From: Thermoflexus hugenholtzii JAD2
Lineage (GTDB): Bacteria > Chloroflexota > Anaerolineae > Thermoflexales > Thermoflexaceae
Reading direction: 5' to 3'
Length of the DNA stretch: 64,000 bases
NCBI RefSeq assembly: GCF_900187885.1
Contig: NZ_FYEK01000027.1
Coordinates: forward strand, 1 to 64,000
Shown here: in pieces, positions 1 to 64,000 of the stretch
Layout: every line of letters begins with the position of its first letter
How positions within the stretch are numbered: position 1 is the stretch's first letter
Made by a program: the position numbers and the translations under genes
Notes under the pieces: model-generated
Database searches by the model: none
Told to the model about the DNA's origin: nothing
What the model saw: only the letters and a program-made list of their open reading frames with translations

Positions 1-765
1 GAGGCCCAGGCCCGCACGGAGGAGCGGGTGGCTCGCTTGGAGGAGGCGATAGCGCGTCTGACGGAGGCGCAGGCGCGGTCGGAGGAGCGTCTGAGCCGGC
101 TGGAGGAGGCACAGGCGCGCACGGAGGAGCAGTTGAGCCGGCTGACGGAGGCCCAGGCCCAAGCGGAGGAGCGCCTGAGCCGGCTGGAGCGGACCGTTGC
201 GGAGCTGACAGAGCGCCTGATCCAGCTGGAGCAGACTGTGGCGGAGCTCACGAAGCGCTTGATCCAGCTGGAGGAGCAGGTGCGCCAAATGGTCGAGGTG
301 ATCCGCCATCTGGCTTGGGAACAGCGGGATTTGCGAGACCAGTTGAATCGCTTCGGCTCCATCGTAGGGCTCAGCGCGGAAGGACGGATGGCCATCTACA
401 TGGAGCGGTGGCTGCAGGCCCAGGGCTATCGCCTGCTGATGCCGATCGCCTCGCTGCCGGTCGATTCAGAAACGGAGATCGATGGGATCACCCGGATTCA
501 GGACGCTTCAGGAAACATGGAATGGGTGCTGGTCTCGGTGCGGGTGAAGGTCAGGCGACGGGATTTCGAAACCTTCGCGGGCGTGCTCCAGCGCCAGAAG
601 ATCCGGGAGCTGCTGAAGACCTACGGGATCACCGGGAAAGCCCGGCCCTTCATCTTCGGGATCGCCATGGAATGGGGGGTCGAGGAGGCGGCCCGCCGCC
701 ATGGGATCGGGCTGGTGATGGATGAGCGAGGGGAGATCGTATCTGCGGAGGTCTGGGAGCTGTGA
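1..765 (+). CDS. Coiled-coil protein with degenerate PD-(D/E)XK-like domain, 5' partial
   Basis: The reading frame is open from the first base, so the true start lies left of the window; a GTG at 28 is only an internal candidate. Roughly the first 100 residues are a charged coiled coil of near-identical repeats around LSRLEEAQARTEE, and the repetition is visible in the DNA. The last ~140 residues (from GSIVGLSAEGR on) resemble the nuclease-fold domain found on many coiled-coil proteins of Chloroflexi and cyanobacteria. The acidic residue of EIDG is present and a VKV strand follows, but the position that usually holds Glu in the E-x-K motif reads Arg, so catalysis is doubtful. Role unknown; no partner gene is visible. 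Confidence 0.7.
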   Translation, partial: EAQARTEERVARLEEAIARLTEAQARSEERLSRLEEAQARTEEQLSRLTEAQAQAEERLSRLERTVAELTERLIQLEQTVAELTKRLIQLEEQVRQMVEVIRHLAWEQRDLRDQLNRFGSIVGLSAEGRMAIYMERWLQAQGYRLLMPIASLPVDSETEIDGITRIQDASGNMEWVLVSVRVKVRRRDFETFAGVLQRQKIRELLKTYGITGKARPFIFGIAMEWGVEEAARRHGIGLVMDERGEIVSAEVWEL

Positions 766-777
766 AGCCGTCTTCAC

Positions 778-812
778 AAGTTGGGGGGACGCCTGAGGCG
801 TCCCCCCAACTT
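778..812. terminator. Bidirectional terminator hairpin between convergent genes
   Basis: A perfect 16-bp stem (arms 778-793 and 797-812) closes a 3-base TGA loop. On the plus strand it runs into TTTT. It lies 12 bases after the stop of the coiled-coil gene and directly against the stop of the minus-strand ATPase, so it probably serves both. Confidence 0.85.
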
Positions 813-813
813 T

Positions 814-2490
814 TCACTCGGCGTAGATCCGCACGTAGCGGTTCGGTTCCTTCCCGTAGCTGTGGGAGATCAGGTTGTACTGGCGGGCCAGCAGATGCTG
901 CTGGCGTCGGATGTAAGCGTTCTGCGGCGAGAGATCCACGTAGCGGGCCTCCCCGTTGAGGATCTTCTGGATCGCCGCCTCCGCCTCCTCCAGGGCGCGG
1001 GCCAGCTGCGGATCCTCCTCCCCATCGGCCGGGGCCAGGTTCAGGATGTCCGCCAGGCAGCTCTCAATCTGGGTCACGGTGTTCGAGCGAACCACGTAGA
1101 TGGGGATCCCGCGGCCCTCCGCCTCGGTGAGCGCCCGCGGATGCCGCCGGTAATGGGCCTTGGTGGTGATCACCACGTCCGCCTCGTGGATCTGCTCCAC
1201 CACCTGGATGGGCGTCCCGAAGACGCTGGCGGCGCGCTGGAGCCGGTTGCGGGCCAGGCCTAACGGATACACCCGCAGCGGCCGGCGCGGCCCGTTGCCC
1301 GAGGGGGCCGGGGCGGCCCATGGCGATGGGGGCAGTCCCTCCTGCTCCTCCTCCAGGTCAAAGGCCCCCACTCGCTCGGCGCTCACCCGCGGGGGCGGCG
1401 TAGGTTCCCCGGGGGAGATGGGGGTAGTGGCGATGATTTCGCCCCGCCAGAAGGGGAGAGGCGACTTCCCTACCATCACCGCCCGTCGGAACCTCGGCTT
1501 CTCAATGTGGATCCGCCCCTCCTCATCCCGATAGCGCAGCTCCACATCCGGTTGCTGGCCCCGCAACAGGGCGTCCACGCTGGCGGCCACGTCGTGGTGG
1601 ACCAGCAGGCGTTGCCGATCCTGGATCTCGATGAGCACATCGAAGGTAGGGGGCGCCCGGCGCTCCAGGACCGTCTTCTGGGTGCCGCGCCGTCGGGCCT
1701 CCTCGTCCGAGAGGGTCACGCTCTCCACCCCTCCCACCAGGTCGGAGAGGGTGGGGTTCATCAGCAGGTTCTCCAGGGTGTTCCCGTGGGCGGTGGCGAT
1801 CAGCTGCACTCCCCGCTCGGCGATGGTGCGGGCGGCGATGGCCTCCAGCTCCCGCCCGATCTCATCGATGATGATGACCTCAGGCATGTGGTTCTCCACC
1901 GCCTCGATCATCACCTCGTGCTGGAGGCTGGGCTTGGGCACCTGCATGCGGCGCGCGCGGCCCACCGCCGGATGCGGGATGTCCCCATCCCCGCCGATCT
2001 CGTTGGAGGTGTCCACAATGATCACCCGCTTATGCTCTGCCAGGACCCGCGCCGCCTCCCGCAGCATCGTGGTCTTTCCCACGCCGGGGCGGCCCAGCAG
2101 GAGGATGCTCTTCCCTGAGAGAATGATGTCCTTGATGATATCGATCGTCCCGTAAACCGCCCGGCCGACCCGGCAGGTCAGGCCGATGATGTTCCCCCGC
2201 CGGTTGCGGATGGCGCTGATCCGATGCAGTGTCCGCTGGATCCCCGCCCGGTTGTCCGCATCGAACTCCCCGATGCGGGAGACCACATACTGGATATCCG
2301 TTTCGGTCACCTCCCGGGCGCACAAGGTGACCTCGCCATCCGTGTAACGGGCCTCCGGATAGCGCCCCAGGTCCAGCACCACCTCCAGCAACGCCTCGTT
2401 GCGGTTGCGATCCCGGACCGCCTGGGCGATGTCCGGAGGCAACACGTTGAGCAACGCTTCCAGGTCGTCTGTGATCTGAAATTGCGTCAT
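814..2490 (-). CDS. SpoIIIAA/Ycf45-like AAA ATPase with C-terminal R3H domain
   Basis: A cytoplasmic P-loop ATPase of 558 residues related to sporulation protein SpoIIIAA and plastid Ycf45. The Walker A motif GRPGVGKTT has its Lys near residue 139, and the Walker B segment [10 protein letters not shown] follows at ~205. A variable middle precedes a C-terminal R3H-type nucleic-acid-binding domain (about 500-555). The open frame extends 26 codons further upstream, but the ATG at 2490 is preferred because family similarity starts at MTQF and GGGAGGAG lies upstream, although 13 bases away. It sits 97 bases downstream of aroE on the same strand. No sporulation genes are nearby, so a general nucleic-acid role is more likely than sporulation. 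Confidence 0.88.
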
Positions 2491-2586
2491 TCTTGCGATC
2501 CTGCTCCTCCCGTCCAGATGCCGGAACGCCTTCCAGGGAGTTTCTGAAGGCTGTCGCTTCGAGATCATCTTATTCTACGGCGATCC

Positions 2587-3459
2587 TCAGGAGCTGTCGA
2601 GTTCCTGCAGCGCCGCCCGCATGGTCTCCAGGGGGGCCTCCTGTCCGGTCCACAGGGTGAAGGCCAGCGCGCCCTGATGGAGCAGCATCCCCAGCCCGTT
2701 GTAGGCCGGGATGCCGGCCACCTCCGCTAGGGCCATCAGCCGGGTCCGAGGGGGCTCGTAGATCAGATCGATCACCGCCTGGAGCCCCCACGGGAAGGGG
2801 CGATCCGGGGGCCAGAGGCAGGCTTCCACATCCGGGGCCATCCCCACTGGCGTGGTGTGGATCAGCGCCACGATGCCCTCGGGGAGGGGATCCTCCAGGT
2901 GGATGGGGTGCACCGGCGGGAGACGCAGGCCGGCGGCCGGGAACGACGCCTCCAGCGTTTCGAGCATCCGATGCGCCCGGTCCAGGCTGCGGTGGAGGAG
3001 GAAAACCTCGCCGACGCCCTCGAGGGCCAGGGCGGCCAGGACCGCGCGGGCGGCCCCTCCGGCGCCGATGATGGCCACCGTCTGCCCCTGCACGGACAGC
3101 CCGATCTCCTGCAAGGCGCGGCGGAACCCCTCCACGTCCGTGTTCTCCCCCACCCATCGCCCTTCGACCGCCCTCAGGGTGTTCACCGCCCCAACCGCCC
3201 GGGCCAGCGGGGAGATCTCATCCAGCAATGGGATCACAGCGGTCTTGTGGGGGACGGTCACGTTGGCCCCGGCGAAGCCCAGCGCCCGCAACCCCCGGAT
3301 CGCGTCCTCCAGATCCTCGGGGCGGACCGGCAGGGGCACGTAGGCCCAATCCAGGCCCATGGCAGCGAAGGCGGCGTTGTGCATCTGCGGGCTGCGGCTG
3401 TGAGCCACCGGCCAGCCCAGCAAACCGACCAGGCGGGTGGTCCCGCGGATGCGCGCCAT
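2587..3459 (-). CDS. aroE: Shikimate dehydrogenase
   Basis: NADPH-dependent reduction of 3-dehydroshikimate to shikimate in aromatic amino acid synthesis; cytoplasmic. The 290-residue protein shows the shikimate-binding SRSPQMHN (21-28), NVTVPHK with catalytic Lys72, GENTD with Asp108, and the nucleotide-binding GAGGAARA near 132. Length is normal. It follows aroA on the same strand 48 bases downstream, so the two are probably co-transcribed. Confidence 0.95.
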   Translation of the reverse strand: MARIRGTTRLVGLLGWPVAHSRSPQMHNAAFAAMGLDWAYVPLPVRPEDLEDAIRGLRALGFAGANVTVPHKTAVIPLLDEISPLARAVGAVNTLRAVEGRWVGENTDVEGFRRALQEIGLSVQGQTVAIIGAGGAARAVLAALALEGVGEVFLLHRSLDRAHRMLETLEASFPAAGLRLPPVHPIHLEDPLPEGIVALIHTTPVGMAPDVEACLWPPDRPFPWGLQAVIDLIYEPPRTRLMALAEVAGIPAYNGLGMLLHQGALAFTLWTGQEAPLETMRAALQELDSS

Positions 3460-3507
3460 CGCTCCCCTCCTGGGCTCTCCTGAAGCGCGGGGCGGGCTTC
3501 CCGGGCC

Positions 3508-4809
3508 TCACGGTTCCATTTCGATCTCCGCGCCGAGGGCCTGCATCCGCTTCACGAAGCCCGGGAAGCTGTCCCCGATGCATTCGGCGTCTTCCACAAT
3601 GGTCTCCCCCTGGGCGATCAACCCGGCCACGGCCAGGGCCATCGCCAAGCGATGATCCCCGTGGCTGTGGACGACCGCGCCGCGCAGCGGGGTGGGCCCT
3701 TCGATGGCGAAGCCGTCTGGATGCTCCTCGATCCGCGCGCCCATCCGGCGCAGCTCGGCCGCCAGAGCGGCGATGCGGTCGCTCTCCTTCACCCGGAGCT
3801 CGGCCGCATCCCGCACCCGTGTGGTTCCCTCCGCCTGAGTGGCCGCCACGGCGAAGATGGGAAACTCATCGATCATGCGGGGGACCCAGGGGCCGGCGAT
3901 CTCAATGGCCTGAAGGCGGACGGCGGAGGCCCCCAGGAGCCGGCCTACGGGCTCCCCGTGGCGTTCACCCTCCGGGATCACGCGGATCGGCGCGCCCATC
4001 GCCTGAAGGGCCTCGATCAGCCCCAGGCGGGTCGGGTTGAGCAGCAGGTCGGTGACCTCGATCTCCGAGCCCGGGATCAGCAGGGCGGCGACCAGCGGGA
4101 AAGCCGCCGAGGAGGGATCCCCGGGGATGGCGCAATCGAGGGGCGAGAGCCGCTCGGCCGGATAAACGGTGATCGTCCTTCCGTGCTGCTCCAGGGTGGC
4201 TCCCATCGCCCACAGCAGGCGCTCGGTGTGATCCCGGGAGGGCGCGGGCTCCACCAGGGTGGTGGGGCCCTGGGCGTAGAGGCCGGCCAGCAGCAGCGCG
4301 GACTTCACCTGAGCGCTGGCCACGGGCATCTCGTAGCGGATGCCGCGCAGCGTCCCTCCCCGCAGATACACCGGCGCGTGGCCTTCCGTCGTTCGAACCT
4401 CCGCTCCCATCCGGCGCAGGGGCTCCGCCACCCGCTCCATCGGACGCCGGGAGAGCTGGGCGTTGCCGACCAGGGTGCTGGGGAAGGGGAAGCCGGCCAG
4501 GATCCCCATCAGGAGCCGCATGGTGGTCCCGGATCCCCCGCAATCCAGTGGGGCGGAGGCCGGCTGAAGGCCGCGCAGCCCCCGGCCGTGGACGATCAGG
4601 CGGTCCGCGGCCGGGCGCTCCACCTCGACCCCCAGCGCGCGGATGCAGCGCAGCGTCGCCTCGCAGTCAGCCGCCGGGAGCCAACCCTGGAGCGTCGAAG
4701 TCCCTTCCGCCAGGGCGGCGAACAGCAACGCCCGGTGGGAGAGGGATTTATCCCCGGGCACCCGGATCACACCATGCAGACGAGCGGGTGGGCGAACCCT
4801 CAAGCGCAT
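3508..4809 (-). CDS. aroA: 3-phosphoshikimate 1-carboxyvinyltransferase (EPSP synthase)
   Basis: Condenses shikimate-3-phosphate with phosphoenolpyruvate. The 433-residue protein has the N-terminal PGDKSLSHRALLFAALAEG motif, the CGGSGTTMRLL segment, the central RRPMERVAEPLRRMGA, and the C-terminal RVKESDRI and HGDHRLAMALAVAGL motifs, in family order. The start is the ATG at 4809, preceded by AGGAAAGGA; a longer open frame reaching past 5100 is not supported. It heads a minus-strand aroA-aroE-ATPase group and is divergent from the CBS-domain gene. Confidence 0.95.
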   Translation of the reverse strand: MRLRVRPPARLHGVIRVPGDKSLSHRALLFAALAEGTSTLQGWLPAADCEATLRCIRALGVEVERPAADRLIVHGRGLRGLQPASAPLDCGGSGTTMRLLMGILAGFPFPSTLVGNAQLSRRPMERVAEPLRRMGAEVRTTEGHAPVYLRGGTLRGIRYEMPVASAQVKSALLLAGLYAQGPTTLVEPAPSRDHTERLLWAMGATLEQHGRTITVYPAERLSPLDCAIPGDPSSAAFPLVAALLIPGSEIEVTDLLLNPTRLGLIEALQAMGAPIRVIPEGERHGEPVGRLLGASAVRLQAIEIAGPWVPRMIDEFPIFAVAATQAEGTTRVRDAAELRVKESDRIAALAAELRRMGARIEEHPDGFAIEGPTPLRGAVVHSHGDHRLAMALAVAGLIAQGETIVEDAECIGDSFPGFVKRMQALGAEIEMEP

Positions 4810-4885
4810 CGATCCTTTCCTGCGTGATCCGAGATGGTGAAGATCCCCTGGCTCTGGAACGGATCCTAGAGCCTCGTCTTTCCCC

Positions 4886-4893
4886 ATTATAAT
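4886..4893. promoter_or_regulatory. Shared palindromic -10 element of a divergent promoter region
   Basis: ATTATAAT is its own reverse complement, so a TATAAT box can be read on both strands between divergent aroA (start 4809) and the CBS gene (start 4960). No good -35 hexamer is visible at 16-18 bases on either strand, so this is only a candidate. Confidence 0.4.
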
Positions 4894-4959
4894 TTGAAGC
4901 GGGCATCCCTCGTCCTCGGCGGCCTTGGGGATATCCCAAACAGTGGATAGGAGGTGGCG

Positions 4960-5376
4960 ATGGAGCGGAAGCCCAAGCCGTATACGGTGGCCGAGATCAT
5001 GACCTCGCCGGTAGTGACCGTCCCGCCGGATATGCCGGTGGAGGAGGCGCTGCATCTGATGGTGCAAAAGGGGATCTCCAGCGTGGTGGTGGAGCCGGAG
5101 GGGCCCCATGGGACCTGGGGGATCATGACCAAGCGGGACATCCTCAAGAAGGTGGTGGCTGCGGACCGGCCGCTGAAGGGCCTGAAGGTCCGCGACCTGA
5201 TGAGCGCGCCCCTCATCACCGTCTCCCCGGATACCACCATCCGTCAGTGTTCCATCATTATGCTGGATGCCAATATCCGACGGGCCGTGGTGATGCAGGA
5301 CGGCCGGCCCGTCGGCATCGTGAGCGACACCGACATCTTCCAGGCCGTGGAGGAGCGTGGGTGGGGTCCGGATTGA
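4960..5376 (+). CDS. CBS-domain pair protein
   Basis: A 138-residue cytoplasmic protein made of two CBS motifs (about 8-62 and 72-130), forming one Bateman module that typically binds adenosyl ligands such as AMP, ATP or SAM. Both repeats carry the DIM/DLM entry (EIMTSPVVTV, DLMSAPLITV) and the closing GIMTKRD and GIVSDTD. The ATG at 4960 is chosen over the GTG six bases earlier because AGGAGGTG is correctly spaced before it. The end overlaps the start of the DUF402 gene. No enzymatic domain is attached, so it is likely a regulatory subunit or ligand sensor of unknown partner. Confidence 0.88.
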   Translation: MERKPKPYTVAEIMTSPVVTVPPDMPVEEALHLMVQKGISSVVVEPEGPHGTWGIMTKRDILKKVVAADRPLKGLKVRDLMSAPLITVSPDTTIRQCSIIMLDANIRRAVVMQDGRPVGIVSDTDIFQAVEERGWGPD

Positions 5377-5879
5377 GCCCTGAGCTCCCTCGGCCCATCC
5401 GGGTGCGGCGACTGGCCGCGGATGGCCGGCTGCGCGTGATCTACGTCGGGCGCCTCATGCGGGCCTCCCCGGAAGCGCTGGTGGTGGAGGCCTTCTGGGA
5501 ACGCCCCCCGCTGGACCTGGGGTATGTCCGCCTGGAGCCTCAGGATCGGTTCGTGGAGTATTTCTTCCCGGGCCGCTGGTTCGTGATCTATGAGATCCAC
5601 CATCATCGGGACGATCGGTTGAAGGGCTGGTATTGCGACATCGTCTATCCCCCGCGGGTTTCGGAGGAGGAGATCGAGCTCCGCGATCTGGCCCTGGACG
5701 TCTTCGTCACGCCGGCGGGGGAGGTGCGGGTGCTGGATGAAGAGGAGTTCGAAGCGCTCCGGCTGTCGGAGCGCGACCCCTCCGCCTATGCGGCGGCCCG
5801 TTCGGCCCTCCGGGATCTGCTGAGGATGGTGGAGCGGCGAGATCCCCCCTTCGGCATCTTGCCCTGGGCGGCGGCTTGA
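5361..5879 (+). CDS. DUF402 domain protein
   Basis: About 172 residues. The core matches DUF402 (RNA-binding and nucleoside-phosphate phosphatase-like proteins): RPPLDLGYVRLEPQDRFVEYFFPGRWFVIYEIH, then LKGWYCDIVYPP, LDVFVTPAGEVRVLDEEEF. The start is either GTG at 5361, with GGAGGAG before it, or TTG at 5373, which overlaps the CBS stop. Either way it is translationally coupled to the CBS gene and overlaps the next gene by four bases. Substrate not known. Confidence 0.78.
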   Translation: MGSGLSPELPRPIRVRRLAADGRLRVIYVGRLMRASPEALVVEAFWERPPLDLGYVRLEPQDRFVEYFFPGRWFVIYEIHHHRDDRLKGWYCDIVYPPRVSEEEIELRDLALDVFVTPAGEVRVLDEEEFEALRLSERDPSAYAAARSALRDLLRMVERRDPPFGILPWAAA

Positions 5880-7429
5880 TCCTCGCGAGCGTGAAGGCAC
5901 AGGCCGAGGAGGAGAAGGCTTTGCGAAGGCGCTGGGCTTGGGCGCTGGCATGTTTAACGCTGGCAGGGAGTGTGCGGTTCGCAATGGCCGCCCGCATGCC
6001 GGTGGAGGCGGATGAGCCCACTTACCTTCGAGCGGCCTATCACTATGCGGTCCTGCTGCGCCAGGGAGATATCGGAGCCGTCCCCTCTCTTTGGGAGAAC
6101 CCCGAGCATCCAGCCCTGGTCAAGCTCCTTTACAGTTTAGCCTGGCTAATCCCGTCGGGGGACAGGTGGTTCTCCGATGCCCTGTGGGGGGCTCGTCTCC
6201 TGTCGGTCCTCTTCGGAGCCGCGGCGGTGGGTCTGGTAGCCTGGATCCATCCGGCAGCCGGCTTGTTGCTTGCCGTTCATCCTCTCACCATCTATTACAC
6301 TTCAGCTGCTCTGCTGGAATCCATCCCCCAGTTCCTTGCCATGCTGGCGGTCCTGTCATGGCGTTCAGCAAGCCGTCGAGGCGCTCGCTGGTCTTATCTG
6401 GGCGCGTTCGCATTAGGAGCAACAGGCGCGGCAAAATGGGCGTATGTGCTCCCCTTGCTTCCCGGATCGATCGGAATGCTTCGACGCTCCCGAGGCACCG
6501 CGATCCTTTTAGTGGTGGCGGCGGTTTCCTTTGTGTCTCTGAACCCGCCGATGTGGATGGATCCCCTTAGATACCTACGAGAGACGATCCGCTATCATTT
6601 CACATATTCCACCTCAGAGCATGTCCAGCGCTATGGCCTCCCCTGGTATCAGCCTTTCCTTTGGCTTAGCCACTCCCTTCCAGAGGCGTTGATTTTGACC
6701 CTGGGGCTCGCGGGGGCCGTCCGGGGCTTGTTCGATTCTACCTTTCGGAAGCAGGTTGCATGGGGCGCTCTGAGCGCTGTGATCTTTCTGCTAGCCTGGC
6801 CGACGAAATGGCCTCACTATGCGCTTGTGGCGACCCCTTTTCTCTCCCTCATTGCCTCGGATGTGCTGGCCCGAGGGCAACGCACTCGAGCCCTCTTAAG
6901 TGTCATGGGGATCCTGAGCATGATCGTGAGCGTGCGTATGATCATAAGACAGCATCCCTACCTGGATCCGGGTCTGCTGGAGCATCGCATCCCCAAACCT
7001 TTCGAGGCACGCTGGGAAGGGATCCGCCTGGAAGGGGTGCGATGGGAGGAGGCGGGGGCCCGGGAGAGTGTCCTCTCTCTCGTTGTGTGCTGGCGTCCGG
7101 AACGCCCGGCGGCTTCGAATCTCTCTGTCTTTGTGCACCTGTTAGGGGAGACGCCAAACCCCCGTACCGGGAGCGTCCTCTGGTCCCAAGTGGATGCCCA
7201 GCCTCTCGGAGGCGCCTATCCGGCGACCCTGTGGGTGCCCGGCGTGGTCTTCTGCGATCGTTATCGGATCGCCCGGCCGCCGGATCTGCCCCCGGGGATC
7301 TATCTGCTCACCACCGGATGGTATCGCTGGGAGGATGGTCATCGGATCCCGCTACACGAGGGCCCTCAGGATCCTCGTTATCCGGATGCTTTGGTGATCG
7401 GACGCTGGGTCGTTGGGGGGATGAGATAG
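5876..7429 (+). CDS. GT-C fold membrane glycosyltransferase (GT39/PMT-like)
   Basis: A polytopic inner-membrane protein of ~517 residues. An N-terminal membrane helix is followed by the acidic loop motif EADEPTYLRAAYHY and by NPEHPALVKLL, both typical of dolichyl/polyprenyl-phosphate-sugar mannosyltransferase-like enzymes. About ten hydrophobic segments follow, then a soluble ~150-residue C-terminal domain rich in strands (from FEARWEGIRLEGVRW). The start is uncertain: TTG at 5876 overlaps the previous stop, and GTG at 5891 is an alternative. The middle (about 6540-6960) looks clearly less GC-rich than its neighbours. Acceptor unknown. Confidence 0.75.
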   Translation: MILASVKAQAEEEKALRRRWAWALACLTLAGSVRFAMAARMPVEADEPTYLRAAYHYAVLLRQGDIGAVPSLWENPEHPALVKLLYSLAWLIPSGDRWFSDALWGARLLSVLFGAAAVGLVAWIHPAAGLLLAVHPLTIYYTSAALLESIPQFLAMLAVLSWRSASRRGARWSYLGAFALGATGAAKWAYVLPLLPGSIGMLRRSRGTAILLVVAAVSFVSLNPPMWMDPLRYLRETIRYHFTYSTSEHVQRYGLPWYQPFLWLSHSLPEALILTLGLAGAVRGLFDSTFRKQVAWGALSAVIFLLAWPTKWPHYALVATPFLSLIASDVLARGQRTRALLSVMGILSMIVSVRMIIRQHPYLDPGLLEHRIPKPFEARWEGIRLEGVRWEEAGARESVLSLVVCWRPERPAASNLSVFVHLLGETPNPRTGSVLWSQVDAQPLGGAYPATLWVPGVVFCDRYRIARPPDLPPGIYLLTTGWYRWEDGHRIPLHEGPQDPRYPDALVIGRWVVGGMR

Positions 7430-7519
7430 CAAGGATTGCGGGGAAGGGGGGATCCAGACAAAATAGAGATACTACGCCGCGTGGGTTCTTTTCAACCCTT
7501 CCCGTCACAGGAGGGCGCC

Positions 7520-9415
7520 ATGGGTTACGGATACGCCGGGCGGATCCTGCACGTGGATCTCAGCGAGGGGCGTTTGTGGGTGGAGACCCCACCGGAGTCT
7601 TTCTACCGCACCTATATGGGCGGCAGCGCCATGGGCCTCTACTACATCCTGAGAGAGATGCCGCCGGGCATCGACCCCTTCGATCCCCGCAACGTCCTGA
7701 CCCTCTTCCTCAGCCCGCTGACCGGTGCGCCCATCTCCGGCCAGTCCCGTCTGATGGCGAACGCCAAGTCTCCCCTCACCGGCGCCATCGGGGATTCCCA
7801 GAGCGGGGGGTTCTTCCCCGCCGAGCTGAAATACGCCGGCTTCGACGGCATCGTGATCCGCGGGCGCGCTCCTCGGCCGGTCTACCTCTGGATCCACGAT
7901 GGGGAGGCCGAGCTGCGCGACGCCTCCCACCTGTGGGGACGGATCACCGGGGAGGCGGAGCGAATGCTCCAGGAGGAGCTGGGCGACGATCAGATCGAGG
8001 TGGCGCAGATCGGCCCGGCCGGCGAGCGTCTGGTCCGCTTCGCCGCGATTATGAACATGTCCAACCGGGCCAACGGGCGCACCGGAATGGGCGCGGTGAT
8101 GGGCTCCAAGAACCTGAAGGCCATCGTCGTCCGGGGCCGTCGCAAGGTGACGGTGGCCGACCCGAAAACGCTGGCGGAGCTGGCCCAGTGGGGCGCCCGC
8201 CACATCGAAGACAACCCCGACGTCCAGGGCCTGGCCCTCTATGGGACGGCCAGCGTGGTGGCCTGGCAGCAGATGGCCGGCACCCTCCCGACCTACAACT
8301 ACAACGCCGGGCAGTTCGAGGGCTTCGAGAAGATCACCGGCGAGCGGATGGCCGAGACCATCCTCAAGGAGCGGGACACCTGCTACGCCTGCGTGGTGCG
8401 CTGCAAGCGGGTGGTGGAGACGGAGTGGAACGGCCGGAAGGTGGATCCTTTCTATGGAGGTCCGGAATACGAAACCATCGCCACCTTCGGCTCCTATTGC
8501 GGGATCGACGATCTGGACGCCATCGCCCTGGCCAATCAGCTGTGCAACCAGTATGGGGTGGACACTATCTCCTGCGGGGCGACCATCGCCTGGGCCATGG
8601 AATGCTTTGAGAACGGCGTCCTCACGGAGGCGGAGATCGGCTTCCCGCTCCGCTTCGGCGACGCAGGGGCCATGCTGCGCCTCCTGGAGATGATCCTGAA
8701 GCGGGAGGGGATCGGCGACGTCCTGGCCGAAGGCTCCGCCCGGGCCGCGGACCGGCTGGGGAAGGGCCACGAGTTCCTGATCACGGTGAAGAACCAGGAG
8801 GCGCCCGCCCATATGCCGCAGGCCAAGCGCTCCCTCGGGCTGATCTACGCCGTCAACCCCTTCGGCGCCGACCATCAGTCCAGCGAGCACGACCCCATGT
8901 ATGAAGAGGGAGCCTCCGAGCTGTACCTGCGCCGTCTCGCCCTCCTCGGCCTGACCGATCCCCCGCCTCCCGGCAGCCTGAACGAGGAGAAGATCCGCTT
9001 CGCCTACCTGACCCAGCTCTTCTATTCCTTCCTGGATTCCGCCGGGCTCTGCCAGTTCGTCTATGGCCCCGCCTGGACCCTCTACGGCCCCGAGGAAACG
9101 GTGCAGATGGTGCGGGCGGTGACCGGGTGGTCGGATTTCACCCTGGAGGAGCTGCTGCGCATCGGGGAGCGCCGGCTGAACATGCTGCGCTGGTTCAACG
9201 CCCGGGAAGGCCTGGACCGCCGGGCGGATCAACTGCCGAAGAAGTTCTTCAAGGCGTTGCAGGGGACCGGGCCGACGGCGGGGGTGGCCCTGAGCCGGGA
9301 GGAGATGGAGAGGGCGCTGGATCGCTATTACGAGATGGCCGGCTGGACCCGGGAGGGGATCCCGACACCGGAGAAGCTGCGCGCGCTGGGCCTGGGCTGG
9401 CTTCTGGAGGCCTGA
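7520..9415 (+). CDS. Aldehyde:ferredoxin oxidoreductase (tungsten-pterin family)
   Basis: Oxidises aldehydes to acids with ferredoxin as acceptor. The 631-residue protein matches the AOR family along its length: an N-terminal beta domain from MGYGYAGRILHVDLSEG, pterin-binding NRANGRTGMGAVMGSKNLKA, the CYACVVRC cluster motif (C-x2-C-x3-C) and a distal Cys in GLCQF to complete the 4Fe-4S site. The start is ATG 7520 with AGGAGG at 7509; the open frame upstream lacks support. It is monocistronic-looking, with no adjacent ferredoxin or MoaD gene. Substrate cannot be told from sequence. Confidence 0.93.
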   Translation: MGYGYAGRILHVDLSEGRLWVETPPESFYRTYMGGSAMGLYYILREMPPGIDPFDPRNVLTLFLSPLTGAPISGQSRLMANAKSPLTGAIGDSQSGGFFPAELKYAGFDGIVIRGRAPRPVYLWIHDGEAELRDASHLWGRITGEAERMLQEELGDDQIEVAQIGPAGERLVRFAAIMNMSNRANGRTGMGAVMGSKNLKAIVVRGRRKVTVADPKTLAELAQWGARHIEDNPDVQGLALYGTASVVAWQQMAGTLPTYNYNAGQFEGFEKITGERMAETILKERDTCYACVVRCKRVVETEWNGRKVDPFYGGPEYETIATFGSYCGIDDLDAIALANQLCNQYGVDTISCGATIAWAMECFENGVLTEAEIGFPLRFGDAGAMLRLLEMILKREGIGDVLAEGSARAADRLGKGHEFLITVKNQEAPAHMPQAKRSLGLIYAVNPFGADHQSSEHDPMYEEGASELYLRRLALLGLTDPPPPGSLNEEKIRFAYLTQLFYSFLDSAGLCQFVYGPAWTLYGPEETVQMVRAVTGWSDFTLEELLRIGERRLNMLRWFNAREGLDRRADQLPKKFFKALQGTGPTAGVALSREEMERALDRYYEMAGWTREGIPTPEKLRALGLGWLLEA

Positions 9416-9452
9416 GGGAGGCCGTCCCGGGTCGGAGGGTGGAGGGACAGCG

Positions 9453-10625
9453 ATGCCCTCTACGATGGAGCATGTGATGGCCCTGAGCGTGACCATCGGG
9501 CCGCGGGGGAGCACCACGGAGGCCGAGCGGGCGGCGGCGGATTACGCGGCGGAGGTCTTCCGGGCGCTGGGCCTCACCCCTCATGTGGAGCCCTTCGTCA
9601 GCGCGACCTCCGCCTGGCGGCCTTACGCCATCGCCACCGGCGGGATGCTGCTCATGGTCCCCCTGTTCTTCCTGGGCGGGCGATGGATCGCCGCCCTCGG
9701 GACGTTTCTGCTCATCCTCTGCACCGTCCTGGAGCTGACCTTCACCCCGAACCCCCTTCGCCTGCTGGTCCCGAAAGGAAGGAGCCAGAACGTCTACGCC
9801 GTCCTCCCGCCGGCCGGACCCGTCCGGGAGCGGGTGATCCTGTGCGGCCATCTGGACACCCATCGCACGCCCTGGGCTTTCTCCTCGCTGCGGGCCCTGG
9901 CCCTTTACCGGACGCTGGTCACCCTGGGGTTGCCCGGGGCGCTCGGGATGGGCGCGCTGTTCGGGATCGGAGCCTGGACCGGGGATCCCCGGTGGGGGTG
10001 GCCGGCGCTGCTGCCCGCCCTCCTGCTCGCGGCGGTCTTCGCCATGGCGGTGCAGGCGGATCTCACGCCCTACACCCATGGGGCCAACGACAACGCCACC
10101 GGGGCGGGGATGGTGCTCGCGCTGGCGGAACGGCTTCGTCGGGAGCCCTTGCGCCACACGGAGGTCTGGGCCCTCTGCACCGGATGCGAGGAGGTCGGGG
10201 CCTATGGGGCGGCGGCCTTCGTCCGCCGCCATCGCGACCTGGGTCGCCCGATCTTCATCGTGCTGGATACCGTGGGTGGGCCCGGGAGCGGGCCGTGCGT
10301 CCTGGTTCAGGAGACCATGCTGCTTCCCCTTCGCAGCGATCCGGAGTTGCTGGCCCTGGCGGAGGAAGTGGCCCGGTCGTATCCGGAGCTGGGCGCCTAT
10401 CGATGGCCGAACTTTCGGGGGGCCTACACGGACGGCGCCCCGGCCGTCCGGGCCGGGTGGCGGGTGCTCACCCTGGTGAACCTGCGGCCGGATGGGGTGC
10501 TCCCCTACTGGCACCAGCCTTCGGACGTGTATGAGAACGTGGATCCGGGGGTGGTGGCTCGCACCGAGGCCTTCGTCTGGCAGCTGCTGCAGGCCATCGA
10601 CCGGCAGGCCATCGCGCGTGGATAA
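9453..10625 (+). CDS. Membrane-embedded M28-family metallopeptidase
   Basis: A 390-residue zinc aminopeptidase-type protein. The metal-binding residues of M28 are visible in order: GHLDTH, NDNATG, CEEVGAYGA and a late HQPSD. Unusually, hydrophobic helix pairs are inserted before the first motif (GGMLLMVPLFFLGGRWIAAL and following) and again between the first His motif and the NDN motif (about residues 150-200), so the catalytic domain is probably membrane-associated. GGAGGG lies a good distance before ATG 9453. It follows the oxidoreductase by 37 bases. Confidence 0.85.
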   Translation: MPSTMEHVMALSVTIGPRGSTTEAERAAADYAAEVFRALGLTPHVEPFVSATSAWRPYAIATGGMLLMVPLFFLGGRWIAALGTFLLILCTVLELTFTPNPLRLLVPKGRSQNVYAVLPPAGPVRERVILCGHLDTHRTPWAFSSLRALALYRTLVTLGLPGALGMGALFGIGAWTGDPRWGWPALLPALLLAAVFAMAVQADLTPYTHGANDNATGAGMVLALAERLRREPLRHTEVWALCTGCEEVGAYGAAAFVRRHRDLGRPIFIVLDTVGGPGSGPCVLVQETMLLPLRSDPELLALAEEVARSYPELGAYRWPNFRGAYTDGAPAVRAGWRVLTLVNLRPDGVLPYWHQPSDVYENVDPGVVARTEAFVWQLLQAIDRQAIARG

Positions 10626-10648
10626 GCCCCTCACCGGGAACATGCGGT

Positions 10649-10689
10649 CGGGGGCGGGGAAGAGGCGGTTGGTGCCTCCCCCGCCCCCG
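10649..10689 (+). terminator. Long GC hairpin, probable terminator
   Basis: Arms CGGGGGCGGGG (10649-10659) and CCCCGCCCCCG (10679-10689) pair perfectly, and an inner GAGGC/GCCTC pair extends the stem with only an AA bulge. No U-tract follows. It lies 24 bases after the M28 peptidase stop and before the XPB operon. Confidence 0.5.
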
Positions 10690-10783
10690 GTTCATTCGGT
10701 GGGGGCCGCTCCAACCCTCGGATTTGCCGGGTGCTCCCCTTTGAACGAAAATGAAAGGCCTCATCCATGACGGAGAAAGGCCT

Positions 10784-12580
10784 ATGGCGCTCCGGCCGGA
10801 GTTCCCGCTGACGATCCAGGCCGACCGGACGGTCTGGCTGGAGACCCGGCATCCCGGGTATGAGCTCGCCCGGGACGCCTTGGCCCGTTTTGCGGACCTG
10901 GAGCGGAGCGCCGGGCCCATCCACGTCTACCGCATCACTCCCCTCTCGATCTGGAACGCCGCTGCCCTGGGCCTCACGGCTGCACAGATCCTGGAGGACC
11001 TGGAGCGCTTGAGCGGCGGCCAGGTCCCCGAGGGCTTGCGGGAGGACATCCGGACCTGGATGGCCCGCTACGGCCGGCTCCGCCTGGAGATGGGAAACGG
11101 GCGGCTCTGGCTGGTGGCCGACGATCCCGCCTTGCTGGCCTGGGTGCGGGCCCAATCCGTGGTGGCCCCCTTCCTGGCCCCCTCCGGAGAGGCGGAGGCG
11201 GACCGGGTGGCGGTGGAGCCCCGGGCCCGGGGTGCCCTCAAGCAGGCCCTCCTCTACCTGGGATATCCGGTGGAGGATATGGCCGGATACGTGGAGGGCG
11301 CCCGCCTGGACCTCCGGCTGCGGTCCACGTCCCGGGCCACCGGCGAGCCCTTCCGCCTGCGCCCCTATCAGGAGAAGGCCGTGGAGGCCTTCCTCCGGGC
11401 CGGCAGCGGGGTGATCCTGCTCCCCTGCGGGGCGGGCAAGACCATCGTGGGCCTGGGGGTGATGGCCCGGCTGCGCACCGCCACCCTGATCATCGCCACC
11501 AGCACGGTGGCCGCCCGCCAATGGATCGCGGAGATCCTGGACAAAACGGATCTAAGCCCCGATCAGGTCGGGGAATACACCGGCCATCGCAAGCAGATCC
11601 GTCCGGTCACGGTGGCGACTTACCAGATCCTCACCCATCGCCCCCATCGGGATTTCGAAGAGGACCTCCTCCGCCAGTTCCCGCATTTCCGCCTCTTCAG
11701 CGCCCTGGACTGGGGGTTGATCATCTACGATGAGGTGCATCTCCTGCCGGCCCCGGTCTTCCGCATCACCGCCCAGCTCCAGGCCCGCCGGCGCCTGGGT
11801 CTGACGGCCACCCTGGTGCGGGAGGATGGGCTGGAGCGGGAGGTGTTCGCCCTCATCGGCCCTAAGCGCTACGAGGCCCCCTGGCGGGAGCTGGAGGCCC
11901 GGGGCTGGATCGCCGCGGCCGAATGCCACGAGATCCGCGTCCCGATGGCCCCGGAGGATCGCCTGCGATACGTGGCCGCGGCAGAGAAGGAGCGCTACCG
12001 CCTGGCGGCCACTAACCCGGCCAAGGAGCCGGTGATCCGCCAGCTCCTCGCCCGGCACGAGGAGGACACTGTCCTCATCATCGGGCAGTATCTGGATCAG
12101 CTGGAGCGCATCGCCCGCGCTGTCCGCGCCCCCTTGATCACCGGCCGGACGCCGGTGGCGGAGCGGGAGCGGCTCTTCGATCAGCTCCGGCGCGGGGAGA
12201 TCCGCCGCCTGGTGGTCTCCCGCGTGGGCAATTTCGCCATCGACCTCCCCGACGCCAACGTGCTGATCCAGGTCTCCGGCACCTTCGGCTCGCGCCAGGA
12301 GGAAGCCCAGCGATTGGGACGGATCCTGCGGCCCAAGCGGAACGGGATCCTGGCCCACTTCTACACGCTGGTCACCCGCGACACGGTGGATCAGGACTAC
12401 GCCGCCCGGCGCCAGCTGTTCCTGGTCGAGCAGGGGTATCGCTATGAGATTCTGGAGGCCGAAGAGCTGTCCCATTACCACCCGGCCGTGGTCGACGTGG
12501 CCGCCTGGCCGCGGGCCCTCCCCCCGCAGACGTCCGCCGGGAACGGATCCTCCCCCAATGGATCTGGATCGTCTGCTTGA
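10784..12580 (+). CDS. XPB/Ssl2-type DNA repair helicase
   Basis: A 598-residue SF2 helicase with the layout of bacterial and archaeal XPB. The N-terminal ~190 residues are a helicase-associated region, then come Walker A PCGAGKT (Lys219), DEVH (Asp316), motif III LTATLVRED, motif V around VSRVGNFAIDLPDANV and motif VI QEEAQRLGRILRPK. Activity expected is ATP-dependent 3'-5' translocation and duplex opening in repair or transcription-linked processes. ATG 10784 is chosen because GGAGAAAGG precedes it; an in-frame ATG at 10751 is weaker. The 3' end overlaps the next gene by 23 bases, indicating coupling. Confidence 0.93.
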   Translation: MALRPEFPLTIQADRTVWLETRHPGYELARDALARFADLERSAGPIHVYRITPLSIWNAAALGLTAAQILEDLERLSGGQVPEGLREDIRTWMARYGRLRLEMGNGRLWLVADDPALLAWVRAQSVVAPFLAPSGEAEADRVAVEPRARGALKQALLYLGYPVEDMAGYVEGARLDLRLRSTSRATGEPFRLRPYQEKAVEAFLRAGSGVILLPCGAGKTIVGLGVMARLRTATLIIATSTVAARQWIAEILDKTDLSPDQVGEYTGHRKQIRPVTVATYQILTHRPHRDFEEDLLRQFPHFRLFSALDWGLIIYDEVHLLPAPVFRITAQLQARRRLGLTATLVREDGLEREVFALIGPKRYEAPWRELEARGWIAAAECHEIRVPMAPEDRLRYVAAAEKERYRLAATNPAKEPVIRQLLARHEEDTVLIIGQYLDQLERIARAVRAPLITGRTPVAERERLFDQLRRGEIRRLVVSRVGNFAIDLPDANVLIQVSGTFGSRQEEAQRLGRILRPKRNGILAHFYTLVTRDTVDQDYAARRQLFLVEQGYRYEILEAEELSHYHPAVVDVAAWPRALPPQTSAGNGSSPNGSGSSA

Positions 12581-14621
12581 CCTCCTTCCCCATCCGGTTC
12601 GCGCGGAGGCCTTCCGCCTGTGGGCCTCCGGGGCTGTGCACCTGCGGACGCTGGGTCCGGAAGTGTGGATCGCCAGCATCTCCACGGAGTCGCGAGCGAT
12701 GGAGACGCGCTGGCGACGTCCAGGCCCGGAGGAGGCGCGGGCCCCCGAGGCGTTGCGGATCCGGGGTTGCGGATGCCGGTCCGCGAAACCATGCGCCCAC
12801 GAAGGGGCGGCATGGCTGGCCCTGCTGTTCGATGGGGGAGGGTTGCCCGAGGAGGCCCAAGCGGAGCTCCAGCGCCTGGAGGCCCAGTTGGAGCCGCAGA
12901 CCGCCGTTGAGCTGCTGCGCCTCGCCCGGCGCCGCCGCTGGGCCCTGCCCCGCGGGCGCAAGCCGGAGCTGGTGCGGCGCTTGGCCGCCCGGCTCAGCGT
13001 CTACTACCGGCTGGGGCTGTGGCGGGAGGAGCTGGACCCGGAGCTGGAGCGCCTGCTCGGGCTGATCCGCCTGCTCGGCCAGGAGCGGGTGGACCCGGAG
13101 GAGCTGGAAGCCCGCTGGATGCGCTGGGCTGAAGGGGATCGCTTGACTTTCCGGGCCGTGTGGCGTCGGGCCATCCAGCAGGGCCTTCTGATCCCCTGCG
13201 CCCTGGGCCACGACGGGCGGCCGCGCCCTCACGCCCATCTGCCGGCTACCCTCCCGCTCTCCCAGCTTCCACCCCCTGTGTTCCCGGCCACGGTCTACCG
13301 TGGCTTTCCTCCTGAACAGACGGTCGCGGCGCCGCCCCTCCGGCTGCTTCTGGAGGAAGCCCGCCGCTGGTGGGTCCTGCGGCCGCCCGCCCGGATCCTC
13401 CGCCTTCATCCCCAAGCGCATCGCTTTCCCTGGTTATGGGGATGGCCCCACGATCCCGAGGAGGTGGAAGCGCTCCTCGCCCGCCATGCCGGATCGCCCC
13501 CTCCCTACGAATGGCTGACGGTCCCGGCGGAGGAGTTCGATCCCCGCGCCGTCGAGGCGCTGGGGGAACGCATGGGGTTGCCGTGGGAGGGTGCCGCCTT
13601 CATCGCCGAGATCCTCTGGCGTCTCTCCGGCGAGGGCTCGGGGGAAGCGTTCCCCTTCGCTCCGGGCATCGGGGAGGAGGATCCCATCGCCCGCTGGTGG
13701 GAGATCTGGCGGAGCGGGGCGACGCGCTTTGAGATCGCCTGGCTTCGACGTCGGGATCCCACGGTCCGGCTGGTGCGATCCCTGGGGTGGATGGGGGGGA
13801 TCGAGCAGCTTTACTATGAGTGGGGACGGGGCCGGAAGGCCCTCATCGAGTTGCTGGCCACCCTGCCGGATGAATGGGTGGACTGGATGGATCTGGCCCG
13901 GGCGGTGGAGGCGGCCCAGCCGCCCGGCTTCGCGCAGGACCGGCTGGATCAGCCCTGGCGGTTGGTTCGCGGCCGGCCGGCCCAGGAGCCGGTTCCCATT
14001 GCCGAGCATCTGCGCGCCTATCTGGAGGGGACGCTGTTCTGGTTGGGGGCGGTGGCCCTGGTGTATGAGGGGGGATCGCTTCGGGCCTTCCGTCTGACCG
14101 CCCAGGGGCGTCGATGGATCCGGGGGGAGATCCCTGGGGCAGAGGAACCGGAGTCGCTTCCGGAGACCCAATGGCTGGACGAGAGGACATGGTCGGTGCG
14201 GCCGGGGCCGGAGGCGGCCCCGCTGCTCTGGCTGTCGGGTCGGATCGGCCGGCCGATGGGCTCCCCGTTCGTTTTCGCCCTGGACGAGGAGCGCATCGCC
14301 GAGGTGTTCCGGGAGGGCTATCGCCCGGAGGAGATCCTGTCCCGCTTCGAGGCCTGTGGCCTGCCGCCCACAGCCGCGCTGCGAACGGCCCTGGAACGGG
14401 TGTGGGATAGCATGCGGCGGGTCCAGGTGTTTGAGGAGGTCACCATCCTGGAGGCGGAGGACCCGTGGACCCTGCAGGAGCTGCTCGCGGCCACCGGGCT
14501 GGGATCGGCCATTCGGGGCTGGCTTGCCCCCCACGTCGTGGTCATCGAGGAGGCTGCTCTCGAGCGGCTGCTGAAAGAGCTCCGGGATCGGGGATATTTC
14601 CCCACGGTGGTGGAGGGTTGA
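12558..14621 (+). CDS. XPB partner: SWIM zinc finger plus helicase-associated C-terminal domain
   Basis: A 687-residue protein overlapping the XPB gene. Near the N terminus a SWIM-type zinc finger is seen as C71-x-C73-x5-C79-x-H81. A long helical middle includes winged-helix-like segments. The last ~120 residues (from SPFVFALDEERIAEVF to RGYFPTV) match the pattern of the helicase-associated domain (Helicase_C_3 type) that also occurs in the protein next to mycobacterial XPB. No nuclease or ATPase motif is visible. By position it is probably the obligate partner or loader of the helicase, analogous to, but not homologous in appearance with, archaeal Bax1. Confidence 0.75.
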   Translation: MDLDRLLDLLPHPVRAEAFRLWASGAVHLRTLGPEVWIASISTESRAMETRWRRPGPEEARAPEALRIRGCGCRSAKPCAHEGAAWLALLFDGGGLPEEAQAELQRLEAQLEPQTAVELLRLARRRRWALPRGRKPELVRRLAARLSVYYRLGLWREELDPELERLLGLIRLLGQERVDPEELEARWMRWAEGDRLTFRAVWRRAIQQGLLIPCALGHDGRPRPHAHLPATLPLSQLPPPVFPATVYRGFPPEQTVAAPPLRLLLEEARRWWVLRPPARILRLHPQAHRFPWLWGWPHDPEEVEALLARHAGSPPPYEWLTVPAEEFDPRAVEALGERMGLPWEGAAFIAEILWRLSGEGSGEAFPFAPGIGEEDPIARWWEIWRSGATRFEIAWLRRRDPTVRLVRSLGWMGGIEQLYYEWGRGRKALIELLATLPDEWVDWMDLARAVEAAQPPGFAQDRLDQPWRLVRGRPAQEPVPIAEHLRAYLEGTLFWLGAVALVYEGGSLRAFRLTAQGRRWIRGEIPGAEEPESLPETQWLDERTWSVRPGPEAAPLLWLSGRIGRPMGSPFVFALDEERIAEVFREGYRPEEILSRFEACGLPPTAALRTALERVWDSMRRVQVFEEVTILEAEDPWTLQELLAATGLGSAIRGWLAPHVVVIEEAALERLLKELRDRGYFPTVVEG

Positions 14622-14632
14622 TCCACGGTTGT

Positions 14633-14801
14633 TGTAGGAGGGGCTTTCGCCCCGAACTCCTGTCTTCAAGATCCCGAAGGCCACGGATGAAGCCGCCCTC
14701 ACAACCCCGAGCCTTCTGCTTTTGATGACGTGAGGGTCGCTTCCTGCTAGTTGGTGGCCGAAACGAATTTCGGCCCGCAGCGGCACAGGTCGCGGCTCCT
14801 A
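14633..14801 (-). repeat. Dispersed REPIN-like element, inverted copy
   Basis: Read on the minus strand, 14633-14750 aligns nearly end to end with the element at 29585-29711: the GTGGCCTTCGGGATCTTGAAG block, the GGAGTTCGGGGCGAAAGCCCC hairpin end and the CGACCCTCACG block are all shared. A solitary end motif GGTCGCGGCTCCTA (14788-14801) and a perfect hairpin GGCCGAAA-cgaa-TTTCGGCC (14756-14775) lie beside it. No gene is visible in this gap between convergent genes. Confidence 0.7.
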
Positions 14802-14804
14802 TGG

Positions 14805-15323
14805 TCAACGGAGGGCCCGCATCCGTTCCGCCCGCCGATCCCAGGCGGTCTCCAGGGCCTGGAGGGGTTGCTCCAGGCCTCGCAGGGCCAGGGAGAGGTC
14901 CGCGCCTCCTCCCACCGCCTGCTCCAGGGCCTCCACGGCCTTCGGGAGCTCCTCGGCCTGCTCCAGGAGCTCCGCATCGAACCGGTAGAGGGCCTCCAGC
15001 TCCCTCTCCTCGATGCGGAGGGCGTCGAAGAAGCCGGCGTAGCCGTAGCTCGCCGTGCGAACGCGGTCGGCGAGGGTCTGGAGGCGACGGACAAGGCGGT
15101 CCAGCTCCTCCACTCGGGAGAGATCCCGGTCGGCCAGGCGACGCTGGGCCCGGAGCAGCCGGTCGGCGGCCTCCCGAAGCCGCTGGCTGAGGGCCTCCCG
15201 GAGAAGGCGGTCGGCGTCTCGCCGCAGCTCCTTCTCCTTGTATCCCGCGTAGCCCGGGAGGGCGCGCAGCCATCGCTCCAGGGCCGGCCGGTTCGCTTTC
15301 ACCCGTTCCAGGATCTCATCCAT
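14805..15323 (-). CDS. Hypothetical helical coiled-coil protein
   Basis: A 172-residue, highly charged, almost wholly helical protein with heptad-like Leu/Arg/Glu patterning (DADRLLREALSQRLREAADRLL and similar). No signal, membrane segment or catalytic motif. It is the last gene of a three-gene minus-strand group with two small membrane proteins, 16 bases downstream of the YtxH-like gene, so it may act at the membrane with them. Not assigned to a family. Confidence 0.65.
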   Translation of the reverse strand: MDEILERVKANRPALERWLRALPGYAGYKEKELRRDADRLLREALSQRLREAADRLLRAQRRLADRDLSRVEELDRLVRRLQTLADRVRTASYGYAGFFDALRIEERELEALYRFDAELLEQAEELPKAVEALEQAVGGGADLSLALRGLEQPLQALETAWDRRAERMRALR

Positions 15324-15339
15324 CGTCGCCTCCCGACGC

Positions 15340-15549
15340 TTATGCCCTTCGCCCCTTGCCCTCCGCCATCTCGACGATCTGGCGGAGCAGGGTGACCAAG
15401 GTGACGGCGCTCTGGACCAGGGCGGCTGGGGAGGGGCGGGCGTCCCCGCCGCGCTCCCGTCGGGCCTTCAGGTAAAGATAGGCGGCCAGCACCCCGAAGA
15501 GCGCCCCCAGCAAACCCCCGATGAACAACCCCCATCGATCGCGACGCAC
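15340..15549 (-). CDS. Small single-pass membrane protein, YtxH-like
   Basis: A 69-residue protein: a short basic N terminus (VRRDRWG), one Gly-rich membrane helix (LFIGGLLGALFGVLAAYLYL), then a basic and hydrophobic tail. This is the shape of YtxH-type stress or envelope proteins. The start is GTG 15549 with GGGAGGA before it; the longer open frame upstream belongs to another gene's shadow. The 5' end lies inside the end of the preceding gene. Confidence 0.6.
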   Translation of the reverse strand: MRRDRWGLFIGGLLGALFGVLAAYLYLKARRERGGDARPSPAALVQSAVTLVTLLRQIVEMAEGKGRRA

Positions 15550-15935
15550 GAATGATCCTCCCTGTGAAGAGGGTCCTTCATCGCCTCTATGATAGCCCAC
15601 GTCGCCCTTCCGGGTCGAGGGATCCAAGAGCCTCCGGGAGGGCACTCCTCGTAGTCCACCTGTTGCAGCTCCATCCCAGGGGTCCAGAGCCAGAACCAGA
15701 CATGGGTGCGCTGGCACATGGCGCCCTGCGGGTTCCGAAAGGGGACGGTGCGGGAGAGGGCCAGGCCCGTTCCCTCCCGCTCCCGGATCAACCACATGCG
15801 ATAGCGATCGGATCCCAGCTGCCAGCGGAGATCCCCGCGGGCAGTCAGGGTCCCGATCAGGCAGATCCCGCAGCCCACCCCTGCGACGGCCAGGGCCAGA
15901 AGCGCGGAGAGGGCGGTCTCAACCCGTTGCCGCAT
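15468..15935 (-). CDS. Hypothetical membrane-anchored protein
   Basis: 155 residues with one N-terminal membrane helix (ALSALLALAVAGVGCGICLIG) and a soluble part containing WFWLWTPGMELQQVDYEE. GGAGGGA stands six bases before ATG 15935, a good ribosome site. The last ~27 codons overlap the next gene by 82 bases in another frame, and that tail is Cys/Gly-rich and unlike a folded protein, so the stop may have drifted downstream. No family recognised. Confidence 0.5.
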   Translation of the reverse strand: MRQRVETALSALLALAVAGVGCGICLIGTLTARGDLRWQLGSDRYRMWLIREREGTGLALSRTVPFRNPQGAMCQRTHVWFWLWTPGMELQQVDYEECPPGGSWIPRPGRATWAIIEAMKDPLHREDHSCVAIDGGCSSGVCWGRSSGCWPPIFT

Positions 15936-15974
15936 GGCGGTCCCTCCAAAGGCGCATAAGGGGATGGAGGTCTT

Positions 15975-17267
15975 TCACGCTTCTTCTCCCTGGAGGTGGA
16001 TCAGCACGAGCTCGGGAGGGCACATCAAGCGCATGCGGGGCATCCCCAGGCCCTCCATCCCCAACCCCCGGCTCACATACATGGTGGTTTCCCCACGCCG
16101 ATACAGCCCCATCTCGTAGCGCTTGCCGTAGATGGAAGCTGTGACCAGCGCGCCGATCCCCGGGAGGCGGATCTGACCCCCGTGGGTGTGGCCGCACAGG
16201 TAAAGGTCGATCCCCAGAGCGCTGGCCTCCGGGAAAAGATCCGGGGAGTGATAGAGCAGGATGGTTACGGCCTGAGGGGGAACCTGGCGCATCAGCTCCC
16301 GCAGGCGCCGGCCGTCCTCCTCCGGGTCGTGGGTGCAGGTGAGGCCGATCAGGCAGATCTCGGGGCCCGCATGGGCCAGCTGGCCGAACCGGGCGATCTG
16401 ATCATCCAGCCAGGTGATGTGGGTGAAGCCGAACAGGATCCGCCGCACAACCTCCGGCGGGTCCACCAGCGGCGTGCCCGTCACCAGGTAAACCCCTAGC
16501 GGGGCCTGCAGGGCCTCCAGGAAGCGGCTGCACTGCGCCTGGGCGATGGGATCGCGGACGTAGCTCAGGTTGAGGAGATCCCCCGTGAAGACGATGAGAT
16601 CGGGATCCAGCTGCTCCGCCCAGCGAAGCACCTCCTGCTCCCGCCGCGTCAGGCGCTCCAGGTGGAGATCAGTGAGGTGAAGGATACGCAGCGGGGGCAT
16701 CCCCCGGAGCTTGGGGGAAGCGATGACCAGCTCCGTCAGGGTGAGGCGGAAGGGCTCCCGATACAAGGCGTTCAGCAGGTTGCCGGTGAAGGCCAGGTGG
16801 CCGATGAGGGCCAGGCTGGCCGCCCAGGGGGAAGGGTGCAACGGGAGCGGGCTCAGGCTCAGGAAGAGACGGAACAGGCTGAAGGCCAGGAAGGGCGGCT
16901 TGGGAGGGCCGAAGGAATAGCCCCGGCGGGGGAGGCTGATCAGCATCGCCGCGTCGCCGGCGGCGAAGGTCAGGAAGAGCCCGGCGGCTACCGCGCCGGC
17001 CATCCGGGAGCGATAGACCTCCTCCCACGCCAGCCCCACCCCGCCGCTTAGGGCCAGCGTCCAGAGGCCCACGAGGCCCCACGGCAGGCGCTCCAGTCGG
17101 TCCAGGAAAACCATGAATCGATGAAAGGGGCTCTCCTCCGTCCCGGGACGGAACCGGCGGCGCCGGACCGGGACCGGGGCGGTCTCGCGGATCGGCGCGG
17201 GGGAAGGGGTTCCCTTAGGGGTTTCGGATCCAGACCCCAAAGCGTCCTGTCCTTCCGTGTTCCGCAC
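15975..17267 (-). CDS. Membrane metallophosphoesterase (YkuE/YaeI-like) lacking the GNH motif
   Basis: 430 residues: a Pro-rich N terminus, about four membrane helices (~65-165), then a calcineurin-type phosphoesterase domain. Metal-site motifs LTDLHLE, FTGDLLN, LYHSPD and CGHTHGGQIRLPG are intact. The normally invariant GNH(D/E) motif reads GTPLVD, removing the Asn ligand and the His acid. Relatives hydrolyse phosphodiesters or lipid A precursors at the membrane face. The assigned GTG start overlaps pgeF by 53 bases and has no clear ribosome site; ATG 17114 is an alternative. Confidence 0.78.
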   Translation of the reverse strand: MRNTEGQDALGSGSETPKGTPSPAPIRETAPVPVRRRRFRPGTEESPFHRFMVFLDRLERLPWGLVGLWTLALSGGVGLAWEEVYRSRMAGAVAAGLFLTFAAGDAAMLISLPRRGYSFGPPKPPFLAFSLFRLFLSLSPLPLHPSPWAASLALIGHLAFTGNLLNALYREPFRLTLTELVIASPKLRGMPPLRILHLTDLHLERLTRREQEVLRWAEQLDPDLIVFTGDLLNLSYVRDPIAQAQCSRFLEALQAPLGVYLVTGTPLVDPPEVVRRILFGFTHITWLDDQIARFGQLAHAGPEICLIGLTCTHDPEEDGRRLRELMRQVPPQAVTILLYHSPDLFPEASALGIDLYLCGHTHGGQIRLPGIGALVTASIYGKRYEMGLYRRGETTMYVSRGLGMEGLGMPRMRLMCPPELVLIHLQGEEA

Positions 17268-17997
17268 GGTGGGAGAACCAAAGCCCGGTGTGGCACGCGG
17301 TGCAGATCCCGGCGGTGATCACGGCGGGCACGCCCAGGCGTCGCAGATGAAGGCGGACCGCCTCCGGAAGATCCAGGTGCCAGGCGCCGTTCCGGCGGCG
17401 CAACAGGAGGGCAGGGCCCAACCGGGGGCCCAGGGCCTCGATGACCTCCGGGCCGACAGCGTAGCAGCAGCCCCCGATGCCGGGACCCAGGGCGGCGTGG
17501 AGGGCCGAGGGTCCGCGACCCAGATGCCGCTCGAAGGCCTCCAGGGCGGACTCCAGGATGCCGGCCGCGAGGCCTCGCCAGCCCACATGCACCAGGCCCA
17601 CCGCCGGGAGATCTGGATCGGCGAGCAGAACCGGGATGCAATCGGCGAACCGCATGAACAGGGCGAGCCCCCGCTCCGCCGTGATCAACCCGTCCACGCC
17701 TTTGAGGGCCGCTCCACCATGCCGGGCGTCCACAACGAGGACCCGGTTTCCGTGGACCAGCCAGGCGGTGACGGTCTCTTCGGGGCGCAGGCCGGCCGCG
17801 GCGAAGGCCCGTCTGAGGTTCTCCGCCACGGCGGCGGGATCATCGCCCACCGAGTGGCTGAGGTTTAGGGAAGCGAAAGGCGGCGCGCTGACCCCGCCCC
17901 GGCGCGTCAGAAAGCCGTGAGGGATCTCCCCCCACGGGGGATCCGCGAACCGATAGAAAAGGATCGATCCGTTGCGGATCGCTTCCCAGCGTGTCAT
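17215..17997 (-). CDS. pgeF: Laccase-domain protein PgeF (peptidoglycan editing factor / purine nucleoside phosphorylase)
   Basis: 260 residues of the YfiH/PgeF family, now linked to adenosine/purine nucleoside cleavage and, in E. coli, to removing mis-incorporated Ser from peptidoglycan precursors. Zinc-binding residues are visible as WLVHGNRV, FADCIPV and GLVHVGWRGLAAGI, and the C-terminal CTACH...FSHRAEHGRTGRFG is typical. The ATG at 17997 overlaps the stop of the upstream dehydrogenase (ATGA), showing coupling. It is about 1.3 kb from the dcw cluster. Confidence 0.9.
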   Translation of the reverse strand: MTRWEAIRNGSILFYRFADPPWGEIPHGFLTRRGGVSAPPFASLNLSHSVGDDPAAVAENLRRAFAAAGLRPEETVTAWLVHGNRVLVVDARHGGAALKGVDGLITAERGLALFMRFADCIPVLLADPDLPAVGLVHVGWRGLAAGILESALEAFERHLGRGPSALHAALGPGIGGCCYAVGPEVIEALGPRLGPALLLRRRNGAWHLDLPEAVRLHLRRLGVPAVITAGICTACHTGLWFSHRAEHGRTGRFGVWIRNP

Positions 17998-18953
17998 GGG
18001 GAAACTTCCAGCAGGACCTTCAGCACCCCCTTGCGGGCGGCGTGCTCGAAGGCCTTGTCGGCCTCCTGCAGGGGGTAACGGGCGTGGATCAACGGCTGGA
18101 CGTCCACCAGCCCCTGGCCCAGGAGGCGGAGGGCCGGCTCGAAAGGCCCGCAGCGGGATCCGATCACCGCCACCTCGTCCACGGCAACCATGGTGAGGTT
18201 GGTTTCGACGGTGCCGTGATAGGTGCTCTTCAGCACCAGAGTTCCCCGGGGGCGCACCCAGCGGCGGGCCAGATGAAAGCCTTCGGGGGAGCCGGTGCAT
18301 TCCACCACCACATCGGCGGAGAGCTCGTCTACGTCCTCCACGTGGGCCACCGGGATCCCGCGTCGGGCCAGCAGGGCCAGCTTGTTCGGGTTCCGGCCCA
18401 CGACGAGCAGGTCGCAACCGGTGAGCTGCAGGACCTGGGCGACGAGGTTGCCCAGCTTGCCGTCGCCCAGCACCACCACCCGATCCGTGGGGTGGATGTG
18501 GATCTGCTCGGGGATCTCCAGGGCGGCGGCCAGGGGCTCGACGAACACGGCCGCTTCATCCGGGATCTCAGGGGGCACCTCGTGCAGGTTCACCACCGGC
18601 AGGAGGAGATACTCCGCGAAGGCCCCATCCCGCCCGGAGATGCCCAGGGTCGTCCGGTTCGGGCAGTGGGTGGGCCGTCCGGCGCGGCACGTAGGGCAGA
18701 CGCCGCAGGCGGCGTTGATCTCACCCACCACCCGCTTCCCCACCCACTCGGGATGATCCGGGGCCTCTTCGACGACGCCGACGAACTCATGGCCGGGCAC
18801 GCCGCGGAAGTTCAGGTAACCTCGCATCAGCTCCAGGTCGGTGTTGCAGATGCCGGCCAGCTTTACCCGGATCCGCGCCTCCCCGGACGGCGGGGAAGGG
18901 GTGGGATAGTCTCGCCGGATCTCCAGGCCACGGTTCAGGTAGACGGCCCACAT
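17994..18953 (-). CDS. Zinc-dependent medium-chain alcohol dehydrogenase
   Basis: 319 residues. N-terminal catalytic GroES-like domain with CNTD (catalytic Cys) and PGHEFVG, structural zinc loop CGVCPTCRAGRPTHC (four Cys), then a Rossmann domain with VVVLGDGKLGNLVAQ. Expected to oxidise an alcohol or polyol with NAD(P); substrate unknown. Somewhat shorter than typical (~345). It is the first gene of the group with pgeF and the metallophosphoesterase. Confidence 0.88.
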   Translation of the reverse strand: MWAVYLNRGLEIRRDYPTPSPPSGEARIRVKLAGICNTDLELMRGYLNFRGVPGHEFVGVVEEAPDHPEWVGKRVVGEINAACGVCPTCRAGRPTHCPNRTTLGISGRDGAFAEYLLLPVVNLHEVPPEIPDEAAVFVEPLAAALEIPEQIHIHPTDRVVVLGDGKLGNLVAQVLQLTGCDLLVVGRNPNKLALLARRGIPVAHVEDVDELSADVVVECTGSPEGFHLARRWVRPRGTLVLKSTYHGTVETNLTMVAVDEVAVIGSRCGPFEPALRLLGQGLVDVQPLIHARYPLQEADKAFEHAARKGVLKVLLEVSP

Positions 18954-19205
18954 GAACGCTCCTCCCGCTCAGGGAGATGGCCCCGAGGCGTCCGCCACCG
19001 GAAACCGCCTTCGGGCTTCTGAGTTTTCCCTTATTTTAATCGAAGCGGACGCCTGCCGCTTTTCCTCGCTCTCTGCTCTATTGGGAGCCTTCGTGCTTCC
19101 CATCCGCGGATGGCTCCCTCGCTCCCTCCTCGACGTCGGGCGCGCCCCGAGCGGCCCCGCATATCCCAGATAACCCAAACGCTCCGTTAAGGTTTCCCAA
19201 ATCCC
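18954..19205. other. Divergent intergenic region with structured DNA
   Basis: Separates the minus-strand dehydrogenase from the dcw cluster. It holds a TAAAAT box on the minus strand near 19033-19038, a possible -10 for the dehydrogenase but with no clear -35, and a nested inverted repeat: GGGAGCC (19083-19089) with GGCTCCC (19112-19118) enclosing the palindrome CATCCGCGGATG (19101-19112). No coding frame is convincing here. Confidence 0.4.
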
Positions 19206-19233
19206 TTGTGCAGGTGGGGCGGATTCATATAAT
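19206..19233 (+). promoter_or_regulatory. Promoter of the dcw cluster
   Basis: TTGTGC (19206-19211), a 16-base spacer and a perfect TATAAT (19228-19233). Transcription would start near 19240, leaving a leader of ~95 bases before mraZ. Confidence 0.75.
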
Positions 19234-19244
19234 GGAGGCGTAGA

Positions 19245-19270
19245 GTGGGGAGAAGTGGAGGAGAGTGGTG
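19245..19270 (+). promoter_or_regulatory. Probable MraZ operator: three TGGNG repeats at 10-bp spacing
   Basis: GTGGGG (19245), GTGGAG (19255) and GTGGTG (19265) recur exactly every ten bases just after the predicted transcription start. MraZ proteins are known to bind direct TGGGN repeats with 5-base spacers ahead of their own operon, so this fits autoregulation of the cluster. Confidence 0.65.
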
Positions 19271-19333
19271 GGGGCGAGAGGGCGGCGCAAGGCGGAAGCG
19301 GAGCGGCCGGTGGCTTCCCCGGGGGAGACCCCG

Positions 19334-19762
19334 ATGTTCCTGGGGGAATACCGGCATGGGATCGACGCGAAGGGACGGATGTTTCTCCCCGCGCGCTATC
19401 GCCCCTTTTTTGCGGCGGGGGCGGTGCTGACCCGGGGCCTGGAGCCCTGCCTGTATCTGTTCACGCTCCCGGAGTGGCACCGCGTCGCGGAGCGAATCCG
19501 CCAGCTGCCCCTGACCGCCCCCGAGGCGCGGGAGTGGCGCCGTTTCTTCTTCGGAGGGGCCTTCGATGTGGTCCCCGACGAGCAGGGCCGCATCCTTATC
19601 CCAGCCTCCCTCCGGGCCTACGCCGGCCTGGAAGGTCAGGCGGTCATCGTCGGGGTTCATACCTACCTGGAGATCTGGTCTCCATCCGCATGGCAGGAGA
19701 TCCTGGAGCGCTTTCAGAACGGCCGCATCCCGCCCGAGCACTGGATCGGGTTGCAGGTGTAG
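19334..19762 (+). CDS. mraZ: Transcriptional regulator MraZ
   Basis: A 142-residue DNA-binding regulator of the division and cell-wall cluster with two AbrB-like SpoVT/MraZ repeats: [23 protein letters not shown] and [21 protein letters not shown]. The D-x-K/Q-G-R-x-x-x-P signature is present in both halves. ATG 19334 is preferred over an upstream GTG in frame because it starts the conserved region and GGGGGAG precedes it. Confidence 0.95.
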
Positions 19763-19799
19763 CGGATCGGATCCGGCGGAATCCCTGAGCAGCGGCACG

Positions 19800-20750
19800 A
19801 TGCACATCCCGGTTCTGTTGCGCGAAGTGCTGGAGGGCTTGCAGGTCCGCCCGGGCGGCGTCTACATCGACGCCACCGTGGGCGGCGGGGGACACGCCGC
19901 AGCCATCCTGGAGCGCTCCGCGCCGGATGGCCGCCTGCTGGGGATCGATCGGGACCCGGAGGTGCTGGAGCGGGCGCGGGAGCGCCTGCGCCCCTTCGGC
20001 GAACGCGCGATCCTGGTCCACGGCTCTTACGCGGAGCTGCGGCGGATCGCGGTGCGCTATGACTTCCTGGAGGTCGACGGGATCCTGTTCGACTTGGGGC
20101 TCTCGTCGTGGCAGCTCTCGGATCCCCATCGGGGGTTCAGCTTTCAGATCGAGGGCCCCCTGGACATGCGCTACGACCCGGGCCATGGGATCCCGGCGGC
20201 GGAGATCGTGAACCGGTGGCCAGAGAAGCAGCTGGCGGAGGTGATCCGGCGCTATGGGGAGGAGCGCTTCGCCCGGCGCATCGCCCGGGCCATCGTGCGA
20301 AACCGGCCCATCCGCACCACCACGGAGCTGGCGGAGCTGATCGCCCGGGTGGTCGGGCGTGGACGGGAGGATCAGCATCCGGCGACGCGGACGTTCCTGG
20401 CCCTGCGGATCGCCGTCAACGAGGAGCTGCAGGCGTTGGAGCAGGCCCTCCCCCAGGCGGTCTCCCTGCTCCGGCCCGGAGGGCGCCTGGCGGTGATCGC
20501 CTTCCATTCCCTGGAGGATCGCATCGTGAAGACGTTCTTCCAGCGCGAATCCCGGGATTGCCTCTGCCCGCCGCAGGTCCCGGTTTGCACGTGCGGGCAT
20601 CGGGCCACCCTGCGCCTGGTGACCCGCAAGCCCATCCGTCCGTCCGAGGAGGAGGTCCAGATCAACCCGCGGGCGCGCAGCGCGCGCCTGCGCATCGCCG
20701 AGCGACTGGAAGATCCCACACGAATCGTTCGCGGTGTGCTTGGACGATGA
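19800..20750 (+). CDS. rsmH: 16S rRNA (cytosine-1402-N4)-methyltransferase
   Basis: S-adenosylmethionine-dependent methylation of C1402 in the ribosomal P site. 316 residues start with [14 protein letters not shown]; the SAM site [14 protein letters not shown] is at ~24-37, [11 protein letters not shown] and DMRYDP follow, and the C-terminal [10 protein letters not shown] and RARSARLR motifs are present. Stop overlaps the next start (ATGA). Confidence 0.96.
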
Positions 20751-21055
20751 GCCGCCGACGACGGGTGTTGCTGACAACGGTGGGGGGGATCCTGTTCATC
20801 GCGGCCTTCTCCCTTCTGTTCACACTGCTCTCCACGGCTGCGGTGGAACAGGGGCAGATCGTTCAGCAGCTCCGCGAGGTCCGCGCGGCGCTGGAGCGGG
20901 AGAACGCGGCCATGGAGGAGATCATCGCCCGGGAGAGCGCGATCCCACGCCTGGTGGAGCGGGCCCGCGCCCTGGGCTTCCTCCCGGGGGAGGGCGCTTC
21001 GGCGCTCCCCCTTTCCCTGCCGGCGCCACGCCCGACGCCGGGGATGCGGCCATGA
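20747..21055 (+). CDS. FtsL/DivIC-like division protein
   Basis: 102 residues: basic start (SRRRR), one membrane helix ([22 protein letters not shown]), an extracytoplasmic coiled coil (about 32-65) and a short Pro-rich tail. This is the FtsL layout and position, between rsmH and the class B PBP. Sequence is too variable to separate FtsL from DivIC. Four-base ATGA overlaps on both sides. Confidence 0.8.
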
Positions 21056-22809
21056 GGGAGGCCTCGCTCCCCCTGCGCTGGCAGCCGGCCGCGTTCGCCC
21101 CCGCCCTGATCCTGGGGCTGGTGGTGATCCGGCTGATCTATTTGTCGTTTTATGCGCCGGGAGGGCTTCTCGGGGTTCAGACGCTGGAGCTCCGCCTGGA
21201 GGCCCGCCGCGGCCGTATCCTGGATCGGAGAGAGGCGGTGCTGGCCCTGGATGTCCCGCGTTATCAGGTCGTCCTGGAATATCGACCCATCGCCTATGGG
21301 GGGGATCCAGAACGGCGGGCGGTATGGCTGCGCCGGGTGGATGAGGTTCTGAGTCCGCTGCTGGGCTTCTCCGTCCAGGAGGCCGCCCGGAGCTGGCCCG
21401 ACACTTGGTGGCAGCTCCCGATCGCCTGGGAGGTGCCGGAGGACCTCGCCCGGGTGATCGCCCGTCGCATCGAAGAGGCCGGGCTGCGGGGGGTCCGGGT
21501 GATGCCTTACTGGAAGCGGATGTACCCGGAGGGCGCATTGCTCGGCCCGGTGACGGGCTTCGTCGTCTTCGGATCGGACGCCCGAGGTGTGGAGGGGCGG
21601 CGAGGGGCCAGCGGGGTGGAGCGGGCTTATGATGGGGTGTTGAGCGGGAGGGCGGTGATCCTGCGGGTGCCGGTGGATGCCGAGGGGCGCCCCCTGCCGC
21701 TGGAGGAGGCGGCCCTGGAGGAGCCGGAGCCCGGCGGGGACGTGGTCCTCACGCTGGACCGAACGATCCAGGCGGTGGTGGCGGAGGAGCTGGCCCGGGG
21801 CCTTCAGGAGAGCGGAGCCCAGCGCGGGGACGCTCTGGTCCTGCGCCCGCGCACCGGGGAGATCCTGGCCATGGTCAGCCTGCCCGCCTTCGATCCCAAC
21901 GCGCCGGAGACCCTGGAGCGCAACGCGCGCAATCCGATCGTCCAGGATCTGTATGAGCCGGGCTCGGTCTTCAAGATCCTGACGATGGCGGCCGCCCTGG
22001 AGGCCGGCGTCGTCCGCCCGGAGACCCGTTATATGGATCAGGGGTGCGTGGAGTTCGGAGGGGCCCCGATCTGCAACTGGGATCGGGATCGCTATCCCGG
22101 AGGGCGGGGCTGGCTGGATATGACCGAGCTGTTGATCTACTCCCGCAACGTGGGCGCTGCGTATCTGGTCCGCCTTCTGGGCCCGGAGCGCTTCTACGCG
22201 GCGCTGCATGCCTTCGGGATCGGGGAACCAACCGATGTGGATCTGCCCTATGAGACAGCGGGCCGGCTCCGGGCCTATGGAGATCCGGATTGGAGGGAGG
22301 CGGACCTGGGGCGCCAGTCCTTTGGCCAGGCGGTGTCCGTGACCCCACTGCAGATGGCGGTGGCCGTCTCCGCGGTGGCCAACGACGGCCTGATCATGCG
22401 GCCCTTCATCGTGCGGGAGCTCCGAACCACCCAGGGGATCCAACGCGTTGAGCCCCGAGTCCGGCGGCGGGCCATCTCGGCCGAGACGGCGCGGACCCTG
22501 CGGGAGATGCTCGCGGCGGTGATCGAGCGGGAGGCGGTGAAGGCCCGGGTGCCGGGCTACCGGATGGCGGGCAAGACCGGGACGGCGCAGATCCCCACGC
22601 CGGTGGGCTACGATCCCCGGGACACCATCGCCTCGTTTGTGGGGTTCGGCCCGGTGGAGGATCCCCAGGTGCTGATCCTGGTGAAGCTGGATCGGCCCCG
22701 GCGCTCCCCCTGGGGCTCGGAGGAAGCCGCTCCGGTCTTCGCCCGGATCGCGGCGCGGATCCTCCCGATGCTGGGGATCCCGCCCTCGGGCTCCCCGGAG
22801 GGCCGGTGA
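21052..22809 (+). CDS. Class B penicillin-binding protein (FtsI/PBP2 family)
   Basis: A 585-residue septal or elongation transpeptidase. One N-terminal membrane anchor, a dimerisation/pedestal domain from RRGRILDRREAVLALD, then the transpeptidase domain with active-site SVFK in YEPGSVFKI, SRN in IYSRNVG and KTG in AGKTGTAQ. No PASTA domain. Position after ftsL points to FtsI, cross-linking septal peptidoglycan with FtsW. Confidence 0.92.
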   Translation: MREASLPLRWQPAAFAPALILGLVVIRLIYLSFYAPGGLLGVQTLELRLEARRGRILDRREAVLALDVPRYQVVLEYRPIAYGGDPERRAVWLRRVDEVLSPLLGFSVQEAARSWPDTWWQLPIAWEVPEDLARVIARRIEEAGLRGVRVMPYWKRMYPEGALLGPVTGFVVFGSDARGVEGRRGASGVERAYDGVLSGRAVILRVPVDAEGRPLPLEEAALEEPEPGGDVVLTLDRTIQAVVAEELARGLQESGAQRGDALVLRPRTGEILAMVSLPAFDPNAPETLERNARNPIVQDLYEPGSVFKILTMAAALEAGVVRPETRYMDQGCVEFGGAPICNWDRDRYPGGRGWLDMTELLIYSRNVGAAYLVRLLGPERFYAALHAFGIGEPTDVDLPYETAGRLRAYGDPDWREADLGRQSFGQAVSVTPLQMAVAVSAVANDGLIMRPFIVRELRTTQGIQRVEPRVRRRAISAETARTLREMLAAVIEREAVKARVPGYRMAGKTGTAQIPTPVGYDPRDTIASFVGFGPVEDPQVLILVKLDRPRRSPWGSEEAAPVFARIAARILPMLGIPPSGSPEGR

Positions 22810-22846
22810 CCTTGGCTTCCGGCCAGTGTGTTCAGGAGCGTTGGGG

Positions 22847-24286
22847 ATGGCGGAGAACAGCGGAATGCGTGTGGCGGTTCAGGGGATGACCCTGGCGGAT
22901 CTGGCGGAGGCGCTGAGCGGACGGCGCCCGCCCTGGGAGATCCCGATCCGCCATGTGTCCATCGACTCCCGGGTCTGCGGGGAGGGGGATGTGTTCATCG
23001 CCCTGCCGGGGGAGCGGACCGACGGCCATCGCTATGTCGGGGACGCCTTCCAGCGCGGGGCGATCGCCGCCCTGGTCCATCAGGAGGTGTCCGAGGGGGC
23101 GATGCAGGTGGACCTGGAGCGAGGGCCCTGGCCGGAGTCCCTGGAGCTCCCGGTTTGCTTTCGGGTCTCGCAGACCCTGGAGGCCCTCCACCGGTGGGCG
23201 GGATGGTGGCGGGCGCGCTTCCCGGTGCGGGTGATCGGGATCACGGGGAGCGTGGGGAAGACCAGCACGAAGGAGCTGACCTGGGCTGTGCTCTCCCGGC
23301 GTTACGAGACGTTGAAGAGCGAAGGGAACTTAAACAGCGAGATCGGTCTGCCCCTGATGTTGCTCCGTCTGACGCCGCGCCATCAGCGGGCGGTGCTGGA
23401 GATGGGGATGTATGCCCGGGGGGAGATCGCGGCCCTTTGCGCCATCGCCCGCCCCATCGTGGGCGTGGTCACCATGGTGGGCCCTGTCCATCTGGAGCGT
23501 CTGGGGAGCATGGAGGCCATCGCGGCGGCCAAGGCCGAGCTGGTGGAGGCCCTGCCCGAAGATGGGGTAGCCGTCCTCAATCGGGACGATCCTTACGTGC
23601 GGGAGATGGCGGGGCGGACCCAGGCGCGGGTGTTCTTTTACGGGCTGGATCCGGAGGCGGACCTGTGGGCGGATGAGATCGTGAGCGAAGGGCTGGAGGG
23701 AATCCGCTTCGATCTTCATTATCGGGGAGAGACCTTCCGGCGGGTGCGGGTCTCCCTGCTGGGCCGGCACAGCGTGCACACCGCCCTGCGGGCGATCGCC
23801 GTGGGGGTCCTGGAGGGGTTGACCTGGGATGAGATCTTCGCCGGCCTGCGGGACCCGCGGGCGCAGCTGCGCCTGGTGGCGGTGCCCGGGCTGAACGGCT
23901 CGATCATCCTGGACGACACTTACAACGCCAGCCCGCCATCGATGCTGGCCGCGCTGAACCTGCTGGCGGAGCTGGAGGGCCGCAAGATCGCGGTGCTGGG
24001 GGACATGCTGGAGCTGGGGACATATGAGGTCGAGGGGCACCGGCTGGTGGGCGGGCGAGCGGGGACGGTGGTGGATCTCCTGATCACCGTGGGGCCTCGG
24101 GCACGCATCATCGCCCGGGAGGCGATGGCGGTGGGCCTGCCGGCGGGCCGGGTGTGGGTCTGCGACTCGAACGCCGAGGCCATCGAGATCCTCCGCCGCA
24201 TCCTGAAGCCCGGCGATGTGGTCCTGGTGAAGGGCTCCCGGGGCCTGCGCATGGAGGAGATCGTGAACGCCCTGTGTGAGGGATAA
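22847..24286 (+). CDS. murF: UDP-MurNAc-tripeptide--D-Ala-D-Ala ligase
   Basis: Adds D-Ala-D-Ala to the peptide of the peptidoglycan precursor, in the cytoplasm. 479 residues with the N-terminal MurF/E-type domain (DSRVCGEGDVFIAL, GERTDGHRY), ATP-binding GITGSVGKTSTKE, the central ligase motif EMGMYARGEIA and the C-terminal DDTYNASPPSM. GGAG stands seven bases before ATG 22847. MurE, which normally precedes it, is missing. Confidence 0.93.
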   Translation: MAENSGMRVAVQGMTLADLAEALSGRRPPWEIPIRHVSIDSRVCGEGDVFIALPGERTDGHRYVGDAFQRGAIAALVHQEVSEGAMQVDLERGPWPESLELPVCFRVSQTLEALHRWAGWWRARFPVRVIGITGSVGKTSTKELTWAVLSRRYETLKSEGNLNSEIGLPLMLLRLTPRHQRAVLEMGMYARGEIAALCAIARPIVGVVTMVGPVHLERLGSMEAIAAAKAELVEALPEDGVAVLNRDDPYVREMAGRTQARVFFYGLDPEADLWADEIVSEGLEGIRFDLHYRGETFRRVRVSLLGRHSVHTALRAIAVGVLEGLTWDEIFAGLRDPRAQLRLVAVPGLNGSIILDDTYNASPPSMLAALNLLAELEGRKIAVLGDMLELGTYEVEGHRLVGGRAGTVVDLLITVGPRARIIAREAMAVGLPAGRVWVCDSNAEAIEILRRILKPGDVVLVKGSRGLRMEEIVNALCEG

Positions 24287-24344
24287 AGGAAGGCGGCGGG
24301 GTTGCCGGCCCGTCGGTCTCATTCCCGCTGGACAAGGAGGTCGA

Positions 24345-25367
24345 GTGGCGCAGGCGCTGTTCATGGGCGGTCTGTCCTTCCTGCTGGCGGTGATCTGGGG
24401 GCCGCCGCTGATCCGCTGGCTGCGGGCCAACGGGGTTGGGAAGAAGATCCGGATCGAGGGGCCACGCACGCATCAGGTGAAGGTGGGGACGCCCACCATG
24501 GGCGGCCTGATGATCGTGTTGCCGGTGGTGAGCCTGACCCTCGTCCTGAACCTTGGGAACCTGATCGCCAACACCGCGGCCGGACGGGCGTTCCTGCGTC
24601 AGATGGGCTGGACAGGGGATCAGTTGATTGGGCGATCGATCCTGGTGCCGGTGGCGGCCATGCTGGCCTTCGGGGCCCTGGGGGCGGTGGACGACTGGAT
24701 GGGCACGCGGGGGGGCAATGGGTTGCTGGCCCGCCACAAGTTCCCGATCCAGATCGTCCTGGGGACCGCGCTGGCGCTGGTGCTGCACTTCGGGATGGGC
24801 CTGCGCAGCATGGCCATCCCCACGGTGCCCCAGAAGATCGACATCGGGTTGTTTTACCTGCCCATCGCCGTGTTCATCATCGTGGGCTCGGCCAACGCGA
24901 TCAACCTCACCGATGGGCTGGATGGCCTGGCGGGGATCATCACGGCCACGTCGTTCATCGCCTACGGGGTGATCGCCTATCTCCAGGGCCAGATCTATCT
25001 GGCCACCTTCGCCTTCATCGTGGTGGGGGCCTGCATGGCCTTCCTGTGGTTCAACGCGCACCCGGCCCAGCTGTTCATGGGGGATGTGGGCTCCCAGGCC
25101 CTGGGGGCCACCCTGGGGGTGGTGGCGTTGATGACCGGGCAGTGGCTGCTGTTGCCGGTGATCGCCCTCATCCCGGTGGCTGAGACCCTCTCGGTCATCC
25201 TGCAGGTGGCTTACTTCAAGTGGACGAAGGGGAAGCGCCTGTTCCGGATGAGTCCGCTTCATCATCACTTCGAGCTGCTGGGCTGGTCGGAGACCCAGGT
25301 GGTGCAGCGGTTCTGGCTCATCGCCATCTGGTCGGCGATGATCGGCGTGGCCCTGGCGTTGCTGTGA
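24345..25367 (+). CDS. mraY: Phospho-MurNAc-pentapeptide transferase
   Basis: Makes lipid I at the inner membrane. 340 residues with ten predicted helices; catalytic motifs ALGAVDDWMG, NAINLTDGLDGLA and the FRMSPLHHHFEL loop are all present. The GTG at 24345 is chosen because AAGGAGG precedes it, though only by four bases; the next ATG (24363) would be too far away. Confidence 0.93.
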   Translation: MAQALFMGGLSFLLAVIWGPPLIRWLRANGVGKKIRIEGPRTHQVKVGTPTMGGLMIVLPVVSLTLVLNLGNLIANTAAGRAFLRQMGWTGDQLIGRSILVPVAAMLAFGALGAVDDWMGTRGGNGLLARHKFPIQIVLGTALALVLHFGMGLRSMAIPTVPQKIDIGLFYLPIAVFIIVGSANAINLTDGLDGLAGIITATSFIAYGVIAYLQGQIYLATFAFIVVGACMAFLWFNAHPAQLFMGDVGSQALGATLGVVALMTGQWLLLPVIALIPVAETLSVILQVAYFKWTKGKRLFRMSPLHHHFELLGWSETQVVQRFWLIAIWSAMIGVALALL

Positions 25368-25378
25368 GGTGAGGTCGG

Positions 25379-26755
25379 ATGCGGGAGCTCAGGGGCGCGC
25401 GGGTGGTCATCCTGGGGCTGGGGCGGCAGGGCACGGCCCTGGCCCGCTGGCTGGTGCGGCAGGGCGCCGAAGTCACGGTGAGCGATCGGCAGCCCGCGGA
25501 GCGCCTGGGGAGGTTCCTCCAGGCCCTGGAGGGTCTGCCGGTGCGTTATGTGCTGGGGGACCATCCCCTCTCTCTGTTGGAGGGCTGCGACCTCCTCTGC
25601 CTGAGCGGGGGAGTCCCTCTGGACATTCCCATCGTCCAGGAGGCCGTCCGGCGGGGGATCCCCCTGGCCAACGACGCCCAGCTGTTTCTGGAGCGGTGCC
25701 GGGGGTGGACGGCGGGAATCACCGGCACCTCGGGGAAGACGACGACGACCGCCCTGGTGGGGGCGATGTGCCAAGCGGCGGGCTTCCGCACCTGGGTGGG
25801 CGGCAACATCGGCAATCCCCTCATCGAGTTCGTGGAGGAGATCGGTCCGGAGGACCGCGTGATCCTGGAGCTGTCCAGCTTCCAGCTAGAGATCATGACA
25901 GTCAGCCCGCGGGTGGCGGCGGTGCTGAACATCGCGCCCAACCATCTGGACCGTCACAAGACCATGGAGGCTTACATCGCGGCCAAGCAGCGCATCCTGG
26001 ACTTCCAGGACGTTGAGGACGTGGCGGTTCTGGGGTATGACGACCCGAACGCCCGGTCCCTGGCGGCGGCGGTGCGGGGGCGGCTGCGGTTCTTCAGCCG
26101 CGAGCGGGAGGTGGCACGGGGAGCGTTCCTGCGGGAGGGAACCCTCTTCCTGCGCTTGGGCTCCGAGGCTTGGTCGATCTGTCGCGTGGAGGAGGTGCGC
26201 TTGCGGGGCCGTCATAACCTATGGAATGTCCTGGCGGCGGCGGCCGTGGCGGGCAGCCTGGGCGCGGACATCGGCGCCATCCGGGAGGCCGCCCTCACCT
26301 TCTCTGGGGTGCCGCACCGGCTGGAGCAGGTGCGGGAGGTGCGGGGCGTGCGCTATGTGAACGACTCGATCGCCACCACGCCGGAGCGGGTTCGGGTGGC
26401 CCTGGAGGCCTTTGAGGAGCCCATCGTGCTGCTGGCGGGCGGGCGGGATAAGGGTCTCCCCTGGGAGGAGACGGCGGAGGTCATCGCCCGCCGGGCTCGT
26501 GTGCTGATCGCCTTCGGGGAGCTGGGGGATCGCATCGTGGAGGCCGCCCGGGCGGCCCGCGCCCGGGTGGACGGGGTGGTTCTGGAGCATCTCGAGCGGG
26601 TGGCCACCCTGGAGGAGGCGGTGGCCCGGGCGGCCGGGCTGGCCCGGCCGGGAGAGGTGGTGCTCCTCTCCCCCGGGGGAACCAGCTTCGACGCTTATCG
26701 GGATTTTGAGGAGCGCGGCATGCATTTCCGTCAGCTGGTGGAGGCGCTGTCATGA
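25379..26755 (+). CDS. murD: UDP-MurNAc-L-alanine--D-glutamate ligase
   Basis: Adds D-Glu to UDP-MurNAc-L-Ala. 458 residues: N-terminal Rossmann domain (VILGLGRQGTALARWL), ATPase site GITGTSGKTTTTAL, ELSSFQLE, NIAPNHLDRH and the C-terminal NDSIATTPERVRVAL and GGRDKG. Stop overlaps ftsW (ATGA). Confidence 0.95.
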   Translation: MRELRGARVVILGLGRQGTALARWLVRQGAEVTVSDRQPAERLGRFLQALEGLPVRYVLGDHPLSLLEGCDLLCLSGGVPLDIPIVQEAVRRGIPLANDAQLFLERCRGWTAGITGTSGKTTTTALVGAMCQAAGFRTWVGGNIGNPLIEFVEEIGPEDRVILELSSFQLEIMTVSPRVAAVLNIAPNHLDRHKTMEAYIAAKQRILDFQDVEDVAVLGYDDPNARSLAAAVRGRLRFFSREREVARGAFLREGTLFLRLGSEAWSICRVEEVRLRGRHNLWNVLAAAAVAGSLGADIGAIREAALTFSGVPHRLEQVREVRGVRYVNDSIATTPERVRVALEAFEEPIVLLAGGRDKGLPWEETAEVIARRARVLIAFGELGDRIVEAARAARARVDGVVLEHLERVATLEEAVARAAGLARPGEVVLLSPGGTSFDAYRDFEERGMHFRQLVEALS

Positions 26756-27981
26756 CCGCCGCGCGAAGAAGGTGGCATGACCTGGCCATCGCTCGAAGCA
26801 GGCTTCCGGCCTCGCCGCTTCCCCTCACGCCCCTGGAGCTGGGGTTGCTCGTCGTGCTCGCCGTGCTGGTGCTCTTCGGACTGTTGCTGGTTTACAGCGC
26901 GACCTACTACTTGGCGCGGCATGCCTTCGAGGATCCCTTCTATTTCGTCCGGCGCCAGGCGGTGGCGGCCCTCCTGGGGACCGTCGGCCTCCTCGTTCTC
27001 TGGCGGATGGATTACCACCGCCTGCAGCGGCTCTCCATCCCCCTGATGGCCATCGGCGTGCTTTCCCTGATCGCCGTGCTGATCTTCGGGGAGGACCGGC
27101 TGGGGGCCCGGCGCGCCTTCTCCGGGGGCTCCTTCCAGCCTTCGGAGTTTGTCAAGCCGATCCTCATCCTCTATCTGGCGACTTGGCTGCCCACCAAAGG
27201 GGAGCGGCTGCGGGAGTTCCATCGGGGGTTCATCCCCTTCCTGCTGGTGCTGGGCCTGGTGGTGATCCCGATCTTCCTGCAGCCGGATCTGGGGACAGGG
27301 TTGTTGATCGGGCTGGTGGCCGCCTGGATGTTCATCGCCTCCGGCGCCACAGTGCTCCAGATCCTCGCCGGGGTGGTCCTGGGAGCCGGAGCGTTCGCAG
27401 GGCTCATCGCCGTGCATCCCCATGCCATGGCTCGGCTTTCCGGCTATCTGCAGATCCTGCAGGGGACGGGCGGGGCCGGCTCCCATCTGGGGGCGGTATG
27501 GGAGGCCATCCGCTCCGGCGGGCTGTTCGGGAAAGGGCCCGGGGCGATCGGGTATACCCTGAGCGGACAGGTGCCGCTGCCGCATTCCGACAGCGCCTTT
27601 GCGGTGGTGGGGGAGGCCTTCGGGTTCGTCGGGGTGATGCTGCTCATCCTCATGCTCACTACCTGGGTGATCTTGGGGTTCATCACGGCAAGCCGCGCCC
27701 CGGACACGTTTGGGGGGTTGCTGGCCCTGGGGGTAACCCTGTGGATGGCCTGGCAGGGGTTGATTAACCTGGGTGGGCTGACCGGCGTGCTCCCGTTCAC
27801 AGGGCTCCCGTTGCCGTTCATCAGTTACGGCGGATCCGCGTTGCTTAGCGAGCTCATCGGGGCGGGGATCCTGCTCAGCGTGGCCAGGAGGATACAGGAT
27901 GCGAATCTGGATCGCCGCGGGGGGGACCGGCGGGCACATCTACCCGGCGCTGGCCGTCGCCGAGGCGCTGCAGGACGTTGA
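26752..27981 (+). CDS. ftsW: Septal SEDS glycosyltransferase FtsW
   Basis: Polymerises lipid II at the septum with its partner class B PBP. About 409 residues with around ten membrane helices. SEDS signatures are GSFQPSEFVKP in the fourth region, QPDLGT with the key Asp, and PFISYGGSALLSEL near the end. The native protein seems to end near ARRIQDAN; the remaining ~25 residues (Arg/Gly-rich) are read through the start of murG in another frame, giving an 83-base overlap. Confidence 0.92.
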   Translation: MTAARRRWHDLAIARSRLPASPLPLTPLELGLLVVLAVLVLFGLLLVYSATYYLARHAFEDPFYFVRRQAVAALLGTVGLLVLWRMDYHRLQRLSIPLMAIGVLSLIAVLIFGEDRLGARRAFSGGSFQPSEFVKPILILYLATWLPTKGERLREFHRGFIPFLLVLGLVVIPIFLQPDLGTGLLIGLVAAWMFIASGATVLQILAGVVLGAGAFAGLIAVHPHAMARLSGYLQILQGTGGAGSHLGAVWEAIRSGGLFGKGPGAIGYTLSGQVPLPHSDSAFAVVGEAFGFVGVMLLILMLTTWVILGFITASRAPDTFGGLLALGVTLWMAWQGLINLGGLTGVLPFTGLPLPFISYGGSALLSELIGAGILLSVARRIQDANLDRRGGDRRAHLPGAGRRRGAAGR

Positions 27982-29053
27982 GCCGGACCTGGAGGTGATC
28001 TGGGTTGGCACGCCGGAGGGAATGGAGGCCCGGCTGATCCCGTCCCGGGGCTTTGTGTTCCTCCCGGTGGAGGCCGGCGGGGTATATGGGTTGGGGCCTC
28101 GAGGGGCCCTGCGGGGGCTGTGGCGGATCGCCCGGGGGGTTCGGCAGGCGTGGCAGGCGATGGGGCGGCTGCGCCCGCAGGTTCTCTTCACCACCGGGGG
28201 CTTCGCCGCCGTCCCGGCCGCCCTGGCGGCGGCCCGGGCCGGGGTTCCCATCCTGGTGTATCTGCCGGACTTGGAGCCGGGGATGGCGGTGCGGTTGCTG
28301 GCGCGCCTGGCCGCCCACGTGGCCGTGACGGCCCCGGAAGCCCAGCCCTTTTTCCGGGGACGACCGGTGACGGTCACGGGGTATCCGGTGCGGCGCCGCC
28401 TGATGGCGGCGGCGCGGGATCGGGAGGCGGCCCGTCGGCGCGGCCGCGCCCGCTGGGGGTTTGCGGAGAACCTCCCAGTGGTGCTGGTGTTCGGAGGCAG
28501 CCGCGGAGCGCGCCGGCTGAACCGGGCGGTGGATCGACATCTGGAGGCGCTGGCGATGGAGGCCCAGGTGCTGCACCTCACCGGGCCGGCGGATCTCGAA
28601 CGCATGCAGGCGCGGCGGGCGGCGCTGCCTTCAGAGATCCGGGCGCGTTATCAGCCGGTCGCGTATCTGGAGGAAGAGATGGGGGAGGCGCTGGCCATGG
28701 CGGACCTGGCCGTTTGCCGGGCGGGGGCTTCGACCCTGGGAGAGCTCCCGCTGTTCGGGCTGCCGGCGGTGCTGGTGCCCTATCCCTACGTGCGGCGCCA
28801 TCAGGAGCGCAACGCCGCCTATCTCGTCCGCCATGGAGGCGCGGTGAGGATCCCTGATGAGGAGATCGAGGAACGGCTCGGGGAGGTGGTGCAGGAGCTG
28901 CTCCGGGACCCGGACCGTCTGCAGGGAATGCGCCGGTCCATGGGGGCGCTGGCTCAGCCGGAGGCGGCGGAGCGGCTGGCCGCGCTGGTGCAGCGTCTGG
29001 CCGCTTCCACCCCATATCCGGAAAAGCGCCCAGCGCAGGGGAGGGCGGGATGA
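27899..29053 (+). CDS. murG: Lipid II synthase MurG
   Basis: Transfers GlcNAc to lipid I on the cytoplasmic membrane face. 384 residues; GT-B fold with N-terminal AGGTGGHIYPALAVAE, TTGGFAAVPAALAA, the C-terminal-domain FGGSRGARRLN, and the donor-binding CRAGASTLGELPLFGLPAVLVPYP followed by QERNAAYL. AGGAGG stands eight bases before ATG 27899. Stop overlaps the next gene (ATGA). Confidence 0.95.
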   Translation: MRIWIAAGGTGGHIYPALAVAEALQDVEPDLEVIWVGTPEGMEARLIPSRGFVFLPVEAGGVYGLGPRGALRGLWRIARGVRQAWQAMGRLRPQVLFTTGGFAAVPAALAAARAGVPILVYLPDLEPGMAVRLLARLAAHVAVTAPEAQPFFRGRPVTVTGYPVRRRLMAAARDREAARRRGRARWGFAENLPVVLVFGGSRGARRLNRAVDRHLEALAMEAQVLHLTGPADLERMQARRAALPSEIRARYQPVAYLEEEMGEALAMADLAVCRAGASTLGELPLFGLPAVLVPYPYVRRHQERNAAYLVRHGGAVRIPDEEIEERLGEVVQELLRDPDRLQGMRRSMGALAQPEAAERLAALVQRLAASTPYPEKRPAQGRAG

Positions 29054-29574
29054 TCGCGCTGCACACCGTCTTCTGGGCTTTCGTCGCTGTGTTCGCGTTG
29101 ATCGGCGCCCTGCGGGGGGTGGCCAAGGAGATCCTGGTCAGCACTTCCATCGTGGGGGTGATGTTCCTGTTCAGCCTGCTGCAGCAGTTCGCCCCCGCCA
29201 TCTGGGAATCCCTCACCCGGGATCCCGCCACCGGTTTCTTCGCTGAGACCTTCGCCATCGCCCTGGCGGCGATCTTTGGCTACGCCGGACCGGCCCTCTC
29301 CGTGCAGCTGGCCGGACGGGCCAAGCGGGAGAAAGGGGTGGAGATCATCGCTGGCTTCGCTGCCGGCGCCATCAACGGGTGGCTGATCGCCGGATCGATC
29401 CTGTTCTTCCTGCACCGCGCCGGCTACCCGTTCCCAGAGGTGATCCAGCCCCCGGCGCCCACCAGCCCGATCCTCGACATGCTCAGCTGGATGCCGCCGG
29501 CGTTGATCAAACCCCCACTGCTCTATTTCGCGGTGGTCATCGTCCTGTTCATGCTGTTGATCTTCTATCTTTGA
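29050..29574 (+). CDS. CvpA-like four-helix membrane protein within dcw
   Basis: 174 residues with four hydrophobic helices; the pattern ALIGALRGVAKEILVSTSIV at the first helix pair resembles CvpA/colicin-V-production family proteins. Not a usual dcw member. Its ATG overlaps the murG stop, so translation is coupled to murG, and a repeat element lies between it and murC. Possible role in envelope synthesis is inferred only from position. Confidence 0.7.
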   Translation: MIALHTVFWAFVAVFALIGALRGVAKEILVSTSIVGVMFLFSLLQQFAPAIWESLTRDPATGFFAETFAIALAAIFGYAGPALSVQLAGRAKREKGVEIIAGFAAGAINGWLIAGSILFFLHRAGYPFPEVIQPPAPTSPILDMLSWMPPALIKPPLLYFAVVIVLFMLLIFYL

Positions 29575-29584
29575 ACGAATTACC

Positions 29585-29711
29585 GTAGGGGCGGCTTCAG
29601 CCGCGACCCTTGCGCCATCGAAGACGGAAGGTTTGGGATTGTGGGAAGCGAATTCATCTGTGGCCTTTGGGACCTTGAAGGCGGAGGTTTGGGGCTGAAG
29701 CCCCTCCTAAC
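29585..29711 (+). repeat. REPIN-like element inside the dcw cluster
   Basis: A 127-bp non-coding element with inverted ends: left GTAGGGGCGGCTTCAGCCGC (29585-29604) and right GGGGCTGAAGCCCCTCCTAA (29691-29710). Each end is itself a hairpin. Related copies lie at 14633-14750 (inverted) and 43995-44112, so the element is dispersed. Here it sits between the CvpA-like gene and murC without breaking either. Confidence 0.75.
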
Positions 29712-29732
29712 AAAGATCAATGAGGATGAAAA

Positions 29733-31112
29733 ATGTTCTCTTTGCGACCGGGCATGGCCTTTCATCTGATCGGGATCGGGGGGGCCGGGCTCTCGGCCCT
29801 GGCCATCGTGCTGCATGAGGCCGGCTACCGGGTGAGCGGGTGCGACCGGGCCTCCTCGCCGTTTACGGAGGCCCTCCGCGCCCTCGGTATCCCGGTTCAT
29901 ATCGGTCACGACCCCGCTCATGTGGGCGAGGCGGAGGTGCTGGTGCGGTCCTCCGCTGTGCCGGCGGACCACCCGGAGGTCCGCGCCGCCGAGGCGCAGG
30001 GACGACCGGTGGTGAAACGGGAGGCGGTGATCGGAACGCTGATGGCGGATCGTTGGGGGATCGCCATCGCCGGAAGCCACGGGAAAACCACCACCACAGC
30101 CATGATCGCCTGGATCGCCATGGCCGCCGGGCGGGATCCCACCTTCATCGTCGGCGGGCTGATCCATGGGCTGAACCGCAACGCCCGGGCCGGGCGGGAG
30201 GATCTCTTCATCGTGGAGGCCGATGAATACGACCGGATGTTCCTGGGCCTCCGACCCCGCATCGCGGTGGTGACGACCATCGAGCACGATCATCCGGACT
30301 GTTATCCGACGCCGGAGGCGTTCTTTGAGGCCTTTCAGGCCTTTGCGGAGCAGGTGCCGCCGGAGGGGCTCCTGGTGATCTGTCATGCGGATCCCGAGGC
30401 GCGGCGCCTGGCCGATCTTCTGGAGCGCCAGGGCCGACGGGTGATCCGATACGGATGGGGGCCGCCGGCCCGCTGGTGGGCGCGCCCCCTCGCGGTGGAT
30501 CGCTTCGCGCTCTTCCGCGAGGGCCGGGAGGCCGGCGTCCTCAGCCTCTCGATCCCTGGCCACCATCACGGGCTGAACGCCCTGGCCGCCCTCGCCGTCG
30601 CGGAGGCCGTGGGGATCCCGCTGGAGACGGCGCGGGAGGCCCTGAGCCGGTTCCCCGGGACCGCCCGGCGCTTCGAGGTGAAGGGGGAAGTGCGGGGCGT
30701 GCGGGTCATCGATGATTACGCGCACCATCCGGGGGAGATCCGGGCCACCCTCCAGGCGGCCCGCGCCTGCTATCCCGGCCGCTCCCTGTGGGTGGTCTTC
30801 CAGCCCCACACCTACAGCCGAACCCGGGCCCTGCTGGGGGAGTTCGCGGCCGCGTTCGAGGATGCGGATCACGTCCTCCTGCTCCCCATTTACGCCGCCC
30901 GGGAGACGGACACCCTGGGGGTGCGCAGCGAGGACATCCTGCAGCGGATGAGCCATTCGGACGCCCGATGCGTCCCGGATTTCGAGGCCGCGGTGGACTT
31001 CCTGCGTCGCCACGTGCGGCCCGGGGATGTGGTGCTGACGCTGGGGGCCGGCGACGTCTATCGGGTGGGAGAGCATTTGCTGGAAGCGCTGAAGGTTTCG
31101 GAGGAAGAATGA
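29733..31112 (+). CDS. murC: UDP-MurNAc--L-alanine ligase
   Basis: First amino acid ligase of the precursor pathway. 459 residues: N-terminal HLIGIGGAGLSALA, ATPase site GSHGKTTTTAM, EADEYDRMFL, TIEHDHPDCY and C-terminal DDYAHHPGEIRATL. GAGGATG precedes ATG 29733. Stop overlaps murB (ATGA). Confidence 0.95.
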   Translation: MFSLRPGMAFHLIGIGGAGLSALAIVLHEAGYRVSGCDRASSPFTEALRALGIPVHIGHDPAHVGEAEVLVRSSAVPADHPEVRAAEAQGRPVVKREAVIGTLMADRWGIAIAGSHGKTTTTAMIAWIAMAAGRDPTFIVGGLIHGLNRNARAGREDLFIVEADEYDRMFLGLRPRIAVVTTIEHDHPDCYPTPEAFFEAFQAFAEQVPPEGLLVICHADPEARRLADLLERQGRRVIRYGWGPPARWWARPLAVDRFALFREGREAGVLSLSIPGHHHGLNALAALAVAEAVGIPLETAREALSRFPGTARRFEVKGEVRGVRVIDDYAHHPGEIRATLQAARACYPGRSLWVVFQPHTYSRTRALLGEFAAAFEDADHVLLLPIYAARETDTLGVRSEDILQRMSHSDARCVPDFEAAVDFLRRHVRPGDVVLTLGAGDVYRVGEHLLEALKVSEEE

Positions 31113-32146
31113 TGTCACGCCCGATGGCCCTCCCCGGCGAGGCGCTGACCGCGGTCCTTCGGCGATGGGGGTTGACGCTCCAGCGAGGGGTCCCGCTGGC
31201 CCGCTTCACCACCGCCCGCATCGGCGGGCCCGCCGACGCCCTGGTGATCGTGGAGGAGGTTCCGGCGCTGGCGGAGGTGGTCCGGGCGGCCTGGGCCGAT
31301 GGGATCCCGGTGACCCTGCTGGGGGGTGGATCAAATGTGCTGGTCTCCGATCGTGGGGTGCGGGGGCTGGTGGTGGTGAACCGGGCGCGGGAGCTGCGCT
31401 TCGAGCGGGATGGACGGGTGTGGGCGGCTTCCGGTGCCGCGCTCTCGACGCTCGCCCGGCTGTGCGCCGAGCGGGGATGGGCCGGCCTGGAGTGGGGCGT
31501 GGGGATCCCGGGCACGGTGGGTGGCGCGGTGGTGGGGAACGCCGGGGCCCACGGAGGCGACATCGCGGGCTGCCTGGAATCGGTGGAGCTGCTGCTGCCG
31601 GAAGGGGAAGTCGTGACGTGGTCGGCGGCGCAGCTGGAGCTGGGGTATCGCACCAGCCGGCTGAAGACGTGGCCTCATCCCCGACGGCCGGTGGTCCTAA
31701 CAGCTCGCTTCGCCCTCCGCCCGGCGGACCCGGAGGTCCTGCTGGAGCGCATCGCCGCCTTTCACGCCTATCGCCGGCGCACCCAGCCCGGAGGCGCCAG
31801 CATCGGCTCCATGTTCCGCAACCCGCCTGGGGACTATGCCGGCCGCCTGATCGAGGCCGCCGGGCTGAAGGGCGCTCGATGCGGGGGCGTGGTGATCTCT
31901 CCCCTGCATGCGAATTTCTTCATCAACGAAGGGAACGGCACCGCGGCGGATGTGCGGGCCTTGATGGCCGAGGCACAGCGCCGCGTGTGGGAGCGGTTCG
32001 GCGTCCTCCTGGAACCGGAGATCGAGATGATCGGGGAGTGGGAAGATGAAACGGCGGATCCGTGTGGGGGTGCTCTTCGGCGGGAGGTCGGGGGAGCACG
32101 AGGTGAGCCTCCTGTCGGCCCAGTCGGTCATCCGGGCGCTGGATAA
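31109..32146 (+). CDS. murB: UDP-N-acetylenolpyruvoylglucosamine reductase
   Basis: FAD- and NADPH-dependent reduction that forms UDP-MurNAc. 345 residues as read: FAD-binding TTARIGGPADALV and LGGGSNVLVSD, GWAGLEWGVGIPGTVGGAVVGNAGAHGGD, the YRTSRLK loop, GSMFRNP with catalytic Ser, and a C-terminal EPEIEMIG where MurB proteins usually end. The last ~35 residues are read across ddl in another frame (101-base overlap). GGAGGAAGA precedes two adjacent ATGs at 31109 and 31112. Confidence 0.93.
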   Translation: MMSRPMALPGEALTAVLRRWGLTLQRGVPLARFTTARIGGPADALVIVEEVPALAEVVRAAWADGIPVTLLGGGSNVLVSDRGVRGLVVVNRARELRFERDGRVWAASGAALSTLARLCAERGWAGLEWGVGIPGTVGGAVVGNAGAHGGDIAGCLESVELLLPEGEVVTWSAAQLELGYRTSRLKTWPHPRRPVVLTARFALRPADPEVLLERIAAFHAYRRRTQPGGASIGSMFRNPPGDYAGRLIEAAGLKGARCGGVVISPLHANFFINEGNGTAADVRALMAEAQRRVWERFGVLLEPEIEMIGEWEDETADPCGGALRREVGGARGEPPVGPVGHPGAG

Positions 32147-33245
32147 GACCAAATACGAGGTGATCCCCATCGGCATCACGAAAGAGGGCCGCTGGCTGAC
32201 CCGGGGGGATCCGATGAAGGCCTTGACCGGCGGTGCCGTAACCATGGCCGACCTGATCGGAACGGAACCGGTGGTGGAGCCGGAGTCGGCGGCTCCCCTC
32301 GCCCGTGCCGAGCGCCGCGAGCTCATCCCGGGGGTGCACGCCGATGGCATCCCACAGGTGGACGTGATCTTCCCCGTGCTGCATGGACCCTTCGGGGAAG
32401 ATGGCACCATCCAGGGCTTGCTGGAGCTGGCGGACATTCCCTACGTCGGGGCGGGGGTGCTGGCCTCGGCGGTGGGGATGGACAAGGTGGTGATGAAGGA
32501 TGTCTTCCGGGCCCACGGCCTGCCCGTGGCCCGTTACATCGTGGTCTTCCGACGGGAGTGGGAGCGGGATCCGGAGGGCGTGATGGAGCGGGTGGAGCAG
32601 GAGATCGGCTTCCCCTGTTTTGTGAAGCCCGCCTGCCTCGGATCCAGCGTCGGCGTCTCGAAGGTGAAGCGGCGGGAGGAGCTGCCAGCCGCCCTGGCCG
32701 AGGCGGCCCGCTACGGGCGCAAGATGCTGGTGGAGCGGGCCATCCCGTCGCCCCGGGAGATCGAGGTGAGCGTGCTGGGGAACGAGGATCCCATCGCCTC
32801 CGTGCCCGGGGAGGTGATCCCGGCGGGGGAGTTCTACGACTACGCAGCGAAATACCTGGACGACCGCACGCGGCTGGTGATCCCCGCTCCCCTGGAGGAG
32901 GAGCTGGCGGAGCGCATCCGCGCCCTGGCCATCGCGGCCTTCCGGGCCATCGACGCCTGCGGCATGGCGCGGGTGGACTTCCTGCTCTCCCGGGAGACCG
33001 GGGAGCTGGTGGTGAACGAGATCAACACCATCCCGGGCTTCACGGCGGTCAGCATGTATCCGCGCCTGTGGGAGGCCAGCGGGTTGCCGTATCCGGCGTT
33101 GCTGGACCGGTTGATCGAGCTGGCCCTGGAGCGCTACGCCGATCGCCGGCGGGACGCCATCTCCTATGAGGGGTTGACATGGCTTTCCGCTCTTCACGAT
33201 CACCGCGCGCGGGAAGAAGACGACGGCGGACCCTCCACGCGGTGA
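32046..33245 (+). CDS. ddl: D-alanine--D-alanine ligase
   Basis: Joins two D-Ala for MurF. ATP-grasp protein of 399 residues: LFGGRSGEHEVSL at the N terminus, LHGPFGEDGTIQGLLEL, VKPACLGSSVGVSKV in the ATP site, and MARVDFLL with NEINTIPGFTAVSMYP at the metal and omega-loop region. Larger than DdlB and similar to the DdlA/Van size class. The last ~22 residues overlap ftsQ by 67 bases and look like read-through sequence. Confidence 0.93.
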   Translation: MKRRIRVGVLFGGRSGEHEVSLLSAQSVIRALDKTKYEVIPIGITKEGRWLTRGDPMKALTGGAVTMADLIGTEPVVEPESAAPLARAERRELIPGVHADGIPQVDVIFPVLHGPFGEDGTIQGLLELADIPYVGAGVLASAVGMDKVVMKDVFRAHGLPVARYIVVFRREWERDPEGVMERVEQEIGFPCFVKPACLGSSVGVSKVKRREELPAALAEAARYGRKMLVERAIPSPREIEVSVLGNEDPIASVPGEVIPAGEFYDYAAKYLDDRTRLVIPAPLEEELAERIRALAIAAFRAIDACGMARVDFLLSRETGELVVNEINTIPGFTAVSMYPRLWEASGLPYPALLDRLIELALERYADRRRDAISYEGLTWLSALHDHRAREEDDGGPSTR

Positions 33246-33982
33246 GCCCGGCCCCGATGGCGGTGGCCCTCTGGGCATGGCGGCCGGTGGGCTCCCGGCT
33301 GGCCGCCCTGGGGTTGCTGGGGCTCTGGCTGATCGGTGGGGGGATCCTTCTGGGGCATGAGGCCTTCTACACCCGCCTGGACGTGGCCGGAGCGCGGACG
33401 CTTTCGCCGGACGCGCTGGCCGCGGCCGCGGGGATCGATGGCCTGCACATTTTTTGGGTGAACCCGGAGGAGGCCGCGGCCGCCGTCCGCCGGCGGTTCC
33501 CCTCCCTCGAGTCTGTCGAGGTGCGTTGCCGTTGGCCGGCTTTCTGCACGCTCTTTGTGGTGGAGGGGCAGGCGCCCTGGGAGTGGATCAGCGGGGATCT
33601 GCGCCTGATCCTGGATGGGGAGGGCCGGGTGATCGAGGGAGGGACTGTCCAGGCCCGTCGGCGCCTGGAGGTCCACGGCCTGCCGCCTCCGACGCCCGGG
33701 CAACGGGTGGACCCCGGGTTGTGGGCCCGCATGCAGGAGCTGTCCCAGGCCTTCCCGGAGGTCTCTGCCTTCCGCTACGAGGCCGGTCGGGGGTTCTCCT
33801 TCGTCGATCCGGCCGGCTGGACCGTATGGCTGGGGGAGTTCGGCTCGATGTCCGCCCGGGCGGCGATCTGGCGGGCGCTGCGATCCGCTCTGGCCGCCCA
33901 GCATCCCGCCCCCGCATATCTCGACCTGCGTGTCCCAGAAGCGCCGGCCGTCGGTTTTCAGGTTGAAAGGATCCAACCATGA
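33179..33982 (+). CDS. ftsQ: Cell division protein FtsQ
   Basis: 267 residues: Arg-rich cytoplasmic start, one membrane helix (LAALGLLGLWLIGGGILLGH), a POTRA domain (YTRLDVAGARTLSPDALAAAAGI and on) and a FtsQ beta domain. In the divisome it bridges FtsL/DivIC and FtsW/FtsI. GAGGGG lies before ATG 33179, which is inside ddl. Stop overlaps ftsA (ATGA). Confidence 0.88.
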   Translation: MAFRSSRSPRAGRRRRRTLHAVSPAPMAVALWAWRPVGSRLAALGLLGLWLIGGGILLGHEAFYTRLDVAGARTLSPDALAAAAGIDGLHIFWVNPEEAAAAVRRRFPSLESVEVRCRWPAFCTLFVVEGQAPWEWISGDLRLILDGEGRVIEGGTVQARRRLEVHGLPPPTPGQRVDPGLWARMQELSQAFPEVSAFRYEAGRGFSFVDPAGWTVWLGEFGSMSARAAIWRALRSALAAQHPAPAYLDLRVPEAPAVGFQVERIQP

Positions 33983-35205
33983 CGCTGGTGGCGATGGACA
34001 TCGGAAGCAGCAAGATCTGCACCCTGGTGGGCGAGGCCGATGAGGCCGGGGTCCTCCGGATCCTGGGGGTGGGCGTGGTCCCGGCCCGGGGGATCCGCCG
34101 AGGGGTGGTGGTGAACATCGCGGAGGCCACCGATGCGATCCGGGCTTCGGTGGAGCGGGCTGAGCGGACCAGCGGGTATCAGATCCGCCGGGCCATCGTG
34201 GGGATCGCCGGGCCGTATGTGGCCTCCGTCAACAGCAAGGGCACGGCCTCGGTGTTGCGGGGGGAGCGGGGCATCACCCCGGCGGATGTGCAGCGGGCGG
34301 TGGAGAACGCCCGCGTCATCGCCATCCCGCACTCCCGTGAGATCCTGCACGTGCTCCCCCGGGCGTTCACGGTGGACGGCCAGGAGGGGATCCGGGATCC
34401 CATCGGCATGTATGGCTTTCGCCTGGAGGCGGAGGTTCACATCGTCACCGCCGAGGTGGGCCCGTTGGCCAACCTGCGCCGCTGCATCGAATCCGCCCAG
34501 ATTGAGGTGGAGGAGTTCGTCCTCTCGCCCCTCGCCTCGGCGGAGGCGGTGATCACCGAAGGGGAGCGGGAGATGGGGGTGGCCCTGGTGGACATCGGGG
34601 CGGGGACGACGGACCTGGCGGTCTTCGTGGAGGGGAGCGTGGCCTACACCACGGTGATCCCGGTGGGTGGGCAGCACATCACCAACGACCTGGCTTATGG
34701 CCTGCACGTCCCCGCCCCGGTAGCGGAGGAGATCAAGATCCGGCACGGCCACGCCCTGGCCGCTGCCATCCCTGCGGAGGAACAGATCACCGTGCAGGGG
34801 TTCGGAGACAACGGCCCGGTTACATTCTCCCGCCGGGAGATGGCGGAGATCATCGAGGCACGGGTTCAGGAGATCTTCCAGCTGGTCCTGGGGGAGCTCC
34901 GGAAGTCCGGCTACGAGCGGCTGCTGCCGGCCGGTCTGGTCCTGTGCGGAGGGACCGCGCTGTTGCCGGGGATCCGGGAGGTGGCGCGGGAGCACACCGA
35001 GATGCCGGTGCGGATCGGCATGCCATGGGATCTGGGGGGGCTGGCGGAGACCCTGCGTTCGCCGGCCTTTGCCACCGCGGTGGGCTTGCTCCGGTGGGGC
35101 CTGCGGGCGGATGCGGCGGCCGCATATGCCGCTTCCGAAGGCTCTTGGTGGGCCCGCCTCTGGCAGGCGGTGCGGGGGATCCTGCGGGAGATCCTGCCCG
35201 GATGA
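33979..35205 (+). CDS. ftsA: Cell division protein FtsA
   Basis: Actin-like membrane tether for FtsZ. 408 residues: phosphate-1 motif AMDIGSSKICTLVGE, 1C domain with SHS2 fold, phosphate-2 VDIGAGTTDLAVF, adenosine motif LCGGTALLPGI, and a C-terminal amphipathic membrane-targeting helix WWARLWQAVRGILREIL. Confidence 0.95.
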   Translation: MTLVAMDIGSSKICTLVGEADEAGVLRILGVGVVPARGIRRGVVVNIAEATDAIRASVERAERTSGYQIRRAIVGIAGPYVASVNSKGTASVLRGERGITPADVQRAVENARVIAIPHSREILHVLPRAFTVDGQEGIRDPIGMYGFRLEAEVHIVTAEVGPLANLRRCIESAQIEVEEFVLSPLASAEAVITEGEREMGVALVDIGAGTTDLAVFVEGSVAYTTVIPVGGQHITNDLAYGLHVPAPVAEEIKIRHGHALAAAIPAEEQITVQGFGDNGPVTFSRREMAEIIEARVQEIFQLVLGELRKSGYERLLPAGLVLCGGTALLPGIREVAREHTEMPVRIGMPWDLGGLAETLRSPAFATAVGLLRWGLRADAAAAYAASEGSWWARLWQAVRGILREILPG

Positions 35206-35276
35206 AGTCGGCAGGCGAGTGATCGGGGCGATGCGCCCCGGGCGGATGTTCAACTCAGGTCGCAAGGAGGTGCGGG

Positions 35277-36380
35277 ATGGACGCGATGACGACGGGTCAG
35301 ACGCCGGCCAAGATCCGTGTGGTGGGCGTGGGCGGCGGGGGCAGCAACGCCGTCAACCGCATGATCGAGGAGGGGCTCCGCGGGGTGGAGTTCATCGCCG
35401 TCAACACCGATGTGCAGGCCCTCTCCCTGGCCAAGGCCGATCGCCGCATCCACATCGGGGAGAAGATCACCCGCGGGCTGGGCGCAGGGGGCAACCCCGA
35501 GATCGGCTACAAGGCCGCCGAGGAGTCCGCGGACCTGATCTACGAGGCGCTGCGGGGCTCCGACATGGTCTTCATCACCGCTGGGATGGGCGGCGGTACC
35601 GGGACCGGGGCCAGCCCGGTGATCGCTCGCATCGCCCGGGAAGTGGGGGCCCTGACCATCGGGGTGGTGACCCGCCCCTTCTCCTTCGAGGGTCCCAAGC
35701 GGGCCAAGGCGGCGGAGGAGGGCATCAACCGCCTGAAGGAGAACGTGGACACCCTCATCGTGATCCCGAACGATCGCCTGCTGGAGATCACCGATAAGAA
35801 GGTGACCCTGGTCCAGGCGTTCCGCATGGCCGATGAGGTGCTCCGCCAGGGCATCCAGGGCATCAGCGAGCTGATCACCGTCCCCGGCCTGATCAACCTG
35901 GACTTCGCCGACGTGCGCACGATCATGGCCGAGGGCGGGGCGGCGCTGATGGCCATCGGGGAGGCCTCCGGGGAGAACCGCGCGGTGGAAGCGGCCCAGC
36001 AAGCCATCTCGAGCCGGCTGCTGGAGGTAACCATCGACGGCGCCCGGGGGATCCTGTTCAACGTGACCGGCGGGCCCGACCTCACCCTCCACGAGGTCCA
36101 TCAGGCGGCGGAGATCATCCGTCAGGCGGCCCATCCCGAGGCCAACATCATCTTCGGCGCCGTCATCGATGAGGCCATGCAGGATCGGGTGCGGATCACG
36201 GTGATCGCCACCGGGTTCGAGCGTCCACCGCTTCAAGGCCGTCGCCCGGCCCAGGCCGCCACGCCGGGGCGGGCGGAGACCGGCGCCCCACGCCCCGAGG
36301 AGGGCCGGCGTCCGCTCAGCGATCGCAGCTTCTCCGAGGGGGACCTGGACATCCCGGCCTTCCTGCGCCGGCGGGGTTGA
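35277..36380 (+). CDS. ftsZ: Cell division GTPase FtsZ
   Basis: Tubulin-like ring protein. 367 residues: [13 protein letters not shown] (17-29), the GTP signature GMGGGTGTG (103-111), T7-loop [11 protein letters not shown], a Pro/Arg-rich linker and a C-terminal peptide [12 protein letters not shown] that would bind FtsA. AGGAGG stands six bases before ATG 35277. The 71-base gap after ftsA has a small hairpin CGGGGCG-atg-CGCCCCG (35224-35240). Confidence 0.97.
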
Positions 36381-36421
36381 TGGATAGGGCGCTTCCCCTT
36401 CCGCCCGGGGTGATACGTAGG

Positions 36422-36459
36422 AGGGTGAGGGAGAGCAGGCGGCCGCTCTCCCTCACCCT
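36422..36459. terminator. Terminator hairpin between ftsZ and convergent RNase H gene
   Basis: Perfect 15-bp arms (36422-36436 and 36445-36459) around an 8-base loop, 42 bases after the ftsZ stop and 11 bases from the stop of the minus-strand gene. A weak T-tract follows on the plus strand. Confidence 0.75.
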
Positions 36460-36469
36460 GTTGAGGGTT

Positions 36470-36883
36470 TCAATGCCCCAGATCCTTTACGGAGGCCTTT
36501 CGGGGTTGCCAGACCAGCCGGGCCTCGCGGAACCGGGAGAGGCGCGCCCGGGCCGCCTCCCAGAGGGGGCGCAGATGGGCCGCCCGCACCCGGAACTCGC
36601 CCCGCAGCTGGGTCAGGATCAGCCGGCTGTCCCCTCGGACCTCCACGGTGAAGGCGGAGGGGTCCTTTCCCGTCTGTTCGATTCGGCCGATCAGGTCATC
36701 GAGGGCGGCGATGAGGGTGCGATACTCCGCCTCGTTGTTGGTCATCGCCTCCCCGAACTCCAGCCGGCGCACATCCTCCCGTCCGTCCCGCGTGTGGAGG
36801 CGATACGAGCCGTAACCGGGGCCCGGGTTGCCCCGGCTGCCGCCATCGAAGATCACGATGTAGTCCGGCGCGGCGCGCGGCAT
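36470..36883 (-). CDS. Ribonuclease HI family protein
   Basis: 137 residues. RNase H motifs FDGGSRGNPGPG (first Asp), TNNEAEYRTL (Glu) and VRGDSRLI (second Asp) are present, giving the DEDD core. The C terminus is short and odd: after LVWQP the usual N-x-x-AD-x-LA motif is replaced by RKASVKDLGH, leaving one Asp that could fill the last position. ATG 36883 starts the conserved part but has no visible ribosome site. It is divergent from the NYN gene. Confidence 0.8.
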   Translation of the reverse strand: MPRAAPDYIVIFDGGSRGNPGPGYGSYRLHTRDGREDVRRLEFGEAMTNNEAEYRTLIAALDDLIGRIEQTGKDPSAFTVEVRGDSRLILTQLRGEFRVRAAHLRPLWEAARARLSRFREARLVWQPRKASVKDLGH

Positions 36884-37026
36884 GGGTTCGCGCTCTGGAT
36901 TTCTATGTGAGATGAGCCTAAGATAGAGATCATGCCGTTGAGGGCGAAAACGAAGAAACCCCCGACCCTCCCCCGGAGGAGGGCGCGGCGGATCCTCCCT
37001 CAACGAGCTTTTCTCCGGGAGCACCG

Positions 37027-38718
37027 ATGGCGCGTCGGGATCGACCGGGCATCGCCGTGTTCATCGATTTCGAGAACATTGTAACCGCAGCGGAGAGCCG
37101 TTACTACACCCTGGACCTCCCGCGCCTGTTCGCGGAGCTCGGCCGGCGCGGGCGTCTGGTTCTGAAGCGAGCTTATGGGGACTGGTCGCGCTTCACCAAA
37201 TACCGGGAGGAGCTGCTCCGACACGGGGTGGATCTGGTCCAGATCTATTCCTACGGCCACAAGATCGCCCGCAACCGCGCCGACGTCCGCATGGCCATCG
37301 ATGCCATGGAGGTGCTCTTCACCCGACCGGAGATCCAGATCTTCGCCATCATCTCGGGGGACAGCGATTTCTCCAGCCTGATCACCCGGCTCCGGGAGCA
37401 CGGCAAGTTCGTCATCGGCGTGGGCGTCCAGGGAGCCACCAGCGACCTGATCCCGGCCCTCTGCGATGAGTTCGTTTACTACGACACCCTGATCGTCTCG
37501 GAGGGAGGAGCGGCTCCCACCCCAGCGCCTCCTTCGACCCCGGAGGGTGAAGCGCCGGCCCCCACCCCGGAGGCCATGGGAGCGGCGGAGCGCTACCGTC
37601 GTTACCTGGAGGACTGGGGCTTCGCGTTGCTGGAGGCCACCGTTCGGCGCATGGGGCTCACCCGCCTCTTTGAGGCCCTGCGGACGGGAGCCTCCGACCT
37701 CACTCTCACCCGCTGGCTGGAGCAGGCGAACTGGGAGGGCCTGGATCTGGAGGAGAGTGGCCGCCAGGAGCTGAGCTGGTTGCTGCTGTTGAGCCCCGCC
37801 CTCTCCTTCGGCGCCCTCCCGCCTTCCTCCGTCACGCCCATCCAGGGGTTGCGGGTGACGAGCCTCAAGCGGTTCATCGAGGCGGCGGAGAGCGGGATGA
37901 TCCGGTTCCTGGGCATGGCCAACTGGCCCCTGGAGCCGGAGGCCCTGGCCCTCCTGCTCGGCCTCCCCATCGGCGAGGTGGAATCCATCCTGCGGGGAAT
38001 GGTGCGGGAGGGGGTCCTGGCGTCCGAGAACGGCGTCCTGCGCTGGGCGCGTCCGGAGGATCCGCTGCGGGAGGACGTCTTCGAGCCGCTGCGGGTAGAG
38101 CTGGCCGGGGTCCGTTATCCCTCCGGGATCACCCCCTCCCTGGGGGAGGCCCGGGCGCTGTTCGAGGAGGGGATGAGCTATCGGCGCGATCGAAACTTCC
38201 CCATGGCCCTGGACCGCTTCCGGCTGGCGCTGCGGATGACCCTGGACCTGTGGGAGGCGCGTGCGCCGGGGGTCGGGCCCTATGAGATCCGCTGGCGCGC
38301 GGCCAGCTACTGCTCGGTGCGGGCCGGTGAGCTCTTCAACAACCGCCGCGACTACGCCGGCTCCCTCCCTTACTACCACGCCTTCATCGCTCTGATGATC
38401 CCCGGCGATCCGGTCTGGGAGAAGCTCCGCGGGCTGGTGGACTTCATGCTTCATTACGCGCTGTCCGCCTTCTCCGAGAATCAGATCCCGGTCGCCGCCG
38501 GACCGTTCGTACGGCGTGTGCTGGAGCTCTTCCACGATCCCGACCCCACGCGGGGGGAACGGGTCCGGGCATGGGTGGAGACAGTCGCCTCCCTGAACCC
38601 GACCATGATCGCCTGGCTGCTGGATCAACTGGCCGGAGTGGAGGCCCCGGAGGAACAGAAATCGCCCCTGGAGGCTTTCCTCCGGGCTCACATGCAGGAA
38701 GCCCGGTCTGTCCGCTGA
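37027..38718 (+). CDS. NYN-domain (PIN-like) protein with winged-helix and TPR-like regions
   Basis: 563 residues. The N-terminal ~150 form a NYN/LabA-type domain with the conserved acidic residues in FIDFENIV, ADVRMAIDAM and SGDSDFSSLI, suggesting RNA binding or cleavage. A Pro-rich linker (~160-185) leads to a LOTUS/winged-helix-like region and then, from ~360, helical repeats resembling TPRs (RALFEEGMSYRRDRNFPMALDRFRLAL). Target RNA unknown. Stands between the RNase H gene and an LCP ligase. Confidence 0.8.
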   Translation: MARRDRPGIAVFIDFENIVTAAESRYYTLDLPRLFAELGRRGRLVLKRAYGDWSRFTKYREELLRHGVDLVQIYSYGHKIARNRADVRMAIDAMEVLFTRPEIQIFAIISGDSDFSSLITRLREHGKFVIGVGVQGATSDLIPALCDEFVYYDTLIVSEGGAAPTPAPPSTPEGEAPAPTPEAMGAAERYRRYLEDWGFALLEATVRRMGLTRLFEALRTGASDLTLTRWLEQANWEGLDLEESGRQELSWLLLLSPALSFGALPPSSVTPIQGLRVTSLKRFIEAAESGMIRFLGMANWPLEPEALALLLGLPIGEVESILRGMVREGVLASENGVLRWARPEDPLREDVFEPLRVELAGVRYPSGITPSLGEARALFEEGMSYRRDRNFPMALDRFRLALRMTLDLWEARAPGVGPYEIRWRAASYCSVRAGELFNNRRDYAGSLPYYHAFIALMIPGDPVWEKLRGLVDFMLHYALSAFSENQIPVAAGPFVRRVLELFHDPDPTRGERVRAWVETVASLNPTMIAWLLDQLAGVEAPEEQKSPLEAFLRAHMQEARSVR

Positions 38719-38806
38719 TGGAAAGCCCTCCGGCCCTCCCCGGCGCGCCGCGGATTCCGACGGCCGCCTCGCCGGGCTCCGGAACTCTATGGGAGGATCC
38801 CGGACG

Positions 38807-40258
38807 ATGACCATCCGATGGCTGGGAAGAGCGCTGGCGCTCATCGGCTTCTTGATGGTGCTTCAGAGCCTGGCATGGATGTCCCGCGTCCCCCCGATGG
38901 GGGCGAGCCCTTCCCGTTTGGCGAACGGCGAGGAGGCCGTGACGGCGATCCCATCGCCCGCTTTGCCCGCGGCGCCGCCGACGCCAACCCCTTCTCCGAT
39001 GCCGACCGCGACGCCTACGCCGGTGCCGCCCACTCCGACGCCCACGCCGGGGCTCCCCGCGCGCTGGGCGCTCACCCCCACACCCCCTCCCGCGCCCGTC
39101 GGGGTCCCGGAGGGCGCGCCCCCTCCCCGTCCGCTCCTCTCGTTCCCTCCGGGCCGCGTCAACCTTCTGTTGCTGGGGAGCGATCGACAGCCGGGGGAAC
39201 GGGTCGGTCGCACGGATACCATCATCCTGGTTTCCATTGATCCGGAGGGTCCCTCCGCTCGCCTGCTCAGCATCCCCCGCGATCTGTGGGTGTATATCCC
39301 GGGCTGGCAGTCCCACAAGATCAACACGGCTTACCCCCACGGGGAGCTCTCCGGGTATCCCGGCGGCGGCTACGGTCTTCTCCGCGACACCCTGCGCTAC
39401 AATCTGGGGATCGCAACCCACGGATACGCGCTGGTGGACTTCCAGGGGATGCGGGCGATCATCGACGCCCTGGGCGGGGTGGACGTCCTGGTCCGTTGCC
39501 CCCTTTACGACGTCTTCCCGGATCCCGATGATCCGACCATCACGGGGACGCTGAATTTGCCTGCTCCCGGCTATTATCATCTGGACGGCAAGCAGGCCCT
39601 GTGGTATATGCGATCCCGTTATTCCACCGGCGATGCGGATCGCGCCCGCCGCCAGCAGCAGGTGCTGGAAGGGATGCTGGATCGTCTGAAGGAGGGCGGA
39701 TGGCTGTCCCGGGCACCCGCTCTCTGGTCCGGCCTGCGTCAGACCGTGCAGACGGATCTGGGGTTAGATGAGGTGCTCTGGCTGGCCTCCCTGGGGCTTC
39801 GCATGGACCGTTCGCGCATCGCGCGCGGCTCCCTGCATCCGGTGTTGGCTTCGGCGAGGATCACGACCACTTCGGAGAACGAGCTGTTCATTTATCTGCC
39901 CACAGAGCAAACATATGCTTACCTGGAGCGGTTCCTGCTCGGGCCGCTTCCATCCCAGGCCTCTCCGCTCACCCGGGTGGAGTTGATCAACGCCAGCGGG
40001 AACGCGCTTTACGCCGGGATGGCCGTAGAGATCCTGCGGGAGGCCGGGTTCGGCGTGGTCCGCACGGCGGAGGTGGAACCGGACGGGCGGCCGAGCCGGG
40101 TGCTGGCGCTCCATCCGGAGAGCTCGGCCGGGGCGGTCCAATCCCTCCTGCGCGCGCTTCATCTGCCGGCGTCCCGGCTGGAGTCCGCCCCCGAGCCCGG
40201 GGCGGAGGTTGCCTATCGCATCTGGCTGGGCACGGATTTCAACCCATGTGGGCGCTGA
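38807..40258 (+). CDS. LytR-CpsA-Psr (LCP) family cell-wall polymer ligase
   Basis: 483 residues: one N-terminal membrane anchor, a Thr-Pro repeat linker (~50-85), an extracytoplasmic LCP domain from VNLLLLGSDR through RTDTIILVSIDP, LLSIPRDLWVYIPG, KINTAYPHGE and YMRSRYSTGDADRARRQQQVL, then a LytR_C domain from VELINASGN. LCP enzymes move glycopolymers from lipid carriers to peptidoglycan. GGGAGGA precedes ATG 38807. Confidence 0.93.
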   Translation: MTIRWLGRALALIGFLMVLQSLAWMSRVPPMGASPSRLANGEEAVTAIPSPALPAAPPTPTPSPMPTATPTPVPPTPTPTPGLPARWALTPTPPPAPVGVPEGAPPPRPLLSFPPGRVNLLLLGSDRQPGERVGRTDTIILVSIDPEGPSARLLSIPRDLWVYIPGWQSHKINTAYPHGELSGYPGGGYGLLRDTLRYNLGIATHGYALVDFQGMRAIIDALGGVDVLVRCPLYDVFPDPDDPTITGTLNLPAPGYYHLDGKQALWYMRSRYSTGDADRARRQQQVLEGMLDRLKEGGWLSRAPALWSGLRQTVQTDLGLDEVLWLASLGLRMDRSRIARGSLHPVLASARITTTSENELFIYLPTEQTYAYLERFLLGPLPSQASPLTRVELINASGNALYAGMAVEILREAGFGVVRTAEVEPDGRPSRVLALHPESSAGAVQSLLRALHLPASRLESAPEPGAEVAYRIWLGTDFNPCGR

Positions 40259-40283
40259 AGCTTCCCTGCCTCAGAGGTTGACG

Positions 40284-43200
40284 ATGCGTCTGAAGGCGAT
40301 CGAGCTGCACGGGTTCAAGAGCTTCGCCACGCCCACCCGCCTGGAGTTCCCGGGACGGGTGACGGTCATCGTGGGTCCCAACGGCAGCGGCAAGAGCAAC
40401 ATCGCGGAGGCCATCCGCTGGGCCCTGGGCGAGCAGAGCCTCTCCACCCTCCGGGTCCGCCGGGGGGAGGATCTGATCTTCGCTGGCAGCGACCAGCGGC
40501 CCCGCGCCGGCATGGCGGAGGTGACGCTGATCTTCGACAACGCGGAGGGCGATCTGCCGGTGGACTTCGCCGAGGTCGCCCTAACCCGGCGGGTCTACCG
40601 CGATGGGGAAGGGGAGTATCTCCTCAACGGCAACCGGGTCCGTCTGCGGGACATCCAGGACCTGCTGGGCGCCACGCCCCTGGCCCGGCGGACGTATACC
40701 GTCATCGGTCAGGGGTTGGTGGATGAGGTGCTCCGGATGCGGCCGGAGGAGCGTCGAGCGCTGTTCGAGGAGGCCGCCGGCATCGCCCTCTACCGGATGA
40801 AACGGGAGGAGGCCCTTCGGCGCCTGGAGGCCACCCAGCAGAACCTGACCCGGGTTCGGGATCTGCTCGCGGAGATGACGCCGCGGCTGAACAGCCTTCG
40901 CCGTCAGGCGGAGCGGGCGCGCCAGTATGAGGAGACGCTCTCCCGTCTGAAGGCGCTCTGGCGCCGATGGGCCGCGCGCCGGATGGCCGCGCTGCGTCGG
41001 AGCCTGGAGGAGGCGCAGGCGGCCGTCGCCGAGGCCGAGGCCGCCCGGCTCCGTCACCAGGAACAGCAGGCGGCCTCCGAGGCGGAGGCGGCGCGGCTTC
41101 GAGAGGAGATCCGGCGTCGGCGGGCCGCCCTACAGGAGGAAGAGGTCGCCTGGGGGAAGCTTCAGGAGGCCCTCGCTGACCTGCGCCAGCGGCAGCAGGC
41201 CCTCGAGGAGGCGCTCCGGGCCGTCCGGGAGCGCCGGGAGGCGTTGCAGGAACGTCAGGCGGCCCTGGAGGCCCGGCAACACGCGCTGGAGGAGGCCCGG
41301 GAGGCGCTGTTGCGCCGCGCCCAGGCGCTGCAGGCGCAACGTCAGGAGTGGGAAGCGCGCCATGAGCCGCAGCGCGCCCGAGGCGAGGCCCTCCGTCGTC
41401 AGCTGGAGGCGATTCAGGAGGCGGAGCGGCAGCGCGAGGCGGAGGCCGACCGCCTCGCCCGTCGGCGCCTCTCCCTGGAGGCGTTCTTACGCGAACTGGA
41501 AGAGCAGGCACGCGAGGAGGCCAGCCGTCGGCAGGAACGGGAAGCCCGACAGGCCGCGTTGCAGGAGGAGCGGGAGCGGCTCCGTCGGGAGGCCCAGGCC
41601 TTACAGGAGGCCCGCGAGATCCTGGACCGTCAGGTCGCCCAGGCCCATCGGTCCCTGGAGGAGGCGGAAGCGGAGGTCGCCCGCGCCCGGGAGGCCCTCG
41701 CCCGAGCGGAGGCCGACCAGGCTTACTTGGAATCTTATGCGGAAGCCCTGGCCCGACGCCGGGAGGCTCGGGAGGGATGGTCGGAGGACCTGCGGGCGAT
41801 CCTCTCCGCCGGCCTCCCCGGGGTCCTCGGGGTCTTGGCGGATTTCCTGGAGGTTGATCCCGGCTGGGAGGTCGCCGTGGCGGCCATTCTGGGGCCGCTG
41901 CTCCAGGCGCTGATCGTGCGCGAGGCCCGCGTCCTGGAGGCGCTGCGCGCCCAGGTTCGCCACGGCCTTCCAGTGATCCTTCTGGACGCCCTGCGCTTCG
42001 AGCGGCCCCGCCCGGCCCGACATCGGTTCCTGCTTTCCGGAAGCCCGCCCGTGCCCGCCGGCCTGCTTCCGGCCGCCCGCGTCGTGCGTGCCCCTGAGCC
42101 CCGTCTGCAGGCCTGGCTTGAGCATCGTCTGCAAGGGATCTGGCTGACGAAGACATGGGAGGAGGCCCGGGCCCTGCGGTCGCGTCTGCCCCGATCCGCC
42201 CACATCCTCACCCCAGAGGGCGAGCGCATGAGCGGGGAAGGGATCGTGTGGATCGGCCGGCACACGGCGCCGGAGTCGGCAGGGTGGATCGAAGAATCGC
42301 AATGGCGCGCGCTGCGGGGGCAGCTGGAGGAAGCCCGGCGGGCCCGACGGCACGCGGAGGAGGCGCTGGAACAGGCGATGGGCCGATGGCATCGCGCCCG
42401 GGAGGCCCTGGCAGCCCTCGAGGAGGAGCGCCGCGCCCTCGAAGCCCGATGGGAGGCCCTTCAGCGCGCCTTCCGGGAGGTCGAGGGACAGCTGGAGGCG
42501 GAGGCGCGAGCCCTCCAGGCCATGGCCCGGGAAGCGGCGGCCTGGGAGGCCCGGCGGGCTGAGCTGGCAGCCGAACAGGCGGACCTGACCCGACGGGAAC
42601 AGGCCCTCACCGAGGAGCGACAGGCGCTGGCGGAAGCCCGAGCCTCCCTGGAGAGGGAGCTGGCAGCCCTGGGCCTAGAGGGGATGGAGCAGGAACTGGC
42701 CCGCCTGCGAGCGGAGGAACGGTTGCTGGAGGAGGAGCGCCGTCAGGTGGAAGAGCAGATCGCCCGCCTGATCGCGGAGCGACAGGCTCTCGAAGTCGAG
42801 CGGATGACCCTGGAGGATCCGGAGGGCGCGCCCTCATGGCAGGCCCTGGAGGCCGAGCAAGCCCAGCTTCAGGAAGCCCTCCGGGATCTGGAGGCACAGC
42901 GTCAAGCACGGGAAGCCCGGCGGGCTGAAGAGATGACGCTCCTTCTATCCCTGGAATCGGCCTTCGAGGCCGTATGGGAGCAGGTGGAAACCCTCCGCCG
43001 CATTGGGCAGGAGCAGGAGGAAGCGGTGCACGCCGCGCGGCTGGAGCGGGTGCGCCGGGAGGGGGAGTTGCGGGCCTTTCAGCAGGCGTTGCAGGAGGAG
43101 TGGCGCCACCTGGAGGGAGCCGCCGGGTCGGAGGAGGTCGGGGAGCTGAACTTGGAAGCGCTGGAGGAGATCCAGACGGAGGAGCCGCTGGAGGCCCTGG

Positions 43201-43868
43201 AGGCGGAGGTGGAGGCGTTGCGGCGGGCGTTGCGCCGGCTGGGGCCGGTGAACCCCGAGGCGGCCGCCGAATACGCCGCGCTCCAGGAGCGCCACGCCTT
43301 CCTGACCGCCCAGGTGGCGGATCTGGAAGCGGCGTCCGCCTCCCTGCGGCAGACCGTGGAAGCCCTGGATCAGCAGATGCAGCAGGCTTTTATGGAGACG
43401 TTCCGGGCGGTGGGCCGCGCCTTCCGGGAGACCTTCACCGCGCTGTTCGGCGGGGGAAACGCCCGCCTGGCCCTCACCCCAGCCGAGCGATGGGATGAAG
43501 CGGGGGTGGAGATCTACGTCCGCGTGCCCGGGAAACGAACCCAGAGCCTCATGATGCTCTCAGGAGGGGAGAAAGCGCTGACGGCCACCGCCCTCATCTT
43601 CGCCCTGCTGAGCGTCCGCCCTTCCCCCTTCGTGATCCTGGACGAGGCGGATGCCGCGCTGGATGAGGCCAACATCGGCCGCTTCCGGGAGATGATCCGC
43701 CGGCTGTCCGAGCGCACTCAGTTCATCCTCATCACCCACAACCGGGGCACCGTCGAGGTCGCGGACGTCCTGTATGGGGTCACCATGCGCCCCGATGGCA
43801 CCTCCCAGGTCCTGAGCCTGCGCTTGGAGGAAGCGGAACGGGTGATGGCAACGCCGGCGAAGCCATGA
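40284..43868 (+). CDS. smc: Chromosome segregation ATPase SMC
   Basis: 1194 residues: Walker A GPNGSGKSN (31-39), long Arg/Glu/Ala-rich coiled coils, a hinge at about 510-650 starting GLPGVLGVLADFLEVD, the return coil, ABC signature LSGGEKALTA (~1091) and Walker B FVILDEADAALDE (~1118). Condenses and organises DNA with ScpA/ScpB, whose genes are not in the window. ATG 40284 starts the conserved head; upstream in-frame sequence overlaps the LCP gene and is not used. Confidence 0.97.
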   Translation: MRLKAIELHGFKSFATPTRLEFPGRVTVIVGPNGSGKSNIAEAIRWALGEQSLSTLRVRRGEDLIFAGSDQRPRAGMAEVTLIFDNAEGDLPVDFAEVALTRRVYRDGEGEYLLNGNRVRLRDIQDLLGATPLARRTYTVIGQGLVDEVLRMRPEERRALFEEAAGIALYRMKREEALRRLEATQQNLTRVRDLLAEMTPRLNSLRRQAERARQYEETLSRLKALWRRWAARRMAALRRSLEEAQAAVAEAEAARLRHQEQQAASEAEAARLREEIRRRRAALQEEEVAWGKLQEALADLRQRQQALEEALRAVRERREALQERQAALEARQHALEEAREALLRRAQALQAQRQEWEARHEPQRARGEALRRQLEAIQEAERQREAEADRLARRRLSLEAFLRELEEQAREEASRRQEREARQAALQEERERLRREAQALQEAREILDRQVAQAHRSLEEAEAEVARAREALARAEADQAYLESYAEALARRREAREGWSEDLRAILSAGLPGVLGVLADFLEVDPGWEVAVAAILGPLLQALIVREARVLEALRAQVRHGLPVILLDALRFERPRPARHRFLLSGSPPVPAGLLPAARVVRAPEPRLQAWLEHRLQGIWLTKTWEEARALRSRLPRSAHILTPEGERMSGEGIVWIGRHTAPESAGWIEESQWRALRGQLEEARRARRHAEEALEQAMGRWHRAREALAALEEERRALEARWEALQRAFREVEGQLEAEARALQAMAREAAAWEARRAELAAEQADLTRREQALTEERQALAEARASLERELAALGLEGMEQELARLRAEERLLEEERRQVEEQIARLIAERQALEVERMTLEDPEGAPSWQALEAEQAQLQEALRDLEAQRQAREARRAEEMTLLLSLESAFEAVWEQVETLRRIGQEQEEAVHAARLERVRREGELRAFQQALQEEWRHLEGAAGSEEVGELNLEALEEIQTEEPLEALEAEVEALRRALRRLGPVNPEAAAEYAALQERHAFLTAQVADLEAASASLRQTVEALDQQMQQAFMETFRAVGRAFRETFTALFGGGNARLALTPAERWDEAGVEIYVRVPGKRTQSLMMLSGGEKALTATALIFALLSVRPSPFVILDEADAALDEANIGRFREMIRRLSERTQFILITHNRGTVEVADVLYGVTMRPDGTSQVLSLRLEEAERVMATPAKP

Positions 43869-43879
43869 GCCACCCTTCG

Positions 43880-44180
43880 GTAGGAGCGGCTTCCGCTGGG
43901 GCCTATCGTAAGAGTGGCTTCAGCCGCGACCCACTAAGTAAGCTGAAATTCATTTCAGTCTGCATCCTGGGGATGAGGGGGAGCGCCTGCCACCGAGGCT
44001 TTCGCCGCGACCCTCGCTGTCTCGAAGACGAGGGTTCGGGTTATAGGAACAGTCTTCGCCACGGCCGCTCGCGGGATCGAAAACGAAGGTTCGGGACGAA
44101 AGCTCCCCCTCCAAAGATCGATGTCTGTAGGAGCGCTTTCGCCGCGACCTTTCGCAGGCTCGAAGGCGGAGGTTCAGGCC
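43880..44180 (+). repeat. Cluster of REPIN-like units after smc
   Basis: Contains end motifs GTAGGAGCGGCTTCCGC (43880) and GTAAGAGTGGCTTCAGCCGC (43908), a full-length relative of the 127-bp element at 43995-44112 and a partial unit from 44127. Shared inner words are CTCGAAGACGAGGGTTCGGG and CGAAGGCGGAGGTTC. A palindrome CTGAAATtcATTTCAG lies at 43943-43958. Open frames across it are not gene-like. Confidence 0.65.
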
Positions 44181-44509
44181 GAGGTCTATCCTGTCAAAAG
44201 CAACCGGCGGTGTCCTGGAGCGAGAGTTCGGGGCGAATGGGCTTTAAATTAATCCAGACACCTTCGGAAAAGCGGGGATTCCCTGCATCGGATGGGATAG
44301 CAGTTGAAATGAATTTCGAGATACAGCGCGCATGTTCGAACCCCCAGTCCGATCTTTAAACCCTCTGCGAGCTCCAGACCAGGATGTCCGAAGGGCGTGG
44401 GAAGCCAGCTTTTCTCGCTCTCCGAACGAAGCCATCCCTTTCGGTGCGAGAGGTGAGGGAGTGGCCGAGCGCGGGGGAATCTTCCGCATGCCGTCGGGTC
44501 CTCTCCGGG
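44181..44509. other. Non-coding stretch with eroded repeats
   Basis: No credible gene. The start (to ~44240) still shows fragments of the dispersed element (GAGAGTTCGGGGCGAA), and a palindrome GAAATgaATTTC lies at 44306-44317. The remaining bases show nothing recognisable. Confidence 0.4.
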
Positions 44510-44515
44510 TATAAT
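44510..44515 (+). promoter_or_regulatory. Isolated TATAAT ahead of a structured non-coding segment
   Basis: A perfect -10 hexamer without a recognisable -35 at the usual distance. It lies directly before the segment at 44521-44668 that can fold into a long rod. Confidence 0.3.
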
Positions 44516-44520
44516 CGAAT

Positions 44521-44668
44521 TGTCAGGCAGCGACCCGGAGCCTGTTTGCCCGGATGTCTCTCTCTGACCGGTGAGGGTTGCACGACCCACGAGCTCAGGC
44601 CCGAACCGATGCACGCGAGGCGCTCGCCGGTGGGAGAGCCGGGAGGTTGGCATCTTCCGTTCTTTTAG
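44521..44668 (+). ncRNA. Candidate structured small RNA
   Basis: Four paired blocks line up in order: CCCGG (44549) with CCGGG (44639), CTCTC (44560) with GAGAG (44634), ACCGG (44567) with CCGGT (44627), GAG (44573) with CTC (44623). The CTCGC at 44623 can instead pair with GCGAG at 44615, so two folds compete. It follows a TATAAT box and ends near TTCTTTTAG. It does not match SRP RNA, tmRNA, RNase P or a tRNA that I can recognise. Weak evidence: folding potential only. Confidence 0.25.
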
Positions 44669-45091
44669 CCGGCGCAGGCCGGTCGTCGGCCGAAGGCTTT
44701 TGCGCCGATTGAAATCGGCCTTCTCAGGCGCTGCGCGCCGGGCGTCGGCCTTCGCCGACGCAAAAGACAACCTTCGGTCGGCGCAGGCCGACCGTTGGCC
44801 GAAGGTCTCTTGAGGTCGAATTCATTCGGCGTGCGGGCCGGTCGTCGGCTGAAGGCGTTCGCGCCGATTGAAATCGGCCTTCTCAGGCGCTGCGCGCCGG
44901 CGTCGGCCTTCGCCGACGCAAAAGACAATCCTTCGGTCGGCGCAGGCCGACCGTCGGCCGAAGGCCCTCGAAGGTCGAATTCATTCGACGCATCCGCCGA
45001 CCGTTGGCCGAAGGTCTCTTGAGGCCGAATTCATTCAGCATCCAGGCTGACCCTCGGCTGAAGGCCGTTCGAGGTCGAATTCATTCAACGC
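44669..45091 (+). repeat. Tandem 159-bp duplication plus short tandem units rich in nested palindromes
   Basis: 44672-44830 and 44831-44989 are near-identical direct copies. Each contains GCCGATTgaAATCGGC, GGCGCTGCGCGCC, GCGTCGGCcttcGCCGACGC and GGTCGGCgcagGCCGACC, the last enclosed by CCTTCGG...CCGAAGG. Two further short units (44992-45040 and 45041-45090) keep only the tail GACCGT-GGCCGAAGG-GTCGAATTCATTC. The GAATTCATTC end recurs four times. Not a CRISPR array, because no spacers of constant length occur. Confidence 0.8.
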
Positions 45092-45126
45092 GCAGGCGCG
45101 CGACCCGGAAGGGAAGGGGGAACCGG

Positions 45127-47511
45127 ATGCAGGAGATCACGCTTTCCCAGTATAGCGCGGAGATCGAACGCCTGCTCCAGGACGAAGCCTATGATGAGGC
45201 CATCGCCCACTGCATGCACATCCTGAAGCGCTACCCGAAATACCAGCGGGCCTACCGTCTGCTGGGCCAGGCTTACCTGGAGAAGGGCCAGGATGATGCG
45301 GCGATGGACCTCTTCGCCCGGGCCCTGAGCGCGGATCCGGAGGATTTCCTCCCCCGCATCGGCCTCAGCGTGATCTACGAGCGCCGTGGGCAAATCGCCG
45401 AGGCGGCCTGGCAGATGGAACGGGCCTATGAGCTGCTCCCTTACAACGAGTTCATCCGGGAGGAGCTGGCCAAACTCTACGCCCGCCGGGACGGAGCCCC
45501 CCCGGAGTTCCTGCCCCTCACCCGGGGCGCCCTCGCCCGCCTCTACGCCCGGGGCCATCTCTACGCCGCCGCCATCGCGGAGCTGGAGAGCCTGCTCCAG
45601 GAGGCGCCCCAGCGCGCCGACCTCCGCGTCCTTTACCTGGAGGTGCTGTGGCGGGATGGGCGGCGCCTCGAGGCCGCGCGGGTCGCGCAGAGCCTGCTCC
45701 AGGAGCTCCCCTATTGCCTGAAGGCCAACCTCATCCTGGGTGAGTTCTGGATGGCCAGTGGCCGCGAGGCGGAGGCCCGCGAGCTGTTCCGCCGCGCCGC
45801 CGCCGTAGACCCCGAGCTCACCCTGGTCCCGGATCTCCTCGGGCCGACGGCCTCGATCCAGCCGGCGGAGGTGCGGATCGAACGCCTGATCTATGTGCCT
45901 CCCACCCCGGCCTACGCCCGACCCGCTGTGGAGGAGGGCGAGATCCCCGAATGGCTCCAGGCCCTGGGCCTCCCATTGGGAGAGGAAGTCCCGACCGCAC
46001 CCGCTGCCGAGGAAGCCCCAGCCGCGCTGGAAGCCCTGGAAGCCGCCCCACCGGAGACTCCCCAAACCCCATCCCCCGAGCCGGTGGCGGAGACCCTGGA
46101 ATGGTTACGATCAATAGAGGTGACTCCGGTGGAGCCGGAGGAAGAACCTTTGGGGGCTCCGGAGGAAGTCCCGCCTCCGGAGCTGGAGTTGCCGGAATGG
46201 CTACAGGAGGAGTTCTCCCTCCCCTCCGAAGCGCCTTCGTGGATGGAAGGACCGGGGGAGGGGGAGGCTGGACCTTCATGGATGGAGGGTCTCTTCCCGC
46301 CGGAGATGCCCGCCCCAGTCTCTGAGGCCCCGAGTGAAGAGGCGCCGCCCGAGATCCCGTGGGAAGCCCCCGGGGAGCTCCCGCCGGCCCCGGAGGAACC
46401 GGGAGAGGTCCCGATGGAGAGGCCGGGCGAGGAGGCTGCGCCGGAGGTCGCCGGCCTGCCGCCGCTGCCGGAGTCGCTGAGCCCGGAGGAGGCCCTGGCC
46501 TGGCTGGCCCGGATCGCCGAGGGCAAGGAGGAGATGCTGCGGGCCCAGGCGCAACAGGAGGCGGAAGCCCGTCTGGCGGAGATCCTGGGCCGTCGGCCGC
46601 CGGAAGCTCCCACCCCCCCGCTTCCGACGCCGCCGGAGGAGATCCCCGAGGCTCCCATAACGGAAGCCGCTCCGGAGGCGGCGTCAGCCGAAGAGGCCGC
46701 GCTCCCGGACTGGCTGCTGGCCCTCAAGCCACCGGAGGAGGAGATCGCCCCGGCCCTCGAGGAGGAGGAACGCCGGTTCCGGGAGCTCCTGGAGGAGGCG
46801 GCCGCCCAGCCCCTGGAGATCCCGCCGGAGTGGCAGGCGGCGATGGGGATCTTCCCGGAGGCCCTTCCGGAGGCGCCATCTCCGGAAGCGGCCCCGCTCG
46901 AAGCAGCGCCTCCGGAGGAGATCGAGACGCCACCGCTGGAAGGCGCCCTCCCCTTCCCGACGCCGGAGATCGCCCCCGAAGCTGTCGGCGAGGCGATGCC
47001 GGAAGATCTTCAAGTCGAGGAAGTGTGGGAAGGGAAGGGACTAGCCCCGGAGGCCGTTGAGACGGCACCTATCTGGGATCTCCTGGCGGTGGATGAGGGC
47101 CTCCCGCCGGCTGGGAAGATCCCGGAGCCCGCCCCCGCTGTGGATCCCCGCTGGCTGGAGCGCCTGCACGCGGTGCCGGTCGCCGAGACCATGGCCGGCG
47201 CGCTGCTGGGGGTCCTGGCGGATTATGAGGCCCGCCTGAAGGCCCAGCCTCGGGATCACGAGACCCGCCTGGCAATGGCCCGGTTGCTCTTCAACTTGGG
47301 CGACACCGCCCGGGCCGTTCGGGAGTATCAACGACTGATGCGGGTGGCGGCGATGCGGGAGCGCGTGATCGCCGATCTGGAGCAGGCAGTGCAGCTGCGC
47401 CCCGACGAATCCCGCCTGTGGCAGGCCTTGGGGGATGCCTACCAGGAGGCCGGGAAGCTGCAGAAGGCCCTGGAGGCCTATCGCCGGGCTCTGGCCCACC
47501 TGGGTTCGTGA
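45127..47511 (+). CDS. Large TPR protein with acidic Pro-rich linker and repeated PEWL motifs
   Basis: 794 residues. N-terminal TPRs (~10-240, e.g. AYRLLGQAYLEKGQDDAAMDLFARAL), a ~430-residue acidic Pro/Glu linker, and a C-terminal TPR segment (LWQALGDAYQEAGKLQKALEAYRRAL). The linker carries spaced Trp motifs: IPEWLQALGLP, TLEWLRSI, LPEWLQEEF, PSWMEG twice, LPDWLLALKP. Such layouts suggest a scaffold that displays several docking sites. ATG 45127 lies after a purine-rich GGGAAGGGGG. Cytoplasmic by sequence; partner unknown. Confidence 0.82.
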   Translation: MQEITLSQYSAEIERLLQDEAYDEAIAHCMHILKRYPKYQRAYRLLGQAYLEKGQDDAAMDLFARALSADPEDFLPRIGLSVIYERRGQIAEAAWQMERAYELLPYNEFIREELAKLYARRDGAPPEFLPLTRGALARLYARGHLYAAAIAELESLLQEAPQRADLRVLYLEVLWRDGRRLEAARVAQSLLQELPYCLKANLILGEFWMASGREAEARELFRRAAAVDPELTLVPDLLGPTASIQPAEVRIERLIYVPPTPAYARPAVEEGEIPEWLQALGLPLGEEVPTAPAAEEAPAALEALEAAPPETPQTPSPEPVAETLEWLRSIEVTPVEPEEEPLGAPEEVPPPELELPEWLQEEFSLPSEAPSWMEGPGEGEAGPSWMEGLFPPEMPAPVSEAPSEEAPPEIPWEAPGELPPAPEEPGEVPMERPGEEAAPEVAGLPPLPESLSPEEALAWLARIAEGKEEMLRAQAQQEAEARLAEILGRRPPEAPTPPLPTPPEEIPEAPITEAAPEAASAEEAALPDWLLALKPPEEEIAPALEEEERRFRELLEEAAAQPLEIPPEWQAAMGIFPEALPEAPSPEAAPLEAAPPEEIETPPLEGALPFPTPEIAPEAVGEAMPEDLQVEEVWEGKGLAPEAVETAPIWDLLAVDEGLPPAGKIPEPAPAVDPRWLERLHAVPVAETMAGALLGVLADYEARLKAQPRDHETRLAMARLLFNLGDTARAVREYQRLMRVAAMRERVIADLEQAVQLRPDESRLWQALGDAYQEAGKLQKALEAYRRALAHLGS

Positions 47512-47576
47512 GCAGCGGGTTGAGCCCTGGGGCCCCGGCTCGCTTCCCCATCTATCCCGGACTCGGAGGCCCATCG

Positions 47577-48071
47577 ATGCGCATCGGGATCCTGAGCGAC
47601 ACCCACGATCATATCGAGAACACGCGTCGGGCTTTGGAGATCCTCCGCCGGGAGGGGGTGGAGCGCCTCTTCCACTGCGGGGACGTGACCTCGCCGGAGG
47701 TGGTGGCCCTTTTCGAGGGCTGGGATGTGCTCTTCGTCCGCGGCAATCTGGACCGCCTGGAGGCGCTGGAACCGGCGGTGGTGGCCCTGGGGCGTCAACC
47801 CTTCCTGGGGGATGAGTTGACCACCACTCTGGCAGGCCGGCGCATCGCCCTCCTCCACGGCGACGACACGGCCCGCCTCCAGCAGCGCATCGCCTCCGGG
47901 GAGTTCGACTACGTGTTCCACGGCCACACCCATCGGCGTCGGGACGAGCGGGTGGGGCGGACCCGCGTGATCAACCCGGGGGCCCTGGGCGGCGTCCGCC
48001 ACGAGAGTCGCTCGTTCTGCATCCTGGACCTGCAGACCGACGAACTCCGTTTCATCGAGGTTGAGGAATGA
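47577..48071 (+). CDS. YfcE/MJ0936-type phosphodiesterase
   Basis: 164 residues, compact calcineurin-like phosphoesterase: SDTHDH, HCGDVTSPE, VRGNLDR (the GNH variant GNxD usual for this subfamily), LLHGDD and FHGHTHRRRDE followed by INPGALGG. Two-metal phosphodiesterase, substrate unknown. GGAGG precedes ATG 47577. Stop overlaps the thioesterase (ATGA). Confidence 0.9.
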   Translation: MRIGILSDTHDHIENTRRALEILRREGVERLFHCGDVTSPEVVALFEGWDVLFVRGNLDRLEALEPAVVALGRQPFLGDELTTTLAGRRIALLHGDDTARLQQRIASGEFDYVFHGHTHRRRDERVGRTRVINPGALGGVRHESRSFCILDLQTDELRFIEVEE

Positions 48072-48574
48072 GGGAGGAACTCTTCCCGCCGGACACTCCG
48101 TTCCGCATGGCGGTGCCCATCGAGGTCCGCTTTCGGGATCTGGACGCGATGGGGCATGTGAACAACGCGGTGTATTTCACATATTTCGAGCATGCGCGCT
48201 TGCACTACCTCCGCCGGCTGGCTGAGGTGCCTCCCCCGCTGGAGCCCCTGGGGATGATCGTGGCCGAGGCGACCTGTCAGTATCGGGCGCCCATCACCCT
48301 GGGGATGCCGCTCCGGGTCTGGATCCGGGTGGGGGAGATCCGTCAGCGCAGCTTCGTCTTCCTCTACCGGATCGAACGCTGCGACACCGGTCAGGTGATG
48401 GCCCTCGGCCGCTCGGTGCAGGTGGCTTACGACTACGCCCGCGGCGTCTCCGTCCCGATCCCGGAGCCGTGGCGGGAGCGCTTCCGCGCCTTCGAGGAAG
48501 GGCAGCTGGAGCTGGCCCTCTCTTCTCCCTCACGATCCGATGGGGGCAAGGATGATCATCGTGGATGCCCATGA
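48068..48574 (+). CDS. Hotdog-fold acyl-CoA thioesterase (4HBT family)
   Basis: 168 residues. The catalytic helix region RFRDLDAMGHVNNAVYFTYFEHAR is diagnostic of 4-hydroxybenzoyl-CoA/YbgC-type thioesterases, with the Asp nucleophile in DLDAMGHVNN. The C terminus runs 23 bases into the next gene. Likely hydrolyses acyl-CoA in the cytoplasm; chain length unknown. Confidence 0.88.
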   Translation: MREELFPPDTPFRMAVPIEVRFRDLDAMGHVNNAVYFTYFEHARLHYLRRLAEVPPPLEPLGMIVAEATCQYRAPITLGMPLRVWIRVGEIRQRSFVFLYRIERCDTGQVMALGRSVQVAYDYARGVSVPIPEPWRERFRAFEEGQLELALSSPSRSDGGKDDHRGCP

Positions 48575-49622
48575 AGACCTGGCCTGGAACGCTCGCTCCT
48601 TCGGCCGGGATTACACCCGCTCGGCCCATGAGACGCGGCAGCGGGAGGAGGGGACGGAGATCCCCCGTCTGAACGGACGGTGCATGCTGGGCCTGCCGGA
48701 ATGGCTGGCCGGGCGGGTGGCGGTGATCTTCGCCACCGTCTTCGTGATGCCGGCGCGCCACGCCCGCTCGGCGATGGAGCGAACCTACCGCACCCCCGAT
48801 GAGGCCTACGCAGAGGGGATGGCCCAGCTGGATTACTATGAGCGCCTGACGGAGACCCAGCCTCGCTTCCGGTGGATCCGCTCCCGTCGGGACCTGGAGG
48901 CCGTGCTGGAAACGTGGCGGGAACCCCTCCCGGAGCCTGACCCGCGGTGCATCGGGATCGTCTGCCTGATGGAGGGGGCGGACCCCATCCGGCGCCCGGA
49001 GGAGGTGGAGGTCTGGTATGAGCGAGGGGTGCGGATCATCGGGCCGGCCTGGAGTGCCACGCGCTACGCCGGCGGCACCGGGGAGCCAGGCCCTCTGACC
49101 GATGAGGGACGCCGGCTGCTGAAGGTGATGCAGGATTTCCCCCTTATCTTGGACCTCAGCCACATGGCCGAGCGGAGCTTCTTCGAGGCCCTGGAGCGCT
49201 ATGAGCGGCCGGTCATCGCCAGCCACTCCAACCCTCAAGCCCTGGTGCCCGGGGACCGCCAGCTCTCCGACGCGATGATCCGCGCCCTGGCCGAACGGGA
49301 CGGGGTGATCGGAGTGGTTCTCAGCAATCGCATGCTCAAGAAGGGCTGGACCCGGGGGGATCCCAAGGAGGCGGTCACGGTTTGGGATGTGGTGCGGGCC
49401 ATCGACTACATCTGCCAGCGGGTGGGGGACGCCCGTCACGTCGGGATCGGGAGCGATTTCGATGGCGGCTTCGGGGCGGAGGAGACCCCGGCGGAGTTCG
49501 ACACGGTGGCGGATCTCCCGAAGATCGCCGATGCCCTGCGACAGGCCGGCTTCGCCGAGGCCGATGTGGAAGCGGTGATGGGCGGGAACTGGTTGCGCAT
49601 CCTGCGCCACGGGCTGGAGTGA
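48552..49622 (+). CDS. Membrane-dipeptidase-type metallopeptidase (M19)
   Basis: 356 residues. Zinc ligands of renal-dipeptidase family enzymes are visible in order: DAHEDL (H-x-D), LMEGAD (Glu), LDLSHMAE (His), IASHSNPQAL (His) and GIGSDFDGG (Asp). No signal peptide, so cytoplasmic. ATG 48552 follows GGGGGCAAGG; an in-frame ATG at 48540 has no ribosome site. Cleaves dipeptides, including some with D-residues. Confidence 0.9.
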   Translation: MIIVDAHEDLAWNARSFGRDYTRSAHETRQREEGTEIPRLNGRCMLGLPEWLAGRVAVIFATVFVMPARHARSAMERTYRTPDEAYAEGMAQLDYYERLTETQPRFRWIRSRRDLEAVLETWREPLPEPDPRCIGIVCLMEGADPIRRPEEVEVWYERGVRIIGPAWSATRYAGGTGEPGPLTDEGRRLLKVMQDFPLILDLSHMAERSFFEALERYERPVIASHSNPQALVPGDRQLSDAMIRALAERDGVIGVVLSNRMLKKGWTRGDPKEAVTVWDVVRAIDYICQRVGDARHVGIGSDFDGGFGAEETPAEFDTVADLPKIADALRQAGFAEADVEAVMGGNWLRILRHGLE

Positions 49623-49637
49623 GAGGAGCGCGGGGAG

Positions 49638-50585
49638 ATGTGGTCGACAGGGGAGGGGTCGGAGGAGCGGCCGGTCCTGGTGATCGGGGCCGCAGGCCTG
49701 GACCTCAAGGGATACGCCGCGGGGGCCCTCCGCCTTGGGGCGACCAACCCGGGCCAGGTGCGGCGGAGCGTCGGCGGGGTGGCCCGTAACATCGCGGAGA
49801 ACCTGGCCCGGCTGGGTCATCCGGTCTTCCTGATCTCCGCGGTGGCCGACGATGAGACCGGCCGCTGGGTGCTGGAGCGCACCCGGAGCGCAGGGGTCAA
49901 CGTCGAGCATGTGGCGGTGATCCCTCAGGGCCGGACCGGCACTTACCTGGCGGTGCTGGATGAGCAGGGGAACCTGGTGGTCGCGGTGGACGACATGAGC
50001 ATCCTGGAGGCCATCACCCCCCGCTATCTTCAAACCCGCCGCGCCCTCTTCGAACAGGCGGCCATGGTGGTCCTGGATGCCAACCTCTCGCCGGCCGCCC
50101 TGCGCATGGCCGTCCGCCTCGCCCGACGGTTCGGCATCCCGGTGGCGGCCGACCCCACCTCCCCCACCTTGGCCATGCGCCTCCGATCCATCCTTCCGGA
50201 GCTGCATCTGGTGACGCCCAACACCGCGGAGGCGGAGGCCCTCACCGGCCTGCCGGTCTCGAACGTGGACGAAGCCCTTTTCGCCGCGCGCTATCTCACC
50301 GCCCTGGGGGTGCGGGTGGCCATCATCACCATGGCGGAGCTCGGCTTGGTCTACGCCGCCGGGGACCTCAGCGGGCATATCCCTGCCATCCGCACCGAGA
50401 TCGTGGACTTCACCGGGGCCGGGGATGCGCTGACGGCCGCGGTGATCTTCGCCCTGCTCCATGGGATCCCGATTGAGGAGGCGGTGCGCCTGGGGGTGGC
50501 CGCCGCCGCCCTGACCCTCCGCTCCCGGGAGACGGTCTCCCCGGAGCTCAGCCTGGAGCGGCTCTACGAGCAGCTGGTGATCTGA
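49638..50585 (+). CDS. PfkB-family carbohydrate/nucleoside kinase
   Basis: 315 residues: N-terminal GAAGLDLKG, substrate motif VGGVARNIAENLARLG and the ATP/anion-hole motif DFTGAGDALTAAV. The GGVARN and DMSILEAITP segments resemble pseudouridine kinases (PsuK/YeiC), but the partner psuG is absent, so substrate is left open. Ribosome site GGGGAG before ATG 49638. Confidence 0.85.
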   Translation: MWSTGEGSEERPVLVIGAAGLDLKGYAAGALRLGATNPGQVRRSVGGVARNIAENLARLGHPVFLISAVADDETGRWVLERTRSAGVNVEHVAVIPQGRTGTYLAVLDEQGNLVVAVDDMSILEAITPRYLQTRRALFEQAAMVVLDANLSPAALRMAVRLARRFGIPVAADPTSPTLAMRLRSILPELHLVTPNTAEAEALTGLPVSNVDEALFAARYLTALGVRVAIITMAELGLVYAAGDLSGHIPAIRTEIVDFTGAGDALTAAVIFALLHGIPIEEAVRLGVAAAALTLRSRETVSPELSLERLYEQLVI

Positions 50586-50637
50586 GATCCCTGCGGGGCG
50601 ATGGCGTTTTCCATCCCCAATTCAGGAGACGCGAACG

Positions 50638-51795
50638 ATGGGCGAGGTCTGGCCGTCCCGTTGGATGGAAACCTTCCTCCGGCTTCAGGAGGAGCTGGTG
50701 GCGCTGTTGCGGGAGCTGGTCCTCCGCGAGTCGCCCACCACCGAGAAGGCGGCGGTGGACCGGCTGGGGGAGTTCGTGGCCGAACGCCTGCGGGAGCTGG
50801 GGGCTCAGGTGGAGCGGATCCCCCAGGAGGCCGTCGGGGATCACTGGGTCGCCACCTGGGGCGATCCGGAAGCCTCCACGCAAATCCTGACCCTCTGTCA
50901 CCTGGACACGGTGTGGCCATTGGGGACCCTGGAGCGCATGCCTTTGCGGGAGGAGGACGGGCGCCTCTATGGGCCCGGCGTCTTCGACATGAAAGGCGGG
51001 ATCGCCGTCCTCCTCGGTGCCCTTCAGGGCCTGCGGACGCTCGGCCTCCATCCCCCGCACCGCGTCCGGATGCTGTTCACCAGCGATGAGGAGACCGGCA
51101 GCGAGACCTCCCGCCCGCTGATCGAGGAGGAGGCCCGGCGCAGCCAGCTGGTCCTGTGCCTGGAGCCCGCCCTCCCCGACGGCAGCCTGAAGACGTTCCG
51201 CAAAGGGGTGGGGGATTTCATCGTGATCGCGCACGGGCGCTCCGCCCACGCCGGCGCCGATCCCCAGCGCGGGATCAACGCCATCGAGGAGCTGGCGTAT
51301 CAGATCATGCGCCTGCGCGCCCTGGCCGATCCCCGGCGCGGCACCACTGTGACGGTGGGGGTGATCCGGGGCGGCACCCGACCCAACGTGGTGCCGGAAT
51401 ACGCGGAGATGGTAGTGGACGTGCGGGTGGCGACCCGGGCGGAGATGGACCGGATGGAGAAGGCCTTCCGGAGCCTGCGGCCGGTCCTGGATGGCGCCCG
51501 CGTGGAGGTGCGGGGAGGGTTCAACCGACCCCCGATGGAGCGGGACGCCCGGATGGTCGCCACCTTCCGGCGGGCCTGCACCATCGCGGCCGAGCTGGGG
51601 CTGACCCTCACGGAAGGAGGGACCGGCGGGGGAAGCGACGCGAACTTCACCGCCGCCCTGGGCGTCCCCACCCTGGATGGCCTGGGGGCGGTGGGCAACG
51701 GCGCCCACGCCCTGGATGAGCACGTGTGGATCGCCTCCCTCCCGCAACGGGCCGCCCTGGTCGCCGCTTTGCTGGCTCGATGGACGGTATTATAA
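50638..51795 (+). CDS. M20-family zinc peptidase (carboxypeptidase G2-like)
   Basis: 385 residues. Metal and catalytic residues: CHLDTVWP (His, Asp), GVFDMKGG (bridging Asp), SDEETGSE (Glu base and ligand), lid domain from GRSAHAGADPQRGINA, and the late His in HALDEH. Closest in pattern to glutamate carboxypeptidase/CPG2-like enzymes that remove C-terminal Glu. No signal peptide. Confidence 0.9.
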   Translation: MGEVWPSRWMETFLRLQEELVALLRELVLRESPTTEKAAVDRLGEFVAERLRELGAQVERIPQEAVGDHWVATWGDPEASTQILTLCHLDTVWPLGTLERMPLREEDGRLYGPGVFDMKGGIAVLLGALQGLRTLGLHPPHRVRMLFTSDEETGSETSRPLIEEEARRSQLVLCLEPALPDGSLKTFRKGVGDFIVIAHGRSAHAGADPQRGINAIEELAYQIMRLRALADPRRGTTVTVGVIRGGTRPNVVPEYAEMVVDVRVATRAEMDRMEKAFRSLRPVLDGARVEVRGGFNRPPMERDARMVATFRRACTIAAELGLTLTEGGTGGGSDANFTAALGVPTLDGLGAVGNGAHALDEHVWIASLPQRAALVAALLARWTVL

Positions 51796-51834
51796 ACAAG
51801 GAAGGGCAACGTGACAGTGGAGTAGGGAAGGGGA

Positions 51835-52620
51835 ATGGAGATGGAGGAGCTGGCCCGCGCGGCGGAGATGATCCGCCGCTCCCGTTATTTGGTGGCCCTG
51901 ACCGGAGCCGGGATCAGCACCCCTTCGGGGATCCCGGATTTCCGGAGCGAAGGCTCCGGGCTGTGGACGATCTACGATCCGATGGAGGTGGCCTCCATCT
52001 GGGCCTTCTCCCGCCGTCCCGAAGCGTTTTTTGAGTGGGTGCGCCCCCTGGCCCGCATGATCCGGGAGGCCCGGCCCAACCCCGCCCATTACGCCCTGGC
52101 CCGCTTGGAGGCTGCGGGCATCCTCAAAGCCCTGATCACTCAGAACATCGATGAGCTTCACCAGAAGGCGGGCTCCCGCCGGGTCATCGAGGTGCACGGG
52201 CATCTGCGGGAGGCCACCTGCATCCGGTGCTATCGTAAAGTCCCCGCCGCCCCTTACCTGGACGCTTTTCTGGAGAACGGGACGATCCCGCGCTGCGAGG
52301 TGTGTGGGGGAGTGCTCAAGCCGAACGTCATCCTGTTCGGGGAGCAGCTGCCGGCCCAGGCTTTCCTCGCCGCCCAGCAGGAGGCCCGCCGGGCGGATGT
52401 TTTCCTGGTGGCTGGCTCCTCCCTGGAGGTGGCCCCGGCGGGGGATCTCCCCATCCTGGCTAAGGAACACGGGGCCCGCCTGATCCTGATCAATCTCTCC
52501 CCTACCGCTGCTGACCGTTACGCGGATCTGCAGATCCGCGGGGATGTGGCGGAGATCCTCCCCCTCCTGGCGGACGCCGTGCTGGGACCCGCGCGGGAGG
52601 AGGCCTTTGGTGCGGAATGA
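51835..52620 (+). CDS. cobB: Sir2-family NAD-dependent protein deacylase
   Basis: 261 residues. NAD site LTGAGISTPSGIPDFRSEGSGLW, TQNIDELHQKAG, catalytic His in EVHGHLREATC, zinc site CIRC...CEVC, and GSSLEVAPAG with INLSP at the end. Class III/U-like small sirtuin. GGGAAGGGGA precedes ATG 51835. Confidence 0.93.
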   Translation: MEMEELARAAEMIRRSRYLVALTGAGISTPSGIPDFRSEGSGLWTIYDPMEVASIWAFSRRPEAFFEWVRPLARMIREARPNPAHYALARLEAAGILKALITQNIDELHQKAGSRRVIEVHGHLREATCIRCYRKVPAAPYLDAFLENGTIPRCEVCGGVLKPNVILFGEQLPAQAFLAAQQEARRADVFLVAGSSLEVAPAGDLPILAKEHGARLILINLSPTAADRYADLQIRGDVAEILPLLADAVLGPAREEAFGAE

Positions 52621-52638
52621 ACGTTCAGGAGGACCGGG

Positions 52639-53445
52639 ATGGCGTTGAGGGGAAACCTGCGGGACTTCCACACCACCCAGTTGCTGAACCTCATCCACCT
52701 GGCCCGGAAGACCGGGACCCTGACGGTGGAAAGCCGCAACGGCACGGCCCAGCTGTGCTTTAAGGACGGCAAGCTGATCTACGCGGCTTTAGATCGTCAG
52801 GACGGCCGCCTGGCCGATGTGCTGATCCGGGCCGGGAAGCTCCGCCCGGAGCAGCTGCAAACCCTGGACCTCTCCCGGGTTCAGGATGACAAGGTCCTGG
52901 GGTTGAAGTTGATCGAAGCCGGCTACGTGACCCAGCAGGACATCCTCGCCAGCCTGCGGGCGCAGATGCTGGATGTGGTCTATCGGCTGTTCGCCTGGAG
53001 CGAAGGCGCCTTCCGCTTCGAGCCTCACCTCCAACCGGTCCAGAACCGCATCCCGGTCCCCGTGGACCTGGAGAACATCATCATGGAGGGGGTCCGCCGC
53101 CTCCGGGAGGTGGAGCGCTTGAAGGAGGAGCTCCCGGATCTGGACATTCCCGTCCGGCTGACCAGCCGCCCCGAGGCCATCCGCAAGGTGCAGCTGAGCC
53201 CCGAGGAGTGGCGGGTGATCAGTCAGGTCAACGGGCGGAACACCATTGAGCAGATCATGCGCCGTCTGAACATGGACGAGATCCAGATCCGCCGTATCAT
53301 CTATGGGCTCCTCCAGGCCGGCCTGATCGAGCTCGGCACCCCGCCTCCGGCCGCGCCGCCGCCCGGGGTCCCGAGCCCCAGGCCCGGCAGCGGCGTCTCC
53401 CGCTCCGTCGTGGAGAAGCTGATCAATTACTTCCGCAGGCTGTGA
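52639..53445 (+). CDS. DUF4388 (PatA N-terminal-like) protein
   Basis: 268 residues. The N-terminal ~100 match DUF4388: MALRGNLRDFHTTQLLNLIHLARKTGTL, then FKDGKLIYA, as seen in PatA-type and gliding/signalling proteins. The middle and C-terminal parts contain winged-helix-like segments (WRVISQVNGRNTIEQIMRRL) and a Pro-rich linker. AGGAGGA precedes ATG 52639. It is followed 31 bases later by a small GTPase, a pairing typical of bacterial MglA/Rup-type modules. Confidence 0.85.
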   Translation: MALRGNLRDFHTTQLLNLIHLARKTGTLTVESRNGTAQLCFKDGKLIYAALDRQDGRLADVLIRAGKLRPEQLQTLDLSRVQDDKVLGLKLIEAGYVTQQDILASLRAQMLDVVYRLFAWSEGAFRFEPHLQPVQNRIPVPVDLENIIMEGVRRLREVERLKEELPDLDIPVRLTSRPEAIRKVQLSPEEWRVISQVNGRNTIEQIMRRLNMDEIQIRRIIYGLLQAGLIELGTPPPAAPPPGVPSPRPGSGVSRSVVEKLINYFRRL

Positions 53446-53475
53446 GGTCCTATCCCCCAGGAGGGCAGACGATCC

Positions 53476-54015
53476 ATGCAGGCGGTGAAGATCGTGGTGA
53501 CCGGGCCTTTCGCCTCGGGCAAGACCCAGTTCATCCGCACCATCAGCGAGATCGAAGTGGTCTCCACCGAGCGGCGGATCTCCACGCCGGCGGAGCGGGC
53601 CATCAAGGACCAGACCACGGTGGCCATGGATTTCGGGCGGATCACCATCGATAAGGACCTCGTGCTGTATCTGTTCGGCACGCCGGGCCAGCGACGCTTC
53701 GATTTCATGTGGGAGATCCTGGCCGAGGGGATGCTGGGCTTCATCGTCATGGTCGATAGCACCAGACCGGAGACCTTCCGCGAGGCCCGCAACATCCTGG
53801 AGACCTTCCGCCGCTATGCCCAGACCCCCTTCGTGGTCGCCGCCAACAAGCAGGACCTTGAGGACGCCTGGGATCCGGAGGACATCCGCATCGCCCTGCG
53901 CCTGGACGGCCGGGTCAAGGTGCTCCCGTGCGTGGCCACCCGCCGCGACAGCGTGAAGGACGTGGTCCTGGAGCTGCTCTACGCCATCCTGGAAGAGCTG
54001 TCCGCTTCCCGCTAA
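53476..54015 (+). CDS. MglA/Rup-like small GTPase
   Basis: 179 residues, single G domain: P-loop VTGPFASGKTQFI, a T-containing switch I (STPAERAIKDQTTVAMDFG), G3 as LFGTPGQRRF in place of D-x-x-G, and G4 AANKQD. The G3 form is shared with bacterial Rab/Rho-like proteins of the MglA relatives. Probably forms a switch with the adjacent DUF4388 protein. No GAP of roadblock type is present nearby. Confidence 0.85.
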   Translation: MQAVKIVVTGPFASGKTQFIRTISEIEVVSTERRISTPAERAIKDQTTVAMDFGRITIDKDLVLYLFGTPGQRRFDFMWEILAEGMLGFIVMVDSTRPETFREARNILETFRRYAQTPFVVAANKQDLEDAWDPEDIRIALRLDGRVKVLPCVATRRDSVKDVVLELLYAILEELSASR

Positions 54016-54016
54016 G

Positions 54017-54802
54017 ATGAGCTCCATCGTTACGGAACAGGGGATCGTTCACTATGAAGTCATCGGGCGAGGCCGGCCGGTGATCTTCCTGCACGGATGG
54101 CTGGGCTCCTGGGCTTATTGGATCGACACGATGAACGCCCTGTCCCGCCATTGCCGTTCTTACGCGCTGGATTTCTGGGGGTTCGGGGAGTCCGATCGCC
54201 AGCGCGCCAGCTTCACGGTCCCCAGCTTCATCGATCTGGTGACCCAGTTCATGGATCGACTGGGGATCGCCTCGGCCGCCCTGGTCGGCCACTCCATGGG
54301 TGGGACGGTCGCCCTGGGGGTCGCCCTGGCCCATCCGGAGCGGGTGACCCGGGTGGCGGTGGTGGGCTCCCCGATCACGGGGAGCTCCCTGAATTTCTTC
54401 CTGAAAATGGCCGGGCGGCCGTTCTGGGCCTTCCTGGCCTACACCTTCCCGGTGGCGGTGAAGGCGGGGACCTATCTGGCCTCGCCGACCATCACCCGGG
54501 CGTGGCGGACCTGGTATCGGATGTGGGAGCGGGATCTCTCCCGCACTTCATTGCGCTCGTTCTTCCAGAGCATCGGGAGCCTCCACCGTACGGACCTGCG
54601 GCCGCGGCTCCGGGAGCTGCGCGCGCCCGTCCTGGGGATCTATGGGGCCCGAGATAACATCGTCAACCCCGATCAAGCGTTCGTGCTGGCCCGGGAGGCC
54701 CCCCAGGCGTCGATCTTCTGGATGCCGGAGGCCGGCCACTTCCCCATGCTCGACGAGCCCGAACGCTTCCAGCAGGCCCTCGCGGATTTCCTGCTCGCAT
54801 AA
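54017..54802 (+). CDS. Alpha/beta hydrolase
   Basis: 261 residues. Oxyanion HGWLGSWAYW, nucleophile elbow GHSMGGTVALG (Ser), acid Asp in YGARDNIVNPDQ and His in AGHFPMLDEPE give a full triad. A lid-like insert with aromatic and hydrophobic helices (FFLKMAGRPFWAFLAYTFPVAV) suggests a lipophilic substrate. Starts one base after the GTPase stop. Confidence 0.88.
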   Translation: MSSIVTEQGIVHYEVIGRGRPVIFLHGWLGSWAYWIDTMNALSRHCRSYALDFWGFGESDRQRASFTVPSFIDLVTQFMDRLGIASAALVGHSMGGTVALGVALAHPERVTRVAVVGSPITGSSLNFFLKMAGRPFWAFLAYTFPVAVKAGTYLASPTITRAWRTWYRMWERDLSRTSLRSFFQSIGSLHRTDLRPRLRELRAPVLGIYGARDNIVNPDQAFVLAREAPQASIFWMPEAGHFPMLDEPERFQQALADFLLA

Positions 54803-54864
54803 ACCGAAGGATCCGTCTGGACAGGCAAGGACCCGGAATCCTCCCCTCAGACGGAGCATCGGTT
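54802..54864. other. Nested inverted repeat between hydrolase and hexapeptide gene
   Basis: AACCGA (54802-54807) and CCGTCTG (54813-54819) pair with CAGACGG (54848-54854) and TCGGTT (54859-54864), giving a two-part stem over a 28-base loop. No T-tract follows. May be a terminator, attenuator or mRNA processing site. Confidence 0.4.
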
Positions 54865-54895
54865 AGCGTGCAATGACAGAGGGAAGGGGGGACCG

Positions 54896-56212
54896 ATGAA
54901 CGGGAAGTTGCGGAAGGTGATCATCCGGGATCGACGGCTGATCCCACCCTTCAACGAGCCGGCGCGGGATCTTATGGTGCTGAACAAGCCCCTCTGGCTG
55001 CACCAGCGGGATCTCCTCGCGCCTTACTGCGACGAGGAGCTGGAGGTGGACTCCCTGGACGAGGTGCCGGACGATCGGGTGCCGACCCTGGTGTATCGGG
55101 ACAACCTCTTCTTCGATGAGCCCTTCCTGCGGACGTTCCTGGAGCGGGCGCGGCGTCTCAACAAGGCCTGCCGGGTGGCCTTCGCCCTCAACGACCCGGC
55201 CATCGTCCACCATGCCCTTCCCCTGCAGCGGGGCATCCGACGGGAGGGGGACGTCTATGTGGCCGATATGTGGTATTTCCCCTACGGGAAGGAATCCTAC
55301 GCTCGCCCGCTGGTGATCGAGACCCTGGCCCGGGAGATCGGCTACTACCGGGTGCCGCGTTACATGGCGCCCCGCCAGGGGGATCTCACCTTCTGGGTGC
55401 CCTTGCGCGCCTTTCTTTCCATTGAGCACTGGGTCCATGTCTTCATGGCCAACTCCCCCTTCGGGATCTTCGCCGAGGGGGCCCGGATGGAGGACCGCAT
55501 CCAGCGCCTGGACGTGAAGTTGCGCATCCTCTGGCGGGCCATGCTGGAGCGCCGTCAGGTCCTCTCCTCCTCCGCGCTGGTGCGCATCGGCCGCAACGTT
55601 CAGATCGACCCCACGGCGGTCCTCCAGGGGCCGACGATCATCGGGGACAACGTGACCATCGGGGCGGGAGCGGTGGTGGCCAACAGCATCATCGGCAACA
55701 ACGTCAACATCGGCCAGGGGGTTCAGGTGCTGCTGAGCGTGGTGGGAGACGGCTGCTTCCTCCCCTTCCGGGCGGCTCTTTTCATGACCACGATGATGGA
55801 ACACTCCATGGTGGCCCAGAACACCTGCCTGCAGCTGTGCGTGGTGGGGCGCGACACGTTCATCGGGGCAGGGACGACCTTCACGGACTTCAACCTGCTC
55901 CCCAAGCCGATCCGCACTCACTTCCGTGGCGAGCTGGTGGAGGCCGGCATGCCGGTGCTGGGGGGCTGCGTGGGCCACCACTGCCGTCTGGGCTCCGGGC
56001 TGGTGATCTACCCCGCCCGCATGATCGAGTCCGACGTGGTCCTCTTCGCCACCTCCGATCATCACGTGATCACCAGGAACGTGTATTACGAGGACAGCGA
56101 TCACCTGCGCATCCCAGGCGGGGCCGCCCTGTATCCGCGTTTGTATCCGCGGGAGGAAGAGGTCGGCCAGCCGGAGGCGGCCCCGGCTCTGGAGCGAGGG
56201 AACGCCCCTTAA
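54896..56212 (+). CDS. Left-handed beta-helix (hexapeptide repeat) protein, nucleotidyltransferase-like
   Basis: 438 residues. N-terminal ~220 residues (mixed, with KPLWLHQRDLLAPYCDEEL) lack a recognisable signature. From ~225 hexapeptide repeats form a beta-helix: VRIGRNVQIDPTAVLQGPTIIGDNVTIGAGAVVANSIIGNNVNIGQ..., continuing to GGCVGHHCRLGSGLVIYPARMI. Resembles UDP-GlcNAc pyrophosphorylase/acyltransferase-like proteins, but the GlmU/GalU sugar-nucleotide motif is missing. Immediately upstream of the acyl-ACP reductase-like gene, which suggests a joint pathway. Confidence 0.75.
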   Translation: MNGKLRKVIIRDRRLIPPFNEPARDLMVLNKPLWLHQRDLLAPYCDEELEVDSLDEVPDDRVPTLVYRDNLFFDEPFLRTFLERARRLNKACRVAFALNDPAIVHHALPLQRGIRREGDVYVADMWYFPYGKESYARPLVIETLAREIGYYRVPRYMAPRQGDLTFWVPLRAFLSIEHWVHVFMANSPFGIFAEGARMEDRIQRLDVKLRILWRAMLERRQVLSSSALVRIGRNVQIDPTAVLQGPTIIGDNVTIGAGAVVANSIIGNNVNIGQGVQVLLSVVGDGCFLPFRAALFMTTMMEHSMVAQNTCLQLCVVGRDTFIGAGTTFTDFNLLPKPIRTHFRGELVEAGMPVLGGCVGHHCRLGSGLVIYPARMIESDVVLFATSDHHVITRNVYYEDSDHLRIPGGAALYPRLYPREEEVGQPEAAPALERGNAP

Positions 56213-56246
56213 GCGGCATCGGCGCGTGGGACCGGCGAGGTGGAGG

Positions 56247-57404
56247 ATGGGAACCTTCGCCTTCATGATCCATCCGATCGATCCCAAGCGGGACGTGCAG
56301 CGGAAGTTCCCGCTGCTGGGCCGGCTGCTGCCCGAGCCGGCCATCCACTTCTTCTCCGCCTACTTCCCCCCGGTGTATCTCTCCCGCGTCACCGGGATCC
56401 GCTCCCGGGCCACCGGGAGGACGGTGGAGGGTTGGCTGCTGGCGTGCCCGCTTACCCCGCAGCGGATGCTCTCCCTGCCGCTGGAGCGGGCCTATCGCAA
56501 GATCATCGAGACGGGGCGTCTGGCGGAGCGGCTCGGCGCCCACATCCTCGGGCTGGGGGCTTTCACCGCGGTGATCGGGGACGCCGGGGTCACGGTGGCC
56601 AAAGGCCTGCGCATCCCGGTGACGACAGGGAACAGCTACACCGTGGCGGTGGCTCTGCAAGCCTTACGGGAGGCCGCGGAGCGGATGGGGATCCCTCTTC
56701 CCGAGGCCACGGCAGCGGTGGTGGGCGCGGCCGGGGCTATCGGTCGGGTGGCCGCCCGGCTGCTGGCCCGAGAGGTGCCCCGGGTGATCCTGGCCGGACG
56801 CCGGGCGGAGCGGCTGGAGGCCCTCCGACCCCTCGTCGAGGCGGAGGGCGCGCGGGCCCAGGTGGCCGAAGGGCTGGAAGCTCTTCGGGAGGCCGACCTG
56901 GTCCTGGTGGTGAGCAGCTCCCCCGTCGCCATCATCAGACCGGAGCACCTGAAGCCCGGCGCGGTGGTTTGCGATGTCGCCCAGCCCCGCAACGTCTCCC
57001 CCCTCGTGGCCGCCCGGCGGGACGACGTCCTGGTCATCGATGGGGGGATCGTAGAGGTCCCAGGGGAGGTGGATTTCGGCTTCGATTTCGGGCTCCCCCC
57101 GCGCATGGCGTATGCGTGTATGGCGGAAACCATCACGCTGGCGCTGGAGGGCCGGTATGAGCCTTACAGCCTGGGCCGCCGCCTCTCTATCGAGCGGGTG
57201 GAGGAGATCGCCCGCCTGGCGGAACGCCACGGCTTCCGCCTGGCCGGCCTCATGTCCTTCGGACGCCCGCTGACCGAGGAAGCGATCGCCCGGATCCGCG
57301 CGAACGCCCGCCGGGAGTTCGCCGTGGCCCGCGGATATCCCGCCGCTCCGCCAGATCATGCCGTTGCGCGATTAGAAAAGCCCGAGATCTCATCCGGGAG
57401 ATAG
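56247..57404 (+). CDS. Long-chain acyl-[ACP] reductase-like protein (AAR family)
   Basis: 385 residues closely resembling cyanobacterial acyl-ACP reductase, which makes fatty aldehydes: GLGAFTAVI matches its GLGGFTSII, TTGNSYTVAVALQAL its TTGNTHTAYV, Rossmann AVVGAAGAIGRVAARLL its AVVGATGDIG, and YACMAETITLALEG its CFAEAMLLEFEG. The Cys of that last motif (Cys291) corresponds to the catalytic thioester Cys. No aldehyde-deformylating oxygenase lies beside it. ATG 56247 is the chosen start; ATG 56265 is also possible. Confidence 0.82.
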   Translation: MGTFAFMIHPIDPKRDVQRKFPLLGRLLPEPAIHFFSAYFPPVYLSRVTGIRSRATGRTVEGWLLACPLTPQRMLSLPLERAYRKIIETGRLAERLGAHILGLGAFTAVIGDAGVTVAKGLRIPVTTGNSYTVAVALQALREAAERMGIPLPEATAAVVGAAGAIGRVAARLLAREVPRVILAGRRAERLEALRPLVEAEGARAQVAEGLEALREADLVLVVSSSPVAIIRPEHLKPGAVVCDVAQPRNVSPLVAARRDDVLVIDGGIVEVPGEVDFGFDFGLPPRMAYACMAETITLALEGRYEPYSLGRRLSIERVEEIARLAERHGFRLAGLMSFGRPLTEEAIARIRANARREFAVARGYPAAPPDHAVARLEKPEISSGR

Positions 57405-57536
57405 ATTGTTCGTGAAGATCATCCACGATCTCGAGACGGATACTTTCTGTAGGCGTGCTGGGACCATCCTCGCGGATCGCCGCCTGCCATCGGTTCAGCC
57501 GCGAGGGGATGGCTGCCTGGCTCCGGATCTCCGCGC

Positions 57537-60500
57537 TCATCCCCATAGATGGAGCAATAAATCCTGAAGCGTTGGAGGCTCCTGCACGCGGGCCCGATCC
57601 AGATGGCGGCGGCCTTCGGGGGAGCGGGTGTAGATCAGCTCGGCTTCGCCCACGTAACGCCGCCAGGCCCGGGCGAAGGCCTCGGCGTCCGGACGTCGGA
57701 TCCCCAGGGCCTGGGGCACCGGATGGTAGGCCGGTCGGCGCAGCATCGGCGGGATCAGGGCCCGCAGCGCCTGCCAGAGGCCGGCGCGAAGCAGGTCCGG
57801 CAGGCGTTCGTCCTGGCGCAGGATGAGATAGCGCGGATTCCGGATGGGTTGAAAGAGCTCCCGGTAAGCCTGTATGAAGGCCTCCGCATCTTGCGGAGGG
57901 ACTCCTTCCAGCTGAACGCGATAAGCCCCGTCTGGAGTGGCGATCACCCGAAGGCTGTCCGGGGAGAGGGCCGGGCTCGCCTGTCCGGTTTCCCGCAACG
58001 CCTCCGCCAGTGCCCGGCCCACATCGAGAAGGATGGCGTCCGGCGGGACCTCGATGAGCAGGACACGCAACGCCCGGGCGAGGGTCTTGCGCTCTCGGAC
58101 CAGGGTGATGAGGAAACCGGCCGCCATGCTGCCCGAGGCGAGAAGAAGGCATGCGGCCAGGGACAAATCCACGGGGAGCCCTGCGAAGATCTCCCAGAAG
58201 ATCAGCCAGCCTAAGGGGAGAGCGCCGGCCAGGGCCCAGCGGAGGCTCCGCCATACCGCCGTGGCGCTCTCCCGTAGCGTGTAGACGGAGCGAAGGCGGA
58301 GGTCCTGAGGCCGAATCCGGTAGATCGGGATTTCGAAATCCATATAAGGCCGGCCGATCCCCCATGCCGCCCACGTTTCCTCTCGCCGGGCGGCGGCCTC
58401 CCGCATGATGTCGTTGAAGGCTGCGTAAGGGATGTGCTTCCAGCTCTCATCCTCCAGGGCGAGCAGCAGGCCCAGCAGGGGCTCTACATGAAATACTCCG
58501 CGGACGATCTGCCCGCGCAGGTCCTCGGCGCTGTTCGGGGGGAGGCCTCGCGTCAGCAAGGTGGGAGCGAGCCGCATGGCGTAGCGGGCGGGGCTGGCGG
58601 GGATGGCCACGCCCCACAGGTGATCGTGACGGCGCAGGAACCGCCGTAGATCCAGGTCTCCCCACTCGAAGTCCGGTGCGACGCAGACCACATCCCAGTT
58701 GTGGGCCACCTTGTGCGGCCACTCGGGGTCCAGGCGCAGGGAGCGCCCGCGCAGCTGCTGAACGGCGGTGCTGGTGGTCACGCCGGTCAGATCGATCAAT
58801 GTGTTCAGCGAGAGGGCGTCCCACCCTTCGCCGAAGATCTTCCGGGTGCCAATGAGCAGGCGGATCCGCCCCTGTTCCATCATCTGGGTGACCAGAGGGA
58901 CATACACCCGTGGCCCCCAGCCGGATCCTTTCCCACGCACTTCGTAATAGCCCGGACGTCGGTGCAGGGTCAGCTCGATCTGCATCCCGCGCCGCTGGCG
59001 GAACTCCTCCCAGAAGGCCTGGAAGATGGGCTGAAAGCCCTCGGGGATCCACAGGGAGCGGCCGGTCACGAAGATGGGGCGCAGGTCGATCAGCTCCGGA
59101 TCTTGGATCAGCCGGCGGAAGACGCGTCGCCCGCTGCCCAGATCGGCATCGGATAGACCGGGCTCCTGCCGGAGCCGGCGGAGGCCGCTGGTGCTCTGTT
59201 CGAAATCCACCACGAGGACCGCGCGGAGCCGTTCGCCCAGGCTTCGCTTCTCGGCCCGCAGGATCTCCCGCGCGGCCTCGATCTTGCTGTCAGAGAAGGC
59301 CAGGATGAGGTCCATCGGCGAGCGGCCGGGGCGCAGGCCCTTCGGGGTAAGGGTGTAGCCCAAGGGACGCAGGCGGCGGCGGAGCTCCAGGAAGCGATGG
59401 CGATCGTTTGGATCCGGACTGGGGAGGAGGACGCGCAGGGCGTAGTGCTCCAGCAGGATCAGGCGATCCTCCCGGGTGGGCCTGCGGCGCGCCTCCGGCG
59501 GGAGGGGATACTCCAGGGGCAGCTCCCCCAGGTCCCGCAGCCAGCGCAACCCGGCGATCACCAGCGGTGCATCTTCGTCGGCCAGCTCGGGCCAGCCGGC
59601 CCGCTCGCGCTCCGGGGCGCCCGCGCCCTCCTCGGGGGTTGGGAAGAGCAAGCCCTTCAGCCAGCTCCGAAAGCCCGGAGCGGTCAACACCTCCTCCAGG
59701 ACCGCCCGAAGCAGCTGATCCTGTTCCCGAAGGAAGGCGCGTTCCTGGGGGGTAGGCTCGGTGAACCAGGCCAGCTCCCGGTAGGGCGCCAGGTTTCCCT
59801 CTTTGACTACGGCGGGGGTGGGGACCTCGAAATCCACATCCCCCAGAAGGGTGGTGTAGTTCTCGTAGGCGAAATCATCCTCCGGGCTGGGGAGGGTGGC
59901 CGTCAGCCCGATGATCCGGGGCTGGTCCAGGCGGCGGATTAGATAGCGGAGCACCACCGCCCAGTAATCCAACAGATGGTGGCATTCGTCCAGGACAACG
60001 GTCCCGATCCCGTCCGCGACCAAGTCTTCGATCTGGCGCAGGGCGTTGGGGTGGAGGAAACGGGCCACGGTTTCCGGATCCTCCCGGAGCAGGCGACGCT
60101 TCAGGCGGGGATAGCGGCGGCGGATTTCCTCCCAGTAGGCCTCAGGGTTCCCGGTGCGCAGCGTGTCCAGGTAACGCTCGGCGGCCTCGGGATCGGGCAC
60201 CAGGCCCCGGGCCACCAGGTCCTCCGCCCACGCCAGCCGGGAGGCGGATTCCACGAAGGACCGTTCGGGGTCCTGAACGGCCAGCCGCTGATAGGTGAAG
60301 ATGCGCAGGGGGGCTTTCCTCTCCGGGGTGAGGGCGGCCCACTCCTCGAGGCGAGTGTCTTCGGGGAGGAACATCCGGAGCCGCTCATACCATTGCATCT
60401 CGATGGTGACGGTGGGGGCCAGGATGAGGGCCGGTCTCCGGAAGCGGCCGACGAGCTCCAGGCCGATGATGGTCTTCCCAGAGCCGGGCGGGGCGACGAT

Positions 60501-60617
60501 GTGATACCGCCGGTCATCGCGCGGCGTGTCAATGACCGCCTGGATCTGATTCAGGATCATGCGCTGATATTTGCGGAAGGGATGGCGGAATCGAAACCGC
60601 TCCCATTGAGGATCCAT
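57537..60617 (-). CDS. SF2 helicase with two C-terminal transmembrane helices
   Basis: 1026 residues. RecA-like helicase domains: Walker A APPGSGKT (Lys48), DECHH box (Asp210), motif III LTATLP (~245), a large insert rich in charged helices, motif V region GTRKIFGEGWDA and motif VI QQLRGRSLRLDP. At ~795-840 two hydrophobic helices follow (LPLGWLIFWEIFAGLPVDLSLAACLLLASGSM), then an unassigned ~180-residue C-terminal domain. Helicases are rarely membrane proteins. ATG 60617 is preferred to the GTG at 60647, with a GAGGATG ahead. It lies 80 bases downstream of the PBP gene, same strand. Confidence 0.88.
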   Translation of the reverse strand: MDPQWERFRFRHPFRKYQRMILNQIQAVIDTPRDDRRYHIVAPPGSGKTIIGLELVGRFRRPALILAPTVTIEMQWYERLRMFLPEDTRLEEWAALTPERKAPLRIFTYQRLAVQDPERSFVESASRLAWAEDLVARGLVPDPEAAERYLDTLRTGNPEAYWEEIRRRYPRLKRRLLREDPETVARFLHPNALRQIEDLVADGIGTVVLDECHHLLDYWAVVLRYLIRRLDQPRIIGLTATLPSPEDDFAYENYTTLLGDVDFEVPTPAVVKEGNLAPYRELAWFTEPTPQERAFLREQDQLLRAVLEEVLTAPGFRSWLKGLLFPTPEEGAGAPERERAGWPELADEDAPLVIAGLRWLRDLGELPLEYPLPPEARRRPTREDRLILLEHYALRVLLPSPDPNDRHRFLELRRRLRPLGYTLTPKGLRPGRSPMDLILAFSDSKIEAAREILRAEKRSLGERLRAVLVVDFEQSTSGLRRLRQEPGLSDADLGSGRRVFRRLIQDPELIDLRPIFVTGRSLWIPEGFQPIFQAFWEEFRQRRGMQIELTLHRRPGYYEVRGKGSGWGPRVYVPLVTQMMEQGRIRLLIGTRKIFGEGWDALSLNTLIDLTGVTTSTAVQQLRGRSLRLDPEWPHKVAHNWDVVCVAPDFEWGDLDLRRFLRRHDHLWGVAIPASPARYAMRLAPTLLTRGLPPNSAEDLRGQIVRGVFHVEPLLGLLLALEDESWKHIPYAAFNDIMREAAARREETWAAWGIGRPYMDFEIPIYRIRPQDLRLRSVYTLRESATAVWRSLRWALAGALPLGWLIFWEIFAGLPVDLSLAACLLLASGSMAAGFLITLVRERKTLARALRVLLIEVPPDAILLDVGRALAEALRETGQASPALSPDSLRVIATPDGAYRVQLEGVPPQDAEAFIQAYRELFQPIRNPRYLILRQDERLPDLLRAGLWQALRALIPPMLRRPAYHPVPQALGIRRPDAEAFARAWRRYVGEAELIYTRSPEGRRHLDRARVQEPPTLQDLLLHLWG

Positions 60618-60697
60618 GGCCGCTGCATCCTCGCGAACGATGAGCACTTGGGTTCAAGCTCAGGGCGTTCGACTTTCGAGCATCCTGCTCCTCATCC

Positions 60698-62827
60698 TCA
60701 CCGATCCTCCTGCGGAGGTGGGGTGGGCAGGGGGGTGAGGGGGAGGCCGTAGGCGGCCTCCAGGATCTGACGGGCGATGGGGGCGGCGACGGCGGAGCCC
60801 TGGCCACCGTGTTCCACGATCACCACCACCACCCGCTCCGGCCGATCCGCGGGGGCGTAGCACGCGAACCACGCGTGCGGTGGGCGCCCGGGGACTGTCT
60901 CCGCGGTCCCCGTCTTGCCTGCCACCGCAAAGGGCATCCCTCGGAAGATCCAAGTCGCCGTCCCCCGGGGATGGGCCGTCACGCCCACCAGACCTTCTCG
61001 GATGACCGCCAGGGTCTCCTCGGAAACGGGGAGACGCCCCTGGACCTCCGGCGGGAAGGTCTCCTCCGGGATCCCGGGAGCGGGGCCGATGCGTTGCACC
61101 AGCCGGGGCCGGTAGAGGATCCCCCCGTTGGCCACCGCCGCCAGCATCCGGGCGATCTGCAAGGGGGTCACCAGGAGATCGCTCTGCCCGATAGCCATGT
61201 TCACCGCGTCCCCCACGGACCAGGGCCGCCCCCCTTGCTGCGCCCGCCACGCCGCGTCCGGCACCAGCCCCGCCTCCTCCGGCACCCCCTGGATCCCGGT
61301 GAGGACCCCCAGCCCGAAGGCCCGGGCCATCCGCGGAAGGAGGTCCGGGTCCTGCTGATGGAGGGCGAACCCGAGCTGATAGAAGGCCACGTTGCAGGAG
61401 ACAATGAGGGCGGTGGGAAGATCCACCACGCCGTGACCGGTCCGCAGCCAGCACCATTTCCGGTAGCCTGGCCCCAGCCCGTCCCAGTAGCCCGGATCCT
61501 GAAAGGTGCTGCGGGCGGTGAACCCGTGGGTCAGGGCGGCGGCCATCACCACGATCTTGAAGATCGAGCCCGGCGGATACAGGCCCTGGGTGGCCCGGTT
61601 CAGGAAAGCCCCCGGTGGGGGCGGTGGCGGGTTCGGCCCGATCAGGGCGTTGGGATCAAAGGCCGGCCGGCTGACCATGGCCAGGATGTCCCCGTTGCGC
61701 GGATCCATCACCACCACCGCTCCCGTCCGATCCCCGAAGATCTCCTCCACCCGAGCCTGGAGCTCCCGATCCAGAGTGGTGGTGATGGGACGGCCCGGCG
61801 TGAAAGGCCGCTCGGCGAGCAACCGCGAGGGACCGTCCTCCGGGCGGGGGGGCTGGATCCACAGGCGGCCGCCGTGGGTCCCGGCCAGGTAAGGCTCCCC
61901 CCACGCCTCTAAGCCCATCCGCCCCACCCACTCGTCGCCCCGATAGCCCCGGCGCCGCCACGCGTCCAATTCCTCGGCCGGGATCTTGCCCACAATCCCC
62001 ACCGTTTGCGCGGCCACGCCGGCGTAGATCCGCCCGCTGCGGGAGCGCAGGACCACGCCGGGGGTGGCCTCCAGGTCGGTGAGGAATGGCGCCACCCGAT
62101 CGGCGGGGAGGGCGAGGATCGGCATATACCAGTCCGGCCGCCCGCCGGCGTAACGCGCCCGGATGGTCTCCGGAGGGAGCCCGGTGGCCTGGGTCAGGCG
62201 CGCGAGCAGTTGCCCTTCGTCGGCGATCTGCCCCGGCACCACGCCGATCTCCACCCATTCCCCCTGGACGGCCAGGCCACGTCCTTCGCGGTCGTAGAGG
62301 TTGGCCCGCTCGGGGATCACGTATTCCACCTGCAGCCGTTCGCCCTCCTGAAGCTCCGGCCAGAGGAGGGCATCCCGCCAGACCACCCGCCAGTCGCCGG
62401 TGGTCCAGCGCAGCTCCAGCGTGCCCTCCGCCTCGCGCTCCCCGAACAGGGCGGTCTTCCAACGGATGCGGTAGCGGGCCCGGGCAGTCTCCCCTTCCTC
62501 GATCAGACTCAGGGGCTGGATCTCGATAGCCTGCACCCCGGCGGCGTTGAGGGTCTCCCGCCAGCGTGCCCGGAGGTCCTCCCGGGGCATGGCGGCCTGG
62601 GAGGCGGGGGTGAGCAGCGCCCAGAGGTCATCGATCGCTTCCCGCGTAAGAGCCTCCAGGGCCGCCGTCGCCGTCCCGGCCGGAGAAGGCCGGGGCGTGG
62701 GGGTGGGCGGCGCCGGGGTGGGCGTGGGAGGGGGAGGCGAAAGAACCCGGCACGCGCTCAGCCACCCTCCCGCCGCGGCCGGAAGCGCCCGCAACAGGAA
62801 GGACCGACGGGTCCATCCCTTCCTCAT
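60698..62827 (-). CDS. Class B penicillin-binding protein with MecA-N-like domain, Tat-type lipoprotein
   Basis: 709 residues. N terminus WTRRSFLLRALPAAAGGWLSAC combines a twin-arginine S/T-R-R-x-F-L motif with a lipobox ending at Cys26, then a Pro-Thr linker. Residues ~65-175 match the NTF2-like MecA_N domain, followed by a dimerisation domain and the transpeptidase with SIFK (Ser421), SCN (VSCNVAFYQ) and KTG (Lys638). So it is of the PBP2a/PBP3 type, exported and lipid-anchored. AAGGAGG precedes ATG 62827, which overlaps the recombinase stop. Confidence 0.9.
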   Translation of the reverse strand: MRKGWTRRSFLLRALPAAAGGWLSACRVLSPPPPTPTPAPPTPTPRPSPAGTATAALEALTREAIDDLWALLTPASQAAMPREDLRARWRETLNAAGVQAIEIQPLSLIEEGETARARYRIRWKTALFGEREAEGTLELRWTTGDWRVVWRDALLWPELQEGERLQVEYVIPERANLYDREGRGLAVQGEWVEIGVVPGQIADEGQLLARLTQATGLPPETIRARYAGGRPDWYMPILALPADRVAPFLTDLEATPGVVLRSRSGRIYAGVAAQTVGIVGKIPAEELDAWRRRGYRGDEWVGRMGLEAWGEPYLAGTHGGRLWIQPPRPEDGPSRLLAERPFTPGRPITTTLDRELQARVEEIFGDRTGAVVVMDPRNGDILAMVSRPAFDPNALIGPNPPPPPPGAFLNRATQGLYPPGSIFKIVVMAAALTHGFTARSTFQDPGYWDGLGPGYRKWCWLRTGHGVVDLPTALIVSCNVAFYQLGFALHQQDPDLLPRMARAFGLGVLTGIQGVPEEAGLVPDAAWRAQQGGRPWSVGDAVNMAIGQSDLLVTPLQIARMLAAVANGGILYRPRLVQRIGPAPGIPEETFPPEVQGRLPVSEETLAVIREGLVGVTAHPRGTATWIFRGMPFAVAGKTGTAETVPGRPPHAWFACYAPADRPERVVVVIVEHGGQGSAVAAPIARQILEAAYGLPLTPLPTPPPQEDR

Positions 62828-63639
62828 CCTGCCTCCTTCCCCGGGGTCAAGAGGGGAAGGCCCGGGGGTTGCCGCAGCCGTTCTGGGGAAACGTCCGGGA
62901 GCCCCGCCCGCCGGCCGAGGGCCCGGATCGCCCGCCACAGGCCCTGGCGGGTAAGCGGATCCCCCCGGCGGTTGAGGAGCAGAGCCCGGTTCTCCGGGTC
63001 CCGAACCAGACGAGGGCGTCCCGTCTGGAGATACCGGATCAGGGATTCCCGAACCGGCGCCGGGAGCGTGTAGATGCGCAAGCCGGCGCGGGTCTGGATC
63101 CGCAGGCGCTCCCCCTCTGGATCGATGTCCTCCAGGGTGAGGGCAACGGCCTGGCCGGCCCGCAACCCCAGTTTGCCGATGAGATGCAAGATCAGGCGGT
63201 CTCGTAGCCCCAGGGGGGTCTCCGGAAGGGACCGGGCGAAGTCCATCAGGCGCTGGCGCTGATCCGGGGGAAGGGGGAGCCGGGAGCCCCGGGTGGGGAG
63301 GTGCCAGCGCAGCGCGAGGGCCGGGTTCTCCGCGATGGCTCCTTCCTGCGCCAGGAAGCGGAAGAAGGCTCGCAGGACGGCCAGCCGTTGATTCCAGGTG
63401 CGGACCGATCCGCCGCGCTGGAGCACGTTTTCATCCAGGAAGCGTTGCAACGCCGGGGCGTCCACCTCAGCCCAGCGGCGGAAGCCCCGGACCTCGAGGA
63501 AACGGACGAGCCGGAAGAGGACGTGTCGATAAGCACGGAGGGTGGAAGGGGCAGTTCCCTCCGCGGCGATCCGGGCGTCCAGGAAGCGGAGGACCCAGAT
63601 CCCGAGGGCTTCCGATGGAGCATCCGTTCGGGCGTTCAT
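62824..63639 (-). CDS. Tyrosine recombinase-like protein lacking catalytic residues
   Basis: 271 residues. N-terminal SAM-like DNA-binding domain (APSTLRAYRHVLFRLVRFLEVRG) and the first half of the integrase catalytic domain are well kept, with the first Arg in KLGLRAGQAVALT (~160). The H-x-x-R box reads SPERLR (His lost), the second His region reads PPGLPLL where active enzymes have TFATHLL, and the protein ends there, so the nucleophilic Tyr is absent. It may be a DNA-binding-only or decaying protein. The stop overlaps the PBP start (ATGA). ATG 63639 follows GGAGGTG. Confidence 0.82.
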   Translation of the reverse strand: MNARTDAPSEALGIWVLRFLDARIAAEGTAPSTLRAYRHVLFRLVRFLEVRGFRRWAEVDAPALQRFLDENVLQRGGSVRTWNQRLAVLRAFFRFLAQEGAIAENPALALRWHLPTRGSRLPLPPDQRQRLMDFARSLPETPLGLRDRLILHLIGKLGLRAGQAVALTLEDIDPEGERLRIQTRAGLRIYTLPAPVRESLIRYLQTGRPRLVRDPENRALLLNRRGDPLTRQGLWRAIRALGRRAGLPDVSPERLRQPPGLPLLTPGKEAG

Positions 63640-63712
63640 CCCGAGCGCGCACCTCCGATCCACAGGCGCTGGGCTTCCCCTTGGGCGGCGTGCGGGAAGG
63701 AAGGGGACGGGT

Positions 63713-63985
63713 TCAGGCGGGACGCCGATGCGTTCCCCATCCCGGGCCCTGAGGGCGATCGGGAGGTTCCACCCCGAGGTCCTGGGCCTGCCCGCCCTCC
63801 TCGCGAGGGCCGATAAGCGGCATCAGCTGGAGCAGGGCTTCCTCGTCATACTGGCGGTTGCCGCACACATCGCAGATATAGGCGGGCATGTTCGGGATGA
63901 CGATGAAGAAGTCCCCGTGGTAGCCGGCGTAGGTGATCCGGCGCGGCCGCATATAGCCGATCCGGCAGTTCGGGCAGGGCCACAT
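63713..63985 (-). CDS. YgiT-type zinc-ribbon protein
   Basis: 90 residues with MWPCPNC and AYICDVC forming a four-Cys zinc ribbon around GYHGDFFIVIPN, the YgiT/MqsA-N pattern. The C-terminal ~30 residues are Gly/Pro-rich and unstructured; no HTH follows, so it is not a full MqsA antitoxin. AGGAGG stands correctly before ATG 63985. Upstream partners, if any, lie beyond the right edge. Confidence 0.75.
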   Translation of the reverse strand: MWPCPNCRIGYMRPRRITYAGYHGDFFIVIPNMPAYICDVCGNRQYDEEALLQLMPLIGPREEGGQAQDLGVEPPDRPQGPGWGTHRRPA

Positions 63986-64000
63986 CGAAACCTCCTGGTT

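Follow-up and report, generated by a model that had tools for sequence, protein, structure and literature searches.

Among the systems closest to the one described here, IS200/IS605 elements and their MITEs combine an HUH/Y1 enzyme with hairpin ends and, for TTAC-type targets, a T-rich motif 5΄ of the left hairpin. In this family the gene is present in each copy, or has a high copy number. A second system is that of the REP, BIME and REPIN sequences and their TnpA-REP (RAYT) transposase, the REPtron, in which intergenic, dispersed, palindromic elements of one or two hairpins, bearing a GT[AG]G foot, have inverted halves that form one long hairpin, and copies of the element flank a single class 2 Y1 gene. 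According to the available text of Quentin et al. (2018, PMC6006769), REP classes without GT[AG]G exist (2.6 and 3), and subclass 1.2 of TnpA-Y1, listed as 'REP: no', comprises relatives of the IS200 transposase without IS features or REPs, of about 148 aa and low copy number, generally without the typical terminal IS200 structures and mostly from Cyanobacteria and Bacteroidetes. The TIRYT genes and TIRtrons, in the accessible part of their description (BMC Genomics 2013, PMC3733652), are Y1 genes with flanking inverted repeats, some of them of dispersed families; the examples are RAYT-like, and direct and inverted flanking six-hairpin repeats are absent from that account.

We have analysed a window of 64,000 nucleotides from Thermoflexus hugenholtzii JAD2 (contig NZ_FYEK01000027.1, positions 1 to 64,000), in which a hairpin-rich array lies between smc and a gene for a TPR-repeat protein. 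We consider it likely that this array arose by insertion and local amplification of a REP/REPIN-like, non-autonomous mobile element, a variant of the REPtron, whose hairpins would be the substrate of a subclass-1.2 TnpA and whose copies in this genome are probably relics. As in REPtrons, the element is intergenic, dispersed and palindromic, its inverted halves fold into one long hairpin, and in three relatives its copies, or repeats of the same layout, flank a single Y1 gene. Unlike in REPtrons, there are six hairpins in about 130 bp, the arrays run head-to-tail with periods of 159, 109 and 50 bp, and the transposase belongs to class 1. Since the GT[AG]G foot is absent, its place being taken by a left end CTTTC[A/G]C, we call the element REP-like and not a canonical REP. 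This left end resembles the T-rich motif of IS200/IS605, a family from which the element differs by its tandem arrays, its six hairpins and the scarcity of its gene. The transposase shares with subclass 1.2, as far as the available text on that subclass goes, its motifs, its length and its low copy number; in contrast to the published 'REP: no', dispersed hairpin repeats here flank the gene, in Chloroflexota and in other phyla.

The array upstream of the TPR gene

The repeat search resolved positions 44669–45091 into a pair of 159-bp copies that are 93% alike, followed by two incomplete ones of 50 bp. Tandem Repeats Finder reported a period of 159 (2.0 copies, 93% matches) at 44677–44987 and a 50-bp period (3.2 copies) at 44940–45097, and a second repeat search of the window returned the same families. 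The two near-identical copies with two short partial ones, described in an earlier note on this DNA, are therefore real; the palindromes which that note named are present (hairpins 3 and 4 in Table 1, the latter inside CCTTCGG..CCGAAGG), and every copy does terminate in GAATTCATTC. The array is beyond chance, since the word of the first hairpin named occurs twice in the window while 0.00 occurrences are expected from shuffles. Folded as single-stranded DNA, both cores gave z-scores of −4.3 to −5.3 on both strands, with none of 200 shuffles as stable; in this fold the two ends pair together and the internal hairpins persist.

Table 1. Features of the smc–TPR locus (window coordinates)
Feature	Position	Strand	Evidence
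smc	40284..43868	+	NCBIfam TIGR02168, 868 bits
TATAAT box	44510..44515	+	alignment by eye with four relatives, where it lies directly 5΄ of the TPR-gene RBS
Incomplete first copy, restricted to hairpins 4-5 (model positions 74-105)	44667..44698	+	covariance model R1, E 7e-5
Left-end motif CTTTTGC preceding hairpin 1, proposed guide/target motif	44697..44703	+	family consensus CTTTC[A/G]C; information content
First full six-hairpin core element	44704..44830	+	R1 143 bits on +, 87 bits on -; BLAST
Hairpin 1 GCCGATT-GA-AATCGGC	44704..44719	+	sequence; pair counts
Hairpin 2 GGCGC-TGC-GCGCC	44727..44739	+	sequence; pair counts
Hairpin 3 GCGTCGGC-CTTC-GCCGACGC	44742..44761	+	sequence; pair counts
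Hairpin 4 GGTCGGC-GCAG-GCCGACC	44776..44793	+	sequence; 10 both-side changes U-A to C-G, one pair
Hairpin 5 GGCC-GAA-GGTC	44797..44807	+	sequence; pair counts
Hairpin 6 GTCGAAT-TC-ATTCGGC	44815..44830	+	sequence; one pair 35 C-G, 35 U-A across 76 copies
Second full six-hairpin core element	44863..44989	+	R1 143 bits on +, 97 bits on -
Two incomplete 50-bp copies, restricted to hairpins 4-5-6	44996..45089	+	repeat searches; R1 25.8 bits
TPR-repeat protein gene, array in its 5΄ leader	45127..47511	+	gene call; Pfam TPR

The placement 'just downstream of smc' holds by position only: smc ends 800 bp before the array, which sits between a TATAAT box and the ribosome-binding site of the TPR-protein gene that follows. 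A promoter scan gave no full sigma-70 match. A terminator-like stem with a T tail, whose letters are identical in the sister species (G004), lies at 44640–44659, between the box and the array. Elsewhere in the window, the six-hairpin model has a weak match on the minus strand at 14446–14568 (14 bits, E 0.005), and a second short repeat resembling GTAGGAGCGGCTTCAGCCGCGAC is found at 43880–43930, 29585–29607 and 14634–14656 (4 matches, 0.08 expected), a type of sequence known in REP elements elsewhere. No Rfam family reached its threshold for the array; the best match, BjrC80, scored 26 bits with a gathering score of 80 and was judged to be due to chance.

The core of each full copy, 127–128 bp long, comprises six hairpins that are perfect or nearly so, numbers 1–3 and 4–6 standing in mirror order about a linker (3+3). 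Because the core is a pseudo-palindrome, the covariance model of one strand also matches the other. Both ends are defined. Counting one left end per array in 28 arrays of this genome, the seven bases 5΄ of hairpin 1 are conserved (0.7–1.3 bits) and those beyond are at background; in 37 arrays two conserved bases follow hairpin 6, and then none. An alignment of 76 distinct copies, drawn from five genomes, has standard pairs in 98.2% of its pair cells, and versions of the pairing scheme slid along the sequence are only 26–40% paired. Both-side changes number 49, the shuffled mean being 14.2 (sd 9.9) with 0 of 500 shuffles reaching this value, a count that is not a probability as related copies share changes, and the signal comes mostly from two pairs, one in hairpin 6 and one in hairpin 4. 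These compensatory base-pair changes lend support to the predicted pairing of the hairpin arms.

Dispersal of the element and history of the arrays

The T. hugenholtzii genome (G000; 3.2 Mb in 78 contigs) holds at least 69 BLAST matches to the element (40 of 86 first-look candidates scored) and at least 125 covariance-model matches, both strands counted (150 of 6186 candidates scored). The stretches around the BLAST matches contain 40 arrays, in which 57 units cover more than 90 model positions, and 39 of the 40 overlap predicted genes by no more than 20 bp, genes being called with a hexamer model trained on ten hand-picked genes of the window and then on the window and the G004 stretches. Nine genes (L122, L123, L073, L075, L068, L115, L076, L061 and L067) end at a TGA stop codon contributed by the end hairpin of the element read backwards (..GAATGA), so insertions have supplied the ends of these genes; a tenth gene (L116) terminates within hairpin 1. 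A third repeated motif, near CCACGAATCAGGGCGCGAATACACGAAT, was seen by eye just 5΄ of the arrays in L066, L068, L074, L109 and L113. A bias of array orientation by replication strand was not demonstrable, the local GC skew of 32 G004 stretches being too weak.

For 32 of the 40 arrays, both flanks match one same array of G004 among the fetched stretches around matches, to which the comparison was limited; dispersal thus predates the split of the two species, and recent change has been local. For the other eight no single G004 array matches on either side, and L068 and L121 among them match a different array on each flank. The span is larger in G004 for 29 of the 32 common arrays, with means of 203 bp in G000 and 665 bp in G004, and the short arrays and absent transposase of G000, an assembly in 78 contigs, may partly reflect collapsed assembly. 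Scores to an element profile, seeded with unequal numbers from both genomes, have a median of 115 bits in G000 and 121 bits in G004 (p 2e-4), a difference to which we attach no weight given that seeding. No insertion or excision event was caught between these two genomes, in which the sites are mostly common and the copy number differs, a difference that recombination alone can produce.

Across the genomes compared, element matches range from 0 (G005 and G007) to 192 (G004), with at least 72 in G001. Upstream of the TPR gene the array is absent in G005, G008, G001 and G003, where the TATAAT box stands directly before the ribosome-binding site, and G006 has a degraded array. At a second locus there is one degraded unit in G006, one unit in G000 and many in G004. 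The smc–TPR locus of the G000 lineage is about 600 bp longer than in the four genomes with no array, with GCGACCCGGA occurring twice at the borders (44530 and 45100); no clean target site could be read there, as just part of the extra 600 bp is element.

Y1 transposases flanked by hairpin repeats

In two relatives a Y1 transposase ORF lies between arrays of the element: one of 144 aa in G004 (L079:13595-14029; Pfam PF01797, 76 bits, E 3.2e-21) and one of 160 aa in Candidatus Thermoflexus japonica HRbin22 (G008, L126:3644-4126; 84 bits, E 1.3e-23). Both reach the NCBIfam IS200/IS605 model (58 and 67 bits, cut-off 55) and do not reach REP_Tyr_transpos (25 bits, cut-off 80), and their solved structural relatives are IS200-like transposases such as that of ISHp608. 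The transposase carries the motifs YIQRQKEHH, WQ and DHLH, with Y115, Q119, H123, W95 and Q96 invariant in the A2 alignment; the combination of YxxxQxxHH, WQ and DHuH fits an assignment to subclass 1.2 of TnpA-Y1, as judged from the motifs. A third relative, Thermoflexus sp. SKYG36 (G003), has a Y1 gene between repeats of the same layout and another sequence, and the covariance model R1 matches on both sides.

G004 has one strong and three weaker Y1 matches, one of which was seen lying in arrays. The G000 counterpart of its transposase site (L068:952-1109) is a single unit with no transposase, and the sequences bordering this unit match the two G004 arrays that enclose the gene. The search of G000 for Y1 transposases gave none (0 matches to PF01797), so that the idea of a RAYT-type gene there was given up, and no clear subclass-1.2 transposase was found in G001 despite its many element copies.

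One array locus is common to three genomes, and the gene between the arrays is of the Uma2 family (PF05685) in G000 (L067:3207-3857) and G001 (L124:3333-3977) and the Y1 transposase in G008. The Uma2-family gene was considered as the mobiliser and rejected, since G008 has the transposase at the same place.

We extended the comparison by a scan with the transposase protein alignment over 84,980 species, each represented by one genome, and kept the best 80 of 234 loci, which are subclass-1.2-like. By their record titles these belong to Chloroflexota, Cyanobacteria, Armatimonadota, Gemmatimonadota and others, and 75 of the 80 carry the YxxxQ/ExxH/IH motif. Over the 58 of the 80 loci that entered this profile, hairpin content peaks by the gene: in the 100 bp next to it hairpins take up 12% and 20% of bases, and beyond 1 kb 1–4%. 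Over all 80 loci, 22 of them placed by match coordinates, hairpin content by the transposase is 0.168 (160 flanks), against 0.081 by other ORFs of the same loci (217 flanks; p 2e-10). In 50 of the 78 testable loci the 600-bp flanks on the two sides have sequence in common (at least 40 bits), and in 28 they have none at that level, whereas a control of the left flank with the region 1 kb further right gave 0 of 72.

Among the Y1 loci of the relatives, common flanks were found in 10 of 16 testable subclass-1.2-like loci and in 0 of 10 testable others, with the class assigned by a simple motif search, the non-1.2 labels of L155, L175, L176 and L181 uncertain, too little flank in L163, L179 and L183, and L161 excluded; some loci of the two Y1 sets are the same places (e.g. 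L172/L184 and L169/L187). Although built from Thermoflexus copies only, R1 has matches at E ≤0.001 in 39 of the 80 loci; in each of these the gene has a match no further than 700 bp away, and in 19 it has matches on either side, with rough E-values and weak scores that GC-rich, hairpin-rich DNA may inflate. Of the 99 distinct R1 matches, 87 lie in the gene-proximal 30% of bases. Many copies in other Anaerolineae families score 15–45 bits higher with R1 than with a model of sequence alone (103 against 65 bits in L036, 87 against 42 in L040). R1 also matches 5 of 14 subclass-1.2-like loci of the relatives' Y1 set and none of 11 loci of other Y1 kinds; some of the others (L160, L162 and L164) have, by eye, hairpin repeats of another layout. 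The flanking repeats are dispersed in their own genomes, with 75 matches in G009, 85 in G047 and 10, spread over several contigs, in G013. All four matches of G020 lie by the transposase gene, and the repeat of that genome is matched 26 times in G033, mostly weakly.

A putative mobile element and the alternatives

If the array is an amplified insertion, the mobile unit would be an element of about 137 bp, in which two sets of three hairpins in mirror order, separated by a linker, stand between a T-rich left end and a right end of two bases. By analogy with IS200/IS605 and REP (PMC6006769, in its available part), its hairpins would form when the DNA is single-stranded, and a subclass-1.2 IS200-like HUH/tyrosine transposase would recognise and bind them during replication, cut beside the T-rich motif on the left and 3΄ of hairpin 6, and rejoin the ends. 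Tandem growth might be due either to the enzyme or to recombination. In G000 the copies are probably relics, since no transposase gene was found there; that gene may have been lost, and the copies would have been kept by descent, their number altered via recombination or slippage between tandem copies.

The alternative that fares best, unlikely in our view, is a plain satellite-like repeat spread by recombination alone, the transposase being a passenger that landed in repeats. The recent change is indeed local, with nearly all the common arrays longer in G004 at unchanged sites, but the ends of the element are sharp, and it is subclass 1.2, not other Y1 kinds, that has repeats on its flanks across many phyla, the repeat sequences being different. 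We find it still less probable that the hairpins act in transcripts, as a leader, attenuator or terminator. The array does lie in the 5΄ leader of the TPR gene, just 3΄ of a terminator-like stem, and the compensatory changes are compatible with RNA too; however, the strands of the genes upstream and downstream of the 40 G000 arrays (17 --, 9 -+, 8 ++ and 6 +-) show that orientation to genes is not fixed, the model matches on both strands, and Rfam offers no family at threshold. Least tenable is an array bound by a nucleoid or SMC-related protein that organises the chromosome, an idea suggested by dense palindromes near smc and by the presence of the element in many intergenic regions, as the same place is empty in four congeners, copy number varies from none to 192 matches, elements flank a transposase in relatives and the neighbour of smc is just one of 40 loci.

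The earlier note had offered both a protein-binding or chromosome-organising site and a mobile repeat, and had named units spread through the genome as the outcome that speaks against the former; they are dispersed in 40 arrays, intergenic almost without exception, and with the Y1 genes lying between arrays in relatives it is the mobile repeat that is supported. Under the preferred reading of an amplified mobile insertion, any protein binding to the array would likely consist solely in the recognition of hairpins by the transposase.

In the literature searched, mostly without subscription papers, we found no report of this element–transposase system, and in a term search of the consulted text of the Thermoflexus genome paper (PMC8129789) neither transposons nor palindromes came up, and CRISPR repeats did once. 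Whether subclass 1.2 as a whole is a previously unrecognised, cross-phylum REPtron lineage seems to us evenly balanced; it would be the partner of multi-hairpin, pseudo-palindromic elements that keep their layout while their sequence changes by paired mutations, and would drive their dispersal and tandem growth. The Thermoflexus system adds to the Chloroflexota a REP-like system of unusual architecture. The substrate of subclass 1.2 was unknown, and a dispersed six-hairpin element with defined ends is a concrete candidate for it, so that the function of this subclass becomes directly testable.

What the first reader, a model, noticed from the sequence alone, without database searches (positions are those of the whole stretch)
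57537..60617. Membrane-anchored SF2 helicase with an unassigned C-terminal domain
An intact DECH-box helicase of 1026 residues has two membrane helices near 795-840 and a ~180-residue domain of no known family. Helicases tethered to the membrane are rare and recall sensors of incoming DNA or RNA. It is the strongest candidate here for an unrecognised system.
Basis: partly seen in the sequence, partly recalled or inferred. Interest (0 to 1): 0.65.

Follow-up and report, generated by a model that had tools for sequence, protein, structure and literature searches.

The report
Membrane-anchored accessory SF2 helicase
A hot-spring Chloroflexota bacterium carries an intact ATP-driven DNA/RNA motor protein that looks anchored in the cell membrane and ends in a domain with no known relative; it is an optional, patchily inherited gene in several bacterial phyla, possibly used against foreign DNA, but no partner genes or experiments show its job.

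Summary
The gene is real: minus strand, 57537-60617, 1026 aa, Thermoflexus (Chloroflexota). All SF2 motifs are intact; the closest known motor is XPB/Rad25, but the genome has its own true XPB. A hydrophobic hairpin (residues ~795-841) is kept by position and hydrophobicity, not sequence, in 29 of 31 relatives, has positive-inside charges and is the fastest-evolving part of the protein: a membrane anchor, not a buried core. It is absent in alphaproteobacterial relatives, so anchoring is optional. The last ~175 residues form a confidently predicted, family-wide domain with no Pfam, PDB or viral-fold match. The gene is accessory: cleanly missing in a 97%-identical genome, decayed in two congeners, present in ~3% of sampled Chloroflexota, with distant relatives in Bacillota, Rhodobacterales and two fecal contigs. 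At its site, sister genomes carry STAND-type NTPases; single relatives sit beside a type I R-M system and a BREX operon. But no neighbour is conserved, and a control gene set held comparable defence hits. So the anatomy is confirmed, 'an unrecognised system' is not. Best guess: a stand-alone membrane-tethered DNA (or RNA) translocase acting on nucleic acid at the membrane, plausibly defensive (about 0.4).

The parts
57537..60617 (-). Whole gene, 1026 codons plus stop, ATG start (alternative GTG at 60647)
   Evidence: 86.6% aa identical to the Thermoflexus G006 copy with dN/dS 0.21
59808..60617 (-). RecA-like domain 1 (residues ~1-270): ResIII/DEAD match at 13-246
   Evidence: XPB/Rad25 best PDB relatives, E 2e-14
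60471..60494 (-). Motif I (Walker A) APPGSGKT, residues 42-49
59976..59990 (-). Motif II (Walker B) DECHH, residues 210-214
59895..59903 (-). Motif III TAT, residues 239-241
59328..59747 (-). Helical insert between the two motor domains (residues ~291-430), fast-evolving
58548..59327 (-). RecA-like domain 2 (residues ~431-690), weakly modelled
58818..58850 (-). Motif V GTRKIFGEGWD, residues 590-600
58734..58760 (-). Motif VI QQLRGRSLR, residues 620-628
58236..58547 (-). Linker (residues ~691-794)
58095..58235 (-). Predicted transmembrane hairpin (residues 795-841), both ends predicted cytosolic
   Evidence: AF2 helices 781-813 and 820-841
57540..58064 (-). Unassigned C-terminal alpha/beta domain (residues 852-1026) with RYL, VP and YTR..GR..L..AR blocks
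   Evidence: (pTM 0.73)
57447..60689 (.). Stretch absent from the closest genome G004, which has 249 bp here between the same two core genes

Best explanation
A stand-alone, membrane-tethered SF2 nucleic-acid translocase of a previously unnamed accessory family. Shown by sequence: an intact XPB/Res-like ATPase motor, a position-conserved hydrophobic hairpin, a conserved C-terminal domain of unknown kind, and patchy presence with loss, decay and transfer. Inferred: both motor and C-terminal domain face the cytosol next to the inner membrane; the motor loads on duplex DNA (or RNA) appearing there, such as incoming phage or plasmid DNA, and by ATP-driven translocation unwinds, strips or blocks it, with the C-terminal domain binding the substrate or a partner. 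The protective role is the least certain step. Since no nuclease was recognised in the protein, destruction would need a host nuclease, or the effect is obstruction.
For: Motifs intact across relatives. Hairpin conserved as hydrophobicity with positive-inside charges and least constrained in sequence. Accessory behaviour typical of defence genes: absent in a 97%-identical genome with both flanks kept, remnants in G003 and G007, 19 of 396 class and 13 of 400 phylum genomes, transfer across classes (G405 nested in another class's clade, 100/100), distant relatives in other phyla. Same site in sister genomes carries STAND-type NTPases: NB-ARC-like in G006 and nSTAND1-like in the G001 contig. Single relatives beside type I R-M (L025) and near BREX (L097). 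Purifying selection, dN/dS 0.21.
Against: No conserved partner gene; most neighbours are metabolic. A PADLOC scan of 129 neighbours against 115 control proteins shows no clear excess of defence genes. No PADLOC model fits beyond the generic motor. Alphaproteobacterial relatives lack the hairpin. AF2 of the full protein is weak (pLDDT 61.5). Nucleic-acid binding, membrane location and protection were not tested experimentally.
Confidence: 0.4

Rival explanations
1. An accessory DNA-repair, replication-restart or RNA-remodelling helicase that happens to sit at the membrane; its loss is tolerated because other helicases overlap with it.
For: Closest motor relatives are XPB/Rad25, UvrB, RadD and UvsW; neighbours mostly metabolic or housekeeping; purifying selection.
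Against: A true XPB (ERCC3_RAD25_C, E 1e-48) is already encoded at 10784-12577; repair helicases are not usually so patchy, nor membrane-anchored (own knowledge).
Confidence: 0.35
2. A DNA-uptake motor comparable to ComFA, the membrane-localised ATPase assisting ComEC in transformation.
For: A membrane-bound SF2-type ATPase is the right general kind (PMC8262900); ComEC is encoded in the genome.
Against: Only three cysteines (212, 645, 823), so no four-Cys zinc finger; not near com genes; Thermoflexus G004, G005 and G008 have ComEC but lack this gene.
Confidence: 0.08
3. The hydrophobic segment is a buried helical hairpin of a soluble protein, not a membrane anchor.
For: Only about two helices; peak Kyte-Doolittle 2.05 is moderate and L023 falls below the threshold.
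Against: Fastest-evolving segment while hydrophobicity is kept; 29 of 31 relatives have it; positive-inside charges; missing in Tritonibacter without loss of neighbouring domains.
Confidence: 0.07
4. A core component of a multi-gene conflict system with the STAND NTPase and membrane protein seen beside it in Thermoflexus G006.
For: STAND gene, membrane protein and helicase lie in one direction with gaps of about 70-130 bp in L022; another STAND-type NTPase adjoins the helicase in the G001 contig.
Against: Neither is present in the window or in other families; the two STAND proteins are of different subfamilies.
Confidence: 0.1

Closest known systems
XPB/Rad25 (ERCC3) DNA helicases
   Same: Motor domain 1 is the best sequence and fold match (PDB 2fz4, 6p4f, E 2e-14 to 6e-14 by profile; Foldseek 6p66, 2fwr)
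   Different: No ERCC3_RAD25_C or N-terminal XPB domains; large insert, membrane hairpin and a different C-terminal domain; a true XPB is encoded elsewhere in the window
Type I/III restriction motor subunits (HsdR, Res)
   Same: Pfam ResIII motor; one relative lies about 220 bp downstream of an hsdR gene (L025)
   Different: No nuclease domain found, no methylase or specificity partner in the window
ComFA competence ATPase
   Same: Membrane-localised SF2-type ATPase
   Different: ComFA is described as membrane-associated and belongs to the com machinery; here an integral hairpin is predicted, with no zinc finger and no link to com genes
Membrane-anchored DNA translocases FtsK/SpoIIIE (by way of working)
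   Same: A DNA motor tied to the inner membrane by transmembrane helices
   Different: FtsK-type motors are hexameric RecA/HerA-like ATPases, not SF2 (own knowledge)
Zorya ZorD, Hachiman HamB and other defence-system SF2 helicases (by way of working)
   Same: SF2 motors in anti-phage defence
   Different: Those are soluble subunits of multi-gene systems (own knowledge); PADLOC models show no family-level match here

Membership tests
SF2 helicase/translocase | Motifs I, II, III, V, VI intact and conserved | tested here: met
SF2 helicase/translocase | Nucleic-acid-stimulated ATPase or unwinding | not testable with these tools
   needs purified protein
XPB/Rad25 | Full-length match over the equivalog cut-off (610 bits, NF045503) | tested here: not met
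   39.4 bits over residues 14-118 only
XPB/Rad25 | ERCC3_RAD25_C domain | tested here: not met
   absent here, present in the separate XPB at 10784-12577
ComFA | Four-cysteine zinc finger | tested here: not met
   only Cys 212, 645, 823
ComFA | Linkage or co-occurrence with competence genes | tested here: not met
   ComEC present in genomes lacking the gene; no com neighbours
Type I/III restriction enzyme | Nuclease domain and methylase/specificity partner | tested here: not met
Known anti-phage systems (PADLOC 2.0.0, 2023) | Match to a system-specific model over most of its length | tested here: not met
   only weak motor-domain matches; later systems are not in this library
Anti-phage defence in general | Enrichment next to defence genes | tested here: inconclusive
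   type I R-M and BREX beside single members, but control regions hold comparable hits
Anti-phage defence in general | Protection against phage | not testable with these tools
   needs phage challenge
Integral membrane protein | Conserved hydrophobic hairpin with positive-inside charge | tested here: met
   experiment still needed

The most novel reading that the evidence does not exclude
A single-protein, membrane-anchored SF2 translocase that meets foreign DNA as it enters through the inner membrane: a stand-alone defence protein with a new C-terminal domain, in several phyla and not in the defence catalogue searched here.
Probability: 0.27. Interest if true: 0.75.

Novelty: new variant of a known kind. 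Interest (0 to 1): 0.45.

Why it matters
Helicase motors integrally tethered to a bacterial membrane are unusual, and this one forms a coherent, unnamed family across Chloroflexota, Bacillota and Alphaproteobacteria with a domain that has no recognised fold relative. Natural presence/absence pairs at 97% identity, and relatives with and without the anchor, make it directly testable whether anchoring an SF2 motor gives protection against, or handling of, entering nucleic acid.

Tried and rejected
Phage origin: four viral-contig scans found no family member and one found only generic helicases; phage records gave only two small unverified fecal contigs, probably bacterial (own judgement). Known defence family: no PADLOC fit. 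Canonical XPB: rejected. Competence: rejected. Conserved operon: rejected. Defence-island enrichment by a control comparison: not shown (rough, as the table lists only 25 families and kinase models dominate it). Recent arrival in the window's lineage: rejected, since dS to the G006 copy (0.35) is like that of core neighbours (0.22-0.34), so the G004 absence is most simply a loss. Internal beta-alpha-beta duplication in the C-terminal domain: suggestive only (profile comparison P 0.0009, best of 20). Full-length structure: too weak to interpret domain 2. Paper searches on membrane-anchored helicases gave nothing relevant.

Full report
Observation. The frame at 57537-60617 is open on the minus strand and encodes 1026 residues from ATG, or 1036 from a GTG at 60647. 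Only the motor matches Pfam (ResIII and DEAD, residues 13-246). All SF2 motifs are present and invariant or nearly so in about 30 relatives. The protein is under purifying selection (dN/dS 0.21 to the Thermoflexus G006 copy and 0.23 to the G002 copy), so it is a working gene.

Membrane anchor. Windows of 19 residues above 1.6 on the Kyte-Doolittle scale start only between 796 and 823. In the family alignment 29 of 31 proteins have at least one such segment at this place, with 45 segments inside and 4 outside it, although the sequence there is hardly conserved; the flanks are basic on average and the short loop is neutral to acidic, as for a hairpin with both ends in the cytosol. The 60 hairpin codons have dN/dS 1.34 against 0.14-0.21 in the other regions of the same comparison, and 0.56 against 0.13-0.40 in the second comparison; the first value rests on few sites, but slow evolution as expected of a buried core is not seen. 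The Tritonibacter relative lacks the hairpin but keeps the motor and the C-terminal domain, so the anchor is an optional part. This is prediction; no membrane experiment exists.

C-terminal domain. Residues 852-1026 contain blocks (R929-Y930, V967-P968, W985, and in most clades YTR..GR..L..AR) shared across the family, though the YTR block is lost in a divergent Chloroflexota clade. AlphaFold2 predicts it with core pLDDT mostly near or above 90 and pTM 0.73 from six sequences: helix, strand, then two beta-alpha-beta units and a closing helix. There is no PDB relative by profile (best E 0.04, judged spurious) or by fold (best E 0.27), nor among viral models. A library of predicted cellular structures was not available. 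The two beta-alpha-beta units may be a duplication (suggestive).

Relationship. The motor is nearest to XPB/Rad25, with Foldseek agreeing for a weak full-length model (pLDDT 61.5). It is not XPB: it fails the equivalog cut-off, lacks the ERCC3_RAD25_C domain, and the same window has a true XPB at 10784-12577. No PADLOC family fits.

Distribution. Relatives occur in Thermoflexus and Anaerolineales, in 19 of 396 class genomes and 13 of 400 phylum genomes, and at greater distance in a Paenibacillus plasmid, Rhodobacterales plasmids and two fecal contigs deposited as phage. None was found in the IMG/VR viral contigs. The tree groups a genome from another class inside a well-supported clade, consistent with transfer.

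Site. In G004, 96.8% identical over the left flank, homology stops at window 57446 and resumes at 60690, with 249 bp instead of 3.2 kb between the same two core genes. G006 keeps the helicase at this site and carries beside it a STAND-type NTPase and a membrane protein. Contig C92 of G001, nearly identical to G002 and possibly foreign to its bin, has another STAND-type NTPase there. G003 and G007 keep remnants with internal stops. Since dS to G006 is like that of core genes, the gene was most simply inherited and repeatedly lost. This is a small variable site, and the gene is dispensable.

Neighbours. Over more than 20 further loci no partner recurs across families. L025 has a type I R-M set just upstream, L097 has brxA and brxC a few kb away, and L066 has a MoxR/DUF5682/VWA cluster. 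Against this, a rough PADLOC comparison of 129 neighbours with 115 control proteins shows no clear excess: the neighbour table is led by kinase models hit by three proteins, and the controls include R-M genes. Defence linkage is therefore unproven. ComEC occurs with and without the helicase, so competence is not indicated.

Reading. Shown: an intact motor, a probable membrane hairpin, a new conserved domain and accessory inheritance. Inferred: translocation on nucleic acid next to the membrane. Speculative: protection against entering DNA. I put 0.4 on the defence-type translocase and 0.35 on an accessory repair or RNA role. I rank it as a new variant of a known kind (SF2 motors), of moderate interest, because a coherent new family with natural presence/absence pairs is testable, while the claim of an unrecognised system is not yet supported.

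Noticed in passing
62827-63639 (-): A tyrosine-recombinase-like protein (SAM-like plus Phage_integrase domains) that ends before the usual HxxR...Y catalytic tail; four Thermoflexus genomes share the shortened end, so it looks like a conserved, catalytically incomplete recombinase.
   Followed up: partly
10784-12577 (+): A true bacterial XPB (ERCC3_RAD25_C, Helicase_C_3) in the same window, useful as an internal contrast.
   Followed up: yes
L022:185-4262: An NB-ARC/STAND-type NTPase and a membrane protein of no clear family directly upstream of the helicase in Thermoflexus G006; a possible variable-site conflict module.
   Followed up: partly
L071:6303-9858: nSTAND1-like NTPase and an 832-aa AAA_22 protein with membrane helices beside the helicase end in contig C92 of the G001 bin, a contig near-identical to G002 and perhaps misbinned.
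   Followed up: partly
L063, L065, L099, L100 (helicase frames): Some relatives have open frames extended by 100-290 residues at the N terminus; real extensions or wrong starts were not resolved.
   Followed up: no
L057:8059-11180: The Rhodovulum plasmid copy is split over two frames, apparently a frameshifted pseudogene annotated as two proteins.
   Followed up: no
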